NCBI RefSeq assembly: GCF_019703515.2
Contig: NC_059362.1
Coordinates: forward strand, 27,177,826 to 27,241,825
Direction of reading: 5' to 3'
Source of the DNA: Myxocyprinus asiaticus
Taxonomy: Eukaryota; Chordata; Actinopteri; Cypriniformes; Catostomidae
DNA: 64,000 nt
The notes below the pieces were generated by a model. It ran no database searches. It saw nothing but the letters and a program-made list of their open reading frames with translations, and was not told the origin of the DNA. Within the stretch, counting starts at the first letter, position 1, and the number at the start of each line of letters is the position of its first letter. Below, piece by piece: positions 1-64,000 of the stretch. A program made the position numbers and the translations under genes.

Positions 1-1932
1 CAGATGTATCAAACATGATTGCACACATATGAATGCTGTGAGAACGTATGTACATCAGCAACACAGCTTTATCACACTCTCCCTACTGTGGTGTAGACAG
101 TACTGCACCAAAATCCTCCTGGGGCACTTAAACATTTGATGAGAGCAGCCTTGGCACTCTGCTCGCAACCACAAGTCAAATAAAATAAATTTAATTTTTT
201 AAGATAGGTTCAGCTTTCATTTTAATAAGTCCTAATATCATAGCTCTGCATTTAGTAAAACCACAAAGTCACACTCTACAGTCTTGAATATCTGGGGAAC
301 AGTCATCTCCTGCTTAAACAGCTCTGTAGTGTCAACCAGTGCCAGAGTATGACTGAGAGCCCAACAATGTCCCTGCCTCTTCTGCCGGCACTTTTTTTTT
401 TTTTTGTGGAAATTTTAGGCCACTCAAGAGTTTGCATAAAACAAATGGCAACTTACCGCCTCCCCAGGCACTTCTAAGGATGAGGTGCATAATCAATGTT
501 CTCTGTTGACCTTTCTATGGCCATTCATCCACATAAAAGTTGCAATGGAAAACCTATGTAGAAAAACAAAGAGGAAGATGTTGGGGTAGTGAAGTGGTGG
601 GATACTATGATGGTAGGTTTCTGGGCTCTGAAAGAGGGAAAAAGAGAGAGAAAACTTTTCTAAATCAATGAGTTTAAACATCTATGTCCTTTATGCAAAA
701 TTTCTTCAGGATTTAACTTGCAACCATAAACACTATGAATCTGAATCTATAGATTCTTGTGAATGTAGAACAAATAAGGTAGTTCTTTGGATTTTGCTCA
801 TTAATCAATTTCATCATTCTCATTAATTGATTTTTATTTTATTTTTTAAATTTTGTTTTCATCTAAAAATGTATTTTCAGTTGCATTGTAAAGCCTATGG
901 ATAATCAACACAATTTGCCTTGTATTTGTGTCCTACAGTTTTCTCCTTTTATTAGCTATGGAGTTGCATTGCCACCCTGTGGTTATTTTATAAAGACATC
1001 AAATAATTATCTGAACAAAACAAGGCCGTGTATGAATAACTTGAGCAATATGTTAAAACAGAGGAAATGGCACTCTATAGATCACTTTCTATTTCTGATT
1101 TATCAGGATGACTCAAAAACCTAAATAGTTTTTTTTTTCTTTTTTTTTTTTTTTTGTCTGGCCTGGAAATATATTACTAAATAGCCTGTTACATTTAAAT
1201 AGTTATTGAGCCTGATCCAACCTATGTGGTTAAAATCTGAATTCTAAAGCAGCTTACATTTGAGTCACATATATTTGATTCACAATCAAATAAAGAAAAT
1301 CAGATAAATAATGGAATCCTTAAGGGTGCTTAGTCAAATCATGACACCCTGTGAACTTCAGCTGAAATCGAGTCATTATGGTGAATATTATAACGATTAG
1401 GAACAGAAGAACAAATAGTAAATAATAATAATATCATAAAAAAAATATTTTAAAAAAAATGCTCTTCTACAAACCAAACATTTGCTAAGAGGAAAAAATG
1501 AGTCAAAGCAACCAAAGAACCCCACAGAGGTGGTTTCTTAATTCTGCCCCCTGCTGGTGAAGATAAGGCATACAATAGGATATTGAGAAGGTCCTTCTTT
1601 TAGCAGTTGGCCAGTGGTGTGTATTGCTAATCCCAGGAAATTCTATAACCCCCAAAGCCACCATATCCGCCAGCACTGCAGAAAATAAGACCAGTGCTAC
1701 ATGACCTTCTGAGGCAAACAGTAGGTTGAAGAACTTGAATGAGTATGAGACTGAAGCGTTGAAGTGTTACCCTGAAAGAAAAAGATACAAAATGAATAAC
1801 AGTTGGCTTATTGTTATTGACAGGGTTGTTATCTCTGCATTTCCTGTAACATTTCATTTGAATGTCATAACATAGATAATTAACAGACAGGTATACAAGA
1901 CTAATATATGTTGCTATGCCACAGCAAATTCA
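1..1932. other. intergenic, no supported gene
   Basis: AT-rich sequence with several homopolymer T tracts (near 388-405 and 1130-1155). A short minus-strand reading frame at 1627-1857 ends in a glycine-rich stretch (GGYGGFGGY) and has an acceptor-like site near 1775, but no partner exon was found. I see nothing else that can be supported here. Confidence 0.5.
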
Positions 1933-1936
1933 TTAA

Positions 1937-2346
1937 AGGTGCACTCAGTAATTTTCGTTTAGTTTGTCTTGGACTGACACTGACACCTGGGGCATGGATG
2001 CAGTACCATTCAAACACAATATTTTTCAGTTACCAATGCCATTGTAGAAATTCACTATTCACAGTCAGGCATGGTTAATTTAATCCATGAGTGAAAGTGT
2101 TTAAACATAGGATTGTTACTTAGATTAAGCGAGAAGTATTCGACTACTCATGTGATCTTAACATGGCAGCCCCCATGAGGGGACCCTCTCTGTGTAGAAT
2201 AAAACAGATTTTATCAGGCTACTGATATGACTAGAGTCTTTATTTCATGAAAGTGCTCACGATTTTGTACATATGTTCCAAAATTACCATTTAAGTCTTT
2301 AGGAATAAAACTTTTTTAATAAGGAAAAAGATTACTGAGTGGACCA
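1937..2346. repeat. TTAA-flanked MITE, copy 1
   Basis: A non-autonomous DNA element of about 410 bp. Its left end reads AGGTGCACTCAGTAA and the right end is a diverged inverted copy. TTAA lies directly outside both ends (1933-1936 and 2347-2350). The interior closely matches the elements at 8832-9234 and 48321-48725, including a shared 'catggcagcccccatg' block. TTAA target duplication is typical of piggyBac and some Kolobok-type transposons; the superfamily is inferred, as no transposase is encoded. Confidence 0.75.
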
Positions 2347-2350
2347 TTAA

Positions 2351-3028
2351 CAGACTCTTTAACACATTCTTTTATCAAGTCTATTACTTTTAAATGTCAC
2401 ACACATAGTATATGTGCAATTTAAAACAGGTAAATGTTAGCATTTGTAATTCTCTCAGATTGGGAAAGGTTAGCTTTTGTATTTTCTGATGCATCAAATT
2501 ATCATGTTTCTTTTGAGTAGTTGTCTTTCATGATGCAGTTTATTAAACATCTCATGATGACAGACCTTCACCCTGCAGAACCGCCTCAGCAGAAGTGATG
2601 CGCATAGAGTAATAGGTAGAGTGATGCTCCAATAATGCGTGAGAATAGTGATAATGCACACAGTTTGTTTAAATCCGTATTTAATACTTTTTTTTTTTTT
2701 TTAAATACATTATATTCTAAATAAACTTTATGTATTTTAAGAATGTATAAAACCAAAGCTTTATGAGTGTACAGAATGTTGAGTGGTATTGTAAAGGACA
2801 AGTTTTTAGAATCAAAAGGCATCCCATTGAACAGTTCACATACCAATTGTACAATTTTTCATTTAAAAATAACATTGGAGTTAAAATTATTCATTGCCTA
2901 CCATATACCTTAGTGGATGATTGCTTTTTAAGCTGACCGTGATCATCCTTTAAAGAGGACATCAGTGGAGGAGCACTTTGCTTCCATAAAAAAAAAAAAA
3001 AAAAAAAAAGGAATTGGCATTACAGCTA
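2351..3028. other. no supported gene; A-tract
   Basis: AT-rich sequence with a T-run near 2688 and an A-run of about 20 at 2989-3009. The A-run lies just past the minus-strand stop codon of the exon-like segment at 3182-3029. No gene or named repeat recognised. Confidence 0.4.
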
Positions 3029-3182
3029 TTATACTTCATCAAGGGAAGGCACTTCAAGCAGAGCATGGCATTGGTTGACAAAGAAGTAGACATACTGGGA
3101 ATCTGCAATGTCATAAGCTCTGCTCTCCATAAGCAGTCTGACCATCTGGATTGAGTCTTGTCTGACTGCCACCAGAACGGAC
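3029..3182 (-). CDS. orphan terminal-exon-like segment, unassigned
   Basis: On the minus strand a good acceptor (pyrimidine tract then CAG) is followed at 3182 by an open frame of 50 codons closed by TAA at 3031-3029. One base before the first full codon completes a split codon. The peptide starts SVLVAVRQDSIQMVRLLMES and continues with AYDIADSQYVYFFVNQC; the first part resembles an ankyrin- or HEAT-type helix pair. Its composition looks protein-like rather than random. No upstream partner exon was found between here and the asb2 copy B 3' end, a region mostly filled by transposons. It may be the last exon of an undetected gene or a gene fragment. I do not recognise the protein. Confidence 0.3.
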
Positions 3183-3406
3183 CTGAAATAGTACAGGTAA
3201 AGGAAATGGAGGCAGCTTCTGTGTTACTATTGCAGCATAATCAACACTGACCACATTATGTTAATGTTATTAGGGGGAAAAATGTACTATGTATTTTGTG
3301 GATTATAAATGTGCTGAATAAATTGCACCAGTGGTGAATTTTCAGGACCAGCAAAGCCTTCTCTGCTGGCCTTACATGCCTAATGTAAAAGACTCAATGG
3401 TTGTAA
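3183..3406. repeat. short dispersed repeat (3248-3331) shared with 7598-7680
   Basis: About 83 bp beginning 'gaccacattatgttaatg' and ending 'gctgaataaattgcac' occurs here and again, nearly identical, at 7598-7680. The class of repeat is not recognised. Confidence 0.55.
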
Positions 3407-3410
3407 TTAA

Positions 3411-4793
3411 AGGGGTCATGTCTTGAGGAATAACATTTTCCTTGATATTTTGACATATAAGAGGTCATTCTAATATATAAAAAAATACTGTAAATTCCAG
3501 AACTTAAAACTTAACCAAGCTGCCAAAACGCCTCATTCTCTACTTCCGCGACAACTCTACGTCACTTGGGGTACTTATTAATTCAAGACAGCCTCTACAG
3601 CAACAACATCAACGCCTATTTTTAAATCATTGCAACCATGGCCCGCCCACTGGTGCTCATTTGGCTCATAAACAGAGACAGAGAGAAGGACAAAAGGCCT
3701 ACTGTTTGTGGCCTAACTACTCCTTAACACGAAAAGGGACCCATCTGGACTATTCTGAATTATTTTTATATACCAACATGTACTACATAGACATCTTTGA
3801 CTGTTGTCATCTCTCTGGCATGCTTTTAAAAGACGCAGTGTCAAGTTTCAACTCTGAAAAGAAGATGCGTTTCATCTGCTGCTGTGGCTCCTGTTGTTTT
3901 GTTGTTTAAACTGCTCAACAAACTATTCTTTCCCCTATCAGCGCTATTTTTAATTGTTGGTGCATGTAAACATGCACTAGATGGACGTCTCTGACCTTTT
4001 TGATTTGTTTCCGGCAATGTGCACCTCAGTGTAGGATGATAAGCTGGATGTGTGCGTCTTGTGAAGCAGTCATAAACCGAGTCTTTACCAAGGAATTGTC
4101 ACTAAAGGATATGGAACAGTTAAAAACACTATCGGACTCGATCAAAAACGTAAGTTAACAGTTCCATTCATTAATATTTCAAATGTCATGATTGTTTATG
4201 ATGCTGATACGCTGTCTACACCGGGCGCATCCATTGACACGATGCGACGGCTTGAGGCTGTCTACACCGGCACGTTGACAAAAACTTTCTGAAACGTTTA
4301 ATTTTGTTGTTGGCAGAAATAGCGCCAGCGCAAAATGGAACAGGACACCACAACGGATGCTTCTGTGGTAGACAGCATCTTTGATTATAGTGTCTGATGA
4401 AGACAGGGTGTGAGTGTTAACAGTTGTGCTTCAGATGAATAGTGTAATATATTCGGATGCAATGAGTTGGATGTGCGTTATGTGTAAACCGTGAAATGTA
4501 CATTACTAATGTTTTAGGTGCTTGTTCATTCTCTTCCGACTGAGTTTAAAAAATGGCTGAATTTGAGGTACTGCATGCTGTTAACCAATCATAACAGAGG
4601 GTGTTTACACTGAAGTTTAAAGGAGGAGCTAAGGCAAAAATCAAGCTTTTCAGAAAGAGTGTCAGAGACAGGGTGGAAAATTATTATATATTACAAAATT
4701 ATGACTGTTTTGGTGAAAAAAATATTTACTAACATTATCAGTGGACCTCAGAGAAGATAATGAAAATATAAAAAAGAGCATTTCATGACCCAT
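3411..4793. mobile_element. non-autonomous TTAA-flanked DNA transposon, long form
   Basis: The left end AGGGGTCATG at 3411 and the right end CATGACCCAT at 4784-4793 are inverted copies, and TTAA sits outside both (3407-3410, 4794-4797). The 1.4 kb interior has no intact transposase. A second, heavily interrupted copy starts at 44125 and shares many internal blocks, such as the segment around 'gcttttaaaagac' and the 'aacatgcactagatggac' block. The TTAA target suggests the same superfamily as the 410-bp MITEs; this is inference. Confidence 0.7.
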
Positions 4794-4797
4794 TTAA

Positions 4798-5707
4798 ATG
4801 TTAGTACTTATTTTTGTATATTTTTATATATTTTTGAGTTTAAGGTCCTTTTCTGCCTGTGTTATTTTTATTGCAAAAGTGGGACTTTCAAAGTCTGAAA
4901 GTTTGTGATTTTGAAGCGCATCTTCGTCTTTGCGTTAGGAGCCATATTGGTAATTTCATTAGTAAAACGAAGAGCAAATGCACCACCACTAAGTTGAAAA
5001 GAGCTCCACAAAGGTTAAAGAGTTTTATAAACACCCCCCCCCCCGAAATAAGGTTGGTACATTTAAATCAACTGTTAGTTAAAACCAGTAATTTTGTGAA
5101 ATATTGTTGCACTTGATATTTACAAGGAGTTTCATCTGATGAACAAGATTAAGATTAAAAACTGAGAAGTAATTCATAATTACATTGAAAATGTCAGATT
5201 TTGTGATGTTTCATGCAATTAACATGGAAAATGTATGGTTTGTCATTAAAATGTGGATGTTATAATATTGTAACGCAACACAGTCATATAGGTTAATGGA
5301 CAAGAGTTTAATGTATAGTTTTTTTTTTTGTTTTTTTTTTATCAGTGAGCTCTTACGGTGATTTGCTGGAGTTTAAAGATGATTAGCTTAAGTTAAAAGG
5401 TGATTTGAAGGAACTTTTGAACTGAATAAATGCTCTTAAAAATCATCAGTCAATTCTTGGCCAATATTCGGGCAGGGCCTGCTACACCTAATAAATAAAT
5501 ATATTTCATCCTTTTATTCTCATTCACCTTTTTGCCTATGTATTTTCAATTGCTTTCCACTCCTAATTCATCTACGAATGAATAGGGAAAAACAAAACAT
5601 TTATCCAATCAGAATTTATTCCTTGATTCTTTCAAGCGAAGCGTGACAGCTGTTTCACATTGCATGCCCGAAGCCGAGCTCGATAGCAGAAGCAGCACGT
5701 GAGTCTA
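4798..5707. other. intergenic, no supported gene
   Basis: AT-rich sequence with a C-run at 5034-5044 and T-runs near 5321. The plus-strand reading frame at 4859-5116 has no recognisable domain and looks fortuitous. Confidence 0.4.
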
Positions 5708-6193
5708 ATGCTGCCTTCACGTGCTATCAGAATTAACGTAAATATGAGTTTCCCACTCGGAAGTTGCACATGAATGACCCCTCAAGTTGTGATTACGACT
5801 GTGAAACTCCGGGATAATTTATATACCGAGTTTCCGAGATGGGAGGAGTGCTAAACTTTCAACATGGTGAAGGAGAGTATGGTTCGTAGTGAATGACAGG
5901 TTTTATTAATTTTTCTAAATACAACTAATTGTTAGCGCTTGCCGTTTTGGTCATATTAATTTATGTATATCAGCAACCATTCTATGCATGTTGCAAATTT
6001 TTACACAGTGAAAATAACTTATATTTGACCAATATTATGGTGTCAAAATAAACGTTCCTCAAGAAATATCTATGAATGAACCTGGCATCGTCCATGTTTC
6101 CTGTTCTTTCTGACAACAAAGCACACGAACACGACGTACTCATAATTACCACTTAAGAAGTGGGATAATTCCGTTTGCACATGAAGGCAGCAT
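5708..6193. repeat. MITE with inverted ends
   Basis: The left end 'atgctgccttcacgtg' and right end 'cacatgaaggcagcat' are inverted copies about 485 bp apart. The interior has no coding capacity. The superfamily was not determined. Confidence 0.6.
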
Positions 6194-6250
6194 AAGCTCC
6201 ACCCTGTTAAGCCTTCAGAATTTGTACAGAATCCTGCAACAGTGCAAGTG

Positions 6251-6717
6251 AATAGAGCTGTTCAACTTGTAGTCCAAAAACCTGGAAGAGGATTCGCCAT
6301 TGGTTCGCTCTGTATTTTCCTATGGGTTTTTAGAATGGGTTTTTTAAACTTATAAGAAAAATAGGGTCTGTGGTAAACATTACTTGATAATACGTGGATG
6401 TTTTGTTCATCATCATAAATTACACACTTTCATACCTCAAAAGTGAATTTTGAAGCTGTATTGAATTACAATCTTTTTTTTTTTTTTAAAACACGCTGGC
6501 TTCAAAATTCCTGTTTTAGGTATGAAAATTTGTAATTTATGTTGTAAGGGCAAAACATCCATGTATCACCAAGTAATGTTTACCACAGACCTTATTTAAC
6601 TCATAAGTTCAAAAACTCCGTTATAAAAGCCCATGGGAAAATACAGAGGGAACCCATGGCAAATTAGACTTCCAGGTTCGCCTATAAACCGATGTCACAG
6701 CTGAACAGCTCTATAGG
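6251..6717. repeat. long palindrome (foldback MITE)
   Basis: Two arms of about 200 bp are imperfect reverse complements around a T-rich centre near 6474-6487. Matching block pairs include 'aatagagctgttcaac' with 'cagctgaacagctctata', 'gtggtaaacattactt' with 'aagtaatgtttaccac', and 'gtattttcctatggg' with 'cccatgggaaaatac'. Such an element can form a long hairpin. No protein is encoded. Confidence 0.75.
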
Positions 6718-8827
6718 CATCTAATGTCAGATTCATCAGCCAGACAGAATGATTTATTTGTTCTTGATTGGTGTGGACTGTAGGATATGTCCCAGTCGAG
6801 GCCTTCTAGCTGGCCTTGAGTGACGCAATCACGCTTTAAGTGATGTACGTAATTCGAAAGCGAAGAGTGCGAGATCAAGCTGACGGGTCGGCTGTCATCA
6901 CTGCCGCTATCGCCATTGAGAAAGAGATCCCTATGAATTTAAAAGCCCGAGATGTTCTGCATGATCATGAGATTATTTAATTTATTAAACAGGAAAGAAG
7001 GGCTGATTTTCACTAAGTAATTTGGTAAGTGTTTTTACATTGTTATAGCAACATCAGCAGTTTTCTAAGTGTAAATTAGGCTGCTTGAGCATTCAGTGTT
7101 GGTTGAAGTTTTGAAAACTAACCCTGTACCCTGATGAAACAATTTATTGCAAGCGAGCAACATTTAAATAGCAAATATTATTAGATAGCCTTTTCCAGAT
7201 GTTATAGACCTTCTTGGTAGATTCATATGAAAAATTATGATTTCTGAATGTCAGTTCGGGAGACGTTCATTTCACAAAACAATCATGCTGTAGTTAAAAT
7301 TAGGCTTGCTTTGCTTGAGCATTCAGTGTCGTTTCAAGTTTTGGCTTTCGTGCGTGGACGTGTTTTTAAAATGTCAATTGCTATTATTAGTTGGCTGTGA
7401 TGTATGATGTCCATAGGCAAATGGTGCCTTATTCATTATGAAACTGTGTTTTCTTAATCGCATGAATCACACTGAAGGCCTAGGCTTAAAATGCATGGGC
7501 AGCCACTGAATTGCACCTACCAGTCTGGCTGCTTAAGAACTTTTACAGATGCATGATACGTGTCCTACTGCATCACAGTTGGCCTATTGGGTCTATTGAC
7601 CACATTATGTTAATGTCATTAGGGGAAAAAAGGAACTATGTATTTTGTGGACTATAAATGTGCTGAATAAATTGCACATACCAGTCTGGATGCTTAAGAA
7701 CTTTTGCAGATGCATGATGCTTGTCCTACTGCATCACCAACCATATGGTTTGAAGCTGTACGTCATCTGTAGAACCCTCCAGTGGGTAATCAAAACTGCC
7801 TATCACGTCAACTGCCTTCTGGACGATGTACTGTATTAGCGCATATGAGTACACTAAAAAACAAAACAAAACATATGAGTACACTATACCTGCAGAAGTC
7901 GTAGTACCCAGAAAGTGGTTGTCAAACTAAACAAATTTAAAGACATGCTTTTGTAACTTCACGAAATGGCAAAGCTCATGAATATTAATGTTATGCACAG
8001 ATATTTTTTTACATTTTGAAAAACTGACAAATTGAAATGCTCAAATATTTGGCATTATATATTTCATAACCTGATAAGTCCCAAAATAAACCACTGACAG
8101 TGCTGGGATTTTGTAAGTGAGTGGATAAATGCATGGATCAGTAAGAATAAGTATGATCGGAGACTATTTAGCCCAAGATGGAGCACTTGCATTTAAATTA
8201 ATGGAAGAACTTGGAAAACCCAATATGGCAGATATAGAAAAGGAAGTCCTGCCTTAATGGTAAAAGAAACAATCACCTTTTTGATTCAGAAATGTGTTAA
8301 ATATCTTAAAGTCCTCATTGAGAAATTTAACTGAAAAATGTCATTGAAAATCATGCTTTAAAATGATTTGGTTTGATAGAGTGGTGTATACCCCCGCGAG
8401 CCATGGGCCCATTGCCGGCACAGTTGTGACCGTTTTTCAGAATCCACAACCAAGTTTACTGCTTTTATTTCAGTGGGAGATAAACATGATTACAATAATA
8501 GACTGCATTCAATCACTTTATTTGAATTTATTTGAAGTAATCTTATGTTTTGAACAGGTAATTATTTCTCCAGAGACATACTGTCTGTATTATTTGTTAC
8601 TTCAACATACAGACACCAGGGGGCAAACTGATGCCAGGATAAAATTTCCAGGCATTCCGGCTCACTTGGGCTTGCATTCACACAAAAGGCTCTCTGGAAA
8701 ATTCCTGAAATCAAAGCCCACTGTGAATTCAGCTTTATTGCATTGGGATCTTAAGATCAAAACTGAGCTGGGATTTGCCCTTCTTCAGAAGCAGATGCAG
8801 AAGCATTCACATAATTTTCAGCCGATC
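6718..8827. other. intergenic; local duplication at 7511-7576 and 7671-7736
   Basis: A segment beginning 'ttgcac' and containing 'taccagtctgg' and 'gtcctactgcatcac' occurs twice about 160 bp apart, with the dispersed 83-bp repeat (7598-7680) between the copies. The reading frame at 8363-8905 runs into the MITE that starts at 8832 and has no recognisable domain. No gene supported. Confidence 0.5.
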
Positions 8828-8831
8828 TTAA

Positions 8832-9234
8832 AGGTGCACTCAGTAAATTTTGTCTTTTGTTGTCATAGACTTACACTGACACCTAGCGGCTTGGATGCAG
8901 CATAATTTAAAATCAATAGATTTCAGTTTCAGATGCCATTGTAGAAATTTTGTATTCACGGTCAGCCATGATTACTTTAACCAATGAGTGAAAGTGTCAA
9001 ATAACAGGATGGTTACTGAGATTAAGCAAGTAGTATTTGGCTGGTCATGTGATTCAAACATGGCAGCCCCCATGTGAAGATCCTCTCCATGTAGAATAAA
9101 ACAGCTTATAAAAGGTTGCTGATATAACTGGAGTCATCATTTTAATGTGAGTGGTCATGATCTATTGCAAAATTACAATTCGTCTTTAGGAGTTAAACTT
9201 TTTTTTAATGAGGAGAAAATTACTGAGTGCACCT
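8832..9234. repeat. TTAA-flanked MITE, copy 2
   Basis: The best preserved copy of the family. It begins AGGTGCACTCAGTAAA and ends with the inverted ACTGAGTGCACCT, with TTAA outside both ends (8828-8831 and 9235-9238). It is 403 bp long and non-coding. Similar 'cagacaccag.gggcaaactga' blocks lie on both sides (near 8610 and 9524), suggesting it landed in a locally duplicated region. Confidence 0.8.
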
Positions 9235-9238
9235 TTAA

Positions 9239-10424
9239 AAAGATCAGATTTACAAACATTCTGTATCATATATGTCTCAAAGACTTCTGCTGAATGTTTA
9301 TTGACATCAGAGAGGTCTTACAGACATATTGCAGATGAGCAAATAATCTAAAAAATACATCTTCCAGATGTAAATGCACAGATAAAATAGACGTCTGGGT
9401 AATGTATGTGTGCTATTTTACTTCAATTTATTTGAATTAATCTAATGTTTCATATAGTGAGTTGATTTTCCAAAGGTGTGTTTTCTGTATTATCTGTATT
9501 ATAGACTTTCTTCCACTTATAGACACCAGAGGGCAAACTGACACGGTTTATTTGAGTGCTTTCAGACTTTGATTGTTTTGCGTAATGTCATGAAGCATAC
9601 AGTACCAATGATTCATCACGATACCGGGATCTGGGTTGGTCAACCATTGGTAGGTAACATAGGTAGGCTACTTGCGTTATTCAATGTTTCTTAACACTTA
9701 AAACTTGTCATGTGCAAAACGAGACAATTTCACCATTTCCTCTTTTGGAGGTCCACTTCTACCGATTACCGTTGAGAGAAAATTGATTTATTAAAAAGAA
9801 TTTGGGCTGATCTCAATCAGTGATTCTAGGTTTCCGGCAAATCGCATAATATGCTTTCCCGCCAATATCTATAACAGAATCTGCATGTCATGTCTGGAGA
9901 GTTAGATGGTCACCAGTGTTTATACATCAATTATAACTACCTTGGTTAGGCAGCAAGAAAGAAAAATGCATCTTGATAAATGCACAGTATGTGAGCAACA
10001 TTTTTGGGCAGAACAAATTAGTTATTTAAAAAGGGTTGGAATATTTTTTATTTAAAATTACTGACTGAATCATTGTAATTTTAGTGCCAATTAAAACATA
10101 CACATAGATGTCATGGTTTGAAGAATGTGCTTTATTCTCTCTGTGTTGGCTTTAAATGCCTGTGGTTATGATACCTTGCCAGACTTTTATTATTCACGAA
10201 CAAACAAAACTGCAATATACAGAAAAACTTTTACCTGACTACAAGAAAATCTTGTAAAAATGCTAAATAAATTACAAAACAATACAATATAAAGCATCAA
10301 GTACAAATATATATCTACAACATTGCAAATACTAACAGTTACTTATTTCTGTTTCCTAAGAGTCAGTTATGTTATCAATGCCACCCCATAACATTATTTT
10401 TTTTTTCAAACAAGCATACATTTA
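9239..10424. other. intergenic, no supported gene
   Basis: AT-rich sequence with no open frame of note. A TA dinucleotide at 10423-10424 is the left target site of the Tc1 element that follows. Confidence 0.4.
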
Positions 10425-12009
10425 CAGTGGTGGCCAAAAATATTGCCACCCTTGGTAAATATAAGCAAAGAAGGCTGTGAAAAAAAATCTGCATTGTTTA
10501 TCCTTTTGATCTTTCATTCAAAAAATTCACAAAAATCTAACCTTTAATTGAAGTAAAACAATTGAAAGAGGAGAAATATCTCATTATTAAATAAATATTT
10601 TTCTCCATGTTGGCCACAATTATTGGCACCCCTAGAAATTCTTATGAGTAAAATATATCTGAAGTATATTCCCATTCATATTTTACATGTTTTAGTGCAC
10701 CTGGGTGACTAGGCATATTAAATTGTTCAGCCATGACTTCCTGTTTCACAAAGGTATAAATGTGAGGTAACACACAGAGCAAATTCCCTTAATCATCAAT
10801 CACAGTGGGACTAAAGAATATAGTTCTGATGTGCAGTAAAAGATTGTTGAGCTTTACAAAATGGGAAGTGGCTATAAAGAAATAGCTAAAGCATTGAAAA
10901 TGCCCATTTCCACCATCAGGGCAATAATTAAAAAGTTCCAATCAACTGGAGATCTTAAGAATGGGCCTGGAAAAGGACGTGTGTCTATATTGTCTCCACG
11001 CACAGTGAGGAGGATGGTTCAAGTGGCCAAAGAATCTCCAAGGATCACTGCTGGAGAATTGCAAAAATAAGTTGAGTCTTGGGTTCAGAAAGTCTCAAAA
11101 TATCAGACATCACCTACATCACCACAAGTTGTTTGGGAGGGTTTCAAGAAAAAAAGCCTCTGCTCTCATCCAACAACAAGCTCAAGCGTCTTCAGTTTGC
11201 CAGACACTACTGGACCTTCAAACGGGACTGGAATCTATGGTCAGATAAAACAAAAAAAGTGCTTTTTGGCAGCAAACACCAGAGATGGGTTTTGCGCACA
11301 CAGAGATAAGAAGTACCCAATGCCCACGGTCAAATATGGTGCTGGATCTTTAATGTTGTGGGGCTGTTTTTCGGCCAGAGGTCCTGGACATCTTGTTCAG
11401 ATACATGGCATCATGGGCTCATACCAACAGATAAAAAATCAAAACCTGGCTGCCTCTGCTAGAAAGCTTACAATGGGCCCTGGTTGGATCTTCCAGCAGG
11501 ACAATGATCCAAAACAAACATCAAAATCAACACAAAAATGTTTCACTGACCACAAAATCAAGGTTCTGCCATGGCCATCCCAGTCCCCTGACCTGAACCC
11601 CATAGAAAATTTGTGGGGTGAACTGAAGAGGAGAGTCCACCAACATGGACCTCTTAATTTGAAGGATCTGGAGAGATTCTGTATGGAGGAATGGTCTCAG
11701 GTCCCTTGCCAGGTGTTCTCCAACCTCAATAGGCATTATAAGAGAAGACTCAGAGCTGTTATCTTGGCAAAGGTTGGTTGCAAAAATTATTGAATAAAAG
11801 GGTGCCGATAATTATGGCCAACATGTTTTGGAGAAAAATATTTATTTAATAATGAGATATTTCCCCTGTTTCGATTGTTTTACTTCAATTAAAGGTTAGA
11901 TATTTTTTATTTTTATGAAAGATCAAAAGGATAAACAATGCAGATTTGTTTTTTCACCGCATTCTTTGCTCATATTTACCAAGGTTGCCAATATTTTTGG
12001 CCACCACTG
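10425..12009 (+). mobile_element. Tc1/mariner (Tc1-like) transposon, inactive
   Basis: Inverted terminal repeats of about 210 bp (CAGTGGTGGCCAAAAATATT at the left, its inverse at the right ending at 12009) flank a broken transposase. TA, the obligatory Tc1 target, lies outside both ends (10423-10424 and 12010-12011). The element sits about 290 bp beyond the stop codon of asb2 copy B, transcribed towards it. Confidence 0.9.
10861..11793 (+). pseudogene. Tc1-like transposase, frameshifted
   Basis: Three pieces in different frames make up one IS630/Tc1 transposase. 10861-11070 encodes the N-terminal paired-type helix-turn-helix (GSGYKEIAKALKMPISTIRA) up to a stop. 11079-11309 holds the region with the first catalytic aspartate (NLWSDKTKKVLF). 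11197-11793 holds the second (GWIFQQDNDPKQTS) and the third acidic residue (SPDLNPIENLWGELK). The frameshifts and an internal deletion between the HTH and the DDE domain mean no active protein can be made. Confidence 0.9.
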
Positions 12010-12239
12010 TACAGATAAAAATACTACGTACCTAATACATCTATTTAACACCTTTACCCTAAATTCTGTTTAGGCCTGATAATTACAAAAGTGTTTGCGG
12101 CCCTTTGCTACCACTGTAATATTTTTATTTATTTATTTATTTATTTTTATTTTTGTGTTTGTGTGACTATTAAATCAGTATGTAAAAGCCATTTATTCCA
12201 TCATTTTTAGTTTAGAGCACGTTCCGCAAACAGAAACAT

Positions 12240-12245
12240 TTTATT
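12240..12245 (-). terminator. candidate polyadenylation signal of asb2 copy B
   Basis: AATAAA on the minus strand about 50 bp past the stop codon of asb2 copy B. Further AATAAA-type matches lie at 12192-12197 and in the (TTTA)n stretch at 12121-12150. Which one is used cannot be told from the sequence. Confidence 0.35.
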
Positions 12246-12295
12246 TTTCTAATGTATTTGTTCTCTCTGTATTTACTCAGTACTAAAAAGTTGGC

Positions 12296-15200
12296 TCACA
12301 AATCTTGTTCTCGTTCTTGATGGTTTAGGAATTTGATCAGCCTTGGAGGTACTGGCAGCTTGTTTATTTTCTTTAGTCTGTTGATACCAAGCAGTTCACG
12401 GATTTTAAATCTGCAGAGCTGCATCAGTGGGCGTGGAGGTGCTGCAATCAAAACCAGCAAATTAATAAATGGATGACTGAAATAATTTGCATATATGTGA
12501 ATAATTAAAGCAACAGGTATGGTAAGATGTTTGGGTGCACATACTTGCTTTCTCTTTGATGCAGTCCCAGTCAGGGTAACTGTCCAGATGTTCAGTGAGT
12601 CTTGCACAGGGTTTTACATTACCAACATAGTCAAGTAGCACGTCTATAATCGGTCCTGCCCAGTGTGAGTAGTTGTCAGTGGAGATCATCTCACAGAACT
12701 AGTAAAATTAAAGTTCATTTAACTTTAAAGTTAATAGTGAAGTTAACGTAAAATGAAGTGGAGAAATTATGTACAGTACATTTAATGACTTTGCAAAAGT
12801 AAGCATAATAACAAAGCATGTAAATACATTAATATGCTACTATACGAATCTTAATACAACACTCCATTTTTATACAATATGTAACCGGGGGTCCCTGCTC
12901 TGTCTCTCTATCCACCAAAGAGTCCTTGACCTAAAAATGGTTAAAGACCCCTGCCATACACAATAATTCAAAGAACAAAAACGATCACTCGTGTAATTTG
13001 TGTGCTTCAAACCACCCACCTGAATGCAGGTCTTTTCAGTACTTTCATCTCTGTTATGCCTTTGATTATGTGTCGTCTTTATAGGTGGATGAGGATTGCT
13101 GCCATAAACACATTTGAAGCATGACAAGGCATTGCAGCCATTGTCCATCAGATATTTCAATAAGGTCAGGTGCTTCATGCAGAACATAACAGTGGCTGGA
13201 AAAGTGGTTGGATGAGTTGGAATGTAGGCATTGACATTAGCACCATGTTCCACCAGCAAAGTCACGGTTTTTATGCAACCCTGCCTCAGGGCTACCAGGA
13301 GCGGGTTGAACGTGTCCAGGTTTGGATTTGCACCAGCCTCCAGGAGCATGGTGGTCGCCTCAATGTTGTTGTTTATGACAGCGAAATAGAGAGCTGTGCT
13401 GCGTCGATCTTCATACATTTTAGTGCGATCCTCAGAGAATGTGGCGTTGACGTCAAAGCCGGCCTCAATCAGCAACTCAAGAACATCATCTCGATTGCGC
13501 TCTGCTGCTAAATGCAGGGGGCTGATCCCGGAACGCCGCACTCTGGCCTTGCTTGTGGCTGGGATCAGCATGGATACTATCCTGAAAGTGAAAGTTTTGT
13601 GCTCTTGTGTGTTACATGACTTCCTTGTGTACACTTAAAGGGATAGTTCTCCCCAAAATGAAATTTTGTCAGCATTCAAAACCCTCATGTTGTTCCAGAT
13701 CTATATTACACTTTTTTCTTCTGTGGAACACACAAGGAAATGTTAGACGGAACGAGAGATTCAGTGACATTCACTTTCAATGAAAAGAAGATGCAACGAA
13801 AGTAAAAAGTGACTAACTTTTGTTTTCAACAGAAGATAAAAAGTCATACAGTTTTGGAACAACATGGGGGTTACTAAATATACACTTAATTTACACTTAC
13901 TGTAAGTGTAGACCTAAGTGTGACAAATCACACTTACTGTAGATATGTTAGAATTTGATAGTTAGATTCACCTTTAAATAACATTTATAAGAAGACTAAT
14001 AATACATGTAAACCTATTAAAAGCTGGTGTACAGTGTTTAATGATGATGTCATTTTAGAGGAACATTTCATGCTACCAAAAATTATGGAATGGAATGGAA
14101 TGATTAGTTTAAATGTTAAGTGAGAAAAAGACCCTGCACACAATTGAAATGTAAGCGCAGCATAGTTCTAGCGGGAAGACTAGCAGCTGTACATCATCGC
14201 ACCATTAGCTAGGTAACTCCTAGCCAATCACATGTAAGCCAATGCTTTATAAGTCCGCTCACAATCTATCACATGGCATTTCAGTGCGCTAACACGGCAA
14301 CATCATTCTATAGCACTGTCTGACGCCGAGTCCATTTCGCTCTCTGCTAGCTAACATCCAGCTATGGACACGGACTTATTCACTGCTCCTTACCTTTTAT
14401 CCAGAATCAGCAGTCCTCGCGCAAACACGTCAGCAAATTTCCGGACTCTCAGTGGGATTCCGCCCTCTCGGATTCATAATAGACATGTTCCGACCTCTCC
14501 AGGCCACAGGCGAACCAGTGCACAGAACATCTCTGGAAGCCCGACTTCCCTAACCAACGACGCCGTCTCTTCATCTCAACTTCAGCCCGCATTAAACAAT
14601 CAGCAAACCCGGATCTTCATCCAAATCTCATTCACTTAGGCGATATCCCTCAATCGAGCCACCGCATCCTCAATCGGAACGCACGACCCGCCGCAGAAGG
14701 AGTGTGTTCCTCGCCAAGTCTGTCACAATCATTGGCTCAGGCAGCAGCTGATTTCCATCAGAAATAAGCTAAGTTCTTATCATATCCATCAAATGCATTC
14801 AGATTTAGTCATGGGTCTAGGCCTTCTGTTGCCTATGCCATCTGTTCATCATAACACATCTGCATCAATATCAAAAGGCAATATTTCATGTCAACAGCGC
14901 ATTCGCTCTCATAGTAATGGCAGGCAACCACGCATTCACAGCGTGATCACAAGAGGGTAACTCGGACAGGTTCACTTGCATGTCATTCACCGTGTTGCAT
15001 GCCCGAATGTTCCCCATTGGGAAATTAAGATCATTATTCAGCAGAGCTCATGATGTGTGCACTCAGAGGGAGCATGGCATCACAGTTAAATATAGCCTTC
15101 ACTAAAGTCTCGTGAAAGGGTCCTTAGTGAAATAACTCATTTCGTTCAGTTCAACATCTCGAACGGTGTTCCCTACCCGAGCGCCTTCAAAGGCGCATTA

Positions 15201-18200
15201 ATGCAGCTTCGGAAAATGCAGTGTTCTCTTACTCTATACATACTTCCACATTCTCATTGGAAGCACCACTGTTGTTTCGCGCTTCTGACACCTAGTGGTA
15301 GGCTCCGCACTGCATTCCTTATTCATCAGATAATTTCATTACCAGTGTAATGCATTTTGCGCCTTATATGATCAGGTCATCAGGGGGTAATTCCTATTTC
15401 ACGGCATATTTACATTTTTTTTTTTTTTTTTTTTTACTCATTCAGGCATCATTGAAGTGCACAAATTGGTATCATATGTCTTCGTAAATCCTTCACTTTC
15501 ATCTCTGTTCGGACCATGTTTCAATCTATGTGGATCTTCAAGCATTGGGGCTTTATCAATGTTCCAAATTTCAAAGCTCATGAGTTTAACAGTCATGTTA
15601 GCCTAACTACATTACTTTTAATTTAAGTATCAACACATTTCTGTATGATGCTGTTCACTTTTTTATGATGTGGTCTTGGAAGTTACATTTAGTAGCAGGT
15701 AAGTAGGTTCAGTAATCATTGGATAAAACCTGTGCCGAATCAAGCTCATCAATTTAATCTTGCTGCTATTAATTTCTGTTCCCTATCTGTCACTCACTCG
15801 ATATTGTGTCAATGTAGTGACACTAGGGGTCACTCTTGGGAGCCCCAAACACCTCTGCTTTTTTAAAAAAAAGGCCAGTGAGAATTGGCGAGTGGAATTT
15901 GCATGCCACTCCCCCGGACATACAGGTGTAAAAGGAGCTGGTATGCAACCACTCATTCAGATTTTCTCTTCGGAGCCGAGCGGTTCTTTTCATTGAAGCT
16001 GAATTCATCCGCGAAGTTTATTCACCTCATCTGCTGGATTCTACAGTGCATTTCAGCGGCTTGTCCCCCTCTGCACCCGTGGAGTGCAGAGAACGCCCCT
16101 GGGTGCTTCGGCAGAAACAACTAAAAGAGTATATTTAAAAAAAAAAAGTATTTTCTTTCTAAAAGAGTGGCACACAGAACGTCTTTTTAAAGATGCCTTT
16201 CCGTCTGTGTGTTATTCCTGGTTGCGGTCGATATCTCTCCACTTCTGACGGCCACGATCGCTGTCTTTAGTATCTGGGCGCTACCCACATGGAGACATCA
16301 TTCGTGGATGGGTCTTGTCCTCACTGCGGGAACATAACCATGTCAACATTGCGGTCGCGGCTTGCATTTGTAAGAAAGCAAGCCACCCCAGCAGCTCCCC
16401 ACCTCGGTCCTTCTACCTACGGGTATGAGGCCATGCCGGATAACACTGGGGGCGATTTGGGGACCTCAATGGGACCACCTCCGCTGGGTATCCCCCCACG
16501 GACCTCCCATTCCCCAGCATGCTCACTCGCTCCAGTCAGGCGCTCGGACAAGATCGCTGGCTCGTCTCAGGGCGAGTTTGACATCTCGTTCAGAGCCCGG
16601 GAAGAAGACGAGTTATCGAGTGCAGCATCGGAGAGCGGGCTCATCCAGTCGAACGCAGAGGCTTCAACTAGGCTTCCTCCTTCGGGAGTGGTCGCCCAGG
16701 CCGACGCGGAAATGACGGACATGCTTTCCCGGGTGGCCGCGAGTGTTGTGCTAGAGTGGAACCCTCCGCTCTCCCCTGAACCCTCGCGGCTCAACGATTG
16801 GTTCCTGGGCACGGGGTGCCGGCCACGGCCCCGCCCCGTCCCGTTCCTTTCTTCCCGGAAGTGCATGAGCTGACAAGATCATGGGAGGCACCTTTTACTG
16901 CCCGGTCCCGGTCTTTCAGCTCCCTGGCTCTCGCTACCCTCGATGGTGGAGCGGACAGGGGGTATTCGGTGATCCCCCAGGTGGATAAGGCACTCACGGT
17001 GCACCTGTGTCCGCAGAGCACCGCCACCTGGCGTGGGCACCCGAAACTCCCTTCCAGGGCATGTAGGTTTACGTCGTCCCTGACGGCTAGAGCCTACGGT
17101 GCCACTGGACAAGCCGCCTCTGCCCTGCACGCCATGGCTCTCCTACAAGTACACCAAGCCAAGGTGCTAACAAAACTGCACAAGGGTAGTTCTGACTCGG
17201 GATTGATGCAGGAACTGTGCTCTGTGGCCGACCTCACTCTCCAGGCAACGAAGGTCACGCGTGGTCTCTCAGGCAGTCAATGTCCACCCTGGTGGACCAG
17301 GAGTGCCACCTTTGGCTCAACTTGATTGAGATGCGCGAGGCTGACAAGGCACGGTTCCTTGACGCCCCCATCTCCCAGGTTGGCCTATTCAGCGACACCG
17401 TCGAGGACTTTGCCCAGCAGTTCTCGGTGATGAAGCAGCAGACGGAGGCCATACAGCACATCCTGCCCTGGCGTTGCTCAAGATCCCGCACCCCGTCTGC
17501 TCGTCGCCAAGGGCGTCCTCCTGCAACTACAACACCGGCTCTGCCGCAGCCCGCCCCATGGCCCGGCCCCGGCATGGAGCCCAGCACAGGAAGCAGACGC
17601 CACCCGTCTCATGGCCGGCTGCCAAGAACCCGAGGAAGGCTTCGAAGCGCCCCTGAGACGGGCGACCCAGGGGCAAGGAGACCCGCTTCTCCGGAGCTGG
17701 TGAGCAGATCACTCCATCCCCCAGTGGAGGGCTGGGAGGAGAATCTTTTGTTTCATTTTTACTTAATTTTGCCGCATGTCCAAGAGGCTGCAGTACCCAA
17801 AAATTCCAAAAAAGAGTGGTTTTCTTGTTCCCTGGGTCACATGTTCAGTGTGCACGGCTGTCGTCATGACCACCGTCCACCGTCCCATCTTTGCAGGTAT
17901 GGTGCCCCAGCGGCGGTCCCCCCGCCCCTGTGCGCCCAGCTGTGGCACAAACACGCCCACATGGGATTGGGTCCGGTGGACTACAGGGATGAGACTCCTC
18001 CTCCCTCCTCCTCAGCCAATCTTATGGTGGGCGGCAGGAGCCATGTAAGTGCTTCGATGTCCCTGGACTCAGCACGGCCACGGGGCTCGAATCCCCTCGA
18101 TGTGGCACCTCGAGCTCCACCCTGCCCTGAGTCCCCACCCGCCGGTACATCCGACATGATCATTCCCTTGGTCCCCCTCACCCAGAGTTTGGACGCGTGG

Positions 18201-21200
18201 CTCGTGCTTTCCAACCCGTCGTGGTGGCTGACCCGGACCGTCTGACTCGGCTATGTGCCCAGGTTCAGCAGTGTCCGCTTCACCTCGGTGAAGAGCGAGA
18301 ATGCCGCTACTTTGCGTGCAGAGATTGCTACCCTTCTGCGCAAGGGTGCGATAGAGCCTGTCCCTCCAGCCGAGATGAAGAAAGGGTTCTACAGCCCTTA
18401 CTTCATCGTACCAAAGAAAGGCAGTGGGTTGTGACCAATCCTGGACCTGTGAGTACTGAACCGGGCTTTGCACAGACTCCCGTTCAAGATGCTGATGTAA
18501 AAACACATCCTAGCGAGCATCCGGCATCAAGATTGGTTCGCGGCGGTAGAACTGAAGGACGCGTACATTTACGTCTCGGTCTTACCTCGACATAGACCCT
18601 TCCTGCGGTTTGCCTTCGAAGGCCAGACATACCAGTACAAGGTCCTCCCCTTCGGCCTGTCCCTGTCCCCTCGTGTCTTCACGAAGGTCGCAGAGGCTGC
18701 CCTTGCCCTGCTAAGGGAAGTGGGCGTCTGCATCCTCAACTATCTCGATGACTGGCTAATCCTAGCTCACTCCTGAGAGTTGTTGTGTGCACACAGGGAC
18801 CTTGTGCTCCGGCACCTCGGCCAACTGGAGCTTTGGGTCAACTGGGAAAAGAGCAAGCTCTTCCCGGTTCAGAGCATCTCTCCCCAGTTCAGAGCATCTC
18901 TTTTCTCGGTCTGGAGTTGGACTCAGTCTCGATGACAGCGCGCCTCACGAACAAGCACGCACAGTCATGCCGAACTGTCTGAAGGCGTTCAGACGGAGAG
19001 CAGCGGTTCCACTGAAACTTTTTCAGAGGCTCCTGGGGCATATGGCATCCTCAGCGGCGGCCACACCGCTCGGGTTAATGCATATGAGACCGCTTCAGCC
19101 TCGAGTCCCGAGATGGGCATGGTGCCCTGGGACACATCGCGTGGCCATCACGCCGGGCACACAGCTTCTGGCTCCTGGACTGGCCCTTGGCTGCGTTGGC
19201 ACATCAACTGCCTAGAGCTGTTGGCAGTACTGCTCGCCCTGCGGAGGTTTCGGCCGTTGATCCAGGGCAAGCACGTGTTGGTCCACACAGCATCGGTAGC
19301 TTACATCAACCGCCAAGACGGTCTACGCTCCCATTGCATGTCACAACTCGCCCGCCGTCTCCTCCTCTGGAGTCAGCAGCGCCTCAAGTCGCTACGAGCC
19401 ATTCACATCCCAGGCGACCTCAACACCGCAGCGGATGCACTGTCACGTCAGGTTACCCTCATGGGGAGAGTGGAGACTCCACCCTCAGGTGGTCCAGCTG
19501 ATTTGGAGTCGATTCGGTCGAGCACAGGTAGACCTGTTTGCTTCCCAGGAATCCTCCCACTGCCCGCTTTGGTGCACCCTGACCGAGGCACCTCTTGGTA
19601 TAGATGCGCTGGGACACAGCTGGCCTCCTGGACTATGCAAATACGCATTTCCCCCAGTGACCCTGTGCAAGGTCAGGGAGGACAAGGAGCAGGTCATCCT
19701 AGTAGCACCCTACTGGCCCACCCAGACGTGGTTCTCAGATTTCGCTCTCCTCACGACAGCCCTCCCCGGTGAATTCCTCTGAGGAAGGACATTCTTTCTC
19801 AGGGATGGGGGACAATCTGGAACCTGCGAACAGACCTCTGGAATCTCCACGTCTGGCCCCTGGACGGGACATGGAAGACCTAAGTGGCCTACCACCCGCG
19901 GTGGTAGACACGATCACTCAGGCTAGGGCTCCCTCTACGAGGCGGCTGTATGCCTTGAAGTGGGGTCTGTTCGCTAAGTGGTGTTCTTCCCGATGCGAAG
20001 ACCCCAAGAGATGCGCAGCTGGATCAGTGCTTTCTTTCCGGCAGGAGAGGCTGGAGGGGCGGCTGTTCCCCTCCACCCTGAAGGTGTATTTAGCCACTAT
20101 TTCGGCGCATCAGGATGCAGTAGATGGTAGGTATTTGGGGAAGCACGATTTGATCATCAGGTTCCTGAGAGGCACTAGGAGGTTGAATCCCTCCAGACTG
20201 CGCTTCGTCCCCTCATGGGACCTCTCCGTAGTCCTTCGGGGTCTACAGAGAGCGCCCTTTGAGCCCTTGGAGTCAGCTGAGCTTAAGGCACTCTCTTTTT
20301 TATGACTGCCCTCCTGACTGTGCTCACTTCCATCAAAAGGGTAGGGGACCTGCAGGCATTCTCTGTCAGTGAATCGTGCCTGGAGTTCAGTCCGGGTTAC
20401 TCTCACGTGATCCGGAGACCCCAGCTGGGCTATGTGCCCAAGGTTCCCACGACTCCTTTTAGGGATCAGGTGGTGAACCTGCAAGCGCTGGCCCAGGAGG
20501 AGGCCTTGGCGTTGCTGTGTCCGGTGCATGCTTTACGCATCTATTTGGATCGTACGCAGAGCCTTAGAAGCTCCGAGCAGCTCTTTGTCTGCTTTGGTGG
20601 ACAGCGGAAAGGAAGCACTGTCTCCAAACAGAGGATCGCCCACTGGGTCATCGACGCCATCACGATGGCATATCAGGCTCAAGATTCTACAATCTCCGAG
20701 TTAAGCCGGTCTCATCCCATGTATTGGCAGGCTCGAGCAGGTAAGTTCCGGGACAACTGGCCGGGTGTACCGCTTGCGCATAGCGCCTTTCCCCTCCCTT
20801 GAGGTGAAGATGTGCGCTCTTGACTCCCAGTCATGTTCACAGACTGTGATCCCTGGATGACTTTCCTCCTTATTCCTCTGGCAGCTGAGTTTGTGGAGAA
20901 ACTCACTGACTGGCCCAGTACATGTGCTAATGAGCCCCTGTACTGAGGTAGGTGCTCCACATGTGCTGGTTCCCCGAAGGCGACCCCATGTGATATCTTC
21001 TGCAAAATTGTTTCCCTGACGGCAAACTGCGTCTTCCTTGGGCAGAGGCCCCTCTGCCCCCGGTCGCCATGCTCTATAGAAACTCCTCCCCCTTCAGGGA
21101 AGGACCTACAATGGGATCTCTCCACATGACATACTTCCGACAGGACTTGGTAAGACCATGTGATGTATTCCACTCAAAATACCCCCCCCCCCTTCTGGGC

Positions 21201-24200
21201 AGGGTGTGGTCTCTGCGGTGTCTTCCCCTTGGGAGGGACACCCCCTGACGCAGACACTTATGGCTCCCAGTCAGTTAACAAATTCCACTCTTTTTGGGGA
21301 GAAAAGAGAGGGAAAAGAGGCCTTGGCTGGGCTAGCCTATCCCTATAGTTGGGCCGTCGACTTGTTCCTGATGGACCATTCGATGCTCATAAGAGCGTTG
21401 GGGGAGGTTATGTGACGGCCTGGTGCGCTGGCTACGAGGCACACAACAGTTCAGCTAGTTGTGGCTTTTGTATAGGGACCCCTAGTGTCACCTACATCGA
21501 CACAACGTCAAGTGAGTGACAGATAGGGAACGTCCTGGTTACTTCCGTAACCTCCATTCCCTGATGGAGGGAACGAGATGATGTGTCCCTCTTGCCACAA
21601 CGCTGAACTACCCGCTGAAATGGCTGGGACCTGGTATCGCAAGGTGTTTGGGGCCCCTAGTGTCGCTACATCGACACAACGTCTCGTTCCCTCCATCAGG
21701 GAATGGAGGTTACGAAAGTAACCAGGACATTCCTGCTGGTAAGTAATAGCTCCCTCCTAATCCTTTTGTTATTTCTTCAACTATGTTACCAAATGCCTTA
21801 TTGATTTCAAAGTTATCAATGTTTTCGTTTTTGCTCCGATCAATGTAAGTATATATAGAAAAAAAGTATTTTTGCATTCAGGGCAGCTCTCGTCAGAAGC
21901 AGGCAGTAGGATTCGTTCCTCTGGACATCACAGTGCCAGATAGGTGTTCTTGCAGCAGATAACGAAATTCAGTCCACTGGAGCTGCATGTCATGGACCAT
22001 GCATGGTCTGCTGGTTTTATGGGCTAAAGTACATAAAAAAAAAAAAGAAAAAAAAGGCAGATATCAAAAATGCTTTCAAAATCATGCCCATTCACCCCGC
22101 CGACTGGCCCCTCTCTGGCGTCACGTGGCAGTCAAAATTTTACTTTGCTGTCCGACTCATTTTTGAGTGCAGAAGTAGCCCTCACATTTTAATTCTCTAT
22201 CGGAAGGCCTATGCTGGATACTTCTCAATCACTTTAAGCTCCCCTTCGTACTACACCTGCTCGATGATTTCCTGTTCATCGATCACTCTGATCACCCCAC
22301 TGCCCACACCCCTATTTTTGGATGTTCTATTGAGCTTTTTCACAAGTTGGGTGTTCCTCTCTCAAGTGAAAAAACCATGGGTCCCGCCACGTCTAGAATT
22401 TCTCGGCATCACGCTCGATTCTGTAAACATGCAGGCTTCCCTGCCTAAAGAAACCGACAGGATCAGGTCTATTTGCACATCATTCTCCAGTCAGTTTGGG
22501 TCTCAGAACATGATCTCCTGTCCCTATTAGGCCACCTCAATTTTGCCATACACATCATTCCTCAAGGCTACTCCTTCATTTCCCGCCTCCTCACACTAGC
22601 CCATTCCGTAGACAACCTCTCTGACATCATATCAATCGATGACGGCTGCTGCTCAGACCTCCTCTTCTGGTCACAGCTATTAAATCACTGGAATGCCATT
22701 TCCTTTTTCCACAATAAAAAACACGAATCCCCTTTTCACGGACGCGGCTCCCTCCGTAGGATTCGGGGGATATTTTCTAGGATCATGGTTCACAGGGAAA
22801 TGGCCAGACAAATTTTTCAATATAGCTTCCTACGCTCTCTCATCCGCTGTCTTTGAAATTTATCCCATCGTCATGGCCAGCATTATATGGGGTTCCCTTT
22901 GGACACGCAAACGCGTAGTAGTTTTGCGACAATTCCGTAGTCATCAATAAATCAAAGGCTGGACCTCCTCTAGCCTCATGGCCCTTATGAGATGTCAGAC
23001 ATGGCAGATCATTTCGTGCAACTTCATTATCTCAGCCAGACACATTCCTGGGTTTTTCAATGTAATCGCTGACTCCCTCTCTCGTTTCGCTTCCACTCTT
23101 ACACTCACTTCCTACAACTCCGCCTGGGCCCACTTCCTCCTGCCAATCACACAGTACTCCTCTATTTCCCGTTCTGATCTCCCAGTGTGCATGTTCATTT
23201 CCTTTTGCTTTCACACTAGACATCTCAAATGTCCTCCCCCTATTCATCACTCCATCCCTAGACCCCATGTCATGCTACTGGTTCAGAAACCACCTCACCG
23301 CACCCTAAAACATTGTGGTATCTCCCCTCATGTCTTCTTGGGGCACTCTTTTCGCATCAGAGCAGCTACTACTGCTGCTCTTCAAGGTCACCGGATTCTA
23401 CTGTCAAGATGCTCGGCTGCTGGTCTTCCTCATCCCACCTGAAATATAGTCAACCTATATAATCATCAAACAAGTTCAACTCTCCATCAGCCATTAGTTT
23501 TCATACCTGTCTGGTGGTGGTTGGTGGCTCTTTCATCACATCTTTCCCCACACAATGATTCAATTCAAGCACATCCATCGTTTCACAAGGATAACGCATA
23601 ACTATGTCTACCCTCCTCGCCAGGGCTTCCATAATCTCAAGCATGGTTTCCCTTTGCATAGGTATTGCACAAGCCAGCTCGCCCTTGCCAGAAAGCTCAC
23701 ACTATCATGGGATTTCTTTCAACAGATTATTGCATGACAACATCGTTATTATCGTATGGCTATATGTATGCTGTTCACCTTGGCAAAGATAACCATTAAA
23801 CAACGGCCACCCTCATTGGAGGGCTTGAGTCTCATGGGATATCTTTCAACGAAGGGTATTTCACGCAACGTCACCATTATCGTACGGCTTTACGCATGTT
23901 GTTCACCTTTTGGCAAAGATAACCACCAAACAAGGTCCGCACCCCTCAGAAGGATCATAATCAAATGTTTTCTTTCAACGAAAGGTATTGCACGCCACGT
24001 CACCATTATCGTATGGCTTTACGCTATGTTGTTCATCTTAAAGCAAAGATATTCAAACAACTCTTCCCTCGTCGTAGGGTTTTCATAATCAAACGTTTAT
24101 CTTTCAACAAAGATACTGCACAACAACGCTGGCCTAACGTAGGGCCTCATACCACGTTGTTCATCTTTGGTAAAGATTCTGCACAACCAGGGGCTCCTCG

Positions 24201-26659
24201 GCAGAGGGCCCAAAATCGCACTCAAGGACAAGGATAAAATGAAACTCAGACAAGGACAAAATCAAGAAGGAAAAAAAAAATTCCTATTGCAAAGGTATTG
24301 CACAACCATGCCAGAGATATAGCAGATTTCATGTCAAATCTAGGTGTTCACATCTTTTTTTTTTTTTCAGAATGTACACCTAACACAAGACCTGGCTCGT
24401 ACCTGACTGGATCGTCTCTTTTGGGGGTAGTATTCTACTTTCTCTCTCTTTTGGGGTAGGCTCCTCGCCCCTGCCTCCTATTTCCGGCAGGATAGGATGG
24501 TTCCAAGTACAACTTCTTCGGACCGCCAGACGGGGCTTACGCCAAAGAGAGACATTACATTTCTGTTTTACATTCATCAAATAAATGTCATCTTAAATTT
24601 CACTCAACTCTGCGAGTCTTCCTGATAGAAATGTAAGCGCAGCGTAGTTCTAGTGGGAAGACTAGCAGCTGTTCATCATCGCACCATTAGCTAGGTAACT
24701 CCTAGCTAATCACATGTAAGCCAATGCTTTATAAGTCTGCTCACAATCTATCAAATTGCGTTTCAGTGTGCTAACACGGCAACCTCCACCACCCCACCAC
24801 CACCAGTTGAGTCCCATCCTGCATGGGAGTAGGCTCCTCACCCCTGCCTCCTATCTCCGGCAGGATATGACAGTTCCGAGTACAGCTTCTTCGGACTGCC
24901 AGACGGGGCTTACACCAAAGAGAGACATTACATTTCTGTTTTATATTCATCAAATAAATGTAATCTTAAATTTCACTCAAGTCTGCGAGTCTTCCTGATA
25001 GAAGTATAGTTATAGTTAACAAGACATGACATGTCAGAAAAAAGAACACTTTAAAGTTTTATTTATTTTTTTTTTTTTTTGCTCCTACTACTGGTTGTTA
25101 CAAAGTCAAGCTTCTTGAGTTAAGGTTACAGATTAACACCCTGTTGCCACAGCAAGGTTTTAAACAGCCATTGAGACTTACTTAGTTGCCCTGACATTTT
25201 TGTGGGTACACCCGTAAGTGAGGAGGTGTTTGCTGAAAATTAATGCAAGATCATGAGATTTACTAAACCTAAACTCTTAAGAACCAATGTCCTCTGCATA
25301 TTAATAAGTTGTTTTAAAAAACTTGATTTGAGAACATTAAAAATTTCTCCCAAAATCTCCTATATCACCTTTATTTACAAATTGATTATTAAATTCTACA
25401 TACCCATCATTGCCACGCTGGGCTGCAATATGGATTGGCAACAGTCCTGTTTTTCCAGGCTTGTTGGCATCTGCGTTTTGAGAAAGCAGGAACTCTACAA
25501 TATCCTCATGGCCATTCTTGCAGGCCTCATACAGTGCTGTGGCCCCATCTGCAGCCTGGCTGTTCAGATCTGCACCTGATGGAGAAATAAAGGACAGGAC
25601 AAGCCAATGTTTAGCAGTGCCAAATATCAAATGTAATGCCACAATTGATGGCCAGATGGATTTTGTTGGTGGACTTTCTAAGTTTAACTCAAAGACAACC
25701 CTGCATGCAAACCATGTGGGTGAAAGGTTTGTTACCATTTTTTAAAAGAAAGCGAAGTGCGTCCACTTTTCCACTTTGGGCTGCCACAAAGATAGGAGTG
25801 ATTCCATACATATTGGGTGTGCTGACTTTGGCTCCAGCTTTAACCAGAATCTCACAGATTTCCACATTGTTTCTGCACACAGCCTCATGCAGAGCAGTCC
25901 AGCCTTGAATACAGCTCTTATTCACAGAGGCACCATAGTTCAGTAGCATGACAACCATTGCTGGGTTCTCCTTCTCGCAAGCTACAGATATACAGTATAT
26001 ATAATTTATAACATTACCATCACACCACAGAAGGACATTTTAAATGAAGGGCAAGAAAAACAAGGTTTTTTATAAGAATTTATATAAAATGCATTGCTGT
26101 GGCCAAGTGGTTAAAGACCTGGTTTGGTTATCTAGGTTGTTATGAGCTTTCACAATTGTGCCCTTGTTTAAAGGGATAGTTAACCCAAAAATGTAAATTC
26201 TGTCATTATTTATTAGTCACCATTTAATTTCATTGTATGGAAAAAAGGTGACTGAGACTTAAATACAAAAAAGAAAGTCATATGGGTTTGGAACAACATG
26301 AGGGTGAGTAAAATTACGTCACAGTTTTAATTTTTGGTTGAATTCTCCCTTTAACCTCAGGTTGCCCCTGTAATAAGTGTTCTGTAAGTAATTTTGGATC
26401 AATGTGATTCATAAATGAATAGTTACAATGAATACAATATTACCTCTGTAAAGGGGAGTCTCCTTGTCCTTATTGGCAATATCAGGGTCAGCCCCTTTCT
26501 CAAGTAGAATCTCCACACATGCAAGATGATTCCTGGCAACAGCTAACATTAAAGCAGTCTGTTCCTTCAAAGTGCGCTGATTAATCATCCCAGGTTGAGC
26601 TATGAGAATAGGGTTCATTAACAAAGCAAGAGCAATGTAAGAGTTGGACTAAATTTTTG

Positions 26660-26699
<40 letters not shown>

Positions 26700-29600
26700 A
26701 ATATAGGCTCAAAATATAGGCTCTTTTATTTTTCTTACCAACGTTTCAGGTGTCAGCCTTTTTCAGAGTTTGGCTAAATTACATGCAAAAGATAATTCTC
26801 AAATGAGTGGGAATAGTACTCTACCTCTCAGGAGAATTTTAATACATTGATCTTGTCCATAATATGCCGCCTCATGCAAAGGAATCCATCCATATTTATT
26901 TGGTGTAAGGAGGCTGCACTCAGGTTTCTTAACCAATAGTCTCACTGTTTCAACATCTCCATCCCAAATGGCCTTAACAATTGGCTCCATCCCCCTACAG
27001 AAGAAACCATTTTTATTTTTGATGAATTAAGTGTTGCAGGTGAGAGGATGTTCAATTTACCTCTCATATGCGACAAACGTTTTTTTGTGTGTGTGTTCAT
27101 GTGACAAACTGGGAGATTTGGGAGATTACACTACTCACTCTTCAGGCTCAGGTGTGACCTGGATAGAGCCATCATATCTTCGGTATGCCACCATTCGCTT
27201 GCCATAGCCAGTAATGAAGTGACTCTCTGAGAACACAGCCTCTGGATTTATTATTTCTCTTTTGGAGAAAAAAAAATGTTTAAATTAAGAGTATTACTTT
27301 AATGCTTCATTAATTTTCAAGTGATTGCACCATCACTGGACTCATTTCACCACTGAAAGGGGATGGGAGATCTGTTAGGGGACATCTAGTTTTTATCTGC
27401 TCCAACCCATTTTCAAAACTGACCAATGTTATTTAGAGGTGCACTCAGTAATATTTTGTGTATGTATTGTTGCTGCTGGCACGTTGCTCGAGTTTGTGTT
27501 TGTAGACTGCTAGCCTGCTTAGCATTGTTTATTTTTCTGTTTTCTGCATTTTCATCTTTAATTGTGCATCCTCTTTTTCCACTTTTATTTCGATTCAACT
27601 CTGTGCAATTGTTTTTACTCTGCAATTTTACATGGATTATTGCATCAATCTCAAACCCCCGCTGCTCAGAAACCACCACCACAACAACAAACAACAAACA
27701 ACTGTGGTAAGTCATGGCATCAGCACACTTTATCACTACTTGCACTGCATACCACATGTTTACTATAGCTTCATCTGTCAGCAGTGAGAAGATTAATGAG
27801 TTAGAGACACTCATCTGAATGCTAGTGGAGGTCAGTGAGAAAGAGAAGCTGTTAGAGATTATCGGATGAGGGTAGTACAGCAAGCAACACACACTTCGGT
27901 TCTGGCAGTATAGCCCCCGCAGCAGGGCAATTGGGTGACGTTTCAATGGCATACTTGCACAGAAAAGCAACACCACTCTCCCGTTCCTGTTATGATTTTC
28001 AACAGAGTCTCCCCACTAAGTGGTGCACCCACTGAGAAGCCTGTTGAATGCGCCCTGGTTATAGGTGATTCTATTGTAATGAGACTCCAGCCACTATTAT
28101 TGAATGTTTGCCAGGAGCCAGAGCACCTGACATCAGATCCAATTTACAAGTGCTGGCAAATGCTTAATGTAAATTTTCTAAGATTGTTATTCACATCGGC
28201 AATAATGATGTCTGGCTTAGTCAGTTGGAGATCACTAAAGATAACGTTAAAGAGGAGTGTGAACTTGCAAAAATGATGTCAGACACTAATATGTTCTGAC
28301 CTCCTCCCTGATCGTCACGGTGATGAGATTTATAGTAGATTAGTGTTACACAATGGCTAGATGTCTGAGTGGTGTCCAGAGAATAGCATAGGATTTGTAG
28401 ACAATTGGACAAGTTTTTGGGGTAGGCCTGATCTGCTAAAGAGAGACGGACTCCATCCCTCCAGGGAAAGTGCTGCTCTCTTCTGTAGTAATTTGGCTCA
28501 CAGTCTTAATAGTGTTAGCATTTGTCTGACTAGGGCCCAGGTCAGGAAGCAGACAGACTTGCTTAACCAAACGTCTGCTGGCTGCCTTGAGACGTCACAT
28601 AGGTCACATAAACCACAACAGTTAGAGACCGTATCACGTAGATATTATATAGAAACTGTCTGTTTCCTGAACTACAAAACATAAAACCATCAATAAGTAA
28701 TTTAGATGATATTTGATTGATGTCAAACTAGAAAAGTTAAACATCTTGAATAGGTAGGGCTACCAAAGCACTAATTGTTAATTAAATTATTACAGATCAT
28801 AGTTTGGATTCACTCTTTTTGACAAAAACCTGGCTTAATCAGATGAATATATTAGTCTTAATGAGTCCCCCATGTTATTGTTATAAACATAAGCCTGAAG
28901 GGTCGAGAAGGAAGTGTTGCTACAATTTACAGTGATGTTCTTGGTGTTACTCAGAGGACACAAGTTTAATTCTTTTGAAGTGATAGTGCTTAATGTGATA
29001 TCGTCTGATATAAATAAAAACCTCTGTCATCTCTGTCGAGAATTTGCTGATTTTCTGTCAGATCTAGTAGTTATGATAGAGTCCATTGTAGATCATTACC
29101 TCATCTCTTGTATGTTGTGCTTGGCTAAGGTCACTCGATCTATGCTGTGCTATCTATCAGGTAGAACTATTCTTTTGATCACTGAAGATAGCTTCACTAA
29201 TAATCTTCCAGATCTGTCTCAAATACTCAGTAAGCCAAACAGTTAAGAAGAACTTGATGTAGTTATGGAAAATATGGATAGTCTTTTCTAGCACTGTAGT
29301 TAGTGTCGCCCCTCTTTGATTAAAGAAGATTAAAGAGAAAAGCCCTTCACCGTGGTACAATGATCACTATCATGTTCTTAAGAGAGCAGCTCGGAAAATG
29401 GAACACAAGGGGAAGAGTACTAAATAAGAGGTGTTTCGTGGTGCAAGGATAGTATCTCTAGGCTCTAAAAGCTGCCAGGTCTGCATATTTTTTATTTAGG
29501 TAAATTGACAAGGAAAAGAGCTTCAACATTGTTTAAACAACTGGAATCTTATGGATTACTTTTATGCTGACTTTATCTCTTTTTTTGGAGAATTTAGAGT

Positions 29601-32600
29601 TCTGGTCACCATTCACTTGCATTGTATGGACCTACAGAACTGAGATATTTTTCTAAAAATCTTTGTTTGTGTTCAGCAGAACTAACAAAGTCATACACAT
29701 CTGAGATGGCATGAGGGTGAGTAAATGATGAGACAATTTTCTTTTTTTGGTGAGCTATCCATTTAAAGTAAATAACATCTACACCAATATTATTCTATTT
29801 GTTTTTATGTCTTAACCTCGGATACATATCCTAATATATACCAGAGCCTGCCAGAGCCTGTTTCAGTCTGGCACGATGTCCCACTCCCCCCGCTATACAT
29901 CGCTGAGTGATGACTACTAACTGCAGCCTGTACCCAGTGCTGGTCCTCTCTATAGGCAAACTAAGCAAGTTGCTAAGGGCCCCTGATCCGCCAGGGGATT
30001 AAAATTTTTGCGTAGGGCCCACAAAAGGATAGGACCTACACTACCTGTACCACCCAGATATCAATTCAGTCTAGTATGATGGACGTCAGATGATGAAATG
30101 CTGCCAACAACAACTGTTTGACATGGCATACTTCACTGGTCACTGCCTGAACCTTGGACTTGGCCCTCACCGGATATGAACTGTCACAAGCTTCCAGCCG
30201 GACTGAGATGCCCCTCACTGACCTTTGCCTGCATCATCTTGGTCATAGGATGGAATACACTCTCTTAAAATCGAATACATAGACAATCATTTAATTGCCA
30301 ACTAAAGCCTTCATCAGCCAAACAACAAAGGACAATGCATCTTTGTGCACTTGCTTAGTTAATTCAAGATGGACTTTTAAAGACTTTGTCATTAATCTTA
30401 CAGTTCATGCAAAATCATTTTGTTTAGACACTGGCCACCAACATCTATTTGATTTATTAATTTAATCAATGACTTGTATTACACATAGTTAATTTATATT
30501 GGCATTATATTCATGCTGTTTTCCCAGAGGGGAAATGGTCATTTGGTTGGTAATGCAATCTCAACATGGTGGTGCTCAATGTGCACCCAGCACCACATGT
30601 AGAATAAAACAGCATTTTCACTAGGACTGATATGACAACAGTCATCATGTGAATGTACAGCATTTTAAACATTTTTCAAAAAACTATTCATTTTTTTTCT
30701 GTTGCATAGTTTAGCAATGACATGTCAACACCAATTAGGGTCAGAAGGGCAGAAATGTTCATGCAATGGATTCCTGTTTTTTAATTTGTAACATCTGATG
30801 AATTTTTTTAAATTCTATTCCAAGCCTAGTTAATTATTCTTATTATTCAGATGGAGAATTTATCTTAATGAACTGATTAAACTTAAGTATTTGACAAAAG
30901 AATGCCACACAGTGTTTTATTTGTATTTATTTTTAAATGCCCCTGGAAATCAACTTCAGGGGGACATGAATACAGTATATATTTAAGTATATACGTATGT
31001 ACACTCACCGACCACTTTATTAGGGACACCTACTTATTCATGCGATTATCTAATCAGTCAATTGTGTGGCAGCAGTGCAATGCATAAAATCAGGCATATA
31101 CAGGTCAGGAGCTTCAGATAATGTTCACATCAACCATAAGAATGGGGGGAAAAAATCTGATCTCAGTGATTTCGACCATGGTTTGAGTATTTCTGTAGCT
31201 GCTGACTCCTGGGATTTTCATGCACAACAGTCTCTAGAGTTTACTCAGAATGGTGCCAAAAACATTCAGTGAGCAGCAGCTCTGTGTTGATGAGAGAGGT
31301 CAACAGAGAATGGCCAGACAGGTTTGAGCTGACAGAAAGGCTACAGTAACTCAGATAACCACTCTGTATAATTGTAGTAAGCTGAATATCATTTCAAAAT
31401 GCACATGTCAAACCTTGAGGTGAATCGCTAAAACAGCTGAAGACCACATCAGGTTCCACTTCTGTCAGCCAAGAACAGAAAGCTGAGGTTGCAGTGGGCA
31501 CAGGCTCACCAAAACTGGAAAGTTAAAGACTGGAAAAATATAGCCTGGTCTGATAAATCTTGATTTCTGCTGAGGTACACAGATGGTAGGCCCACTGCAG
31601 CCTCAGCTGTCTGTTCTTGACTGACAGAAGTGGAACCCGACATGGTCTTCAGCTGTTTTTGCCATTCGCCTCAAGGTTTGACATGTTCATTCTGAGATGC
31701 TATTATGCTCACTACTATTGTACAGAGTGGTTATCTGAGTTACCATAGCCTTTCTGTCAGCTCAAACCAATCTGGCCATTCCCCTTTGACCTCTCTCATC
31801 AATAAGGCCATAGAACTGCCACTCACTGGATGTTTTTTGTTTTTAGCACCATTCTGAGTAAATTCTTGAGACTGTTGTGTGTAAAAGTCCCAGGAGATCA
31901 GCAGTTACAGAAATACTAAAACCAGTCCGTCTAGCACCAAAAATCATGCCACTGTCAAGATCATTTTTTTTTCCCATTCCGATGGTTGATGTGAATATTA
32001 ACTGAAGCACTGCTGCCACACAATTGGCTGATTAGATTATCACATGAATATGTAGATGTACATGTGTACCTAATAAAGTGGTTGGTGAATATATTAGTTA
32101 ATTTCTGACTTCTAATAATGAGTCCAAGAGCATCAGGAATCAGAATGTCTACAGGAAGAGTTTTAAGCCTTTTAATGTCAGATTACTGGGGAAATCCAAA
32201 CAAGTGAATTGGGGCACAGTAAAGGATAGTGTCTCTATTTTTATACAATATGGCATGTGAACTTCTTGCAGTACTCCACTTGGACCACTTTCTAATGTTG
32301 GAATGAAGAGGAACAGGTGTGAAGCAGTTGTGTCTGCCATCTGAGAAGTTGCTATGCATCTGTAAGTGATATAGTGATCCTCCCTGTGAGCTGCGTCATC
32401 AAAGCATGACTGGAAATTTCACATGGCAATACATTAACATGCATGCTTTGATCTTATCAAATGCATGTTTTCATCTTTTTTACATTGAAAAAATACTGCT
32501 CAAGGAAATCACCCTGCATCCTCATAGACCAAAGATTGTTTATTTTCTGGATTGCATATATAAAAGAAATATCTGTTGAAAGAAACATTTTTAGTGTCAA

Positions 32601-33404
32601 TTTAAAGGTAAAACAAGTTGAAAATTTGTGCAGATATTTTACAGATAGCTTATGCACTCACCAATTTAATAACAAAGTGACCTTACAATAAGTCTCACTT
32701 GAATGATTTGTTGGGATAGGTTCTGCATAACCTAGGACTATGCAAAATGTGTTTATTGTTTTTCAGCTGGTTTTGTGAAAGGCGCACTTGGCTATACTTC
32801 AATATCTTGCTGTGGGAGTGCAAAGATATGTTGACAGAGAGTGACGAATCGCTGTATAGGAGAGATTGAGCGGAGATGATTTGTGTATTATACAAATTCT
32901 AACTGTGGACATGGGCTCCCTCTCTTAGAATAATGCAGATTCATCGACATTAGAATGAAGGTAAGAACAAAGTTATGTGCGAACGCACCTGTTGTGAATT
33001 AGGTGGAAATTTTGCGTGAGAAAGTTTTCTGTGCACATAAACTTGTAAACATACATGAATTTGCAATTTGTAATGAATGAAACCCAATATTAGTGAGATT
33101 TAAATGTAACTTTGTACCTGGGGGGATTGGCAGGGCATGCAATTGGTGCAGGCTGCTGCTGCTGCTGCTGGTGTTGCTGAGGAAAACGCAATGGTGGAAC
33201 TGGGCGTGATGATGCTGGCCTGTTCAGAGCAGCAATAGGCTCTGTGTTTTCAGTCCCAGACACAGAGCTATGGGCATCAGTAAGACTGCGCTGAATTGCC
33301 AGCTGTAAGAGCTCATCATCAGACAGGTTGCTATAGAGACTGTAGTCAGCAAATTCCATACTGGTGCCTGTGGCACCCGGCATGGACACACTGGCAGATG
33401 CCAT
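12296..33404 (-). CDS. asb2: asb2 copy B: ankyrin repeat and SOCS box protein 2 (9 coding exons)
   Basis: Substrate receptor of an Elongin B/C-Cullin-5 E3 ligase; family members degrade filamins and act in muscle and blood cells. Coding exons, each with GT-AG borders: 33404-33118, 27258-27139, 26994-26825, 26599-26444, 25981-25736, 25575-25404, 13581-13020, 12698-12545, 12441-12296. These sum to 2013 nt with no frame break, 670 residues. Residues ~27-44 form a ubiquitin-interacting motif (LSDDELLQLAIQRSL), the mark of the muscle-type (beta) isoform. A glutamine run lies at ~75-84. Ankyrin repeats span ~130-570. The SOCS box ends the protein: BC-box core LMQLCRFKIR (~628-637) and Cul5-box-like LPVPPRLIKFL (~651-661). 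An acceptor lies just before the ATG, so a 5' non-coding exon is likely. Intron 1 (5.9 kb) and intron 6 (11.8 kb) are filled with transposons, but all visible coding exons are intact. The exact paralogue suffix cannot be decided here. Confidence 0.93.
13639..13885. repeat. cyprinid-type MITE ('agggatagttc' family), intron 6
   Basis: Begins 'aaagggatagttctccccaa' followed by the usual 'aatgaaattttgtcagcatt' block and a 'ttctgtggaacacac' block; the right half has the inverted 'gttttggaacaacatg'. Other copies are at 26171-26354, 29575-29766, 37908-38562, 39519-39990, 51387-52876 and 54521-55047. Non-coding. Confidence 0.7.
14147..14301 (+). repeat. Ngaro split direct repeat A1
   Basis: 155 bp beginning 'aaatgtaagcgcagcatag' and ending 'gctaacacggcaac'. 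It matches 24629-24783 with few substitutions. Alone at the 5' end, as in A1-ORFs-B1-A2-B2 elements. Confidence 0.88.
14364..14639 (+). pseudogene. Ngaro gag-like N-terminus, truncated
   Basis: A 91-codon open frame starting MDTDLFTAPYLLSRISSP, rich in Ser, Pro, Thr and Asn, placed right after A1 where Ngaro gag begins. It hits a stop at 14637-14639; coding-like Arg/Ser-rich sequence continues in other frames to about 14750. Gag of this group is poorly conserved, so the assignment rests mainly on position. Confidence 0.5.
15778..15831 (+). repeat. DIRS left inverted terminal repeat
   Basis: 54 bp that match the reverse complement of 21477-21531 with a few differences. The best blocks are GTTCCCTATCTGTCACTCAC and GTGACACTAGGGGTC. 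Confidence 0.85.
16289..18245 (+). pseudogene. DIRS gag-like ORF region, frameshifted
   Basis: GC-rich coding sequence in overlapping frames: 16289-16873 (starts METSFVDGSCPHCGNITMST, with one CPHCG cysteine pair), 16798-17325 and 17217-18245. The second piece has an alanine-rich helical stretch (ATGQAASALHAMALLQVHQA) that looks capsid-like. Frame changes around 16.8 and 17.3 kb show decay. DIRS gag is recognised mainly by position ahead of the RT. Confidence 0.6.
18246..19782 (+). pseudogene. DIRS reverse transcriptase and RNase H, broken
   Basis: The RT core reads in one frame from about 18540 to a TGA near 18775: AVELKDAYIYVSVLP, then PFGLSLSP (about 18651-18674) and the catalytic NYLDDWLILA with YLDD at 18741-18752. 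RNase H follows in another frame (19113-19772): HINCLELLAVLLALRRF and the end motif NTAADALSRQ near 19418-19448. Stops and frameshifts around 18.44-18.60 and 18.78-19.11 kb break the polyprotein. Confidence 0.85.
19869..20802 (+). pseudogene. DIRS tyrosine recombinase, broken
   Basis: Two abutting pieces. The first (to the stop at 20303-20305) includes the SAM-like DNA-binding part (APSTRRLYALKWGLFAKWC). The second starts at 20302 with LTVLTSIKRVGDLQAFSV, the block containing the first catalytic arginine of the family. The expected H-x-x-R block is not visible after 20690; the frame decays into SRSHPMYWQARAG. The enzyme inverts or integrates the circular cDNA in active DIRS elements; this copy cannot. 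Confidence 0.75.
21477..21531 (+). repeat. DIRS right inverted terminal repeat
   Basis: Ends 'gtgagtgacagatagggaac', the inverse of the left repeat start. Directly followed by the palindromic segment 21532-21728. Confidence 0.85.
21532..21728. repeat. palindromic DIRS-terminal segment
   Basis: The arms 21532-21580 (GTCCTGGTTACTTCCGTAAC at the start) and 21680-21728 are near-perfect reverse complements. The spacer holds 'ggtgtttggggcccctagtg', a block also present at the DIRS left end in inverse orientation. It may be the internal complementary region of the DIRS or part of a second, solo DIRS terminus. Confidence 0.7.
21874..23441 (+). pseudogene. Ngaro RT, RNase H and recombinase remnant
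   Basis: The RT part includes ADIKNAFKIMPIHPADW (about 22058-22110), an LDDFLFIDHSDH block with the catalytic DD near 22263, then LGVPLSSEKT and FLGITLDSVNMQASLP in a shifted frame. RNase H-like pieces follow (TDAAPSVGFGGYFLGSW near 22738; ARHIPGFFNVIADSLSRF near 23037-23090). A recombinase fragment contains the H-x-x-R block GHSFRIRAATTAAL (about 23340-23385). Only about 250 bp separate the RNase H end from this block, so most of the recombinase is missing. Confidence 0.75.
23625..24230 (+). repeat. degenerate ~128-bp tandem repeat in the Ngaro 3' region
   Basis: The phrase 'tctttcaac' followed by 'gtattgcac'-like and 'gttgttca.ctt' blocks recurs near 23715, 23842, 23971 and 24100, that is every 127-129 bp, with partial copies on both sides. 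Copies are diverged. No protein coding role is evident. Confidence 0.75.
24457..24628 (+). repeat. Ngaro split direct repeat B1
   Basis: 172 bp from 'taggctcctcgcccctgcc' to 'cgagtcttcctgatag'; matches B2 (24830-25001), also 172 bp. Confidence 0.88.
24629..24783 (+). repeat. Ngaro split direct repeat A2
   Basis: 155 bp that repeat A1 (14147-14301), directly joined to B1 on its left and 46 bp from B2 on its right. Confidence 0.88.
24830..25001 (+). repeat. Ngaro split direct repeat B2
   Basis: 172 bp copy of B1 forming the 3' end of the element. Confidence 0.88.
26092..26165 (+). pseudogene. degenerate tRNA-like sequence (possible SINE head)
   Basis: The segment 'gctgtggccaagtggttaaa' resembles the 5' half and A-box of a serine/leucine-type tRNA (GTGGCCGAGTGGTTAA), but a good B-box and closing acceptor stem are not visible. 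It lies in intron 4 of asb2 copy B just before a MITE. Probably a decayed tRNA-derived SINE rather than a working tRNA. Confidence 0.4.
26171..26354. repeat. 'agggatagtt' MITE, intron 4 of asb2 copy B
   Basis: Starts 'aaagggatagttaacccaaa' and ends with the inverted 'ttggttgaattctcccttt'. A short, nearly complete palindromic copy of about 184 bp. Confidence 0.75.
26665..26695 (+). repeat. (GA)n microsatellite
   Basis: About 15 GA units in intron 3 of asb2 copy B. Confidence 0.9.
27436..27480. repeat. solo end of the TTAA MITE family
   Basis: AGGTGCACTCAGTAA preceded by TTAG, then unrelated sequence. A truncated terminus of the family seen at 1937, 8832 and 48321, in intron 1 of asb2 copy B. 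Confidence 0.45.
27935..29350 (+). mobile_element. decayed non-LTR retrotransposon (esterase ORF and endonuclease remnant)
   Basis: 28052-28500 encodes, in broken frames, an SGNH-hydrolase-like ORF of the kind carried by fish CR1/L2 LINEs: ALVIGDSIVMRLQPLL (the GDS block) and RDGLHPSRESAALFCSNLA (the D-x-x-H block). Downstream, 28800-29240 has endonuclease-like pieces (SLFLTKTWLNQ near 28804). Nothing of the reverse transcriptase remains. It is antisense to asb2 copy B in intron 1. Confidence 0.65.
29575..29766. repeat. 'agggatagtt' MITE, right arm only
   Basis: 'caccattcacttgcattgta', then 'gatggcatgagggtgagtaa' and 'ggtgagctatccatttaaa'; these are the inverted-arm blocks of the MITE at 54521-55047. 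Confidence 0.6.
29767..31001. other. intron 1 of asb2 copy B; partial TTAA-MITE block
   Basis: Around 30555-30660 blocks such as 'agaataaaacagcattttca' and 'tgatatgac' recall the interior of the 405-bp TTAA MITEs, without their ends. Elsewhere nothing is recognised. Confidence 0.4.
31002..32092. mobile_element. foldback (inverted-repeat) derivative of a Tc1-like transposon
   Basis: The left arm starts at a TA with CACTCACCGACCACTTTATT, a common Tc1-type terminus, and runs through the transposase N-terminal coding region (the 'tcagtgatttcgaccatgg' block; 'agaatggccagacaggttt'). The right arm repeats this in reverse, ending 'cctaataaagtggttggtga'. The arms, roughly 500 bp each, meet in a centre near 31530-31600 whose flanks 'gctgaggttgcagtgggc' and 'gcccactgcagcctcagc' are also inverted. 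No intact protein; transcription would give a long hairpin. Confidence 0.85.
32093..33117. other. intron 1 of asb2 copy B, proximal part
   Basis: No repeat or gene recognised. Short frames at 32457-32895 on both strands look fortuitous. Confidence 0.4.
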
Positions 33405-33514
33405 GATGGATTCTGAGCATCAAGACAATAAAAAAATAAAAATGTATTACATAATGAAAGAAACCTACCTGATAAACATCTGTTATATAGTAGCATTGCA
33501 TACATAGTCATCTA

Positions 33515-34760
33515 AAGATATGCATTTAGCAGACACTTTTATCCAAAGCGACTTACAAATAAGGAATAAAACAAAAGCTAATCATTCAAGGAGGCATTAA
33601 TATAAAATTACTCCAATGCAAAGTATCAATTTTGCACAAAGAAGTAAAAGCAGAAAGGAAAGTGAGAGAAAGAATTAATTGAGATTTTTTTTCTATTTTG
33701 TATAAAAAGAGGATATATAGTGCATTAGTAGGATTGGGTCAAGTGGTCATGGAAGTAGTGCGTCTTTAGATGTTTCTCGGAAGTGGCAAGATAATCGGCT
33801 GCTCGGTAGAATTGGGAAGGGGAAGTGATTTTGTGCCTCTCTGAGATGGTAGCATGAGGTGCCACTCAACTGCTAATCGCAAGCTTCTGGAGGGCACATA
33901 GGGGCAGATTCACTAAACAGTTGCGCCACTTTTGCGCATGGTATTTCAACGCAAATAACTGCGTCTTATTCACTAACCAGCCACAATCAAGTTTAGTGGG
34001 AGCAATCAGTGCTGAAATTGCACTGTCTTCAATGTTTAAACGAAGTCATTGCCATTCCTTTCCGCGCAAACACACTTCCTTTCTATGTAAATTAGGCTCA
34101 TTAAAGGTTGCGCTTCATTCACAAAACTCCATGCAATTTGCCCTGCACAATTTACATTGTGCTTTTACCACCAAATGAAAGTAGGCAGTAAAATTAATTT
34201 TATTTAAAAGATATGTATGTGTACATTTTCAACCGATCATTTCAGCAGTAATTAATCAAATATTTATCAAATGATGTTGAAGAGTTTTCTGCATGTTTAA
34301 CAGGTGATCCAGGTGTTTGGATCGAAGTTATGCTGTTCATTGCTTTTAGCGGGCCCAATTAATTCTTAGTGAATCTGCCCCATAGTGTTTATGAAGCGAC
34401 TATAAAAAAGAGGGGTGTAGAACCAGTAGCTATTCTATATGCGAGTATCAGTGCCTTCAACTTGACGTGAGCAACCATTGGCAGCCAGTGCAGTGAGATT
34501 AAGAGAGGCATGACGTGCACTCCCTTGGGCTCGTTTAGTTGAATTCCAAACATGCCGCCCCGTTCTGGATCATCTGCAGAGGTTTGATTGTACATGCAAA
34601 AACACTGCCAGAAGAGCATTGCAGTAGTCCAGTATCCATATAACTGGACAAGGAGTTGTGTAGCATGCTCCGATACAGTAGGAATGGTATGATCTTTCTA
34701 ATGTTGTACAGTTCAAATCTGCAAGATCGGACTGCTTTGCGATGTGATCTGTGAAGTTCA
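33515..34760 (-). mobile_element. LINE 3' fragment (L2/CR1-like), split by a MITE
   Basis: On the minus strand, 34619-34389 encodes HVMPLLISLHWLPMVAHVKL and LKALILAYRIATGSTP, the well-known C-terminal block of L2/CR1 reverse transcriptases. Past the inserted MITE the minus strand ends in 'gtaagtcgctttggataaaa' and 'gtctgctaaatgcat' (33570-33515), a 3' tail found in many fish LINEs. The body is decayed. Confidence 0.65.
33902..34381. repeat. MITE with GGGGCAGATTCACTAA ends
   Basis: The left end 'ggggcagattcactaa' and right end 'ttagtgaatctgcccc' are inverted copies 480 bp apart. Non-coding, inserted in the LINE fragment between the asb2 copies. Confidence 0.8.
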
Positions 34761-37600
34761 GCTGCTCATTTACTGCCTGCTTTCTGTGGATGGTAATAGC
34801 ACAAATAACGTTGTATTTTGTGAATAAGGAGTAATCTATAATAAGCCTAATTTACGTAAAAAGGAGGCATGTTTGTATTGAAAATATTACAATGCAGTGC
34901 TATTTCTGCATTAACGCCTGGTTAAACTAGATTGTGGGTGGTTAGTGAATAAGACGTCACTTTTCAGTGAGTTTGCCTCTGAGTGTTGTGATTTGATGGT
35001 AATTTAGACATATTTTAGGTAAATTATGCATTTTAGCAATTTTATGAAATTGCTGTACTATGCGATTGCCAATTTGAATTGTGTTTTGCAAGTCATAAGT
35101 TTAGCTGCATATCTCGGCCAATTGTTTAATTGAAAGATCCACAAGGTTTAGTATCCATTCATGTCTATTTATGTTTCAGCATATAAAAATAGAACTCTGA
35201 AATTCATAGCTTCATGCACAGTGACCTTATTTCCCATCAATTTCCACAATAGATTGCAATTATTGATTTTGTGACATGCAGACCAAAAAACAAAATGTTT
35301 CATTTAATTTCAAAGAAAGATGAAGGAACAAATAATTTAACCAAAGAGTTGGATTTATTACCATACCTGAATGACACTTGTACAATATTAATGTACTGAT
35401 ATATCCTGTTACTGTATGATCACTTTCTTATGAAACACTTATCACACCATAAAAAATAAAAACTTACCCAATGTTTTTTCCCTTTTTTCTTTCTTAATTG
35501 TATCTGACAAAAAAGTTGAACGGTTTTTCTTAATGTTCAGTGTAGCACACTTGACACTTGTTTGCACTGAGACCACTTTAGCTCCCTTCCTTTAACAGTC
35601 ACCCCACACCCGACTGTTTAGAGTATGTTTTGGGAGAGTACATGTGATATGTATGGTGCCAAGTTTTTTTAACCTCTTGGTTATGGCTGCTCTTGAGAGG
35701 TAGCAGACCTAGATTATGAAAATGGTCTGTGGGACAAAGGACTAGTGCAATGACAACAACAACAACAGAAAAGTGCATCCAGCAATATTTTATCATAAAA
35801 TACTTAATATTGCAGATATCTAATGTTGAAGTAGATTTATTCCCATAATAAACAGATTTGGGGATGATTCCCTCAGTAATTGGAGAATTTCTGGTAGTGA
35901 TTTTTTTCACTTTCCTTTTTACATTTGTCTTTTCTGCAACATATTGTTTTTCTTGGTGAAGCCTTTATTGCTTAACTGGGTTAAATTGTTACACTGCATT
36001 TGCTGTGTCAGGTTACAGACGAGCCAAGGCTACGAGACAAACAAGACATGAAATAACATTGTGTCAATACCTTTTTTTTTTTTATTTATAGGCAAAGCTG
36101 TTGTGTTAAGGTCAAGGTTATGAACTTGCATACTTTCTGTATGGTCAGATATAACTGTGTCTTTTTTTAGTACCATTGCAAGATAATGAATGAATATTGG
36201 ACAAACATTATCAAATAATCAAGAGGGTTGTGTGAAGTACATTAAGGTAGTCTGTAGATTTGCACTCGTGCATTTTTGTCTACTTGCTGTGTCATTATTA
36301 GGTCTTCCAGTGGTCAAAAAGGAGACACCGAAGAGTCTTGTAGAGACACCTTTGGTATGTGCGGGCTGTAAAGAAACTTTTTGAGTCTACTTGACCTTTG
36401 TTAACTGTTTTGTTGTCTTAGCTGCAGCAGTTTTCATAGTCATTTCTTTTGTTTGTTTTTTTAAATATGACAAAATATTTAACAGCTTGAAATATTGCTA
36501 AAATATTTGTCTTTTTAATTATGTATTTTTTTAAAGGACATGATTATCTTTGGTTAAAGTTCAGAGCAAAGACAAAACAGCAATGAAGTGGTAGAGTCTA
36601 TATTTACATGTGTCTTGCATAAGCATTTGAATTATGGCTGGATAATTATAGAGCTTATCTAAACCACAGTTAGCTGCATGAGTTAGCAGTATGATATTAG
36701 AATGTTGCAAGGTGAGTGGTGCCATTAAACATACACGTATCACAACCTTCAGCATTCAGTTACCAATGAACAATTTTACCTCTTATTTAAGGTTTAATTT
36801 TGTAACTGTGGCTGGTTCACTTTACCGTGCTGCTTATTTGAGCTACATAACAACTGTGTTTTGGTTAAGCAACTCAAACTCCACCCTTTCTCACACACAG
36901 CGAGAGCAACTACAGAACTCTCTGATTGTCTTTCAACAGACCTAATAAAAATTTGTTGTGATGCAAAACCACAGAGAAAGTCTCAAACAAATAAAAAACC
37001 ACACAGGAAATTCACAGGAATACTGATAAAGCTCGATGCTAATCCATACACAAAGATGTACAACAGTTATCTGTATAAGCAGACAAGTTACATAATTGTT
37101 GACTAATTTACAAAACTGATTTAGTTCATTGTACTCTGTACATCTTTAAAGCATTAAAGCAGAAAATTCCTTCAATTACCTAATGCTTTTCTGAAGGATT
37201 ACATTACATTTGTAATGTTTCAGTATTTTTGCTGCATAATTTTTGAAGACCAAGAATGAAGTTTCTGGATTCTGTGTGTTATTGCAACCATAAAAATCCA
37301 CTTAGTAGTCACATTATAAAAAGCCTCAGTGTGGATGAAGATTTTGCTATGCATGTACAGATAAAATTACATACTCTAAAAAGCTGACATATAATATTGT
37401 TGTGCATATTATATTTACATTTGAATATTATTAAATTCCATATGATGTATGGAGAATAACTACCTTTACAAACATTATAAAACTAATAATTTGCTTTTGA
37501 CAGCTATTTTCAGATATCTAAAAAACATTATCTAAAGTTAATTACACTAAAAAAAGAATTCAAAGCAACATGCTCTGAAAATAATTAAGAATGTTGTTCA
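34761..37600. other. spacer between the two asb2 copies
   Basis: AT-rich. It should include the 3' UTR of asb2 copy A at its right end (below 37601) and the upstream region of copy B further left, but no promoter motif can be defended. Open frames such as 35599-35910 and 36190-36384 have no recognisable domain. Confidence 0.4.
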
Positions 37601-40600
37601 TCACAGGACATCCTTAAATGTTTCTTGTTCATAACTCAAAAACTTGATTAGTCTCCCTGGTAGAGGAAGAGTTTTGATTAGTCTCTGTCTGTGGACTCCC
37701 ATCCGTTGACGAATCTTGAGTCTGCACAGATGCATCAATCTACAAGGAAGAACTGAAATAGAAAGAGTTCAGGTTACTTAAAACATTTTACATTTTTAGT
37801 TCTATTGAGTTTAAAACTTAATTAAACTGCCTTATGTGTCATTTGTTAATTCTGCAAATAAAGAGATCAAATAGAATGGTACATTACCATTTACCAAATA
37901 GAATGCTTAAAGGGATAGTTCACCCAAAAATGATATTTCTCTCAACATTTACTCACCCTCTTGCCATCTTAAACTCATTTCACTTTTTTTCTTCCTCCGG
38001 GGAACACAAACTATTTTTTAAGGAATTATGTATGAGGTCATTTTGTCCATACAATGCAAGTCAATGGGGTCCAAAACGTTCAAGCACCGAAAAGGACAAA
38101 AAGGCAGCATAAAAGTAATTCATACGACTCGAGTGGTTTAATAAGCGATACAATCACTTTGGGTGAGAAACAAAGAAAAAATGCATTCCTTTTTTACCAA
38201 AACGCTTCCAGCTCTTCTATGTATGTTCAGACGAGAACTAACATGTGCTTCATACAACCGGAAGTGCTCACGTGAACATGCAAACACGCATGCGTCAAGT
38301 GGTGGTTGAATGAGCTTCTGTCATGAACCTGCATAGGAGAGCTGGGTGGAAGTGAAGAGTTTTGTTGAAAAATTAATTAATTTTGGTTGTTTCTCACCCA
38401 AAGTGATTGTTTCGCTTTAGAAGACATTAATTAAACCACTTGAGTCGTATGAATTACTTTTATGCTGGCTTTTTGTCCTTTTCTGAGTTTGAAAGTTTTG
38501 GGCACTACTGACTTACATTGTATGGACAAAAAGACCTCATTTTTGGTTGAACTACTCCTTTAAGAGATATAAACAGTATACTTACCTGATTTTTCTTTAA
38601 TATGGGCCCAATCTGTGTTGCTGTCCAGGTGTTCAGTTATTCTTGAGCAAAGTTTAACATTACCCACATAGTCAAGTAACATATCTATGATGGGTCCCAC
38701 CCAGCCGCAGGCTGAGGGAGCAGAGATTATCTCACAAAACTGTTAAAAAATAAATGAATTTAATTTAGAAGAAAATAATACATTAAAATCTAAAGAGACC
38801 ATCATCCTTTAAAACAAAACATATACCTGTACACAGTAGTCTGATGGTTCATCATTTAAATAATAAATTGCTTCTCTCCCATTTCCTCTTAGCTTTATGG
38901 GTGGATGTGTGTTACTGCCGTATTGACAGCTAAAACATGATAGTGCATCACAGCCGTGGTCCATTAGGTACTTAATCATTGCCAAGTGCTTCATGCAGAA
39001 AACCAAAACCGCAGGAAAGCTGGTGGAATGAGTTGGAAGCAGTGCATTGACATTGGCACCATGCTTAACCAGCAAGGTCACAATTTCCATACTTCCTTTC
39101 CTCACAGCCACTAGCAGGGGGTTGAAAATGTCCAGGTTTGGGTCGGCACCGGCCTCTAATAGCATAGCAGTTGCTTCAGTGTTTCTATTTACCACAGCCG
39201 AGTACAGAGCTGTGCTGCGACGATCTTCATACATCTTTGACCAACCATCTGACAGCCTGGCGTTGACATCAAATCCAGTCTCAATCAAGGTCTCTAGAAC
39301 ATCATCTCTGTTACGTTCTGCAGCAAGATGGATAGGACTAATGCCAGACCGTCTTACTTTTGCCATATTAGTGATAGGGATTAGCATGGAAACAATGCTG
39401 AGGAAGATGAGAAATAGAGATACAGTATTTAATTCCTCAAAAACAAATCAATACCTGGAATTGTAAGTGAAGAATCCTTAGTAAATCCTATTCTGTTAGT
39501 AAGCCTACCTTACTAACAGAATAGTTCACCCAAAAATGAAAATCCTGTCTTCATTTACTCACCCTATTGTCTTTCGAAAGCCATATGACTTTCTTTCTTC
39601 CGTAGAATACAAAAGATGTTCATAGTGCAATGTTCATATCTTTTCCATACAAAAGACGTTATTGGTGACCATGGCTGTCAAGCAAGATTTTCAGTAAATA
39701 ATTATTTAAATTTAAATCTGTTTCTCACACAAAGCAATCATATGTCTTCAGAAAACTTGTAATATTGTAATATAGTATAGTCATATGGATGACTTTTATG
39801 AAGCTTTTATTGTATATTTTGGAGCTTGTCCAAACCTGGTCCCCATCCACTTTTATTGTATTCAGGAGAGCAGCGTGAACATTCTGCTAAATGTTTCCTT
39901 TGGTGTTCCATGGTGGAAAGAACACAGGTTTGGACTGACATGTGGGCGAGTAACTGATGACAGAAGTTTTATTTTTGGGTGAATAATCCCAGTAGTTGAA
40001 TATGAAATGAACTGTTCTACTGTAGAACTAACCTGTCATGACCATTCTTTGCAGCAACATGAATGGGAAGTAATCCAGTCTTGTTGGGTTTGTTAAGATC
40101 TGCTTTTCTTGACAGGAGTATCTCAACAGCTTCAACATGACCATTCTTAGAAGCCTCAAACAAGGCGGAGGCATCATCATTTGCCTGGGTATTGATATTT
40201 CCTCCTAAAGAAGGAACTGAGTTAATGCTTAATCACAAGATGTTTAGTAATCGCTAGAAATTATTTTCTTGTCTTAACATCATAATGATACTTACCTTTT
40301 ACAATTAGGAAGTTAAGCACCTCAGCAGCGCCACACTGAGCAGCCACAAACAGAGGGTCAATGCCATAAACATTTCTGACCGAAAGCTTTGCCCCTGCTT
40401 GTAGCAACATCTTACAAATCTCTATGTTTTTGTTTCTCACTGCTTCATGTAGTGGAGTCCCACCTTGAGCACATGCTGTGGATGGTGAAGCTCCAAACCT
40501 CAAAAGAAGACCCACTATCTCTTCACTTGCTTTCTCGCATGCTATAAAAATCAGCAAAGTGATGCTTCAGGCCTCTTTCCATTCAGTTGTAGGCTACAGT

Positions 40601-41766
40601 TGGACTTCTCAAAACACAAAATACTTACCTTTGTGCAGCGGTGTCTCCCTCTGGTGATTTGCAATATTGGGATTAGCGCCTTCCTCTAAAAGGTGTTCGA
40701 CACAAGAAAAGTTTTTGCAACTCACAGCCAGAAGAAGTGGCGTCTGATTATTATGTGTTCGTTTGTTGATTGTATCTGGACTGGCTGTGGGAAAGATGCA
40801 ATACTGAACAACTATGTTGGATATGATTCTTGTCAATGTGATTTTTGAATCTTGCCTGGACATAATTCAGAACTGATTCATTTCTCACCTTTGAGCAAAA
40901 TCTTAAGGCACTCAACATGACCATAGTATGCAGACTCATGAAGTGGTATCCAGCCATCTTTATTGGGTTCATCAAGTATTTTAGATTTGGAATGAATCAT
41001 GTTTCTTAAAGCCTCTGCATCCCCTCTCAAAATGGCTGAGAGAAAAGGGTCTAAATCACTGAAAGAACGAACATGAAAGTGAGTCTTAAAAGTCTTGTGG
41101 ATGAGTTTTACTCCAGTGAATATTTCTCAGGGTAAGTTTATTTTAGATAGACAATTTCTAAATAACTACGTACCTTAAAGTCTTGGCTACAAATAAAGCT
41201 ACGAAAATGTTTCCCCCTTGGAAATATATACAGTATATGAGATCTTTCCAGTCACTCACTTCATAGGTTTCACTGTGACCCGTAGGTGTCCATTGTGCCC
41301 TGTCCAGGCAATCACCTTGCCATTGTCTTCACTGATAATATGGTTTATGCTATCTCTGTTGATTTTTACACATTTCTCACTAAAAGTAAAACATTTAATA
41401 AAGTTACATTCAGACTCAGTAATAATAGTGGTTTATTTGTCTAATTATTTGTTTACTTGAAGCATGTGGTAGTGCTGCATTACACCAGCAAAAAACAAAT
41501 CACCTGGGAGGGTTGGCAGAGGCAGCAACAGGCGGGTTTGTTCGGTTAGGGTTGCATGGTGGCTGTCGTGTAGCTAAGGGGGCAGTTGGCTGTGTGTGGG
41601 TATAGAATTGCCCATTCTGCCATGGAGTCATATTGGTATCAGCTAGACTTCGTTCAATAGCTAACTGCAACAGCTGTTCTTGAGACATGTGTGCGTAAGC
41701 ACTGTAGTCATCTAGGTCATCATTTGTTGTCCTTGAGGCAGCCATTGTCACTCTGGCAGCTGCCAT
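37601..41766 (-). CDS. asb2: asb2 copy A: ankyrin repeat and SOCS box protein 2 (9 coding exons)
   Basis: Same product class as copy B. Coding exons: 41766-41504, 41379-41260, 41058-40889, 40784-40629, 40541-40296, 40204-40033, 39397-38827, 38739-38586, 37752-37601. All borders are GT-AG, total 2004 nt, 667 residues ending TGA. Residues ~27-43 hold the ubiquitin-interacting motif (MSQEQLLQLAIERSLAD). Exon 2 encodes a linker poorly conserved with copy B. Ankyrin repeats run from ~130 to ~565, with consensus pieces such as DGWIPLHESAYYG, GGTPLHEAV and GISPIHLAAERN. The SOCS box ends the protein: BC-box LMHLCRLKIR (623-632) and Cul5-box-like LPLPGRLIKFL (646-656). For exon 9 the acceptor at 37753-37754 was chosen because the nearer TAG would shift the frame. 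The gene spans only 4.2 kb. Confidence 0.93.
37908..38562. repeat. palindromic 'agggatagttc' MITE, intron 8 of asb2 copy A
   Basis: The arms are clear inverse copies: 'aaagggatagttcacccaaa' at the left with 'ggttgaactactccttta' at the right, and 'cactttgggtgagaaacaa' with 'ttgtttctcacccaaagtg' near the centre. About 655 bp, non-coding. Confidence 0.85.
39519..39990. repeat. 'atagttcaccc' MITE, intron 6 of asb2 copy A
   Basis: Begins 'gaatagttcacccaaaaatg' and ends with the inverse 'tttttgggtgaataatccc'. The middle includes 'ctttcttccgtagaata' and the inverted 'ttccatggtggaaagaac'. Non-coding. Confidence 0.8.
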
Positions 41767-42000
41767 TTTGCACCTGGAATGGTAAAGTGCTCAGTCAAAA
41801 TACCAACAAGACATACTTTAGAGATTTGATAACACACAAACAAATGTAGCACTGATTAGTCAGTGAATAATACTTGAAAATATTTCTACAAGGTTTACTT
41901 CTTGATTCAGAAACAATGCATTTGATGGTAAATTTCAAATTAAACTCCACACAACTAGCTCCTAACAGTTCTAATCCTAATGCTTAAGAAGTTGACCTAC

Positions 42001-42120
42001 CTTTCTAAAGGATATCAATAGGAGTCTGCAGGGGAGGCCGCAGGGCGGTGTAAGTTTGTAAGGATAATTCTGATCTTAAGAAGTCCTCCTTCTCAACTGA
42101 GCTTTATTGCCGTGTGCTGT
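42001..42120 (-). other. possible 5' non-coding exon of asb2 copy A
   Basis: On the minus strand the sequence ending 'ctttagaaag' at 42001 is followed by GTAGGT, a good donor, and an acceptor (ccattccag) lies 6 bases before the ATG at 41766. This would give a short 5' UTR intron. The exon start is unknown; this is inference from splice-like signals only. Confidence 0.35.
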
Positions 42121-44120
42121 CTTTATGAAGAGTCTGGATATAGGTCTTGATTTCATATCATGGGGTAAACAAACTGATTACTTTATTAATATCTTTGCTT
42201 AGCTAGTGTGATTACGAGAGCATGTCTGGTTTAAATGTAGCGTGATCTTTTCATGTGGGCCAAGAAACTGCAAGAGAAGATCTACCATAGTATTACAAAA
42301 GGTTTACTACCATATTATTACAAAAGATTTACTAAGTTTTGGGTGTATGTGAGTATTTTTCCATTAAACTGCAAAATAGACCCTAATGGGCTTCCCTGAA
42401 TGGGCTACTATAAATAATAAATAGAGGTACAAATTTAGCAATACTGCAATTCATTCAATGATTAAATATGCAATTTCAAGAATATTATACTAGTTTGCAT
42501 TATAGACATTTTCTGAAACAATTTAAACATGTTGTAACATGCAGAACATACACAGGTGTGCTACTAATGCACTGCAGCATGTCTTGAAAATATAATATTT
42601 TTGCCTCTTGCACATCTGCATCTGCATCTGTGAAATGAGATATATATATGTATATTTATTTATTTTTTTGCATGAACCTTGTACACTGTACTATACACAC
42701 AATGTACTATACACATTTTCACAATGTCTCCTGTTGTATCCTATAATGATTATCATAATTGAATATATTACAGACTGTGCAGCTTTATAGCATTGTTTAT
42801 TTACAAATTTACAATGTCACTTTCTTGATGGTCTTCATGAGGTCTAGTATTTGAGTGACCTTATTTTTAGAGGCAGCTGTCTTGAAATCTTGCATGTGCA
42901 AGCAATATTTTCCTATGACGCTGTATACATCTGAGATGGACGCCTCTTGGCCTAATTAATGACTCAGATGTTTTTAACTGAAGCCCTTTGGCAGTGGTTT
43001 GGAGCTTCAAAACAGTGCAAGTAGGAATTATATAATGAATCTGAAGGAAATATTTGATTAACAAACCTCTGATAAAAATTTGATCAAAACGTGCCATTGT
43101 CACTGTAGCCTAAATTGGTGACAGTCATGATTTAAATGCATATTTTCATATCTATTAACTGCCATTAATTATGTTAGGTCTTAATGCACAAGTTGTGCTT
43201 TTATTAACATAAGATAGCAATAGAGTTTACAGCATGTGTGTGAATGCTTTTGGCTGGATTATTATGCTTAAAGGCTCAAAGTTATAAGCTTGTCCTTTAA
43301 CCTTCCAAGTTAACCTTAGGTTAACACTCTCGGGCATCAAAGCCTCCATTCCTCTCACTGACCAGTTAGGTTGTACCTCTAAAGTATTTGTTTACTGTGT
43401 TATGGGTAAAATTATTTTAGATATTTTTAATAGTTAATATTTGAAGTAAAGTATATGGCCTGCATTTGGCCTATATGACAATCAGAAATGAATTCAAGAT
43501 AAAAAAAGAAACTGACTTCATCAACCCATTGGTTCCTAAACACTATCGGTACATTGGCACCACCAACTGGTTAAAATATTTCCAACATACTAGATTTTAT
43601 TCACTCTCCACTGACCTGATTATAAATCTTATATAAAAACCCTACCAATACAGAACTTGTATACATGTTTTAAATTAATATTAGATATAACCTTTAATAT
43701 TGCATTCAAAACCAAAAGCAAATAGTTTTATATTTTATGTCAACATTAGTTAAATAAAATTCTATATGACTACAGTATTTTCTATGATTGTTTTTTTTCT
43801 TATATTGGGTAATATGGCCCTTATATGATGTTTAATCTGAACCTTTATCTTCATAGCTAAAGCATTTCCATTTAGACGGTAAGGTTTATCATCACATACA
43901 TTTTTACAGTAAAACAAACAGTTTGTTTTTCATGGATTAAAGTTACACCTTTTGCTTCCCGAAAATATTTGGCTGCTTATTCACTGACCTGAATGGACAG
44001 ATATATTATGTCCTATCTGTACTTTAATTCCATTAATGTAAGAGCAAATAATCCACTGAAAAAAAAAAAGTGGAATGTGTGGCTGATCAGTTAAGTAGGC
44101 CTATTACAATGACACAAACA
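42121..44120. other. intergenic between asb2 copy A and the transposon nest
   Basis: AT-rich; no gene or repeat recognised. Would contain the asb2 copy A promoter if transcription starts near 42.1 kb. Confidence 0.4.
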
Positions 44121-44280
44121 TTAAAGGGGTCATGACATGAGGAATAAAATTTTCCTTTATCTTTTGACTGTAACGTCGGCTGGCAATGACAGGCAGATGA
44201 AGACGATGATGATGTGAAGGACCCAAGTGCAGTTTATTCATAAATGTGAAATCCAAAAACCATGAACAGAAACATAAACA

Positions 44281-44328
44281 TGGACTTGACTTGACTTGAC
44301 TTGACTTGACTTGACTTGACTTGACAAC
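44281..44328 (+). repeat. (ACTTG)n microsatellite
   Basis: About nine perfect 5-bp units. On the minus strand they are translated in one frame as a short run of SQVK repeats, which is an artefact. Confidence 0.95.
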
Positions 44329-44884
44329 CAACCAACGATACATTAACAATACCTGACAAAGGACCTTGGCAAACATGAGGGTATAAATACATGGACAAGG
44401 GTAACAAGTCAACCAATGAACAGACAGAACTATAAACAAGATAACAAGACTAATAAACTAAAACCAATGAAAAGACAAGACTGATAATGAGTAACTCAAA
44501 CAATTAACCAATGAAAACAAGACACATGAACATGGAGGGAAACAGAAAATCACATGACATGAAACACAAAACATGAACAAAAACACATGAAACATGACAT
44601 TGACATATAAGAGGTCATTCTACTATAAAAATAAAAATAAACATTCTGTAAGTTTCAGAACTGAAAACTTCCTCCTTAATAGAAAAAGACATTTATTTAA
44701 ACCAAGCTGCAAAAACAGCTCGTTTGGAAGTTGTGGATTTTGTGACATCACAAGGACCAGTCTGTCAGCAAAAGACTGCCTCAGACATCAGTGCCCACAT
44801 TAACAACATCACACCCTTGGTCCAGCCACTGGCACAGGTGAAGAGGAGAGTGATGGGCCTCACCTGTTATGGGAGATTAATCTT

Positions 44885-46442
44885 CAAACCCAATTCCGAA
44901 AAAGTTGGGACAGTATGAATAATGCTAATAAAAACAAATAGAAGTGATTTGTAAATTATATTCACCCTTTGCTGTATTGAAAGCGCTACAACTACACATT
45001 ATATTATGTTTTTCCTTGTGAATTTCATTGTTTTTTGAAAATGTACAGTCATTTCAAATCAGATGATTGCAACACACTCCAAAAAATTTGAGACAGGGAC
45101 AATTTAAGACTAATAAAAATTTGATGAGTTGAAATAACAAGGTGATGTGAAACAGGTGAGGCAATCGTGTCATAGTATACAGGGAGCCTCCAAAAACAGC
45201 CTAGTCCTTCAAGAGCACAGATCATTCGAGACTTGTGAATTTGCCAACAGATGCTTCAGCAAATAATCCAGCACTTTGATAACAATGTTCCCCAAAGACA
45301 AATTGGAAGGATTTTGGACATTTCACCCTCTACAGTGCACAATATAGTTAAAAGATTCAAACAATCTGGTCAAATCTCGGTGCGTAAAGGGCAAGACGAA
45401 AACCACTTCTGAATGCACGTGATCTCTGATCTCTCAGACATCACTGTCTTAAAAAACGGCATTCATCTGTAATGGATATAATGAACATGGGCTTGGGATA
45501 ACTTTAGTAAACCTTTGTTAGTCAACACCACTTGCTGCTGCATCCATAAATGCAAGTTAAGACTTTACTATGTAAAGCAGAAGCCCTACATCAACACTGT
45601 CCAGAAGCGCTGCCGACTTTTCTGGGCTTGGTCCCATCTTAGATGGAAAGTAGAACAGTGGAACTGTGTTTTTTGGTCTGACGAGTCCACATTTCAAATC
45701 GTTTTTGAAAAACAAAGCCGTTGTGTTCTCCGGGCCAAAGAGGAAAAGGACCATCCAAGCTGTTATCAGTGTCAGGTCCAAAAGCCTGTGTATGTACAGG
45801 TGTGTCAGTGCCCATGGCATGAGTAACTCGCACATCTGTGAGAACACCATGAATGCAGACAGATATGTACAAATTTTGGAGCAACATTTTCCACGGACAT
45901 CCCTGCATTTTCCAGCAGGACCACTTCAAACCACATACTGCCTGGATTTCAAGTGCATGGCTGTGTAAGCAGAGAGTATGGGTGCTAGATTGGCCTGCCT
46001 GCAGTTCTGACCTGTCTCCAATTGAAAATATGTGTCACATTATGAAGTGCACAATATGGCAACGAAGTGCAGCTTCTACAATTGTGCAGCTAAAGACCTG
46101 CATAATGGATGAATGGGGGGAAATTCCACTTTCTAGACTTAACAAACTTGTGTCTTCAGTGCCTAAATGCTTAATAAGTGTTATTAGAAGAAATAGTTAT
46201 GTTTCACAGTGGTAAACACTCGACTGTCCCAACTTTATTGGAGAGTGTTCCAATCATCTGATTTGAAATGACTGTACATTAAAAAAAAATAATATATCAT
46301 TAAATTCACAAGGAAAAACATCATATAATGTGTAGTTGTAGTGCTTTCAATATAGCAAAGAGTGAATATAATTTACAAATCACTCCTTTTTGTTTTTATT
46401 AGCATTTTTCATACTGTCCCAACTTTTTCAGAATTAGGGTTG
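44885..46442 (+). mobile_element. second Tc1/mariner-like transposon, inactive
   Basis: Inverted terminal repeats of roughly 210 bp: the left has 'gaaaaagttgggacagtatga', the right its inverse ending 'cagaattagggttg' at 46442. Inner blocks 'catttcaaatcagatgattg' and 'caatcatctgatttgaaatg' are also inverted. A broken transposase lies between. It belongs to a different family from the element at 10425. Confidence 0.85.
45190..46215 (+). pseudogene. Tc1/mariner-like transposase, frameshifted
   Basis: An N-terminal helix-turn-helix region is suggested around 45250-45400. The catalytic domain is split: 45515-45826 has NCVFWSDESTFQIVF with the first aspartate; 45853-46215 has GHPCIFQQDHFKPHTA with the second and SSDLSPIENMCHIMK with the acidic third residue. 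A frameshift lies near 45820-45850. Confidence 0.8.
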
Positions 46443-46501
46443 TACACCAAAGGAAACAGGGCACTTTCCTAAATGTTTTTCTACATAAACATGCACTAGA
46501 C

Positions 46502-47679
46502 CATGGGTTCTCAACGGGGGCATTCAAAGGATGCCAGGGGGCGCTAAGAGCAAATTAGTAGAGAGAGGGGCGTTTATCACTCATAATAATCAAATCTATC
46601 GTCAAGTTCCTCATTGCATTAAAACGTTTATCTAGACTTGGAGTATATCAGTAGGTTCTCAATTATACGGGTTGATACGCATTTGTACTGCGGTTCATCT
46701 GATTTTGAAGTCTAGCGACGCATCTGAAGTATCTGGTTTAGCAGCGTCAAATACACAGGCAGAGGCACAACCTCCACTAATGGACCTGTTTGGCTCTGTA
46801 GATGGATACGGCTCAGTGGACACAGCAGCACAAGGCAAAGGATGTGCGTTTTTACTCGTTGACCAGTCTCGAGCTCTTGAACATGCAGCTCTGCGAGAAT
46901 CAGCGAGAAGCAGAAAACATTTGAATTCAGCACAGAATTCTACATAAGCACCCTTGAATTTACTATAGTAACACTAACTGTAATTTAGGGAGAAACAGAT
47001 TGATAATAAATATTATCATATCACTACTTCATCTCTATTACATTTGTCATAGGCTACATTACGGGAGTAAGGGATATACTTAATTTTTGTTACAACCTAA
47101 ATATTTATATTTTGTTTTTATTGTTTTACATGTGTTTAGAGTAGGTCTACTGTTTATAATTTCAAAAATGCCATAGTTTGTTTTACAGAAATCATGTTAC
47201 ATCTAACCATGATAGTGAAGATCCATGCTTCCATGTGCTTACTGTCTTGTTACAAATGCCACTGTTAAAACTATAAAAATAATGAATAAATTAAAAATTT
47301 CAAAAGGCCAAATGCAAAATACAAATGTTTTTTTTTTTTTTTTTTTTGTATGAAATAAAAATGTGTAAATCATAAAAAATAGGCTAAAATATTTTAGTTT
47401 GAGTGTAAGAAAACATAACTGGTTTACTTTTTATAGATGTTATAGATAACCTTACTGTTGTTGATACAAGTAAATTTACATCTGCATCCAACTCAAAATC
47501 TATGCTGTAATGTAGAATGAGCATTTCAGTGGGACAAAATATGCAATATTATTGGTCTTTTCAATTATTTTTGTAATATATGAACAATATAACTTATATT
47601 ATTAGTTTCTGTCCATGCATTTTCATTTTATGGGGGGCTGGTAGGGGGGCATTCATCAAAAAAATGTTGAGAACCACTG
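46502..47679. mobile_element. hAT-type element with perfect 8-bp target duplication
   Basis: Ends CATGGGTTCTCAAC and GTTGAGAACCACTG are inverted copies of a hAT-Charlie-like terminus. CACTAGAC is duplicated exactly outside both ends (46494-46501 and 47680-47687); 8-bp duplications are the hAT hallmark. The interior is AT-rich with only a 91-codon frame (46672-46947) of no recognisable domain. Confidence 0.85.
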
Positions 47680-48320
47680 CACTAGACAAACTGCTTTGAC
47701 TGTTATCATGCATCTCGCGCTGCTTTTAAAAGACAGGATGTCAATTTATAACTCTTAAAATGTGACCCTATTCTGTGTCTTGCTGTTTTTAATATAAACG
47801 CTTCCAAGACGCATTTTTGCTCCGATCTCCACTATTTTTAATTGTTGGTCTATGTCAACATGCACTAGATGGACATCTTTGATCGTTTTGATGAGTTTCC
47901 AGCGATGTTCACCCCGTTTTAAGAGTGGTACAAGCACAATTTTTTAAGATGCATCTGTTCTGCTATATTCAGCTACTCATCTGCTGGCTGTGAGACCTGC
48001 ATGCTGCCCTGTATGTAAACAGACATGGGAGATGAGAGATGTCGCGCCTGTGCAGACCAGCGTCATTGCTTTGGCCTGTTGAAGCACCCCAACAACAGGA
48101 AAAAGGGTAACTTCTGATCACATCAGTGCAGGACTGTTTCATCATGGATTGTATTATGTTTGTATGTTCGGAACATTTCAGCATGGATTGTATGTGTTTT
48201 TGGCTCTAATCAGCGTGTATTGCTTGTGAATCAGTCACAATATGATTCAAGCTTTGCAAAGGAACTGTTATTGAAGGATGGAACAATAAAGCACTATTGG
48301 ACCCGACTGCAAGTAAGTAA

Positions 48321-48725
48321 AGATGCACTAAGTTCTTGTTCATGTCATCTTAGACACTGACACCTAGTGGCCTGGAGGCAGCATCATTCAAACGCAACAG
48401 TTTTCAGTTACTGATGCCATTGTAAAAATACACAATTCACAGTCAGCCATGATTACTTTAATCAATGAGTGAAAGTGTCAAATAACAGGACGGTTACTGA
48501 GATTAAGCGAGTAGTATTCGGCTGGTCATGTGATTCTAACATGGCAGCCCCCATGTGCGGAGCCTCTCCATGTACAATAAAACGTATTTTATAAGGTTAC
48601 TGATATGACTGAAGTCTTTCATTTTAATGTAAGTGGTCATAATTTCCTACATATATATCAATATTTCAATTAATGTCTTTAGGAGTTAAACTTTATTAAT
48701 GAGGAAAAAATTACTTAGTGCACCT
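48321..48725. repeat. TTAA-flanked MITE, copy 3
   Basis: 405 bp, starts AGATGCACTAAGTTC and ends CTTAGTGCACCT followed by TTAA (48726-48729); the left flank is GTAA. The interior matches copies 1 and 2. Inserted in the long TTAA element. Confidence 0.8.
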
Positions 48726-49150
48726 TTAAGTAACCATTTTCATTCACAAATATTTCAAATGTCATGACTGATTGTTTATGTGCTGCTATGCTTGAGTGAA
48801 CTGTTTCTTCTATTCATATAAAATGTGCTGGGTGTGCGTTATGTGTGAACCCTGATATTTAGTTTAGTTTTATTTATTTATTTTTATTTTGCAATTATTA
48901 ATTGGTTCATTTTCTTCCGATTGAGTTTCAAATATATATGGCTGTATATTCGAGGGGCTTCACGATGTTAGCCAATCATAACAATGGGCGTTTACATTGA
49001 AGTTTTAAGAAGGCGCTTAGACCAAAGCGAGCTTTCAGACAAAGAGTCAGAGACAGGGTGGAACATTTTTATATATTACTAAATAGTGACTGTTTTGGTG
49101 CTAAAAAAAAAAAACTTTAAACACATTAGAAGTGGACTTCAGGGAAGGTT

Positions 49151-50313
49151 ATAAAATTAGTTTTTTAGAGTAGTCTATTTCGTTTTATTTATTGAGTGTA
49201 TTTAAATGTCTGCTAATAGTGGGCACTGGTTTTACACATTTACACAATGAGCAAAAGGCAAAAATTAGCTTATTCCGCACAGAAAGTTTTCCCGGAATTA
49301 GCCATATTAAGAATATTACGTCTAAGTAAACGTAAACAATTACAACATGACAGACAAACCATTCAGTTTTGCTGCGTTCCAGTTCTTATTCGATTCTGAT
49401 GACGAACTTCAAATCGACCCTCTGACGCTCCAACTGCTCTAAACTGCTGTGGCATGCTGTCTCCATGGAAACCAGTTTAGTTGGTGCAGTGCGTTTGCGT
49501 GGTTTGAATATTCCTGCTTGTTAGCATATCCACACAGGGTTTTAAAATATAAAAGACGTACCTTAGTGAAATGATCCGCTTACCGTTTTGGGGTAGATAT
49601 ACTGTTGATTATTCGTATCGAGATGAGAATTAAATAAACAAAGGTCTTTCTCGAGGGGAGTTGTTTTCGACAGTCCTTTTTTTTTTTAAGTTTGTTGTCG
49701 TGTTATTAGCGAGCTAACGTCAACCGTGGCGGTGAACAGGTACGTGTGGCCAGGTTAAAATGCAAATTTAGCTCACATTAGCTGTTGATGCAAGTGTGAT
49801 CTTACATTTAACGCCCATTTTGGAATATCTTGAATAAGGATCTCTGCTTTATATGAAAAAAAAAAAAAAAAAAAAAAAAAAAAACATATATGGGTGGTTT
49901 TCCCAGCATTGTGGATTTCATTCTGATCACCAGCATGCATTGACCGCAAGCAACTGCTCTAGTCGGGAAACGCGCATCAAATCCATCTTTTTCTCGGAAA
50001 GTTGACAACACTTTAATCACCGGAATCCCTCACTATGTGCTGCGTGTTTTTCAGCCGCCAGCGCACGCGCCTCTCCTGAAAGCGTGTTTAGAAACTGCAC
50101 AGACAACTGAATATCCCTGCCACGCAAATCAATTAGTGAAAGATCAAGCTTTGCAACCAGGGGACGCGTTTGTTGTAGGAGGACCATCCTGTCTTCATCA
50201 AAGAAATCCCGTCAGTCATTCAGAGTCAAGAAGCCGCAATAATGACAGTACTTTGACATTCGCGTCTGACACATTTACGCAGAAGAAACTTAGGACAGAT
50301 GTTTATCACCAAA
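49151..50313 (+). promoter_or_regulatory. ppp4r4 upstream region and 5' UTR (extent uncertain)
   Basis: Everything between the transposon nest and the ppp4r4 start codon. It holds an A-run of about 27 at 49855-49884. The part nearest the gene (49960-50310) has more CpG than its surroundings, as expected for a vertebrate promoter/5' UTR. A frame at 50037-50540 (starting MLRVFQPP) overlaps the real start out of phase and is not the product. The start site of transcription cannot be placed. Confidence 0.4.
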
Positions 50314-53029
50314 ATGACACCGAGTCAGGCCAGTTTGTTTGGACAGATAGAAGACCTGCAGGACCTTTCTTTCATCGAGAGACCAATACGCAGGAGCCTG
50401 AAGGTATGTATTCCCAACCAATTTCTTCTTCTGTCAGTGTTCAGAATTGTCTATTAAGCAATGTTATTATAATGACACGTTTTTATGACATTTATTTGAC
50501 TCTGCAGAATGCAGATGATCTGTTTAGTGGAAGGCTGTGATAATTGAATACGACTAAACAGAAATGTGTATGCGCTTTGACGTTTTATTTGTTCCTCACG
50601 CACCGACTCTTTTATTCTGTATGATAACGCGAGACAGTTTGTTTATTTATTTTATTATTTATATGAAGTAGTAATTCCTTTGGGAAGAACGGGGGTTGCC
50701 CACTTCAGTCTGCTGAGTGACGCAGTTTTTGTCAGCTGTCCGCATCACTGCTTCGCCTCCTCATTTTCGCGCCACACCACTGCGGAACAGAGGATTTCCA
50801 CTTCAAAACCACAACGTTATTCGTATTACTACCACAAATTACTTCACTTTCAGCAGTACGTCGTCGTGTGATGCGTCTCAGTCCACTGCAATGGTGATGT
50901 ACACATGCCAACAGTAAAGCAAAGCAAGGATACTCTCATCTCTCGGAGTCTTTTCACGTATGCAATGCTTACAGGGCGGGTGTTTCTGTCCCTTAATTAT
51001 TATTATTATTATTATTTTACTTATTATTATTTTTTTAAATAGGTAGGTTCCTTAGAAAAGCATCGTGGCCTCAGAGCCCTAAAGTAATAGACTGGGTAAG
51101 CACCTACACATGGCTCCCGTCCCCCACGCTATCTCTTCCCACGCAGTCCCTCTTGCCTCGTATGCCTCCCTGCAGCCTCCTCACATATTTGGCTGAATCA
51201 TCTGTAAAGGAATCTTGCCCAATTACAGGCCATTCTTTATTTAAGACCCGCTAATTTTGAAGTGGACAAAAGGCCCTCATGTATACATAAGTGAGTGTTA
51301 ACCATATTTGCAAAATTGTATTTTTTTTTCTTTAGAGAGAGTCAACATTATAGGTAAAAAAAAACCTTTGTTTCCTTCTTCATTAAAGGGACGATTCACA
51401 CAAAAATGAAAATTCTGTTATCATTTACACACCCTCAGCATGTTCCAAAAACCATATGACTTTCTGGTCTCACTTTAAAGAAGGTGTTTTTAACTGCTAT
51501 GCACTAACATTAAAATACAAACAATACAATGTACTTATTGTGTAACAACATGTTGTTCTGCAAAATTCTCACAAGATTCACATTTGCTGCTACTGAAGTT
51601 GAGGTATGGGTAGTCTCGCATAGCAAAGGTCTAGGCTCTATAGCAGCTTCAATTGGCCAAGAACCACTCATTTAGAAAGGAAAAGCCATCAAACTAACAT
51701 GTTAAGCGATTAATCACAGTCGTTTTTTTCATTGGGGGGGTAGGGGCAGGGTTATTGGAGATGTATCATACCATAATAAAAGACCGACATGAGGGGAAAA
51801 TTATTTATATAATGGTGCACGAGTCTTCATTTCACTTTCTGTAACATGCCTTAAACTAAACTCTGAGTATCTTTAACAGATTTGATGTCACTAACCTGGC
51901 AAACTTGGGCAAATTGTATGATTATTTCATCATCAAAATCGTTAATTGTATCAACGCAGAACCTTGTGAACACAACTCGGCATCCAGGCGGACTGGTAAA
52001 ACGTCCTGTGTGCTTCTCCTCGTGCACTCACGAGTTGATCAAGAAAACGTTTTCCAGTTTTGTGTGCTAAATGCATTTGATGGTTAGAGAACAAACTGTG
52101 TGGTCCGTTGGCCTTCAGCACTTCTGAGGCTGAGACTATTGCATGGGTAGGTTTAGGATTAGTGTTTAGTTTAGGGTTAGGGTTTAGGGTAAGGTTTGGG
52201 TTAGGTTTAGATTTAGGATTAAGGGTAAGGTTAACAGTGTAACTAAAGATGTTATTAAATGCAGGAACTTTTAATGTAAGTACAATGCAACAACACATAT
52301 GTACATAATAAGTACATTGTATGAAATGCTTAAGTACATAGTAGTTAAAGTTAACTAGTATAAAGTGGGTCTGACTTTCTTTTTCCCGTGGGACACAAAA
52401 GGATATGTTTGGCAAAAAGTTAAGGACTGACAGTCTCAGTCGCCATTCACTTGCATTGCATCCTTTGTCCATAAAATTGAAGTGAAAGGTGACTCAGACT
52501 AACATTCTGCTTTACACTCTGTCTACACCAGACGCGGCAAAAACAAATAGCTCCCATTATAATCAATGATGCTGTCTATACTGGATGTGTTAGTCACGTC
52601 GCACCGACAGTAAAAAGCCATTTTGCGCTGCACCAGCTGGTGCTACTGCTGTCAACAACACAAATAAAGAGTTTAGAATGTTCATTTCGACGCGTCCATT
52701 GTAGACAGCCTCAAGCTGTTGCAGAGCGATGTACTTCGACATTGCCTGTGTCAGGTGTAGACAGGATGTAACATCTCTTTTTATGAAAGACGACTATATG
52801 GGTGGGTTTGGAAGGACGTTAAGGTGAGTAAATGATGATAGAACTTTAATTGTTGGATGTGCTTTCCCTTTAAATACTGTGCTTTTTAATGTGCGGATAG
52901 ACAGGCACGTTTGTATTGTAATCTATCGAAATCACCTTGTTTCCTCCATTTTCAGACTGCAGAAGAGATTGACAAACTCACAGTGGATGAAGATTTGAAT
53001 GACATAGAGCGAGCAGTCTACCTTCTCAG
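50314..53029 (+). CDS. ppp4r4: ppp4r4: protein phosphatase 4 regulatory subunit 4, exons 1-2 (partial)
   Basis: Exon 1 (50314-50403) encodes the N-terminus MTPSQASLFGQIEDLQDLSF and IERPIRRSLK, followed by GTATGT. Exon 2 (52956-53029), after a pyrimidine-rich acceptor, encodes TAEEIDKLTVDEDLNDIERA and VYLL, followed by GTAAAA. The phases join cleanly (AAG to ACT). The two peptides match, in order, the start of vertebrate PPP4R4 as recalled; the whole protein is a HEAT-repeat subunit of roughly 870 residues that binds PP4 catalytic subunit in the cytoplasm. Exon 3 was not found to 64000, so intron 2 exceeds 10.9 kb. The gene is divergent from asb2 copy A. Confidence 0.88.
51466..52372. mobile_element. 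hAT-like non-autonomous element with 8-bp target duplication
   Basis: Ends GGTCTCACTTTA and TAAAGTGGGTCT are imperfect inverse copies. GACTTTCT is duplicated exactly outside (51458-51465 and 52373-52380). About 907 bp, no transposase. It contains degenerate TTAGGG-like repeats at about 52148-52235. Confidence 0.75.
52148..52235 (+). repeat. degenerate telomere-like (TTAGGG-type) repeat
   Basis: A stretch of about 85 bp reading 'tttagggttagggtttaggg' and variants inside the hAT-like element. It is part of that mobile repeat, so it need not mark an old chromosome end. Confidence 0.75.
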
Positions 53030-54253
53030 GTAAAAAAAAGTCCTTATCTGAGGAAAAAACAGAACTGGTAGATGTTAAGTTATGTCTACCATAGGTACCA
53101 TAGCAAATGTTAATTATATTCCCTTTTAATGGCTAGGTTTGTTAGTTTTAAAATGGTATGATTCAGTTTCTATGCAAAAAACTATGCCATTATGTTGCAT
53201 ACTCCAGCCATGTTTTGCATCATTAGTAAATTCACTGCATACCAGATTATCTGAATCAGTTTTGCTCAGTTCTTGTCCTTTCTATTTGACATGTGGTTGG
53301 AAACTGTTTACTTGTCCCAGCATTGCTAGCTGCTACTGTTTAAACAAATGTGTATCCAGGTTAAACTGACCACATAACAACGTCTCAATCACTGCTGACT
53401 GGCATAGAACATCCAGCTCAGTGGGTAAGGGCAGGCTGTGTCATCGCTGCTGTACTAGCCTTATGAATAATGTATCTCTTGAATGGCCTCTCATTGATAT
53501 CTAGCAAAGTCCCTTTCAAGGAAAGTCAGTCCACTCAGCGGCAATCTTTGGAACACTCCTAGGAAGCTATTTTCTATGTAAACAAGTGGCATAAAAGTAC
53601 AGCTCCTATCTACTTGAATGGGGAAAGACTGGAATCTTCAAAAAGGTTGGTCAAGATTACGATCAAAGAACATATATAAAATTCACAGTAAAATCTGACA
53701 ACAACAACATTGTGCTTTTTTTTTTTTATCTCAAGTCAAGCTCAAAAAAACGCTATTTTTCAGGCTGGTTCAGCTAAAGCACACGTGCGTTCTTAAGTTG
53801 ATTGTGATCTGTGTATCTAAAAGTTGATTGGCCCTTTTACCTGTAAGGAGGGACTTCCCTTTTTACAGAAGTGGTCCGTCTGCTAAGTAGACTCTGTTTC
53901 TAAGCAGAGCTAACTGCATGCTCATCTCAATGGACTTTGGGGAGTCACCATTATTAAGTTTCATGTTACTGTCACTCAGATGCAGATTTAGCAGAGATAC
54001 ACTGTTATCTGATCATTAAAGTTGAATGAATCTGGTTCTGATTACTGGGGAGATAGAGTTAAAAAAAATGTAATCAGATTTCCACAAAATTTGTATATCT
54101 ACAGTTTGTATAATCTTGCGCTTTCGTGATGTGCACATTAGTATATGGTTTGTCAAATTTTGCCTTTTGAAAAGAGTTAGACAAAATTCCAAACTGTTTA
54201 AAAAACACAGAACAAATGTTACATTAGAGGAGACTTTTGTAATGACTGTGTTT
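53030..54253 (+). other. ppp4r4 intron 2, first part
   Basis: No gene or repeat recognised; T-run at 53718-53728. Confidence 0.4.
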
Positions 54254-54261
54254 GTTTTTAG

Positions 54262-55913
54262 AAGGGATGCTCTGATCGATCGGCCGATATTCACATCCTA
54301 TGACTCGATCAGTGATAGGTAATTTGACCGAGTGCATTGACCGATTGCTCATGTCGCAAAAGACGCATGGCTCCTTTAAGACATCAGCAGCACTGTCATG
54401 GCATCACGGAGTGAGGGGAATACTGGCATAGTGTTGTAAGACAACAAACTTGATTCAGCAGTTAAGAACGATGCAGTGGGAGAGGTATGGCGAATATGAA
54501 ACATTTTTGTACTGTACTGTTAAAGGAATAGTTCACCCAAAAATGAAAATTCTCTCATCTTTTACTCACCCTCATGCCATTCCAGATGTGTATGACTTTC
54601 TTTCTTCTGCAAAACACAAATTAAGGTTTTTAGAAGAATATCTCAGCTCTTTAGGTCCATACAATGCAAGTGAATGGATGACACAATTTTGATGCTCCAA
54701 TAAGCACATAAAGGCAGCATAAAGGTAATCCAGAAGACTCCAGTGGTTAAATCCATTTCTTCAGAAGTGATATGATATGTGTGGGTGAGAAACAGATCAA
54801 TATTTAAGTCCATTTTTGTATGTATGAAGAATGTGAATTACCAAAAACACAAGAAGAAAAATGTGAAAAAATGTTGGTACCCGTTCACTTAACCACTTCA
54901 CTTAACTGGACCAAAAGAGATGAGAAATTCTTCAAAAAAAATCTTAATTTGTGTTCTGCTGTAGAAAGAAAGTAATACACATCCAGGATGGCATAATGGT
55001 GGGTAAATAATGAGAGAATTTTCATTTTTGGGTGAACTATTCCTTTAATGTGGCGTTTCACATGCGACAAGGCAAAGGGAAAACAGCTTGAGCTGTGAAA
55101 CGGTCCTTATTAGTTCATGGTGGCAGCTTCTTAGTCTCCGCTGGGTATAGGCATCTCAGTAATAATGCAAATTACAAGATGTGGTGTAATTTAAACATCT
55201 TTATTAAATATCTCCCGATTAAATGGCATTAAATATAGTAGCACCTGTAGAGTCCAGAAAAATTAGCTCTTTCTCCGTTTTCCTTTCATCCCATGAGAGA
55301 GTTCCCTCATTAAAGTTCAAGCAGCAACAAGTGAAAAATGAACTATTAATACAATCATCCAACTAAATGAAAGGGCAGGAAAGGAATTTATAAATATAAT
55401 AATTCTTTATACAATATTAAGATACCATAATATAATGTATTAAATATAATGCAAAAATAAAATAAGGAAGAATAATAATTAATTATTAATAATAAATAAT
55501 ATGAAATATGACAACGAATCAATGATCAAAAATGTCACATTGTTTAATTGCACCTATGGGTTATCAGTTTGTCTTCAGTTTGACACTAAGCTTAATTTTT
55601 TATACAGCTATCTATCTTAATATAGATAATATTTTGTTTGCCTATACTTGTTTTAAAGTCTTATAAAAAAAAGCCCTTTTAATAAGCCTTTTAAACTTTT
55701 TAATCTCTTTTTGTCAGCAAAAACTAGGCAGTGTTATTACTGGGAAGAGGAATATTCAGTTAATAGTAACAGTGTGCAGAAAGCTTATATATAGCTAGTT
55801 ATGACAGAGATCCTGATGAAATGTGAAATGATCGGGATCGGTATCGGCCGATCAGGTGACAAGAAGAAAGGTGATTGGTATCGGCTGTAAAAATCCTGGT
55901 TGGAGCATCCCTA
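54262..55913. mobile_element. hAT-type element, with nested MITE
   Basis: Ends AAGGGATGCTCTGATCGATC and the inverse 'ggttggagcatccct' with 'atcggtatcggccgatca' further in. GTTTTTAG is duplicated exactly outside (54254-54261 and 55914-55921). A MITE (54521-55047) is nested inside. No transposase frame is recognisable. Confidence 0.85.
54521..55047. repeat. palindromic 'aaaggaatagttcaccc' MITE
   Basis: Starts 'taaaggaatagttcacccaa' and ends 'ttgggtgaactattccttta', nearly exact inverse copies, with matching inner blocks. Inserted into the hAT element, so it is younger than it. Confidence 0.88.
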
Positions 55914-56084
55914 GTTTTTAGGTCATCTATTTCTGTTACTGTTATATCTAACTTTTTGCAATCTGCAGTTGTGCGACTGTTTGCCTTTTTTATTAGCATT
56001 TTGAAGAGAACATAAACCAGTACACAAAGGCATAAAAAAGCCAACTTCAACTCAATAGCACCGAAATACTACCAACACATCAGT

Positions 56085-58133
56085 TTCAACACACGAGGGG
56101 ACAGGGTTTTCCCTTACGGGATGGCTACAAACCCCTCCCCCGCCCACCATTTGGCAAATCGGACCACTCTTCCGTTCTGCTTCTGCCCGCTTACAGGCAG
56201 AAACTGAAACAGGAAGCACCCACCCTCAGAACGATCCAGTGCTGGTCGGACCAATCAGACTCTATGTTACAAGACTGTTTTGATCACGCGGACTGAGAGA
56301 TGTTCTGGTCCGCCTCTGATGGCGACATCGAGATATACGCTGACAGCATAACGTGTTTCATCAGGAAGTGCATAGAGGATGTTGTACCGACCAAAACAAT
56401 ATGGATCTACCCTATTCAGGGCCGTGTCATGAGTTTTTTTATGGACATTTTCAACCTTTCCCTCTCTTTGTTTGTAGTCCCCACATGCTTTAAAATGTCC
56501 ACCACTGTGCCTGTACCAAAGCAATCCAAAATCACTTGCTTAAATGACTGGCGTCCTGTTGCTCTGACCCCCATCATCAGCAAATGCTTTGAGAGACGTA
56601 AGAGATTACATCTGCTCTGTGCTGCCTACCTCACTGGACCCACTGCAGTTTGCTTACTGCAACAACAACTCCACTGATGATGCCATTGTATCTACACTAC
56701 ACACTGCTTTCTCCCACCTGGAAAAAAGGAACACATATGTGAGAATGCTGTTTGTGGACTACAGCTCAGCATTCAACACCATAGTGCCCTCCAAGCTTGA
56801 TAAGAAACTCCGGGCTCCTGTGCAGCTGGATCCTGGACTTCCTGTCAAGCAGACACCAGGTGGTTAGAATGGGCAGCAACATCTCCTCATCACTGACCCT
56901 CAACACTGGAGCCCCACAGGGCTGTGTTCTCAGCCCACTCCTGTATTCCCTGTACACATATGACTGTGTGGCAACACATAGCTCCAATGCCATCATTAAG
57001 TTTGCTGATGATACGACGGTGGTAGGTCTGATCACTGACAATGATGAAACAGCCTACAGAGAGGAGGTGCACACTCTGTCACGCTGGTGTCAGGAGCACA
57101 ACCTCTCCCTCAACATCAGCAAGACAAAGGAGCTTGTGGTGGACGTAAGGAGAAAAGACAGAGAACACAGCCCCATCACCATCAGTGTAGCACCGGTGGA
57201 GATAGTCAGCAGCTTCAAGTTCCTTGGTGTCCACATCACTGAGGAACTCACATGGTCCGTACACACTGAGACCGTTGTGAAGAAGGCTCACCAGCGCCTC
57301 TTCTTCCTGAGACGGCTGAGGAAGTTTGGAATGAACCACCACATCCTCACACGGTTCTACACCAGCACTGTAGAGAGCATCCTGACTGGCTGCATCACTT
57401 CCTGGTACGGCAACAGCACTGCCCTCAACGGCAAAGCCCTGCAAAGTGTGGTGTGAACTTCCAGACACATCATTGGAGGTGAGCTTCCCTCCCTCCAGGA
57501 CATATATACCAGGCAGTGTGTGAAAAAAGCTTGGATGATCATCAGAGACTCCAGTCACCCGAGCCATGGGCTGCTCTCACTGCTACCATCAGGCAGGTGG
57601 TATCGCAGCATCAGGACCCGCACCAGCCGACTCCATGACAGCTTCTTCCCCCAAGCAATCAGACTTTTGAACTCTTGATCTCTCACGATCAAAATACATC
57701 AGCACTGCACTTTATTAATCTTACACTGGACTGTCATAAATTATATTCTCTCTTAACAACACACTGGCAACTGACTATCAACCGACAGCCTGAATGTCAA
57801 TACAGAACAATACAACCTACTGTATATTATATATATATACTATTTTTATTGTTTAAATACTATTCTATTTTTATTGTGTATGTGTGTTCTATATTGTGTG
57901 TATTTGTATACTGTACATTGTATATTATTATTTGATATTGTGTTGTGTGTAATTATGTGTATATTATATATGTAAATTGTGTTGTGTAAATCTGATGTTT
58001 ATTGTAAATTGGTATATGTCTCATTACTGTCATGACTGCTATGTTGCTTGGAACTGCACCCAAGATTTTCACCCACTGTTGCACTTGTGTATATGGTTGA
58101 GTGACAATAAAGGGATTTGATTTGATTTGATTT
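56085..58133 (+). mobile_element. L2/CR1-like non-LTR retrotransposon, 5'-truncated
   Basis: Starts within the region preceding the reverse transcriptase, continues through the RT and ends in a short (TTTGA)n tail at 58108-58133 after 'gtgacaataaagggatttga', a typical 3' end of this group. It lies in intron 2 of ppp4r4 in the same orientation. The 5' border is estimated. Confidence 0.85.
56300..57669 (+). pseudogene. LINE reverse transcriptase, mostly preserved but frameshifted
   Basis: 56300-56590 includes [20 protein letters not shown]; 56589-56867 includes [18 protein letters not shown]; 56797-57456 includes NTGAPQGCVLSPLLYS and the catalytic KFADDTTVVGL with FADD at 57001-57012, then FKFLGVHITEELTW and the thumb region RLFFLRRLRKFG. 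The C-terminal part continues past a stop at 57454-57456 to about 57680. Frameshifts near 56590 and 56800 and the stop inactivate it. Confidence 0.88.
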
Positions 58134-61100
58134 GACATCAGTCTAGTTGAAGCACAATTGTTTTTGACATATGAATTTATGGACATCACCTAAATGACTT
58201 GCTATTTAACTTACTGTACTTGCTAGGTCAAAGTCCAACTAAGTTCTTGTTCGTAGTCCATGATGTGTCTACATAGTTTTCTTGGTACTAGAACAACAGG
58301 GAAGCACTTGAATTGTTATATAGTTTAATGCAATATGCCTCCATGGTATGCAGAGATGACAGTACAAACTGTAGACATGGACCATATATTAAACTTCTTT
58401 ATGTAATGGTGTTTTGACCCAAAACTCCCAACATTTCCCTCTTTTGGAAGATCTCATTTGGAATCTCTGTGTCCCTCTTTAACCTATAAAACTCTATAAT
58501 GCTCCTTGCCTGTGCTAATTAAGTTGAAGTGTCACTCCACACCATGACTCCCTTGGGTAGCAAACTAGTTCTGAGAACAATTAAATTGCCCCTGTTTGCT
58601 GTCAGTTGGCACTTAAAAGCAGGCTGCCAGAGCATCCTTAGGGTGACTGAAAAGAGAGTGTTTGTTAAGAAATGGATGAATGGTTCAAAGAGGTGTGTGT
58701 TCCTGATGTGCAGACTCACATAGATTATGTGATGCCATCTCAGTGTGACTGCCATTTTTGGCATTTTGGACACTTTTTAAGATATTCATTTTGTTTTCTA
58801 TAAACCTGTAACACATTTCAATGTTTATCTTACCTTACAGTTTATCTTAAACATTGAAATGTGTAATTTCTCCACCACTAGTGCCACCAAATAGAATTGC
58901 GAAAATAAACATTGTTCTCAAAACAGCTTTCTGAATACGCCACCTCTCTGCCATTTGTCGAACAAACAGAAAGTCTTGCCCCCAACTCATGGCATTGGTC
59001 AAGTCAATGTTGCTGCATAGGTCTAGATGGGTCACTCAAAACAAAAAACTTATATTTGTCTTTGCATATTAATCTGGGATAGATATTTTAACACCGAAAA
59101 GTTACACACTACAGCTTTAAGCCATAATCAGTGTCCATTATTACAGAATAAAACTCTGCTTCCTTCATTTGAGAAACATCTTTTGTGGCAATAATGTATT
59201 TTATTCTGAATTGAAGAGCTCAAATATTACACTTTGCTACTTTTATCAAGTAACTCAAAAGAACTTCCAATTTTCCAGGGTAACATGAGGGCTACAATGT
59301 TGTCATTTGTTTACATTTCAAATATTACTTACATTACTGTAGTAGCATAAACAACTCAAAATGATATGCTGCTTTATTTTGGTAGAATGCCCCTTTTTGT
59401 CCAAGAGGGGCAGGAAGGATGGACTTGCTGAAAAAGTCAGCAAGGATTGCAGTAAACATAACTCAAGAGATTTTATAACCCATATTTGATCTACTGAAGT
59501 AAAACTCTCTTGAAAAGCATCTGCCATTTTGTTCTGTTGTTGTTGTTTCATCACTTGCCTGTCTATGGCTTCCTTAACACTGTAAAGGTGGCACCATGAA
59601 AAGCTGTATACTCAAACTGTTTAATGCTCCATTACCTTCCACAAAGTTGTCGCTAGTCTTCCTGGGGTCCGCACAACAATACACAATAAAAAAATAATAT
59701 TTATAATGACAAAAAAAAAAAAAAGAAGAAGAAGAAGAAGAAAACTCCTGTCAAATCACCAAATATATAAATTAATTACAAATAAATTAAAGCAAATCAT
59801 TTTTCCACATTATGATCATAAAGTGGACATTATATTAGGCTGCACATGAAACATGGAATAGAATAATAATTAAAAAAAAATCAAATATCAAACATTAAAA
59901 TAAAATAACAACAATAACGAAAAAAAAAATCTGAAAAACACATAAATGAACCTATGTATTTGTAAGCTTAGCTTTACATAGTTTTTTGAACAAATATGTA
60001 CTTTTAAGCATATGGGAAGCATATTACAGACTGCTGAACCTAGATACCAAACAGTTTTTTTCATCAAATATGTTTGTGGACATGGTAAAAGAAGTTGAGC
60101 TATGCTCACTTGATGAGATTTATAACTAAAACCCACATATACTAGCTTTTCAAAAATGAAGCATGGTGTGTGATACGTGATGACTTTATGAAAGTATACC
60201 ATGATTCATTTAATTTATAGCTTAATTTAGCTATAAATAATCTAGCCTGCACATACAGCCATGATAATTTTCTGTGCATATCACAAATATTGGCATAAAA
60301 AAAGACAATAAAGCACTAATGTAGCTGTTCTTCTGTACATTTCTGAAGTTTTTAAAAATAGTTCTCAGATCTACTTGACCATATTACTGGACAGTACTCA
60401 AGGTGTGCTAAAAGCTAGTGAATGCACCTAATCCTTTAAAACAGAAAATTAAACAAATGCAGAACATTAGATTGAGGTGCTAATGTTAGCTACATTCCAA
60501 GTTTTGATATTAGTGTTGATCTTGCAGTAACAGTGTGATTCATTATTTAATGAACATTTGGGGTAGTTTTGTTGACTGCTCCTTTTAGTTTGGAGTTTGC
60601 CATTTATGTGCTGTAGTAGCATATATTCTTTTGTTCATTTTGAAAACCAACTGAAGACTTATCTCGATTCATATGGGGAGGGGGGGGGGGATTTGTTATC
60701 ATTAGCAACAGTAACAGATTATCAGATAACGCTGGCGAGCATGTTTTTTTCCCCCATTAAAACACCCTAATGGAATTTTGCCTACATTGCACACACCTTC
60801 CCTTTTCCAGCAACACCCCCCCCCCTAACATTCTAGACTAGAGTTTATTTTAAGTAATTTGTCTTAATTCACAAATATGCTACACTGTACTTTAACAAAG
60901 ATTATATGAGATTATAAAACTCTGGAATTTGATTTGTGCTATCAGGTATTCTGTAGGTAAACACTCACTGCCTCTGATGAAGCAATTATCCTTGGCAAAC
61001 AGTGAAGGTTTAAGTGCTGCTGAGCAGCTTTAAAGGTACAGTGAGTTTAGATGAGGGTCAATAAGAGAGATTTATTCATTTTGGTGTGCTGATGTCAGGA

Positions 61101-61820
61101 GTAGCACTGCTCTTGCTCTTGTAATTCATGCTGATGCTGCTTCAGGGTTTTAGGAGATGCTTTTTGTTGTTTGTGTCAGGACTTGTTTGTGTAAATTAGC
61201 CTTTTGGAGTATTATGCACTAACTTTATATGGCAGGAAGCTTGTAACGGTGGTCTTGAGGAAGAATTTGGTTTGGTTGTTAACCTGAGATCAATAAATAG
61301 ACCCAATTTACAAGCTTTTTCAGGCCAAGGACCCCTTGGGAGGAAAGAGAGAGAACAAGATTTATTCTATTCGTACTATAGTAATATATTTACATATCTT
61401 ATTATGATGCTCACATTGCAAAGCCATTAAAATAATCAGTATTTATGTACAAATACTGGATCATAACATTGCAATCTGAAAGGTATAGTTCACCCAAAAA
61501 TGAAAATTCTGAAAAATTCTGAAAAAATGAACAGTTTTGGTTGAAGTTAATTTGTATTGTATTTTTATTCAATACATATTTTCTTTTTGTCACAAAAATG
61601 AGTTTGAGATGAAACAATTATTGGAAGTCCCCTTACAGCACTTCCACAGATCCCCTATCGAAGACCCTTGCTTTATGGTGGGGAGCACTATAAGTATTAC
61701 TACAAGTGTTACTACACTGGTAGCCTACTTTAGGTTTACAGTAGTATAGGGCTTTAAGGCTTAAAGCTCACTACCATACCGTTTGACTCATATTGTCATT
61801 AGGGTATATCTACTATAAAG
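58134..61820 (+). other. ppp4r4 intron 2, middle part
   Basis: AT-rich. Contains a small palindrome at 58809-58863 ('acacatttcaatgttt' and its inverse), a (GAA)n run at 59724-59742, a G-run at 60675-60690, and a solo 'gtatagttcacccaaaaatg' MITE end at 61481. No ppp4r4 exon recognised. Confidence 0.45.
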
Positions 61821-61822
61821 TA

Positions 61823-62646
61823 GACATCTGCACGGGCCTTAAAATGAAACCCAAACCCGACCTGTACCTGAGACTGTGTGGTCCGACCCTAAAACCTGGC
61901 CCGAACGATACTGTCAGATTATAAGTCTGAACCCGAAATCGCTCACTATCTTTATAATTTCTTCTCCTAGCAAGTACTGTTGCAATAGGCTGTATTTTGT
62001 AAGCATATAGTACTGAAACAGTAAACATACAGTTTTAACAAGGCATGGCAGCCCCTCAGTACACTAGAGCAGAAGGGAAAAAAAACATTGACTTACCATA
62101 TATTTGGTGAAACTTCACTTGGTGCAGAACAATCTGGAATAAAATTAAACAATGCAACAATCCCCTCTATGCAGCCTGAACTTGTTCAGAACTTTGAATC
62201 TTTGTGACAACTTCACTAAAAACAATATAGACGCAGCGTAAAGAATGAAACAGAGTTCAGGTGTCTCGACATGCGTTTTTTACCATTTGAAGTTCTTTTT
62301 AACTTGACACAGTGTTTAAACAATGCCGGTCCTGCGCAAGACGCTGAAGAAACAGCGAGACACAGTGCAACAGTTAAAGACATTCGTACCTCATTTGTTT
62401 ACATAGGAAAACAATGGGAAAACAGAATAGATGCGCGCAAATACACGTTTGGTGTGAACAGCTCCTAAGTCGTCTGTTCACAAGTGAGTGAGAGCGCATG
62501 TGCGAAACAAGTTCAGTAGGCCTGTTTATTTTTTCATTTATAACAAACCCAAACCCGAAGTCCTACTTTAAAAACTGACCCGAACCCGGCCCGAAACCCG
62601 TTAGGTTCTCGGGTCCCATCGGGCCCAGGTCGGGTTGCAGACCTCA
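61823..62646. mobile_element. hAT-like non-autonomous element (probable)
   Basis: The left end 'tagacatctgcacgggcctt' and the right end 'ggtcgggttgcagacct' are imperfect inverse copies. Both ends contain 'aaacccaaacccga' runs in the same orientation. No transposase. The superfamily is suggested by the 'gtctgca.cggg' type of terminus and was not confirmed by a target duplication. Confidence 0.55.
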
Positions 62647-63370
62647 ATAAAGACATTGCCCTTGTTGGTCTTACACAATGTTAAGTGGAATCATCAGTCT
62701 TTAAACAATTTTATCTTCAAGCACATCCTGGAGTGAAGCATGAGCACAATTTAAAAACATGTGTCGCCTTGGATAGTTCACAGACAGCCTGTAACAGTCT
62801 GGGCTCTTCACTTCCTTCCCAGCATCAGTGGCCCAGTTGGGGATGGAAGTATTAGAGAGGCTGCCAAATGAAAACTAATAACTGTTTAGGTTTCATTACA
62901 GTCCTGCTGGCTCAACAATCAACTGCCAACTCACTTCCTCTGGAGGGGGAGCAAACAAACAGTGCATCACTTTTTTGCCACTGTATGTTGCCTTTCTCAC
63001 TCTCCCAACTTTGTTTTTAAACTCAAGACATACTTAACTGAGCACAGCAGAGCTCAGAAAGATGAGAAAACTCAGATAGATGGGTTTGACATGAACAGTT
63101 GTAGATTTCTTCTTCATTTCACAATATATATATTTTTTTATTCATCATTTCTGAACAAAACTAAAGACAACATAGAAATTTCTAAACATTATTTGTCTTG
63201 TAGTGTTACTTCCCTTGCATGGAAACTCATAAATCTGATCTCCTTTATAACTCAGTTGTTTATCCTAGATAGCAATGAGATTAAATGGAGAGCAGATCAA
63301 CGAATAAAAGGAATAAAAAATAAAATTCTCAGATTTTTCTCCTGAGAAGTAGACCCAAGTAATCTCACAT

Positions 63371-64000
63371 CAGTATAGCCACTTTTCCACTATTGGGGCT
63401 GTGCAATTCTGAGTACGATGAGTAACGGTTCCAGTAGCATTTCCACTTGAGCACTGTTTGGTATGGTACAACTTTTTAAATTATTCCCAGCCCGGATTTC
63501 TCAGCAAGGTTTGCTAACCATACTCAAGACTGAGAACTGGTGGAACGTTGTGACGTGGCGTCTCACAATTCGTAACTTGACCAGTCAGTCCATTTTCGCA
63601 GCACCACAATGGAAAAAGAAAACATAACCATGCAAGCGAGCTCCGATTGGTGCCGAATAGCATGTTTCAGCCATGGTAATCGCTCAGCTCGATGGTGGAA
63701 AAGAACATATAGTCACAAACTGTGTTCAGATTGGTCAAATAACAAAGTCTGGAGATTTCAGTATTAATTCAGACATTTCTTATCAAATTCTACCAAAAAC
63801 CAAATTTCTGGGCCATGCTGTCCACATTCATTCTTATACTTTGTATTTTTACTGTTTGTCAACTAATGTCTCATTTGTTTCTATTTTTATTAGTGCTGTC
63901 AGTCGATTAAAACTTTTAATCGCAATTAATCACATAATTTTCTGTTAATCGCGATTAATCACAGCTTTTGAAAGTGCTGAAATTTGACTTCTGTACTCCT
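63371..64000. repeat. fragments of DNA repeats at the window edge
   Basis: 63371-63670 starts 'gtatagccacttttccacta', a terminus frequent in fish DNA elements, and 63893-63963 carries 'agtgctgtcagtcgattaaa' followed by repeated 'cgattaatca' units, a common vertebrate DNA-repeat terminus. Both are cut by decay or the window end. Confidence 0.4.

Follow-up and report, generated by a model that had tools for sequence, protein, structure and literature searches.

The integration of DIRS elements is mainly known from a model (PMC3266345). According to the same source, the element TnDIRS1a of Tetraodon starts with GTT, ends with GAT and has AAC as its circular junction. For Dictyostelium, retroelements have been described in centromeres or near tRNA genes (PMC5633606). 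Here we report on a window of 64,000 nucleotides (the whole stretch of DNA that was analysed) from the sucker Myxocyprinus asiaticus (Cypriniformes, Catostomidae), the genome of which was searched as a whole. We hold it nearly certain that a Ngaro-type retrotransposon inserted into an intron of a gene encoding ankyrin repeats and that, later, a DIRS1-like retrotransposon was integrated as a circle into that Ngaro, mediated by a recombinase at a GTT. Nesting of one element in another is ordinary in itself. In this case the exact target joining of a poorly known element type becomes visible because uninterrupted copies exist in the same genome: a single DIRS integration can be compared base by base between the filled site and 20 empty sites read there, and it conforms to the model.

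The Ngaro-type element spans positions 14146 to 25003 (10,858 bp including the insert, 4,904 bp once it is subtracted, with the GAA at both ends counted), against 14147 to 25001 in the original prediction. All element features given below are on the plus strand, and the Ngaro boundaries were checked in other copies (20 for the left and 20 for the right end). The proposed direct repeats, arranged as A1 ... B1-A2-B2, are present and far above chance (BLAST E 1.6e-65 to 1.7e-71). A1 (14148-14304) and A2 (24630-24786) share 93.6% identity over 157 bp, where 155 bp had been claimed. B1 (24457-24630) ends in the GAA leading into A2, and its first 172 bp (24457-24628) are 93.0% identical to 24830-25001 of B2 (24830-25003), which also ends in GAA. 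Tandem repeats of about 128 bp (70-74% in a self-comparison) are located between the coding remains and B1 at 23705-24177. A strict core trinucleotide for Ngaro was considered and dropped: on the right, 16 of 20 copies end in GAA, but the three bases ahead of the first ATG are not constant (by-eye count in 20 copies: TAA 7, GAA 5, TCA 4, others 4), and therefore we claim no target rule for this element.

Coding sequence of the Ngaro survives as broken remains, in which reverse transcriptase and RNase H are followed by a tyrosine recombinase. The former (22057-23088, frameshifted) were located by tblastn with P0001, P0003, P0004 and other proteins, the initial part of the reverse transcriptase being absent or unrecognised. 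The recombinase remains (23089-23442) carry an HSFRI motif, which is reached by the alignment with P0001, extending up to its HSFRIGAATTAAQRG at window position 23388; we read them as carrying an internal deletion. None of these remains has a Pfam match in the window. A query of 469 amino acids pieced together from the Ngaro retrieved 531 proteins with E no higher than 0.001, and the named ones among the best matches are from fishes. A scan of viral contigs yielded one distant contig, which was left aside. No methyltransferase was seen in proteins P0001 and P0004, and the copy in the window is too broken to prove its absence. The short open reading frame at 14364-14639, which had been put forward as the start of a Ngaro gag, finds no support: it has no Pfam match, and in tblastn (E up to 1) no protein among the 120 listed (P0001-P0120) aligned to it.

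The Ngaro and its nested DIRS are flanked on both sides by ankyrin exons of an opposite-strand gene. Downstream of the presumed intron we find an ankyrin-repeat open reading frame of the host gene (12870-13634, minus strand; Pfam Ank_2, E 1.1e-19), and upstream of it one with an ankyrin-like exon as judged by eye (25337-25738, minus strand). That both exons belong to a single gene, and hence the intron location suggested originally, would follow from how they read and on which strand, rather than from splice sites. The host flank matches one other place in the genome, taken as the homoeologous intron, and both elements are absent there: the gap between the aligned host flanks measures 67 bp against 10,984 in the window, and the host stretch 25078-25615 is 88% conserved. 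Since the sequence at that place is T-rich and gapped, its junction has no base-level resolution.

The DIRS1-like element inside the Ngaro is delimited by its termini and internal complementary regions (ICRs) and occupies 15778-21731 (5,954 bp). A query starting at 15700 gave matches at 39 other places that begin at query base 52-82, mostly near base 79 (position 15778), in agreement with the left end predicted earlier; the right end, previously set at 21728, is corrected to 21731, and 17 of 20 fetched copies extend to the right terminus at 21721-21731. Inverted termini had also been proposed for this insert, and they are present, but not as one simple inverted repeat. Instead they follow the DIRS1 layout (lTer / lICR-rICR / rTer plus right extension), because the left terminus pairs with 21492-21531 and the right terminus with 21529-21580. 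The left terminus (lTer, 15778-15834) begins with the core trinucleotide GTT (15778-15780) and is 89.7% complementary to 21474-21531. The left ICR (21492-21531) ends in AAC and is 90% complementary to 15778-15817, while in the right ICR (21529-21580) a stretch of 49 bp (21532-21580) shows 95.9% complementarity to 21680-21728 in the right terminus. The two ICRs share AAC (21529-21531), the circular junction, which is the reverse complement of the GTT terminus as in the layout of PMC3266345. The shortened right inverted repeat together with the right extension (rTer) covers 21650-21731, and the element closes with ATT (21729-21731, in the context GGAC-ATT), one base off the terminal trinucleotide.

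With its 73-nt inverted repeat (88% complementary), the stretch 21527-21733 resembles a second, short and non-autonomous MITE-like element adjoining the DIRS. Such a separate element is highly improbable and is refuted by the other copies: 15 of 20 DIRS copies elsewhere have the right terminus along with some or all of the ICR stretch (17 of 20 have the right terminus), and the segment sits where DIRS1-like elements have their right ICR and right terminus (PMC3266345). The 200-bp hairpin at the right end of the DIRS is its own internal complementary region and right terminus.

The DIRS had been described as having a complete gag-RT-RH-YR order. Remains of reverse transcriptase, RNase H and a probable recombinase do occur in DIRS order, but parts are missing and frames are broken. 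For the reverse transcriptase (18504-18979), tblastn with P0004 gives two pieces (18504-18764 and 18824-18979). The RNase H remains (19113-19448) are recognised by PF17917 (RT_RNaseH; E 6.6e-6) in the open reading frame 19113-19769, and the probable tyrosine recombinase remains (19769-20802) are spread over two frames. In comparison to other copies, the window DIRS lacks about 133 bp of RNase H (at 19155), about 133 bp of recombinase (at 20681) and part of the right inverted repeat; both the DIRS and the Ngaro copy are broken now. The recombinase region has no Pfam match in the window, and genome copy L012 shows Phage_int_SAM_1 at E 0.0031, weaker than the curated cut-off. Copy L028 has RVT_1 (E 5.9e-23, in an open reading frame) as well as RT_RNaseH. 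The recombinase segment missing from the window reads HSTR...AAGW in two of the three copies translated, L013 and L017; the third, L016, has a frameshift in it. HSTR is a motif of DIRS recombinases (PMC3266345). A methyltransferase after RNase H gave no match at E 0.01 in six genome open reading frames, none of which is an intact full-length pol.

For the nesting itself, the original prediction had proposed to remove the insert in silico and to compare the joined sequence with uninterrupted copies. We did so with short flanks in the same genome, using a query of 201 bp left of the insert body (including the first GTT) and 188 bp right of it. Out of 269 first-look candidates, 40 places were scored and all 40 are co-linear across the junction (83-91% identity); none of the 20 read at base level has a gap, and their junction is GTT in 19 and TTT in one. 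No break in co-linearity appeared, and the nesting, the element types and a duplication-free integration are supported, because the joined flanks pass through the junction in every scored copy. It might be argued that two partial Ngaro copies flank the DIRS by chance or rearrangement, given the truncated coding remains and a left part in which no gene is recognised. These contiguous flanks, however, have already refuted that reading, to which we assign next to no probability. Repeat divergence (0.067 for A1/A2 and 0.074 for B1/B2; 0.043 and 0.122 for the DIRS pairs, with large errors) does not contradict insertion of the Ngaro first. With lengths of just 37 and 49 bp, the DIRS pairs do not allow the second insertion to be dated.

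As for the route, a DIRS circle would have arisen from reverse transcription, the AAC at the ICR overlap serving as template for the single GTT at which its two ends meet. The tyrosine recombinase would then have exchanged strands between this GTT and the GTT of the Ngaro sequence TTTCT-GTT-CCTG, leaving a single GTT on each side and nothing else altered. The circle and the strand exchange are what we infer; the filled site and its empty counterpart with one GTT, the AAC at the circular junction and the use of GTT throughout the family can be read directly, and there is no further duplication or loss. GTT forms the first three bases of the insert and, as the published model requires, the reverse complement of the circular junction (PMC3266345). 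Since the right core is ATT, either mutated or tolerated, only one edge of the two is exact; this ATT probably is a decayed GTT, changed at a CpG. Formally, the GTT/ATT edges amount to the 3 bp of the empty-site GTT having been duplicated, as could result from, for example, DDE-type integration instead of a recombinase. We consider this very unlikely, as the GTT is templated internally and 52 of 59 other copies start with GTT (33 of 39 in a first set and 19 of 20 in a second) whatever their flank, whereas a duplicated target would vary. An integrase domain was not found in the scanned open reading frames of the window and genome copies. Integration at a trinucleotide that matches the junction, with no target-site duplication, is therefore well supported, given the co-linear copies, the single GTT sites, the GTT predicted from AAC and the empty homoeologous place. 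The expectation that this junction would be informative on DIRS target choice was right.

A 20-base terminus has 22,289 exact matches in the genome (ICR copies counted in), and target choice is measurable because the family is so large. Among 54 other right ends GTT occurs in 33 and ATT in 9; the left-end queries started with GTT and the right-end query finished with ATT, by which these tallies slightly favour those letters. Left flanks obtained only with the query starting at 15700 were kept out of the statistics, because this query contained Ngaro flank and favours copies with similar flanks. An insertion hotspot shared within Ngaro was rejected, as the 39 other left ends match at most the last 27 of the 78 Ngaro-flank bases in the query. 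A preference for TTC after the right GTT was likewise abandoned: 35 right ends gave T 24, T 24 and C 16, but in a fresh set of 19 T at +1 alone approaches this (T 11/19 at +1, p 0.037; T 10/19 at +2, p 0.09; C 4/19 at +3, p 0.44). Dictyostelium DIRS-1 gathers in its own kind. In contrast, only one of the 37 flanks of 20 copies of the window family (20 left and 17 right) holds another DIRS, and none matches the Ngaro of the window.

Beyond the trinucleotide, we lean towards a recombinase of DIRS1-like elements that favours a partly palindromic target of ten bases, AAC-N4-GTT, with joining at the GTT side. An A at -7 was seen in 24 of 39 left ends of the first set (96 tests, Bonferroni 0.003) and, with the test fixed beforehand, in 11 of 20 of the second (p 0.014). 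The full AAC is present in 5 of 20 ends of the second set and in 3 of 39 of the first (p 0.04); as it was noticed by eye in the second set, the genome-wide counts are the only independent test. Counted at spacings N3, N4 and N5, AAC-N4-GTT occurs at 1058 places, against 344 with AAC one base nearer and 664 one base farther, the latter being inflated by ICR-derived places and falling to about 418 after a rough correction (37 of 100 listed places judged ICR-like). Recurring N4 words among 100 (TATA 8, CATG 6) may represent duplicated loci. The site in the window, AAT-TTCT-GTT, fits two of the three AAC positions, and the circle junction of the element, deduced from its ends, has these arms set farther apart (AAC-CAGGAC-GTT).

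Compared with the known systems, the DIRS resembles DIRS1-like elements (PMC3266345) in its inverted termini, the 3-bp junction where its two ICRs overlap, right extension, NTT start, lack of a target-site duplication, RT-RH followed by a probable YR and length of about 6 kb. It differs in that pieces of RNase H, recombinase and right inverted repeat are gone, and no methyltransferase domain was detected in the six genome open reading frames scanned. Like Dictyostelium DIRS-1 (PMC5633606), it is a retrotransposon with a probable recombinase that would integrate in circular form. The outer element agrees with Ngaro (PMC9210276, PMC4157794) in its A1 ... B1-A2-B2 repeats downstream of the coding part and its RT-RH then recombinase remains (no methyltransferase was seen, as far as this broken copy can tell), and departs from the available descriptions in its truncated reverse transcriptase, broken recombinase, tandem repeats before B1 and lack of a recognised gag or hydrolase. 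The target AAC-N4-GTT is not found in the available part of the DIRS1-like description (PMC3266345). Both families are already known and only this extended target may be new; this initial tally suggests that the DIRS target is partly palindromic and extends beyond three bases.

The Ngaro-type element (14146-25003) carries its split direct repeats in the predicted order A1 ... B1-A2-B2, with identities of 93.6% for A1/A2 (157 bp) and 93.0% for B1/B2 (172 bp). Inverted termini had also been predicted on the 5.95-kb stretch that parts the two Ngaro portions, and these are indeed present: the left terminus (lTer) at 15778-15817 pairs with 21492-21531, a stretch whose last three bases are AAC, and the same AAC opens 21529-21580, which is complementary to the far-right end (rTer, 21680-21731). 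The DIRS1 layout, as given in PMC3266345, comprises a left terminus, overlapping left and right internal complementary regions (ICRs) with a 3-bp circular junction, a right inverted terminal repeat (ITR) and a right extension; the termini and AAC-sharing stretches of the insert are arranged alike. Because the complementarity matches this layout, we place the DIRS1-like element at 15778-21731 (left edge as predicted, right edge refined), starting with GTT, finishing with ATT and having AAC as its circular junction.

Myxocyprinus asiaticus, a sucker, is tetraploid. The assembly containing the window (C19:27177826-27241825) was searched as a whole (2.34 Gb, 345 contigs). For the nesting we joined 201 bp left of the insert body (including the first GTT) to 188 bp right of it. 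The original prediction of a DIRS element nested in Ngaro is borne out: at all 40 places scored (among 269 first-look candidates) the joined Ngaro flanks align across the junction with 83-91% identity, the three extra rows being small pieces beside three of these places. Around the site 221 bp were retrieved for 20 of the 40 places, where the trinucleotide reads GTT in 19 and TTT in one, and the alignment is ungapped in all 20 out to 22 bases from the site. GTT was part of the query, but the letters tallied come from the other copies. Since 19 of 20 copies read GTT and none is gapped, the pre-insertion site was TTAATTTCT-GTT-CCTGCTGG, and nothing else was altered by the insertion.

Besides the window, the left host flank finds a single place, on contig C25, taken as the homoeologous intron. 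Here the left flank aligns at 78% (146/188) and the right flank at 88% (479/544), and the aligned host blocks are spaced by 67 bp against 10,984 in the window (the Ngaro junction there is not base-exact). The ankyrin exons of the host gene lie on the minus strand; therefore both elements are antisense to it. K2P distances are 0.067 for A1/A2, 0.074 for B1/B2, 0.043 for the right ICR against rTer (49 bp) and 0.122 for lTer against the left ICR (37 bp, all four changes being CpG transitions). These values are compatible with the nesting order though too coarse to demonstrate it; the order of insertions follows from the nesting itself.

The DIRS family is very abundant in this species, given 22,289 exact genomic matches of the 20-base left terminus (ICR copies included). 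In a family search with a query opening 78 bases before the insert (40 scored among 1721 candidates), matches at the 39 other places start at query base 52-82, the edge being base 79. For 20 of these the copy was retrieved with flanks: 17 reach the right terminus, with the edge again at 21721-21731, and 15 of these also carry some or all of the ICR stretch; three (L021, L024, L025) show no right end within the retrieved stretch. Three of the 20 loci (L014, L024, L025) hold a further DIRS copy or fragment a few kb or less from the first. Compared with these copies the window element lacks approximately 133 bp at 19155, encoding T(D/E)ASK of RNase H, approximately 133 bp at 20681, reading AHSTR...AAGW in copies L013 and L017 and frameshifted in L016, and part of the right ITR. 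The ITR loss, at 21639-21654, consists of two pieces with a net of approximately 134 bp; the near-equal sizes of the losses look coincidental. RNase H is the sole Pfam domain matched in the window's own DIRS ORFs; copy L028 has both RVT_1 (5.9e-23) and RT_RNaseH (1e-7); a recombinase N-terminal domain in copy L012 is weak (0.0031, below the cut-off), and no methyltransferase was found in six genomic ORFs scanned. The window copy is no longer able to move by itself.

Concerning target choice, the first left-end query (40 scored of 1251 candidates) has the edge as its first base, which avoids selecting for particular flanks outside the core trinucleotide. Left cores at the 39 other places are GTT (33), ATT (4), GAA (1) and TTT (1). 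The left end of L022, used as a second query (40 scored of 391 candidates), likewise finds 39 other places; 20 of them form the second set, with GTT 19 times and CTT once. At one locus (L165) the sequence flanking the left end, GTAACCAGA, is similar to GTAACCAGGAC, the DIRS right end; judged by this likeness, one DIRS is perhaps set against the end of another. For the right ends, 20 from a separate search (40 scored of 108 candidates) were combined with 15 from the retrieved copies, L014 and L022 being dropped as misaligned or cut; GTT is the core in 21 of these 35, and 12 of the 19 other right ends have it too. The window's right edge reads GGAC-ATT, and a single transition would explain it, as GGAC-GTT would contain a CpG. 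Other copies have ATT at 9 of 54 right ends against 4 of 59 left ends, which as plain counts lies in the expected direction, although the right-end query itself finished in ATT.

Beyond the core, the strongest signal is an A seven bases 5' of the left core (24/39; Bonferroni 0.003 over 96 tests), which is repeated in the second set (11/20, p 0.014); right-side signals are poorly reproduced in the remaining right ends. Inspection of the second set revealed AAC at -7 to -5, giving AAC-N4-GTT, which occurs in 8 of 59 left ends overall and is the best among 768 word-by-offset tests. Exact whole-genome counts of AAC, spacer, GTT and the following 17 element bases yield 1058 places for N4, 344 for N3 and 664 for N5, the latter inflated by ICR-derived words (37 of 100 listed, judged by reading), leaving approximately 418. 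The N4 excess is thus 3.1-fold over N3 and 1.6-fold over raw N5 (about 2.5-fold after correction). As the N4 words vary (60 different among 100 listed), it does not stem from one duplicated locus. Set against the 22,289 terminus places (ICR copies included), AAC-N4 is a preference in a minority of insertions and not a rule. The window's own site reads AAT-TTCT-GTT; the circle junction deduced from the insert, AAC-CAGGAC-GTT-CCC, would have the same arms two bases wider apart. Open-access literature on nested DIRS/Ngaro, empty sites, target preference and palindromic targets yielded no extended DIRS target and no paper on DIRS in M. asiaticus (compared: PMC3266345, PMC9210276, PMC5633606 and PMC4157794).

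The Ngaro coding remains comprise RT and RNase H, for which a pieced 469-aa query matches 531 proteins at E 0.001 or better, the named ones among the top rows being from fishes; the alignment of one protein (P0001) begins at 22057 and extends as far as HSFRI, the recombinase motif near 23388. The first RT part and any gag were not recognised in the window, and its Ngaro ORFs gave no Pfam match. Tandem repeats of approximately 128 bp, 70-74% alike, lie at 23705-24177 between the coding remains and B1. Overall, the nesting was correctly observed, is proven unusually cleanly and comes with one lead on target choice; both families are known, and events of this kind are ordinary. The two families differ at their edges: in 20 + 20 other Ngaro copies the right end (after B2) is GAA in 16 of 20 and the trinucleotide left of the first ATG (before A1) varies, unlike DIRS with GTT at both edges.
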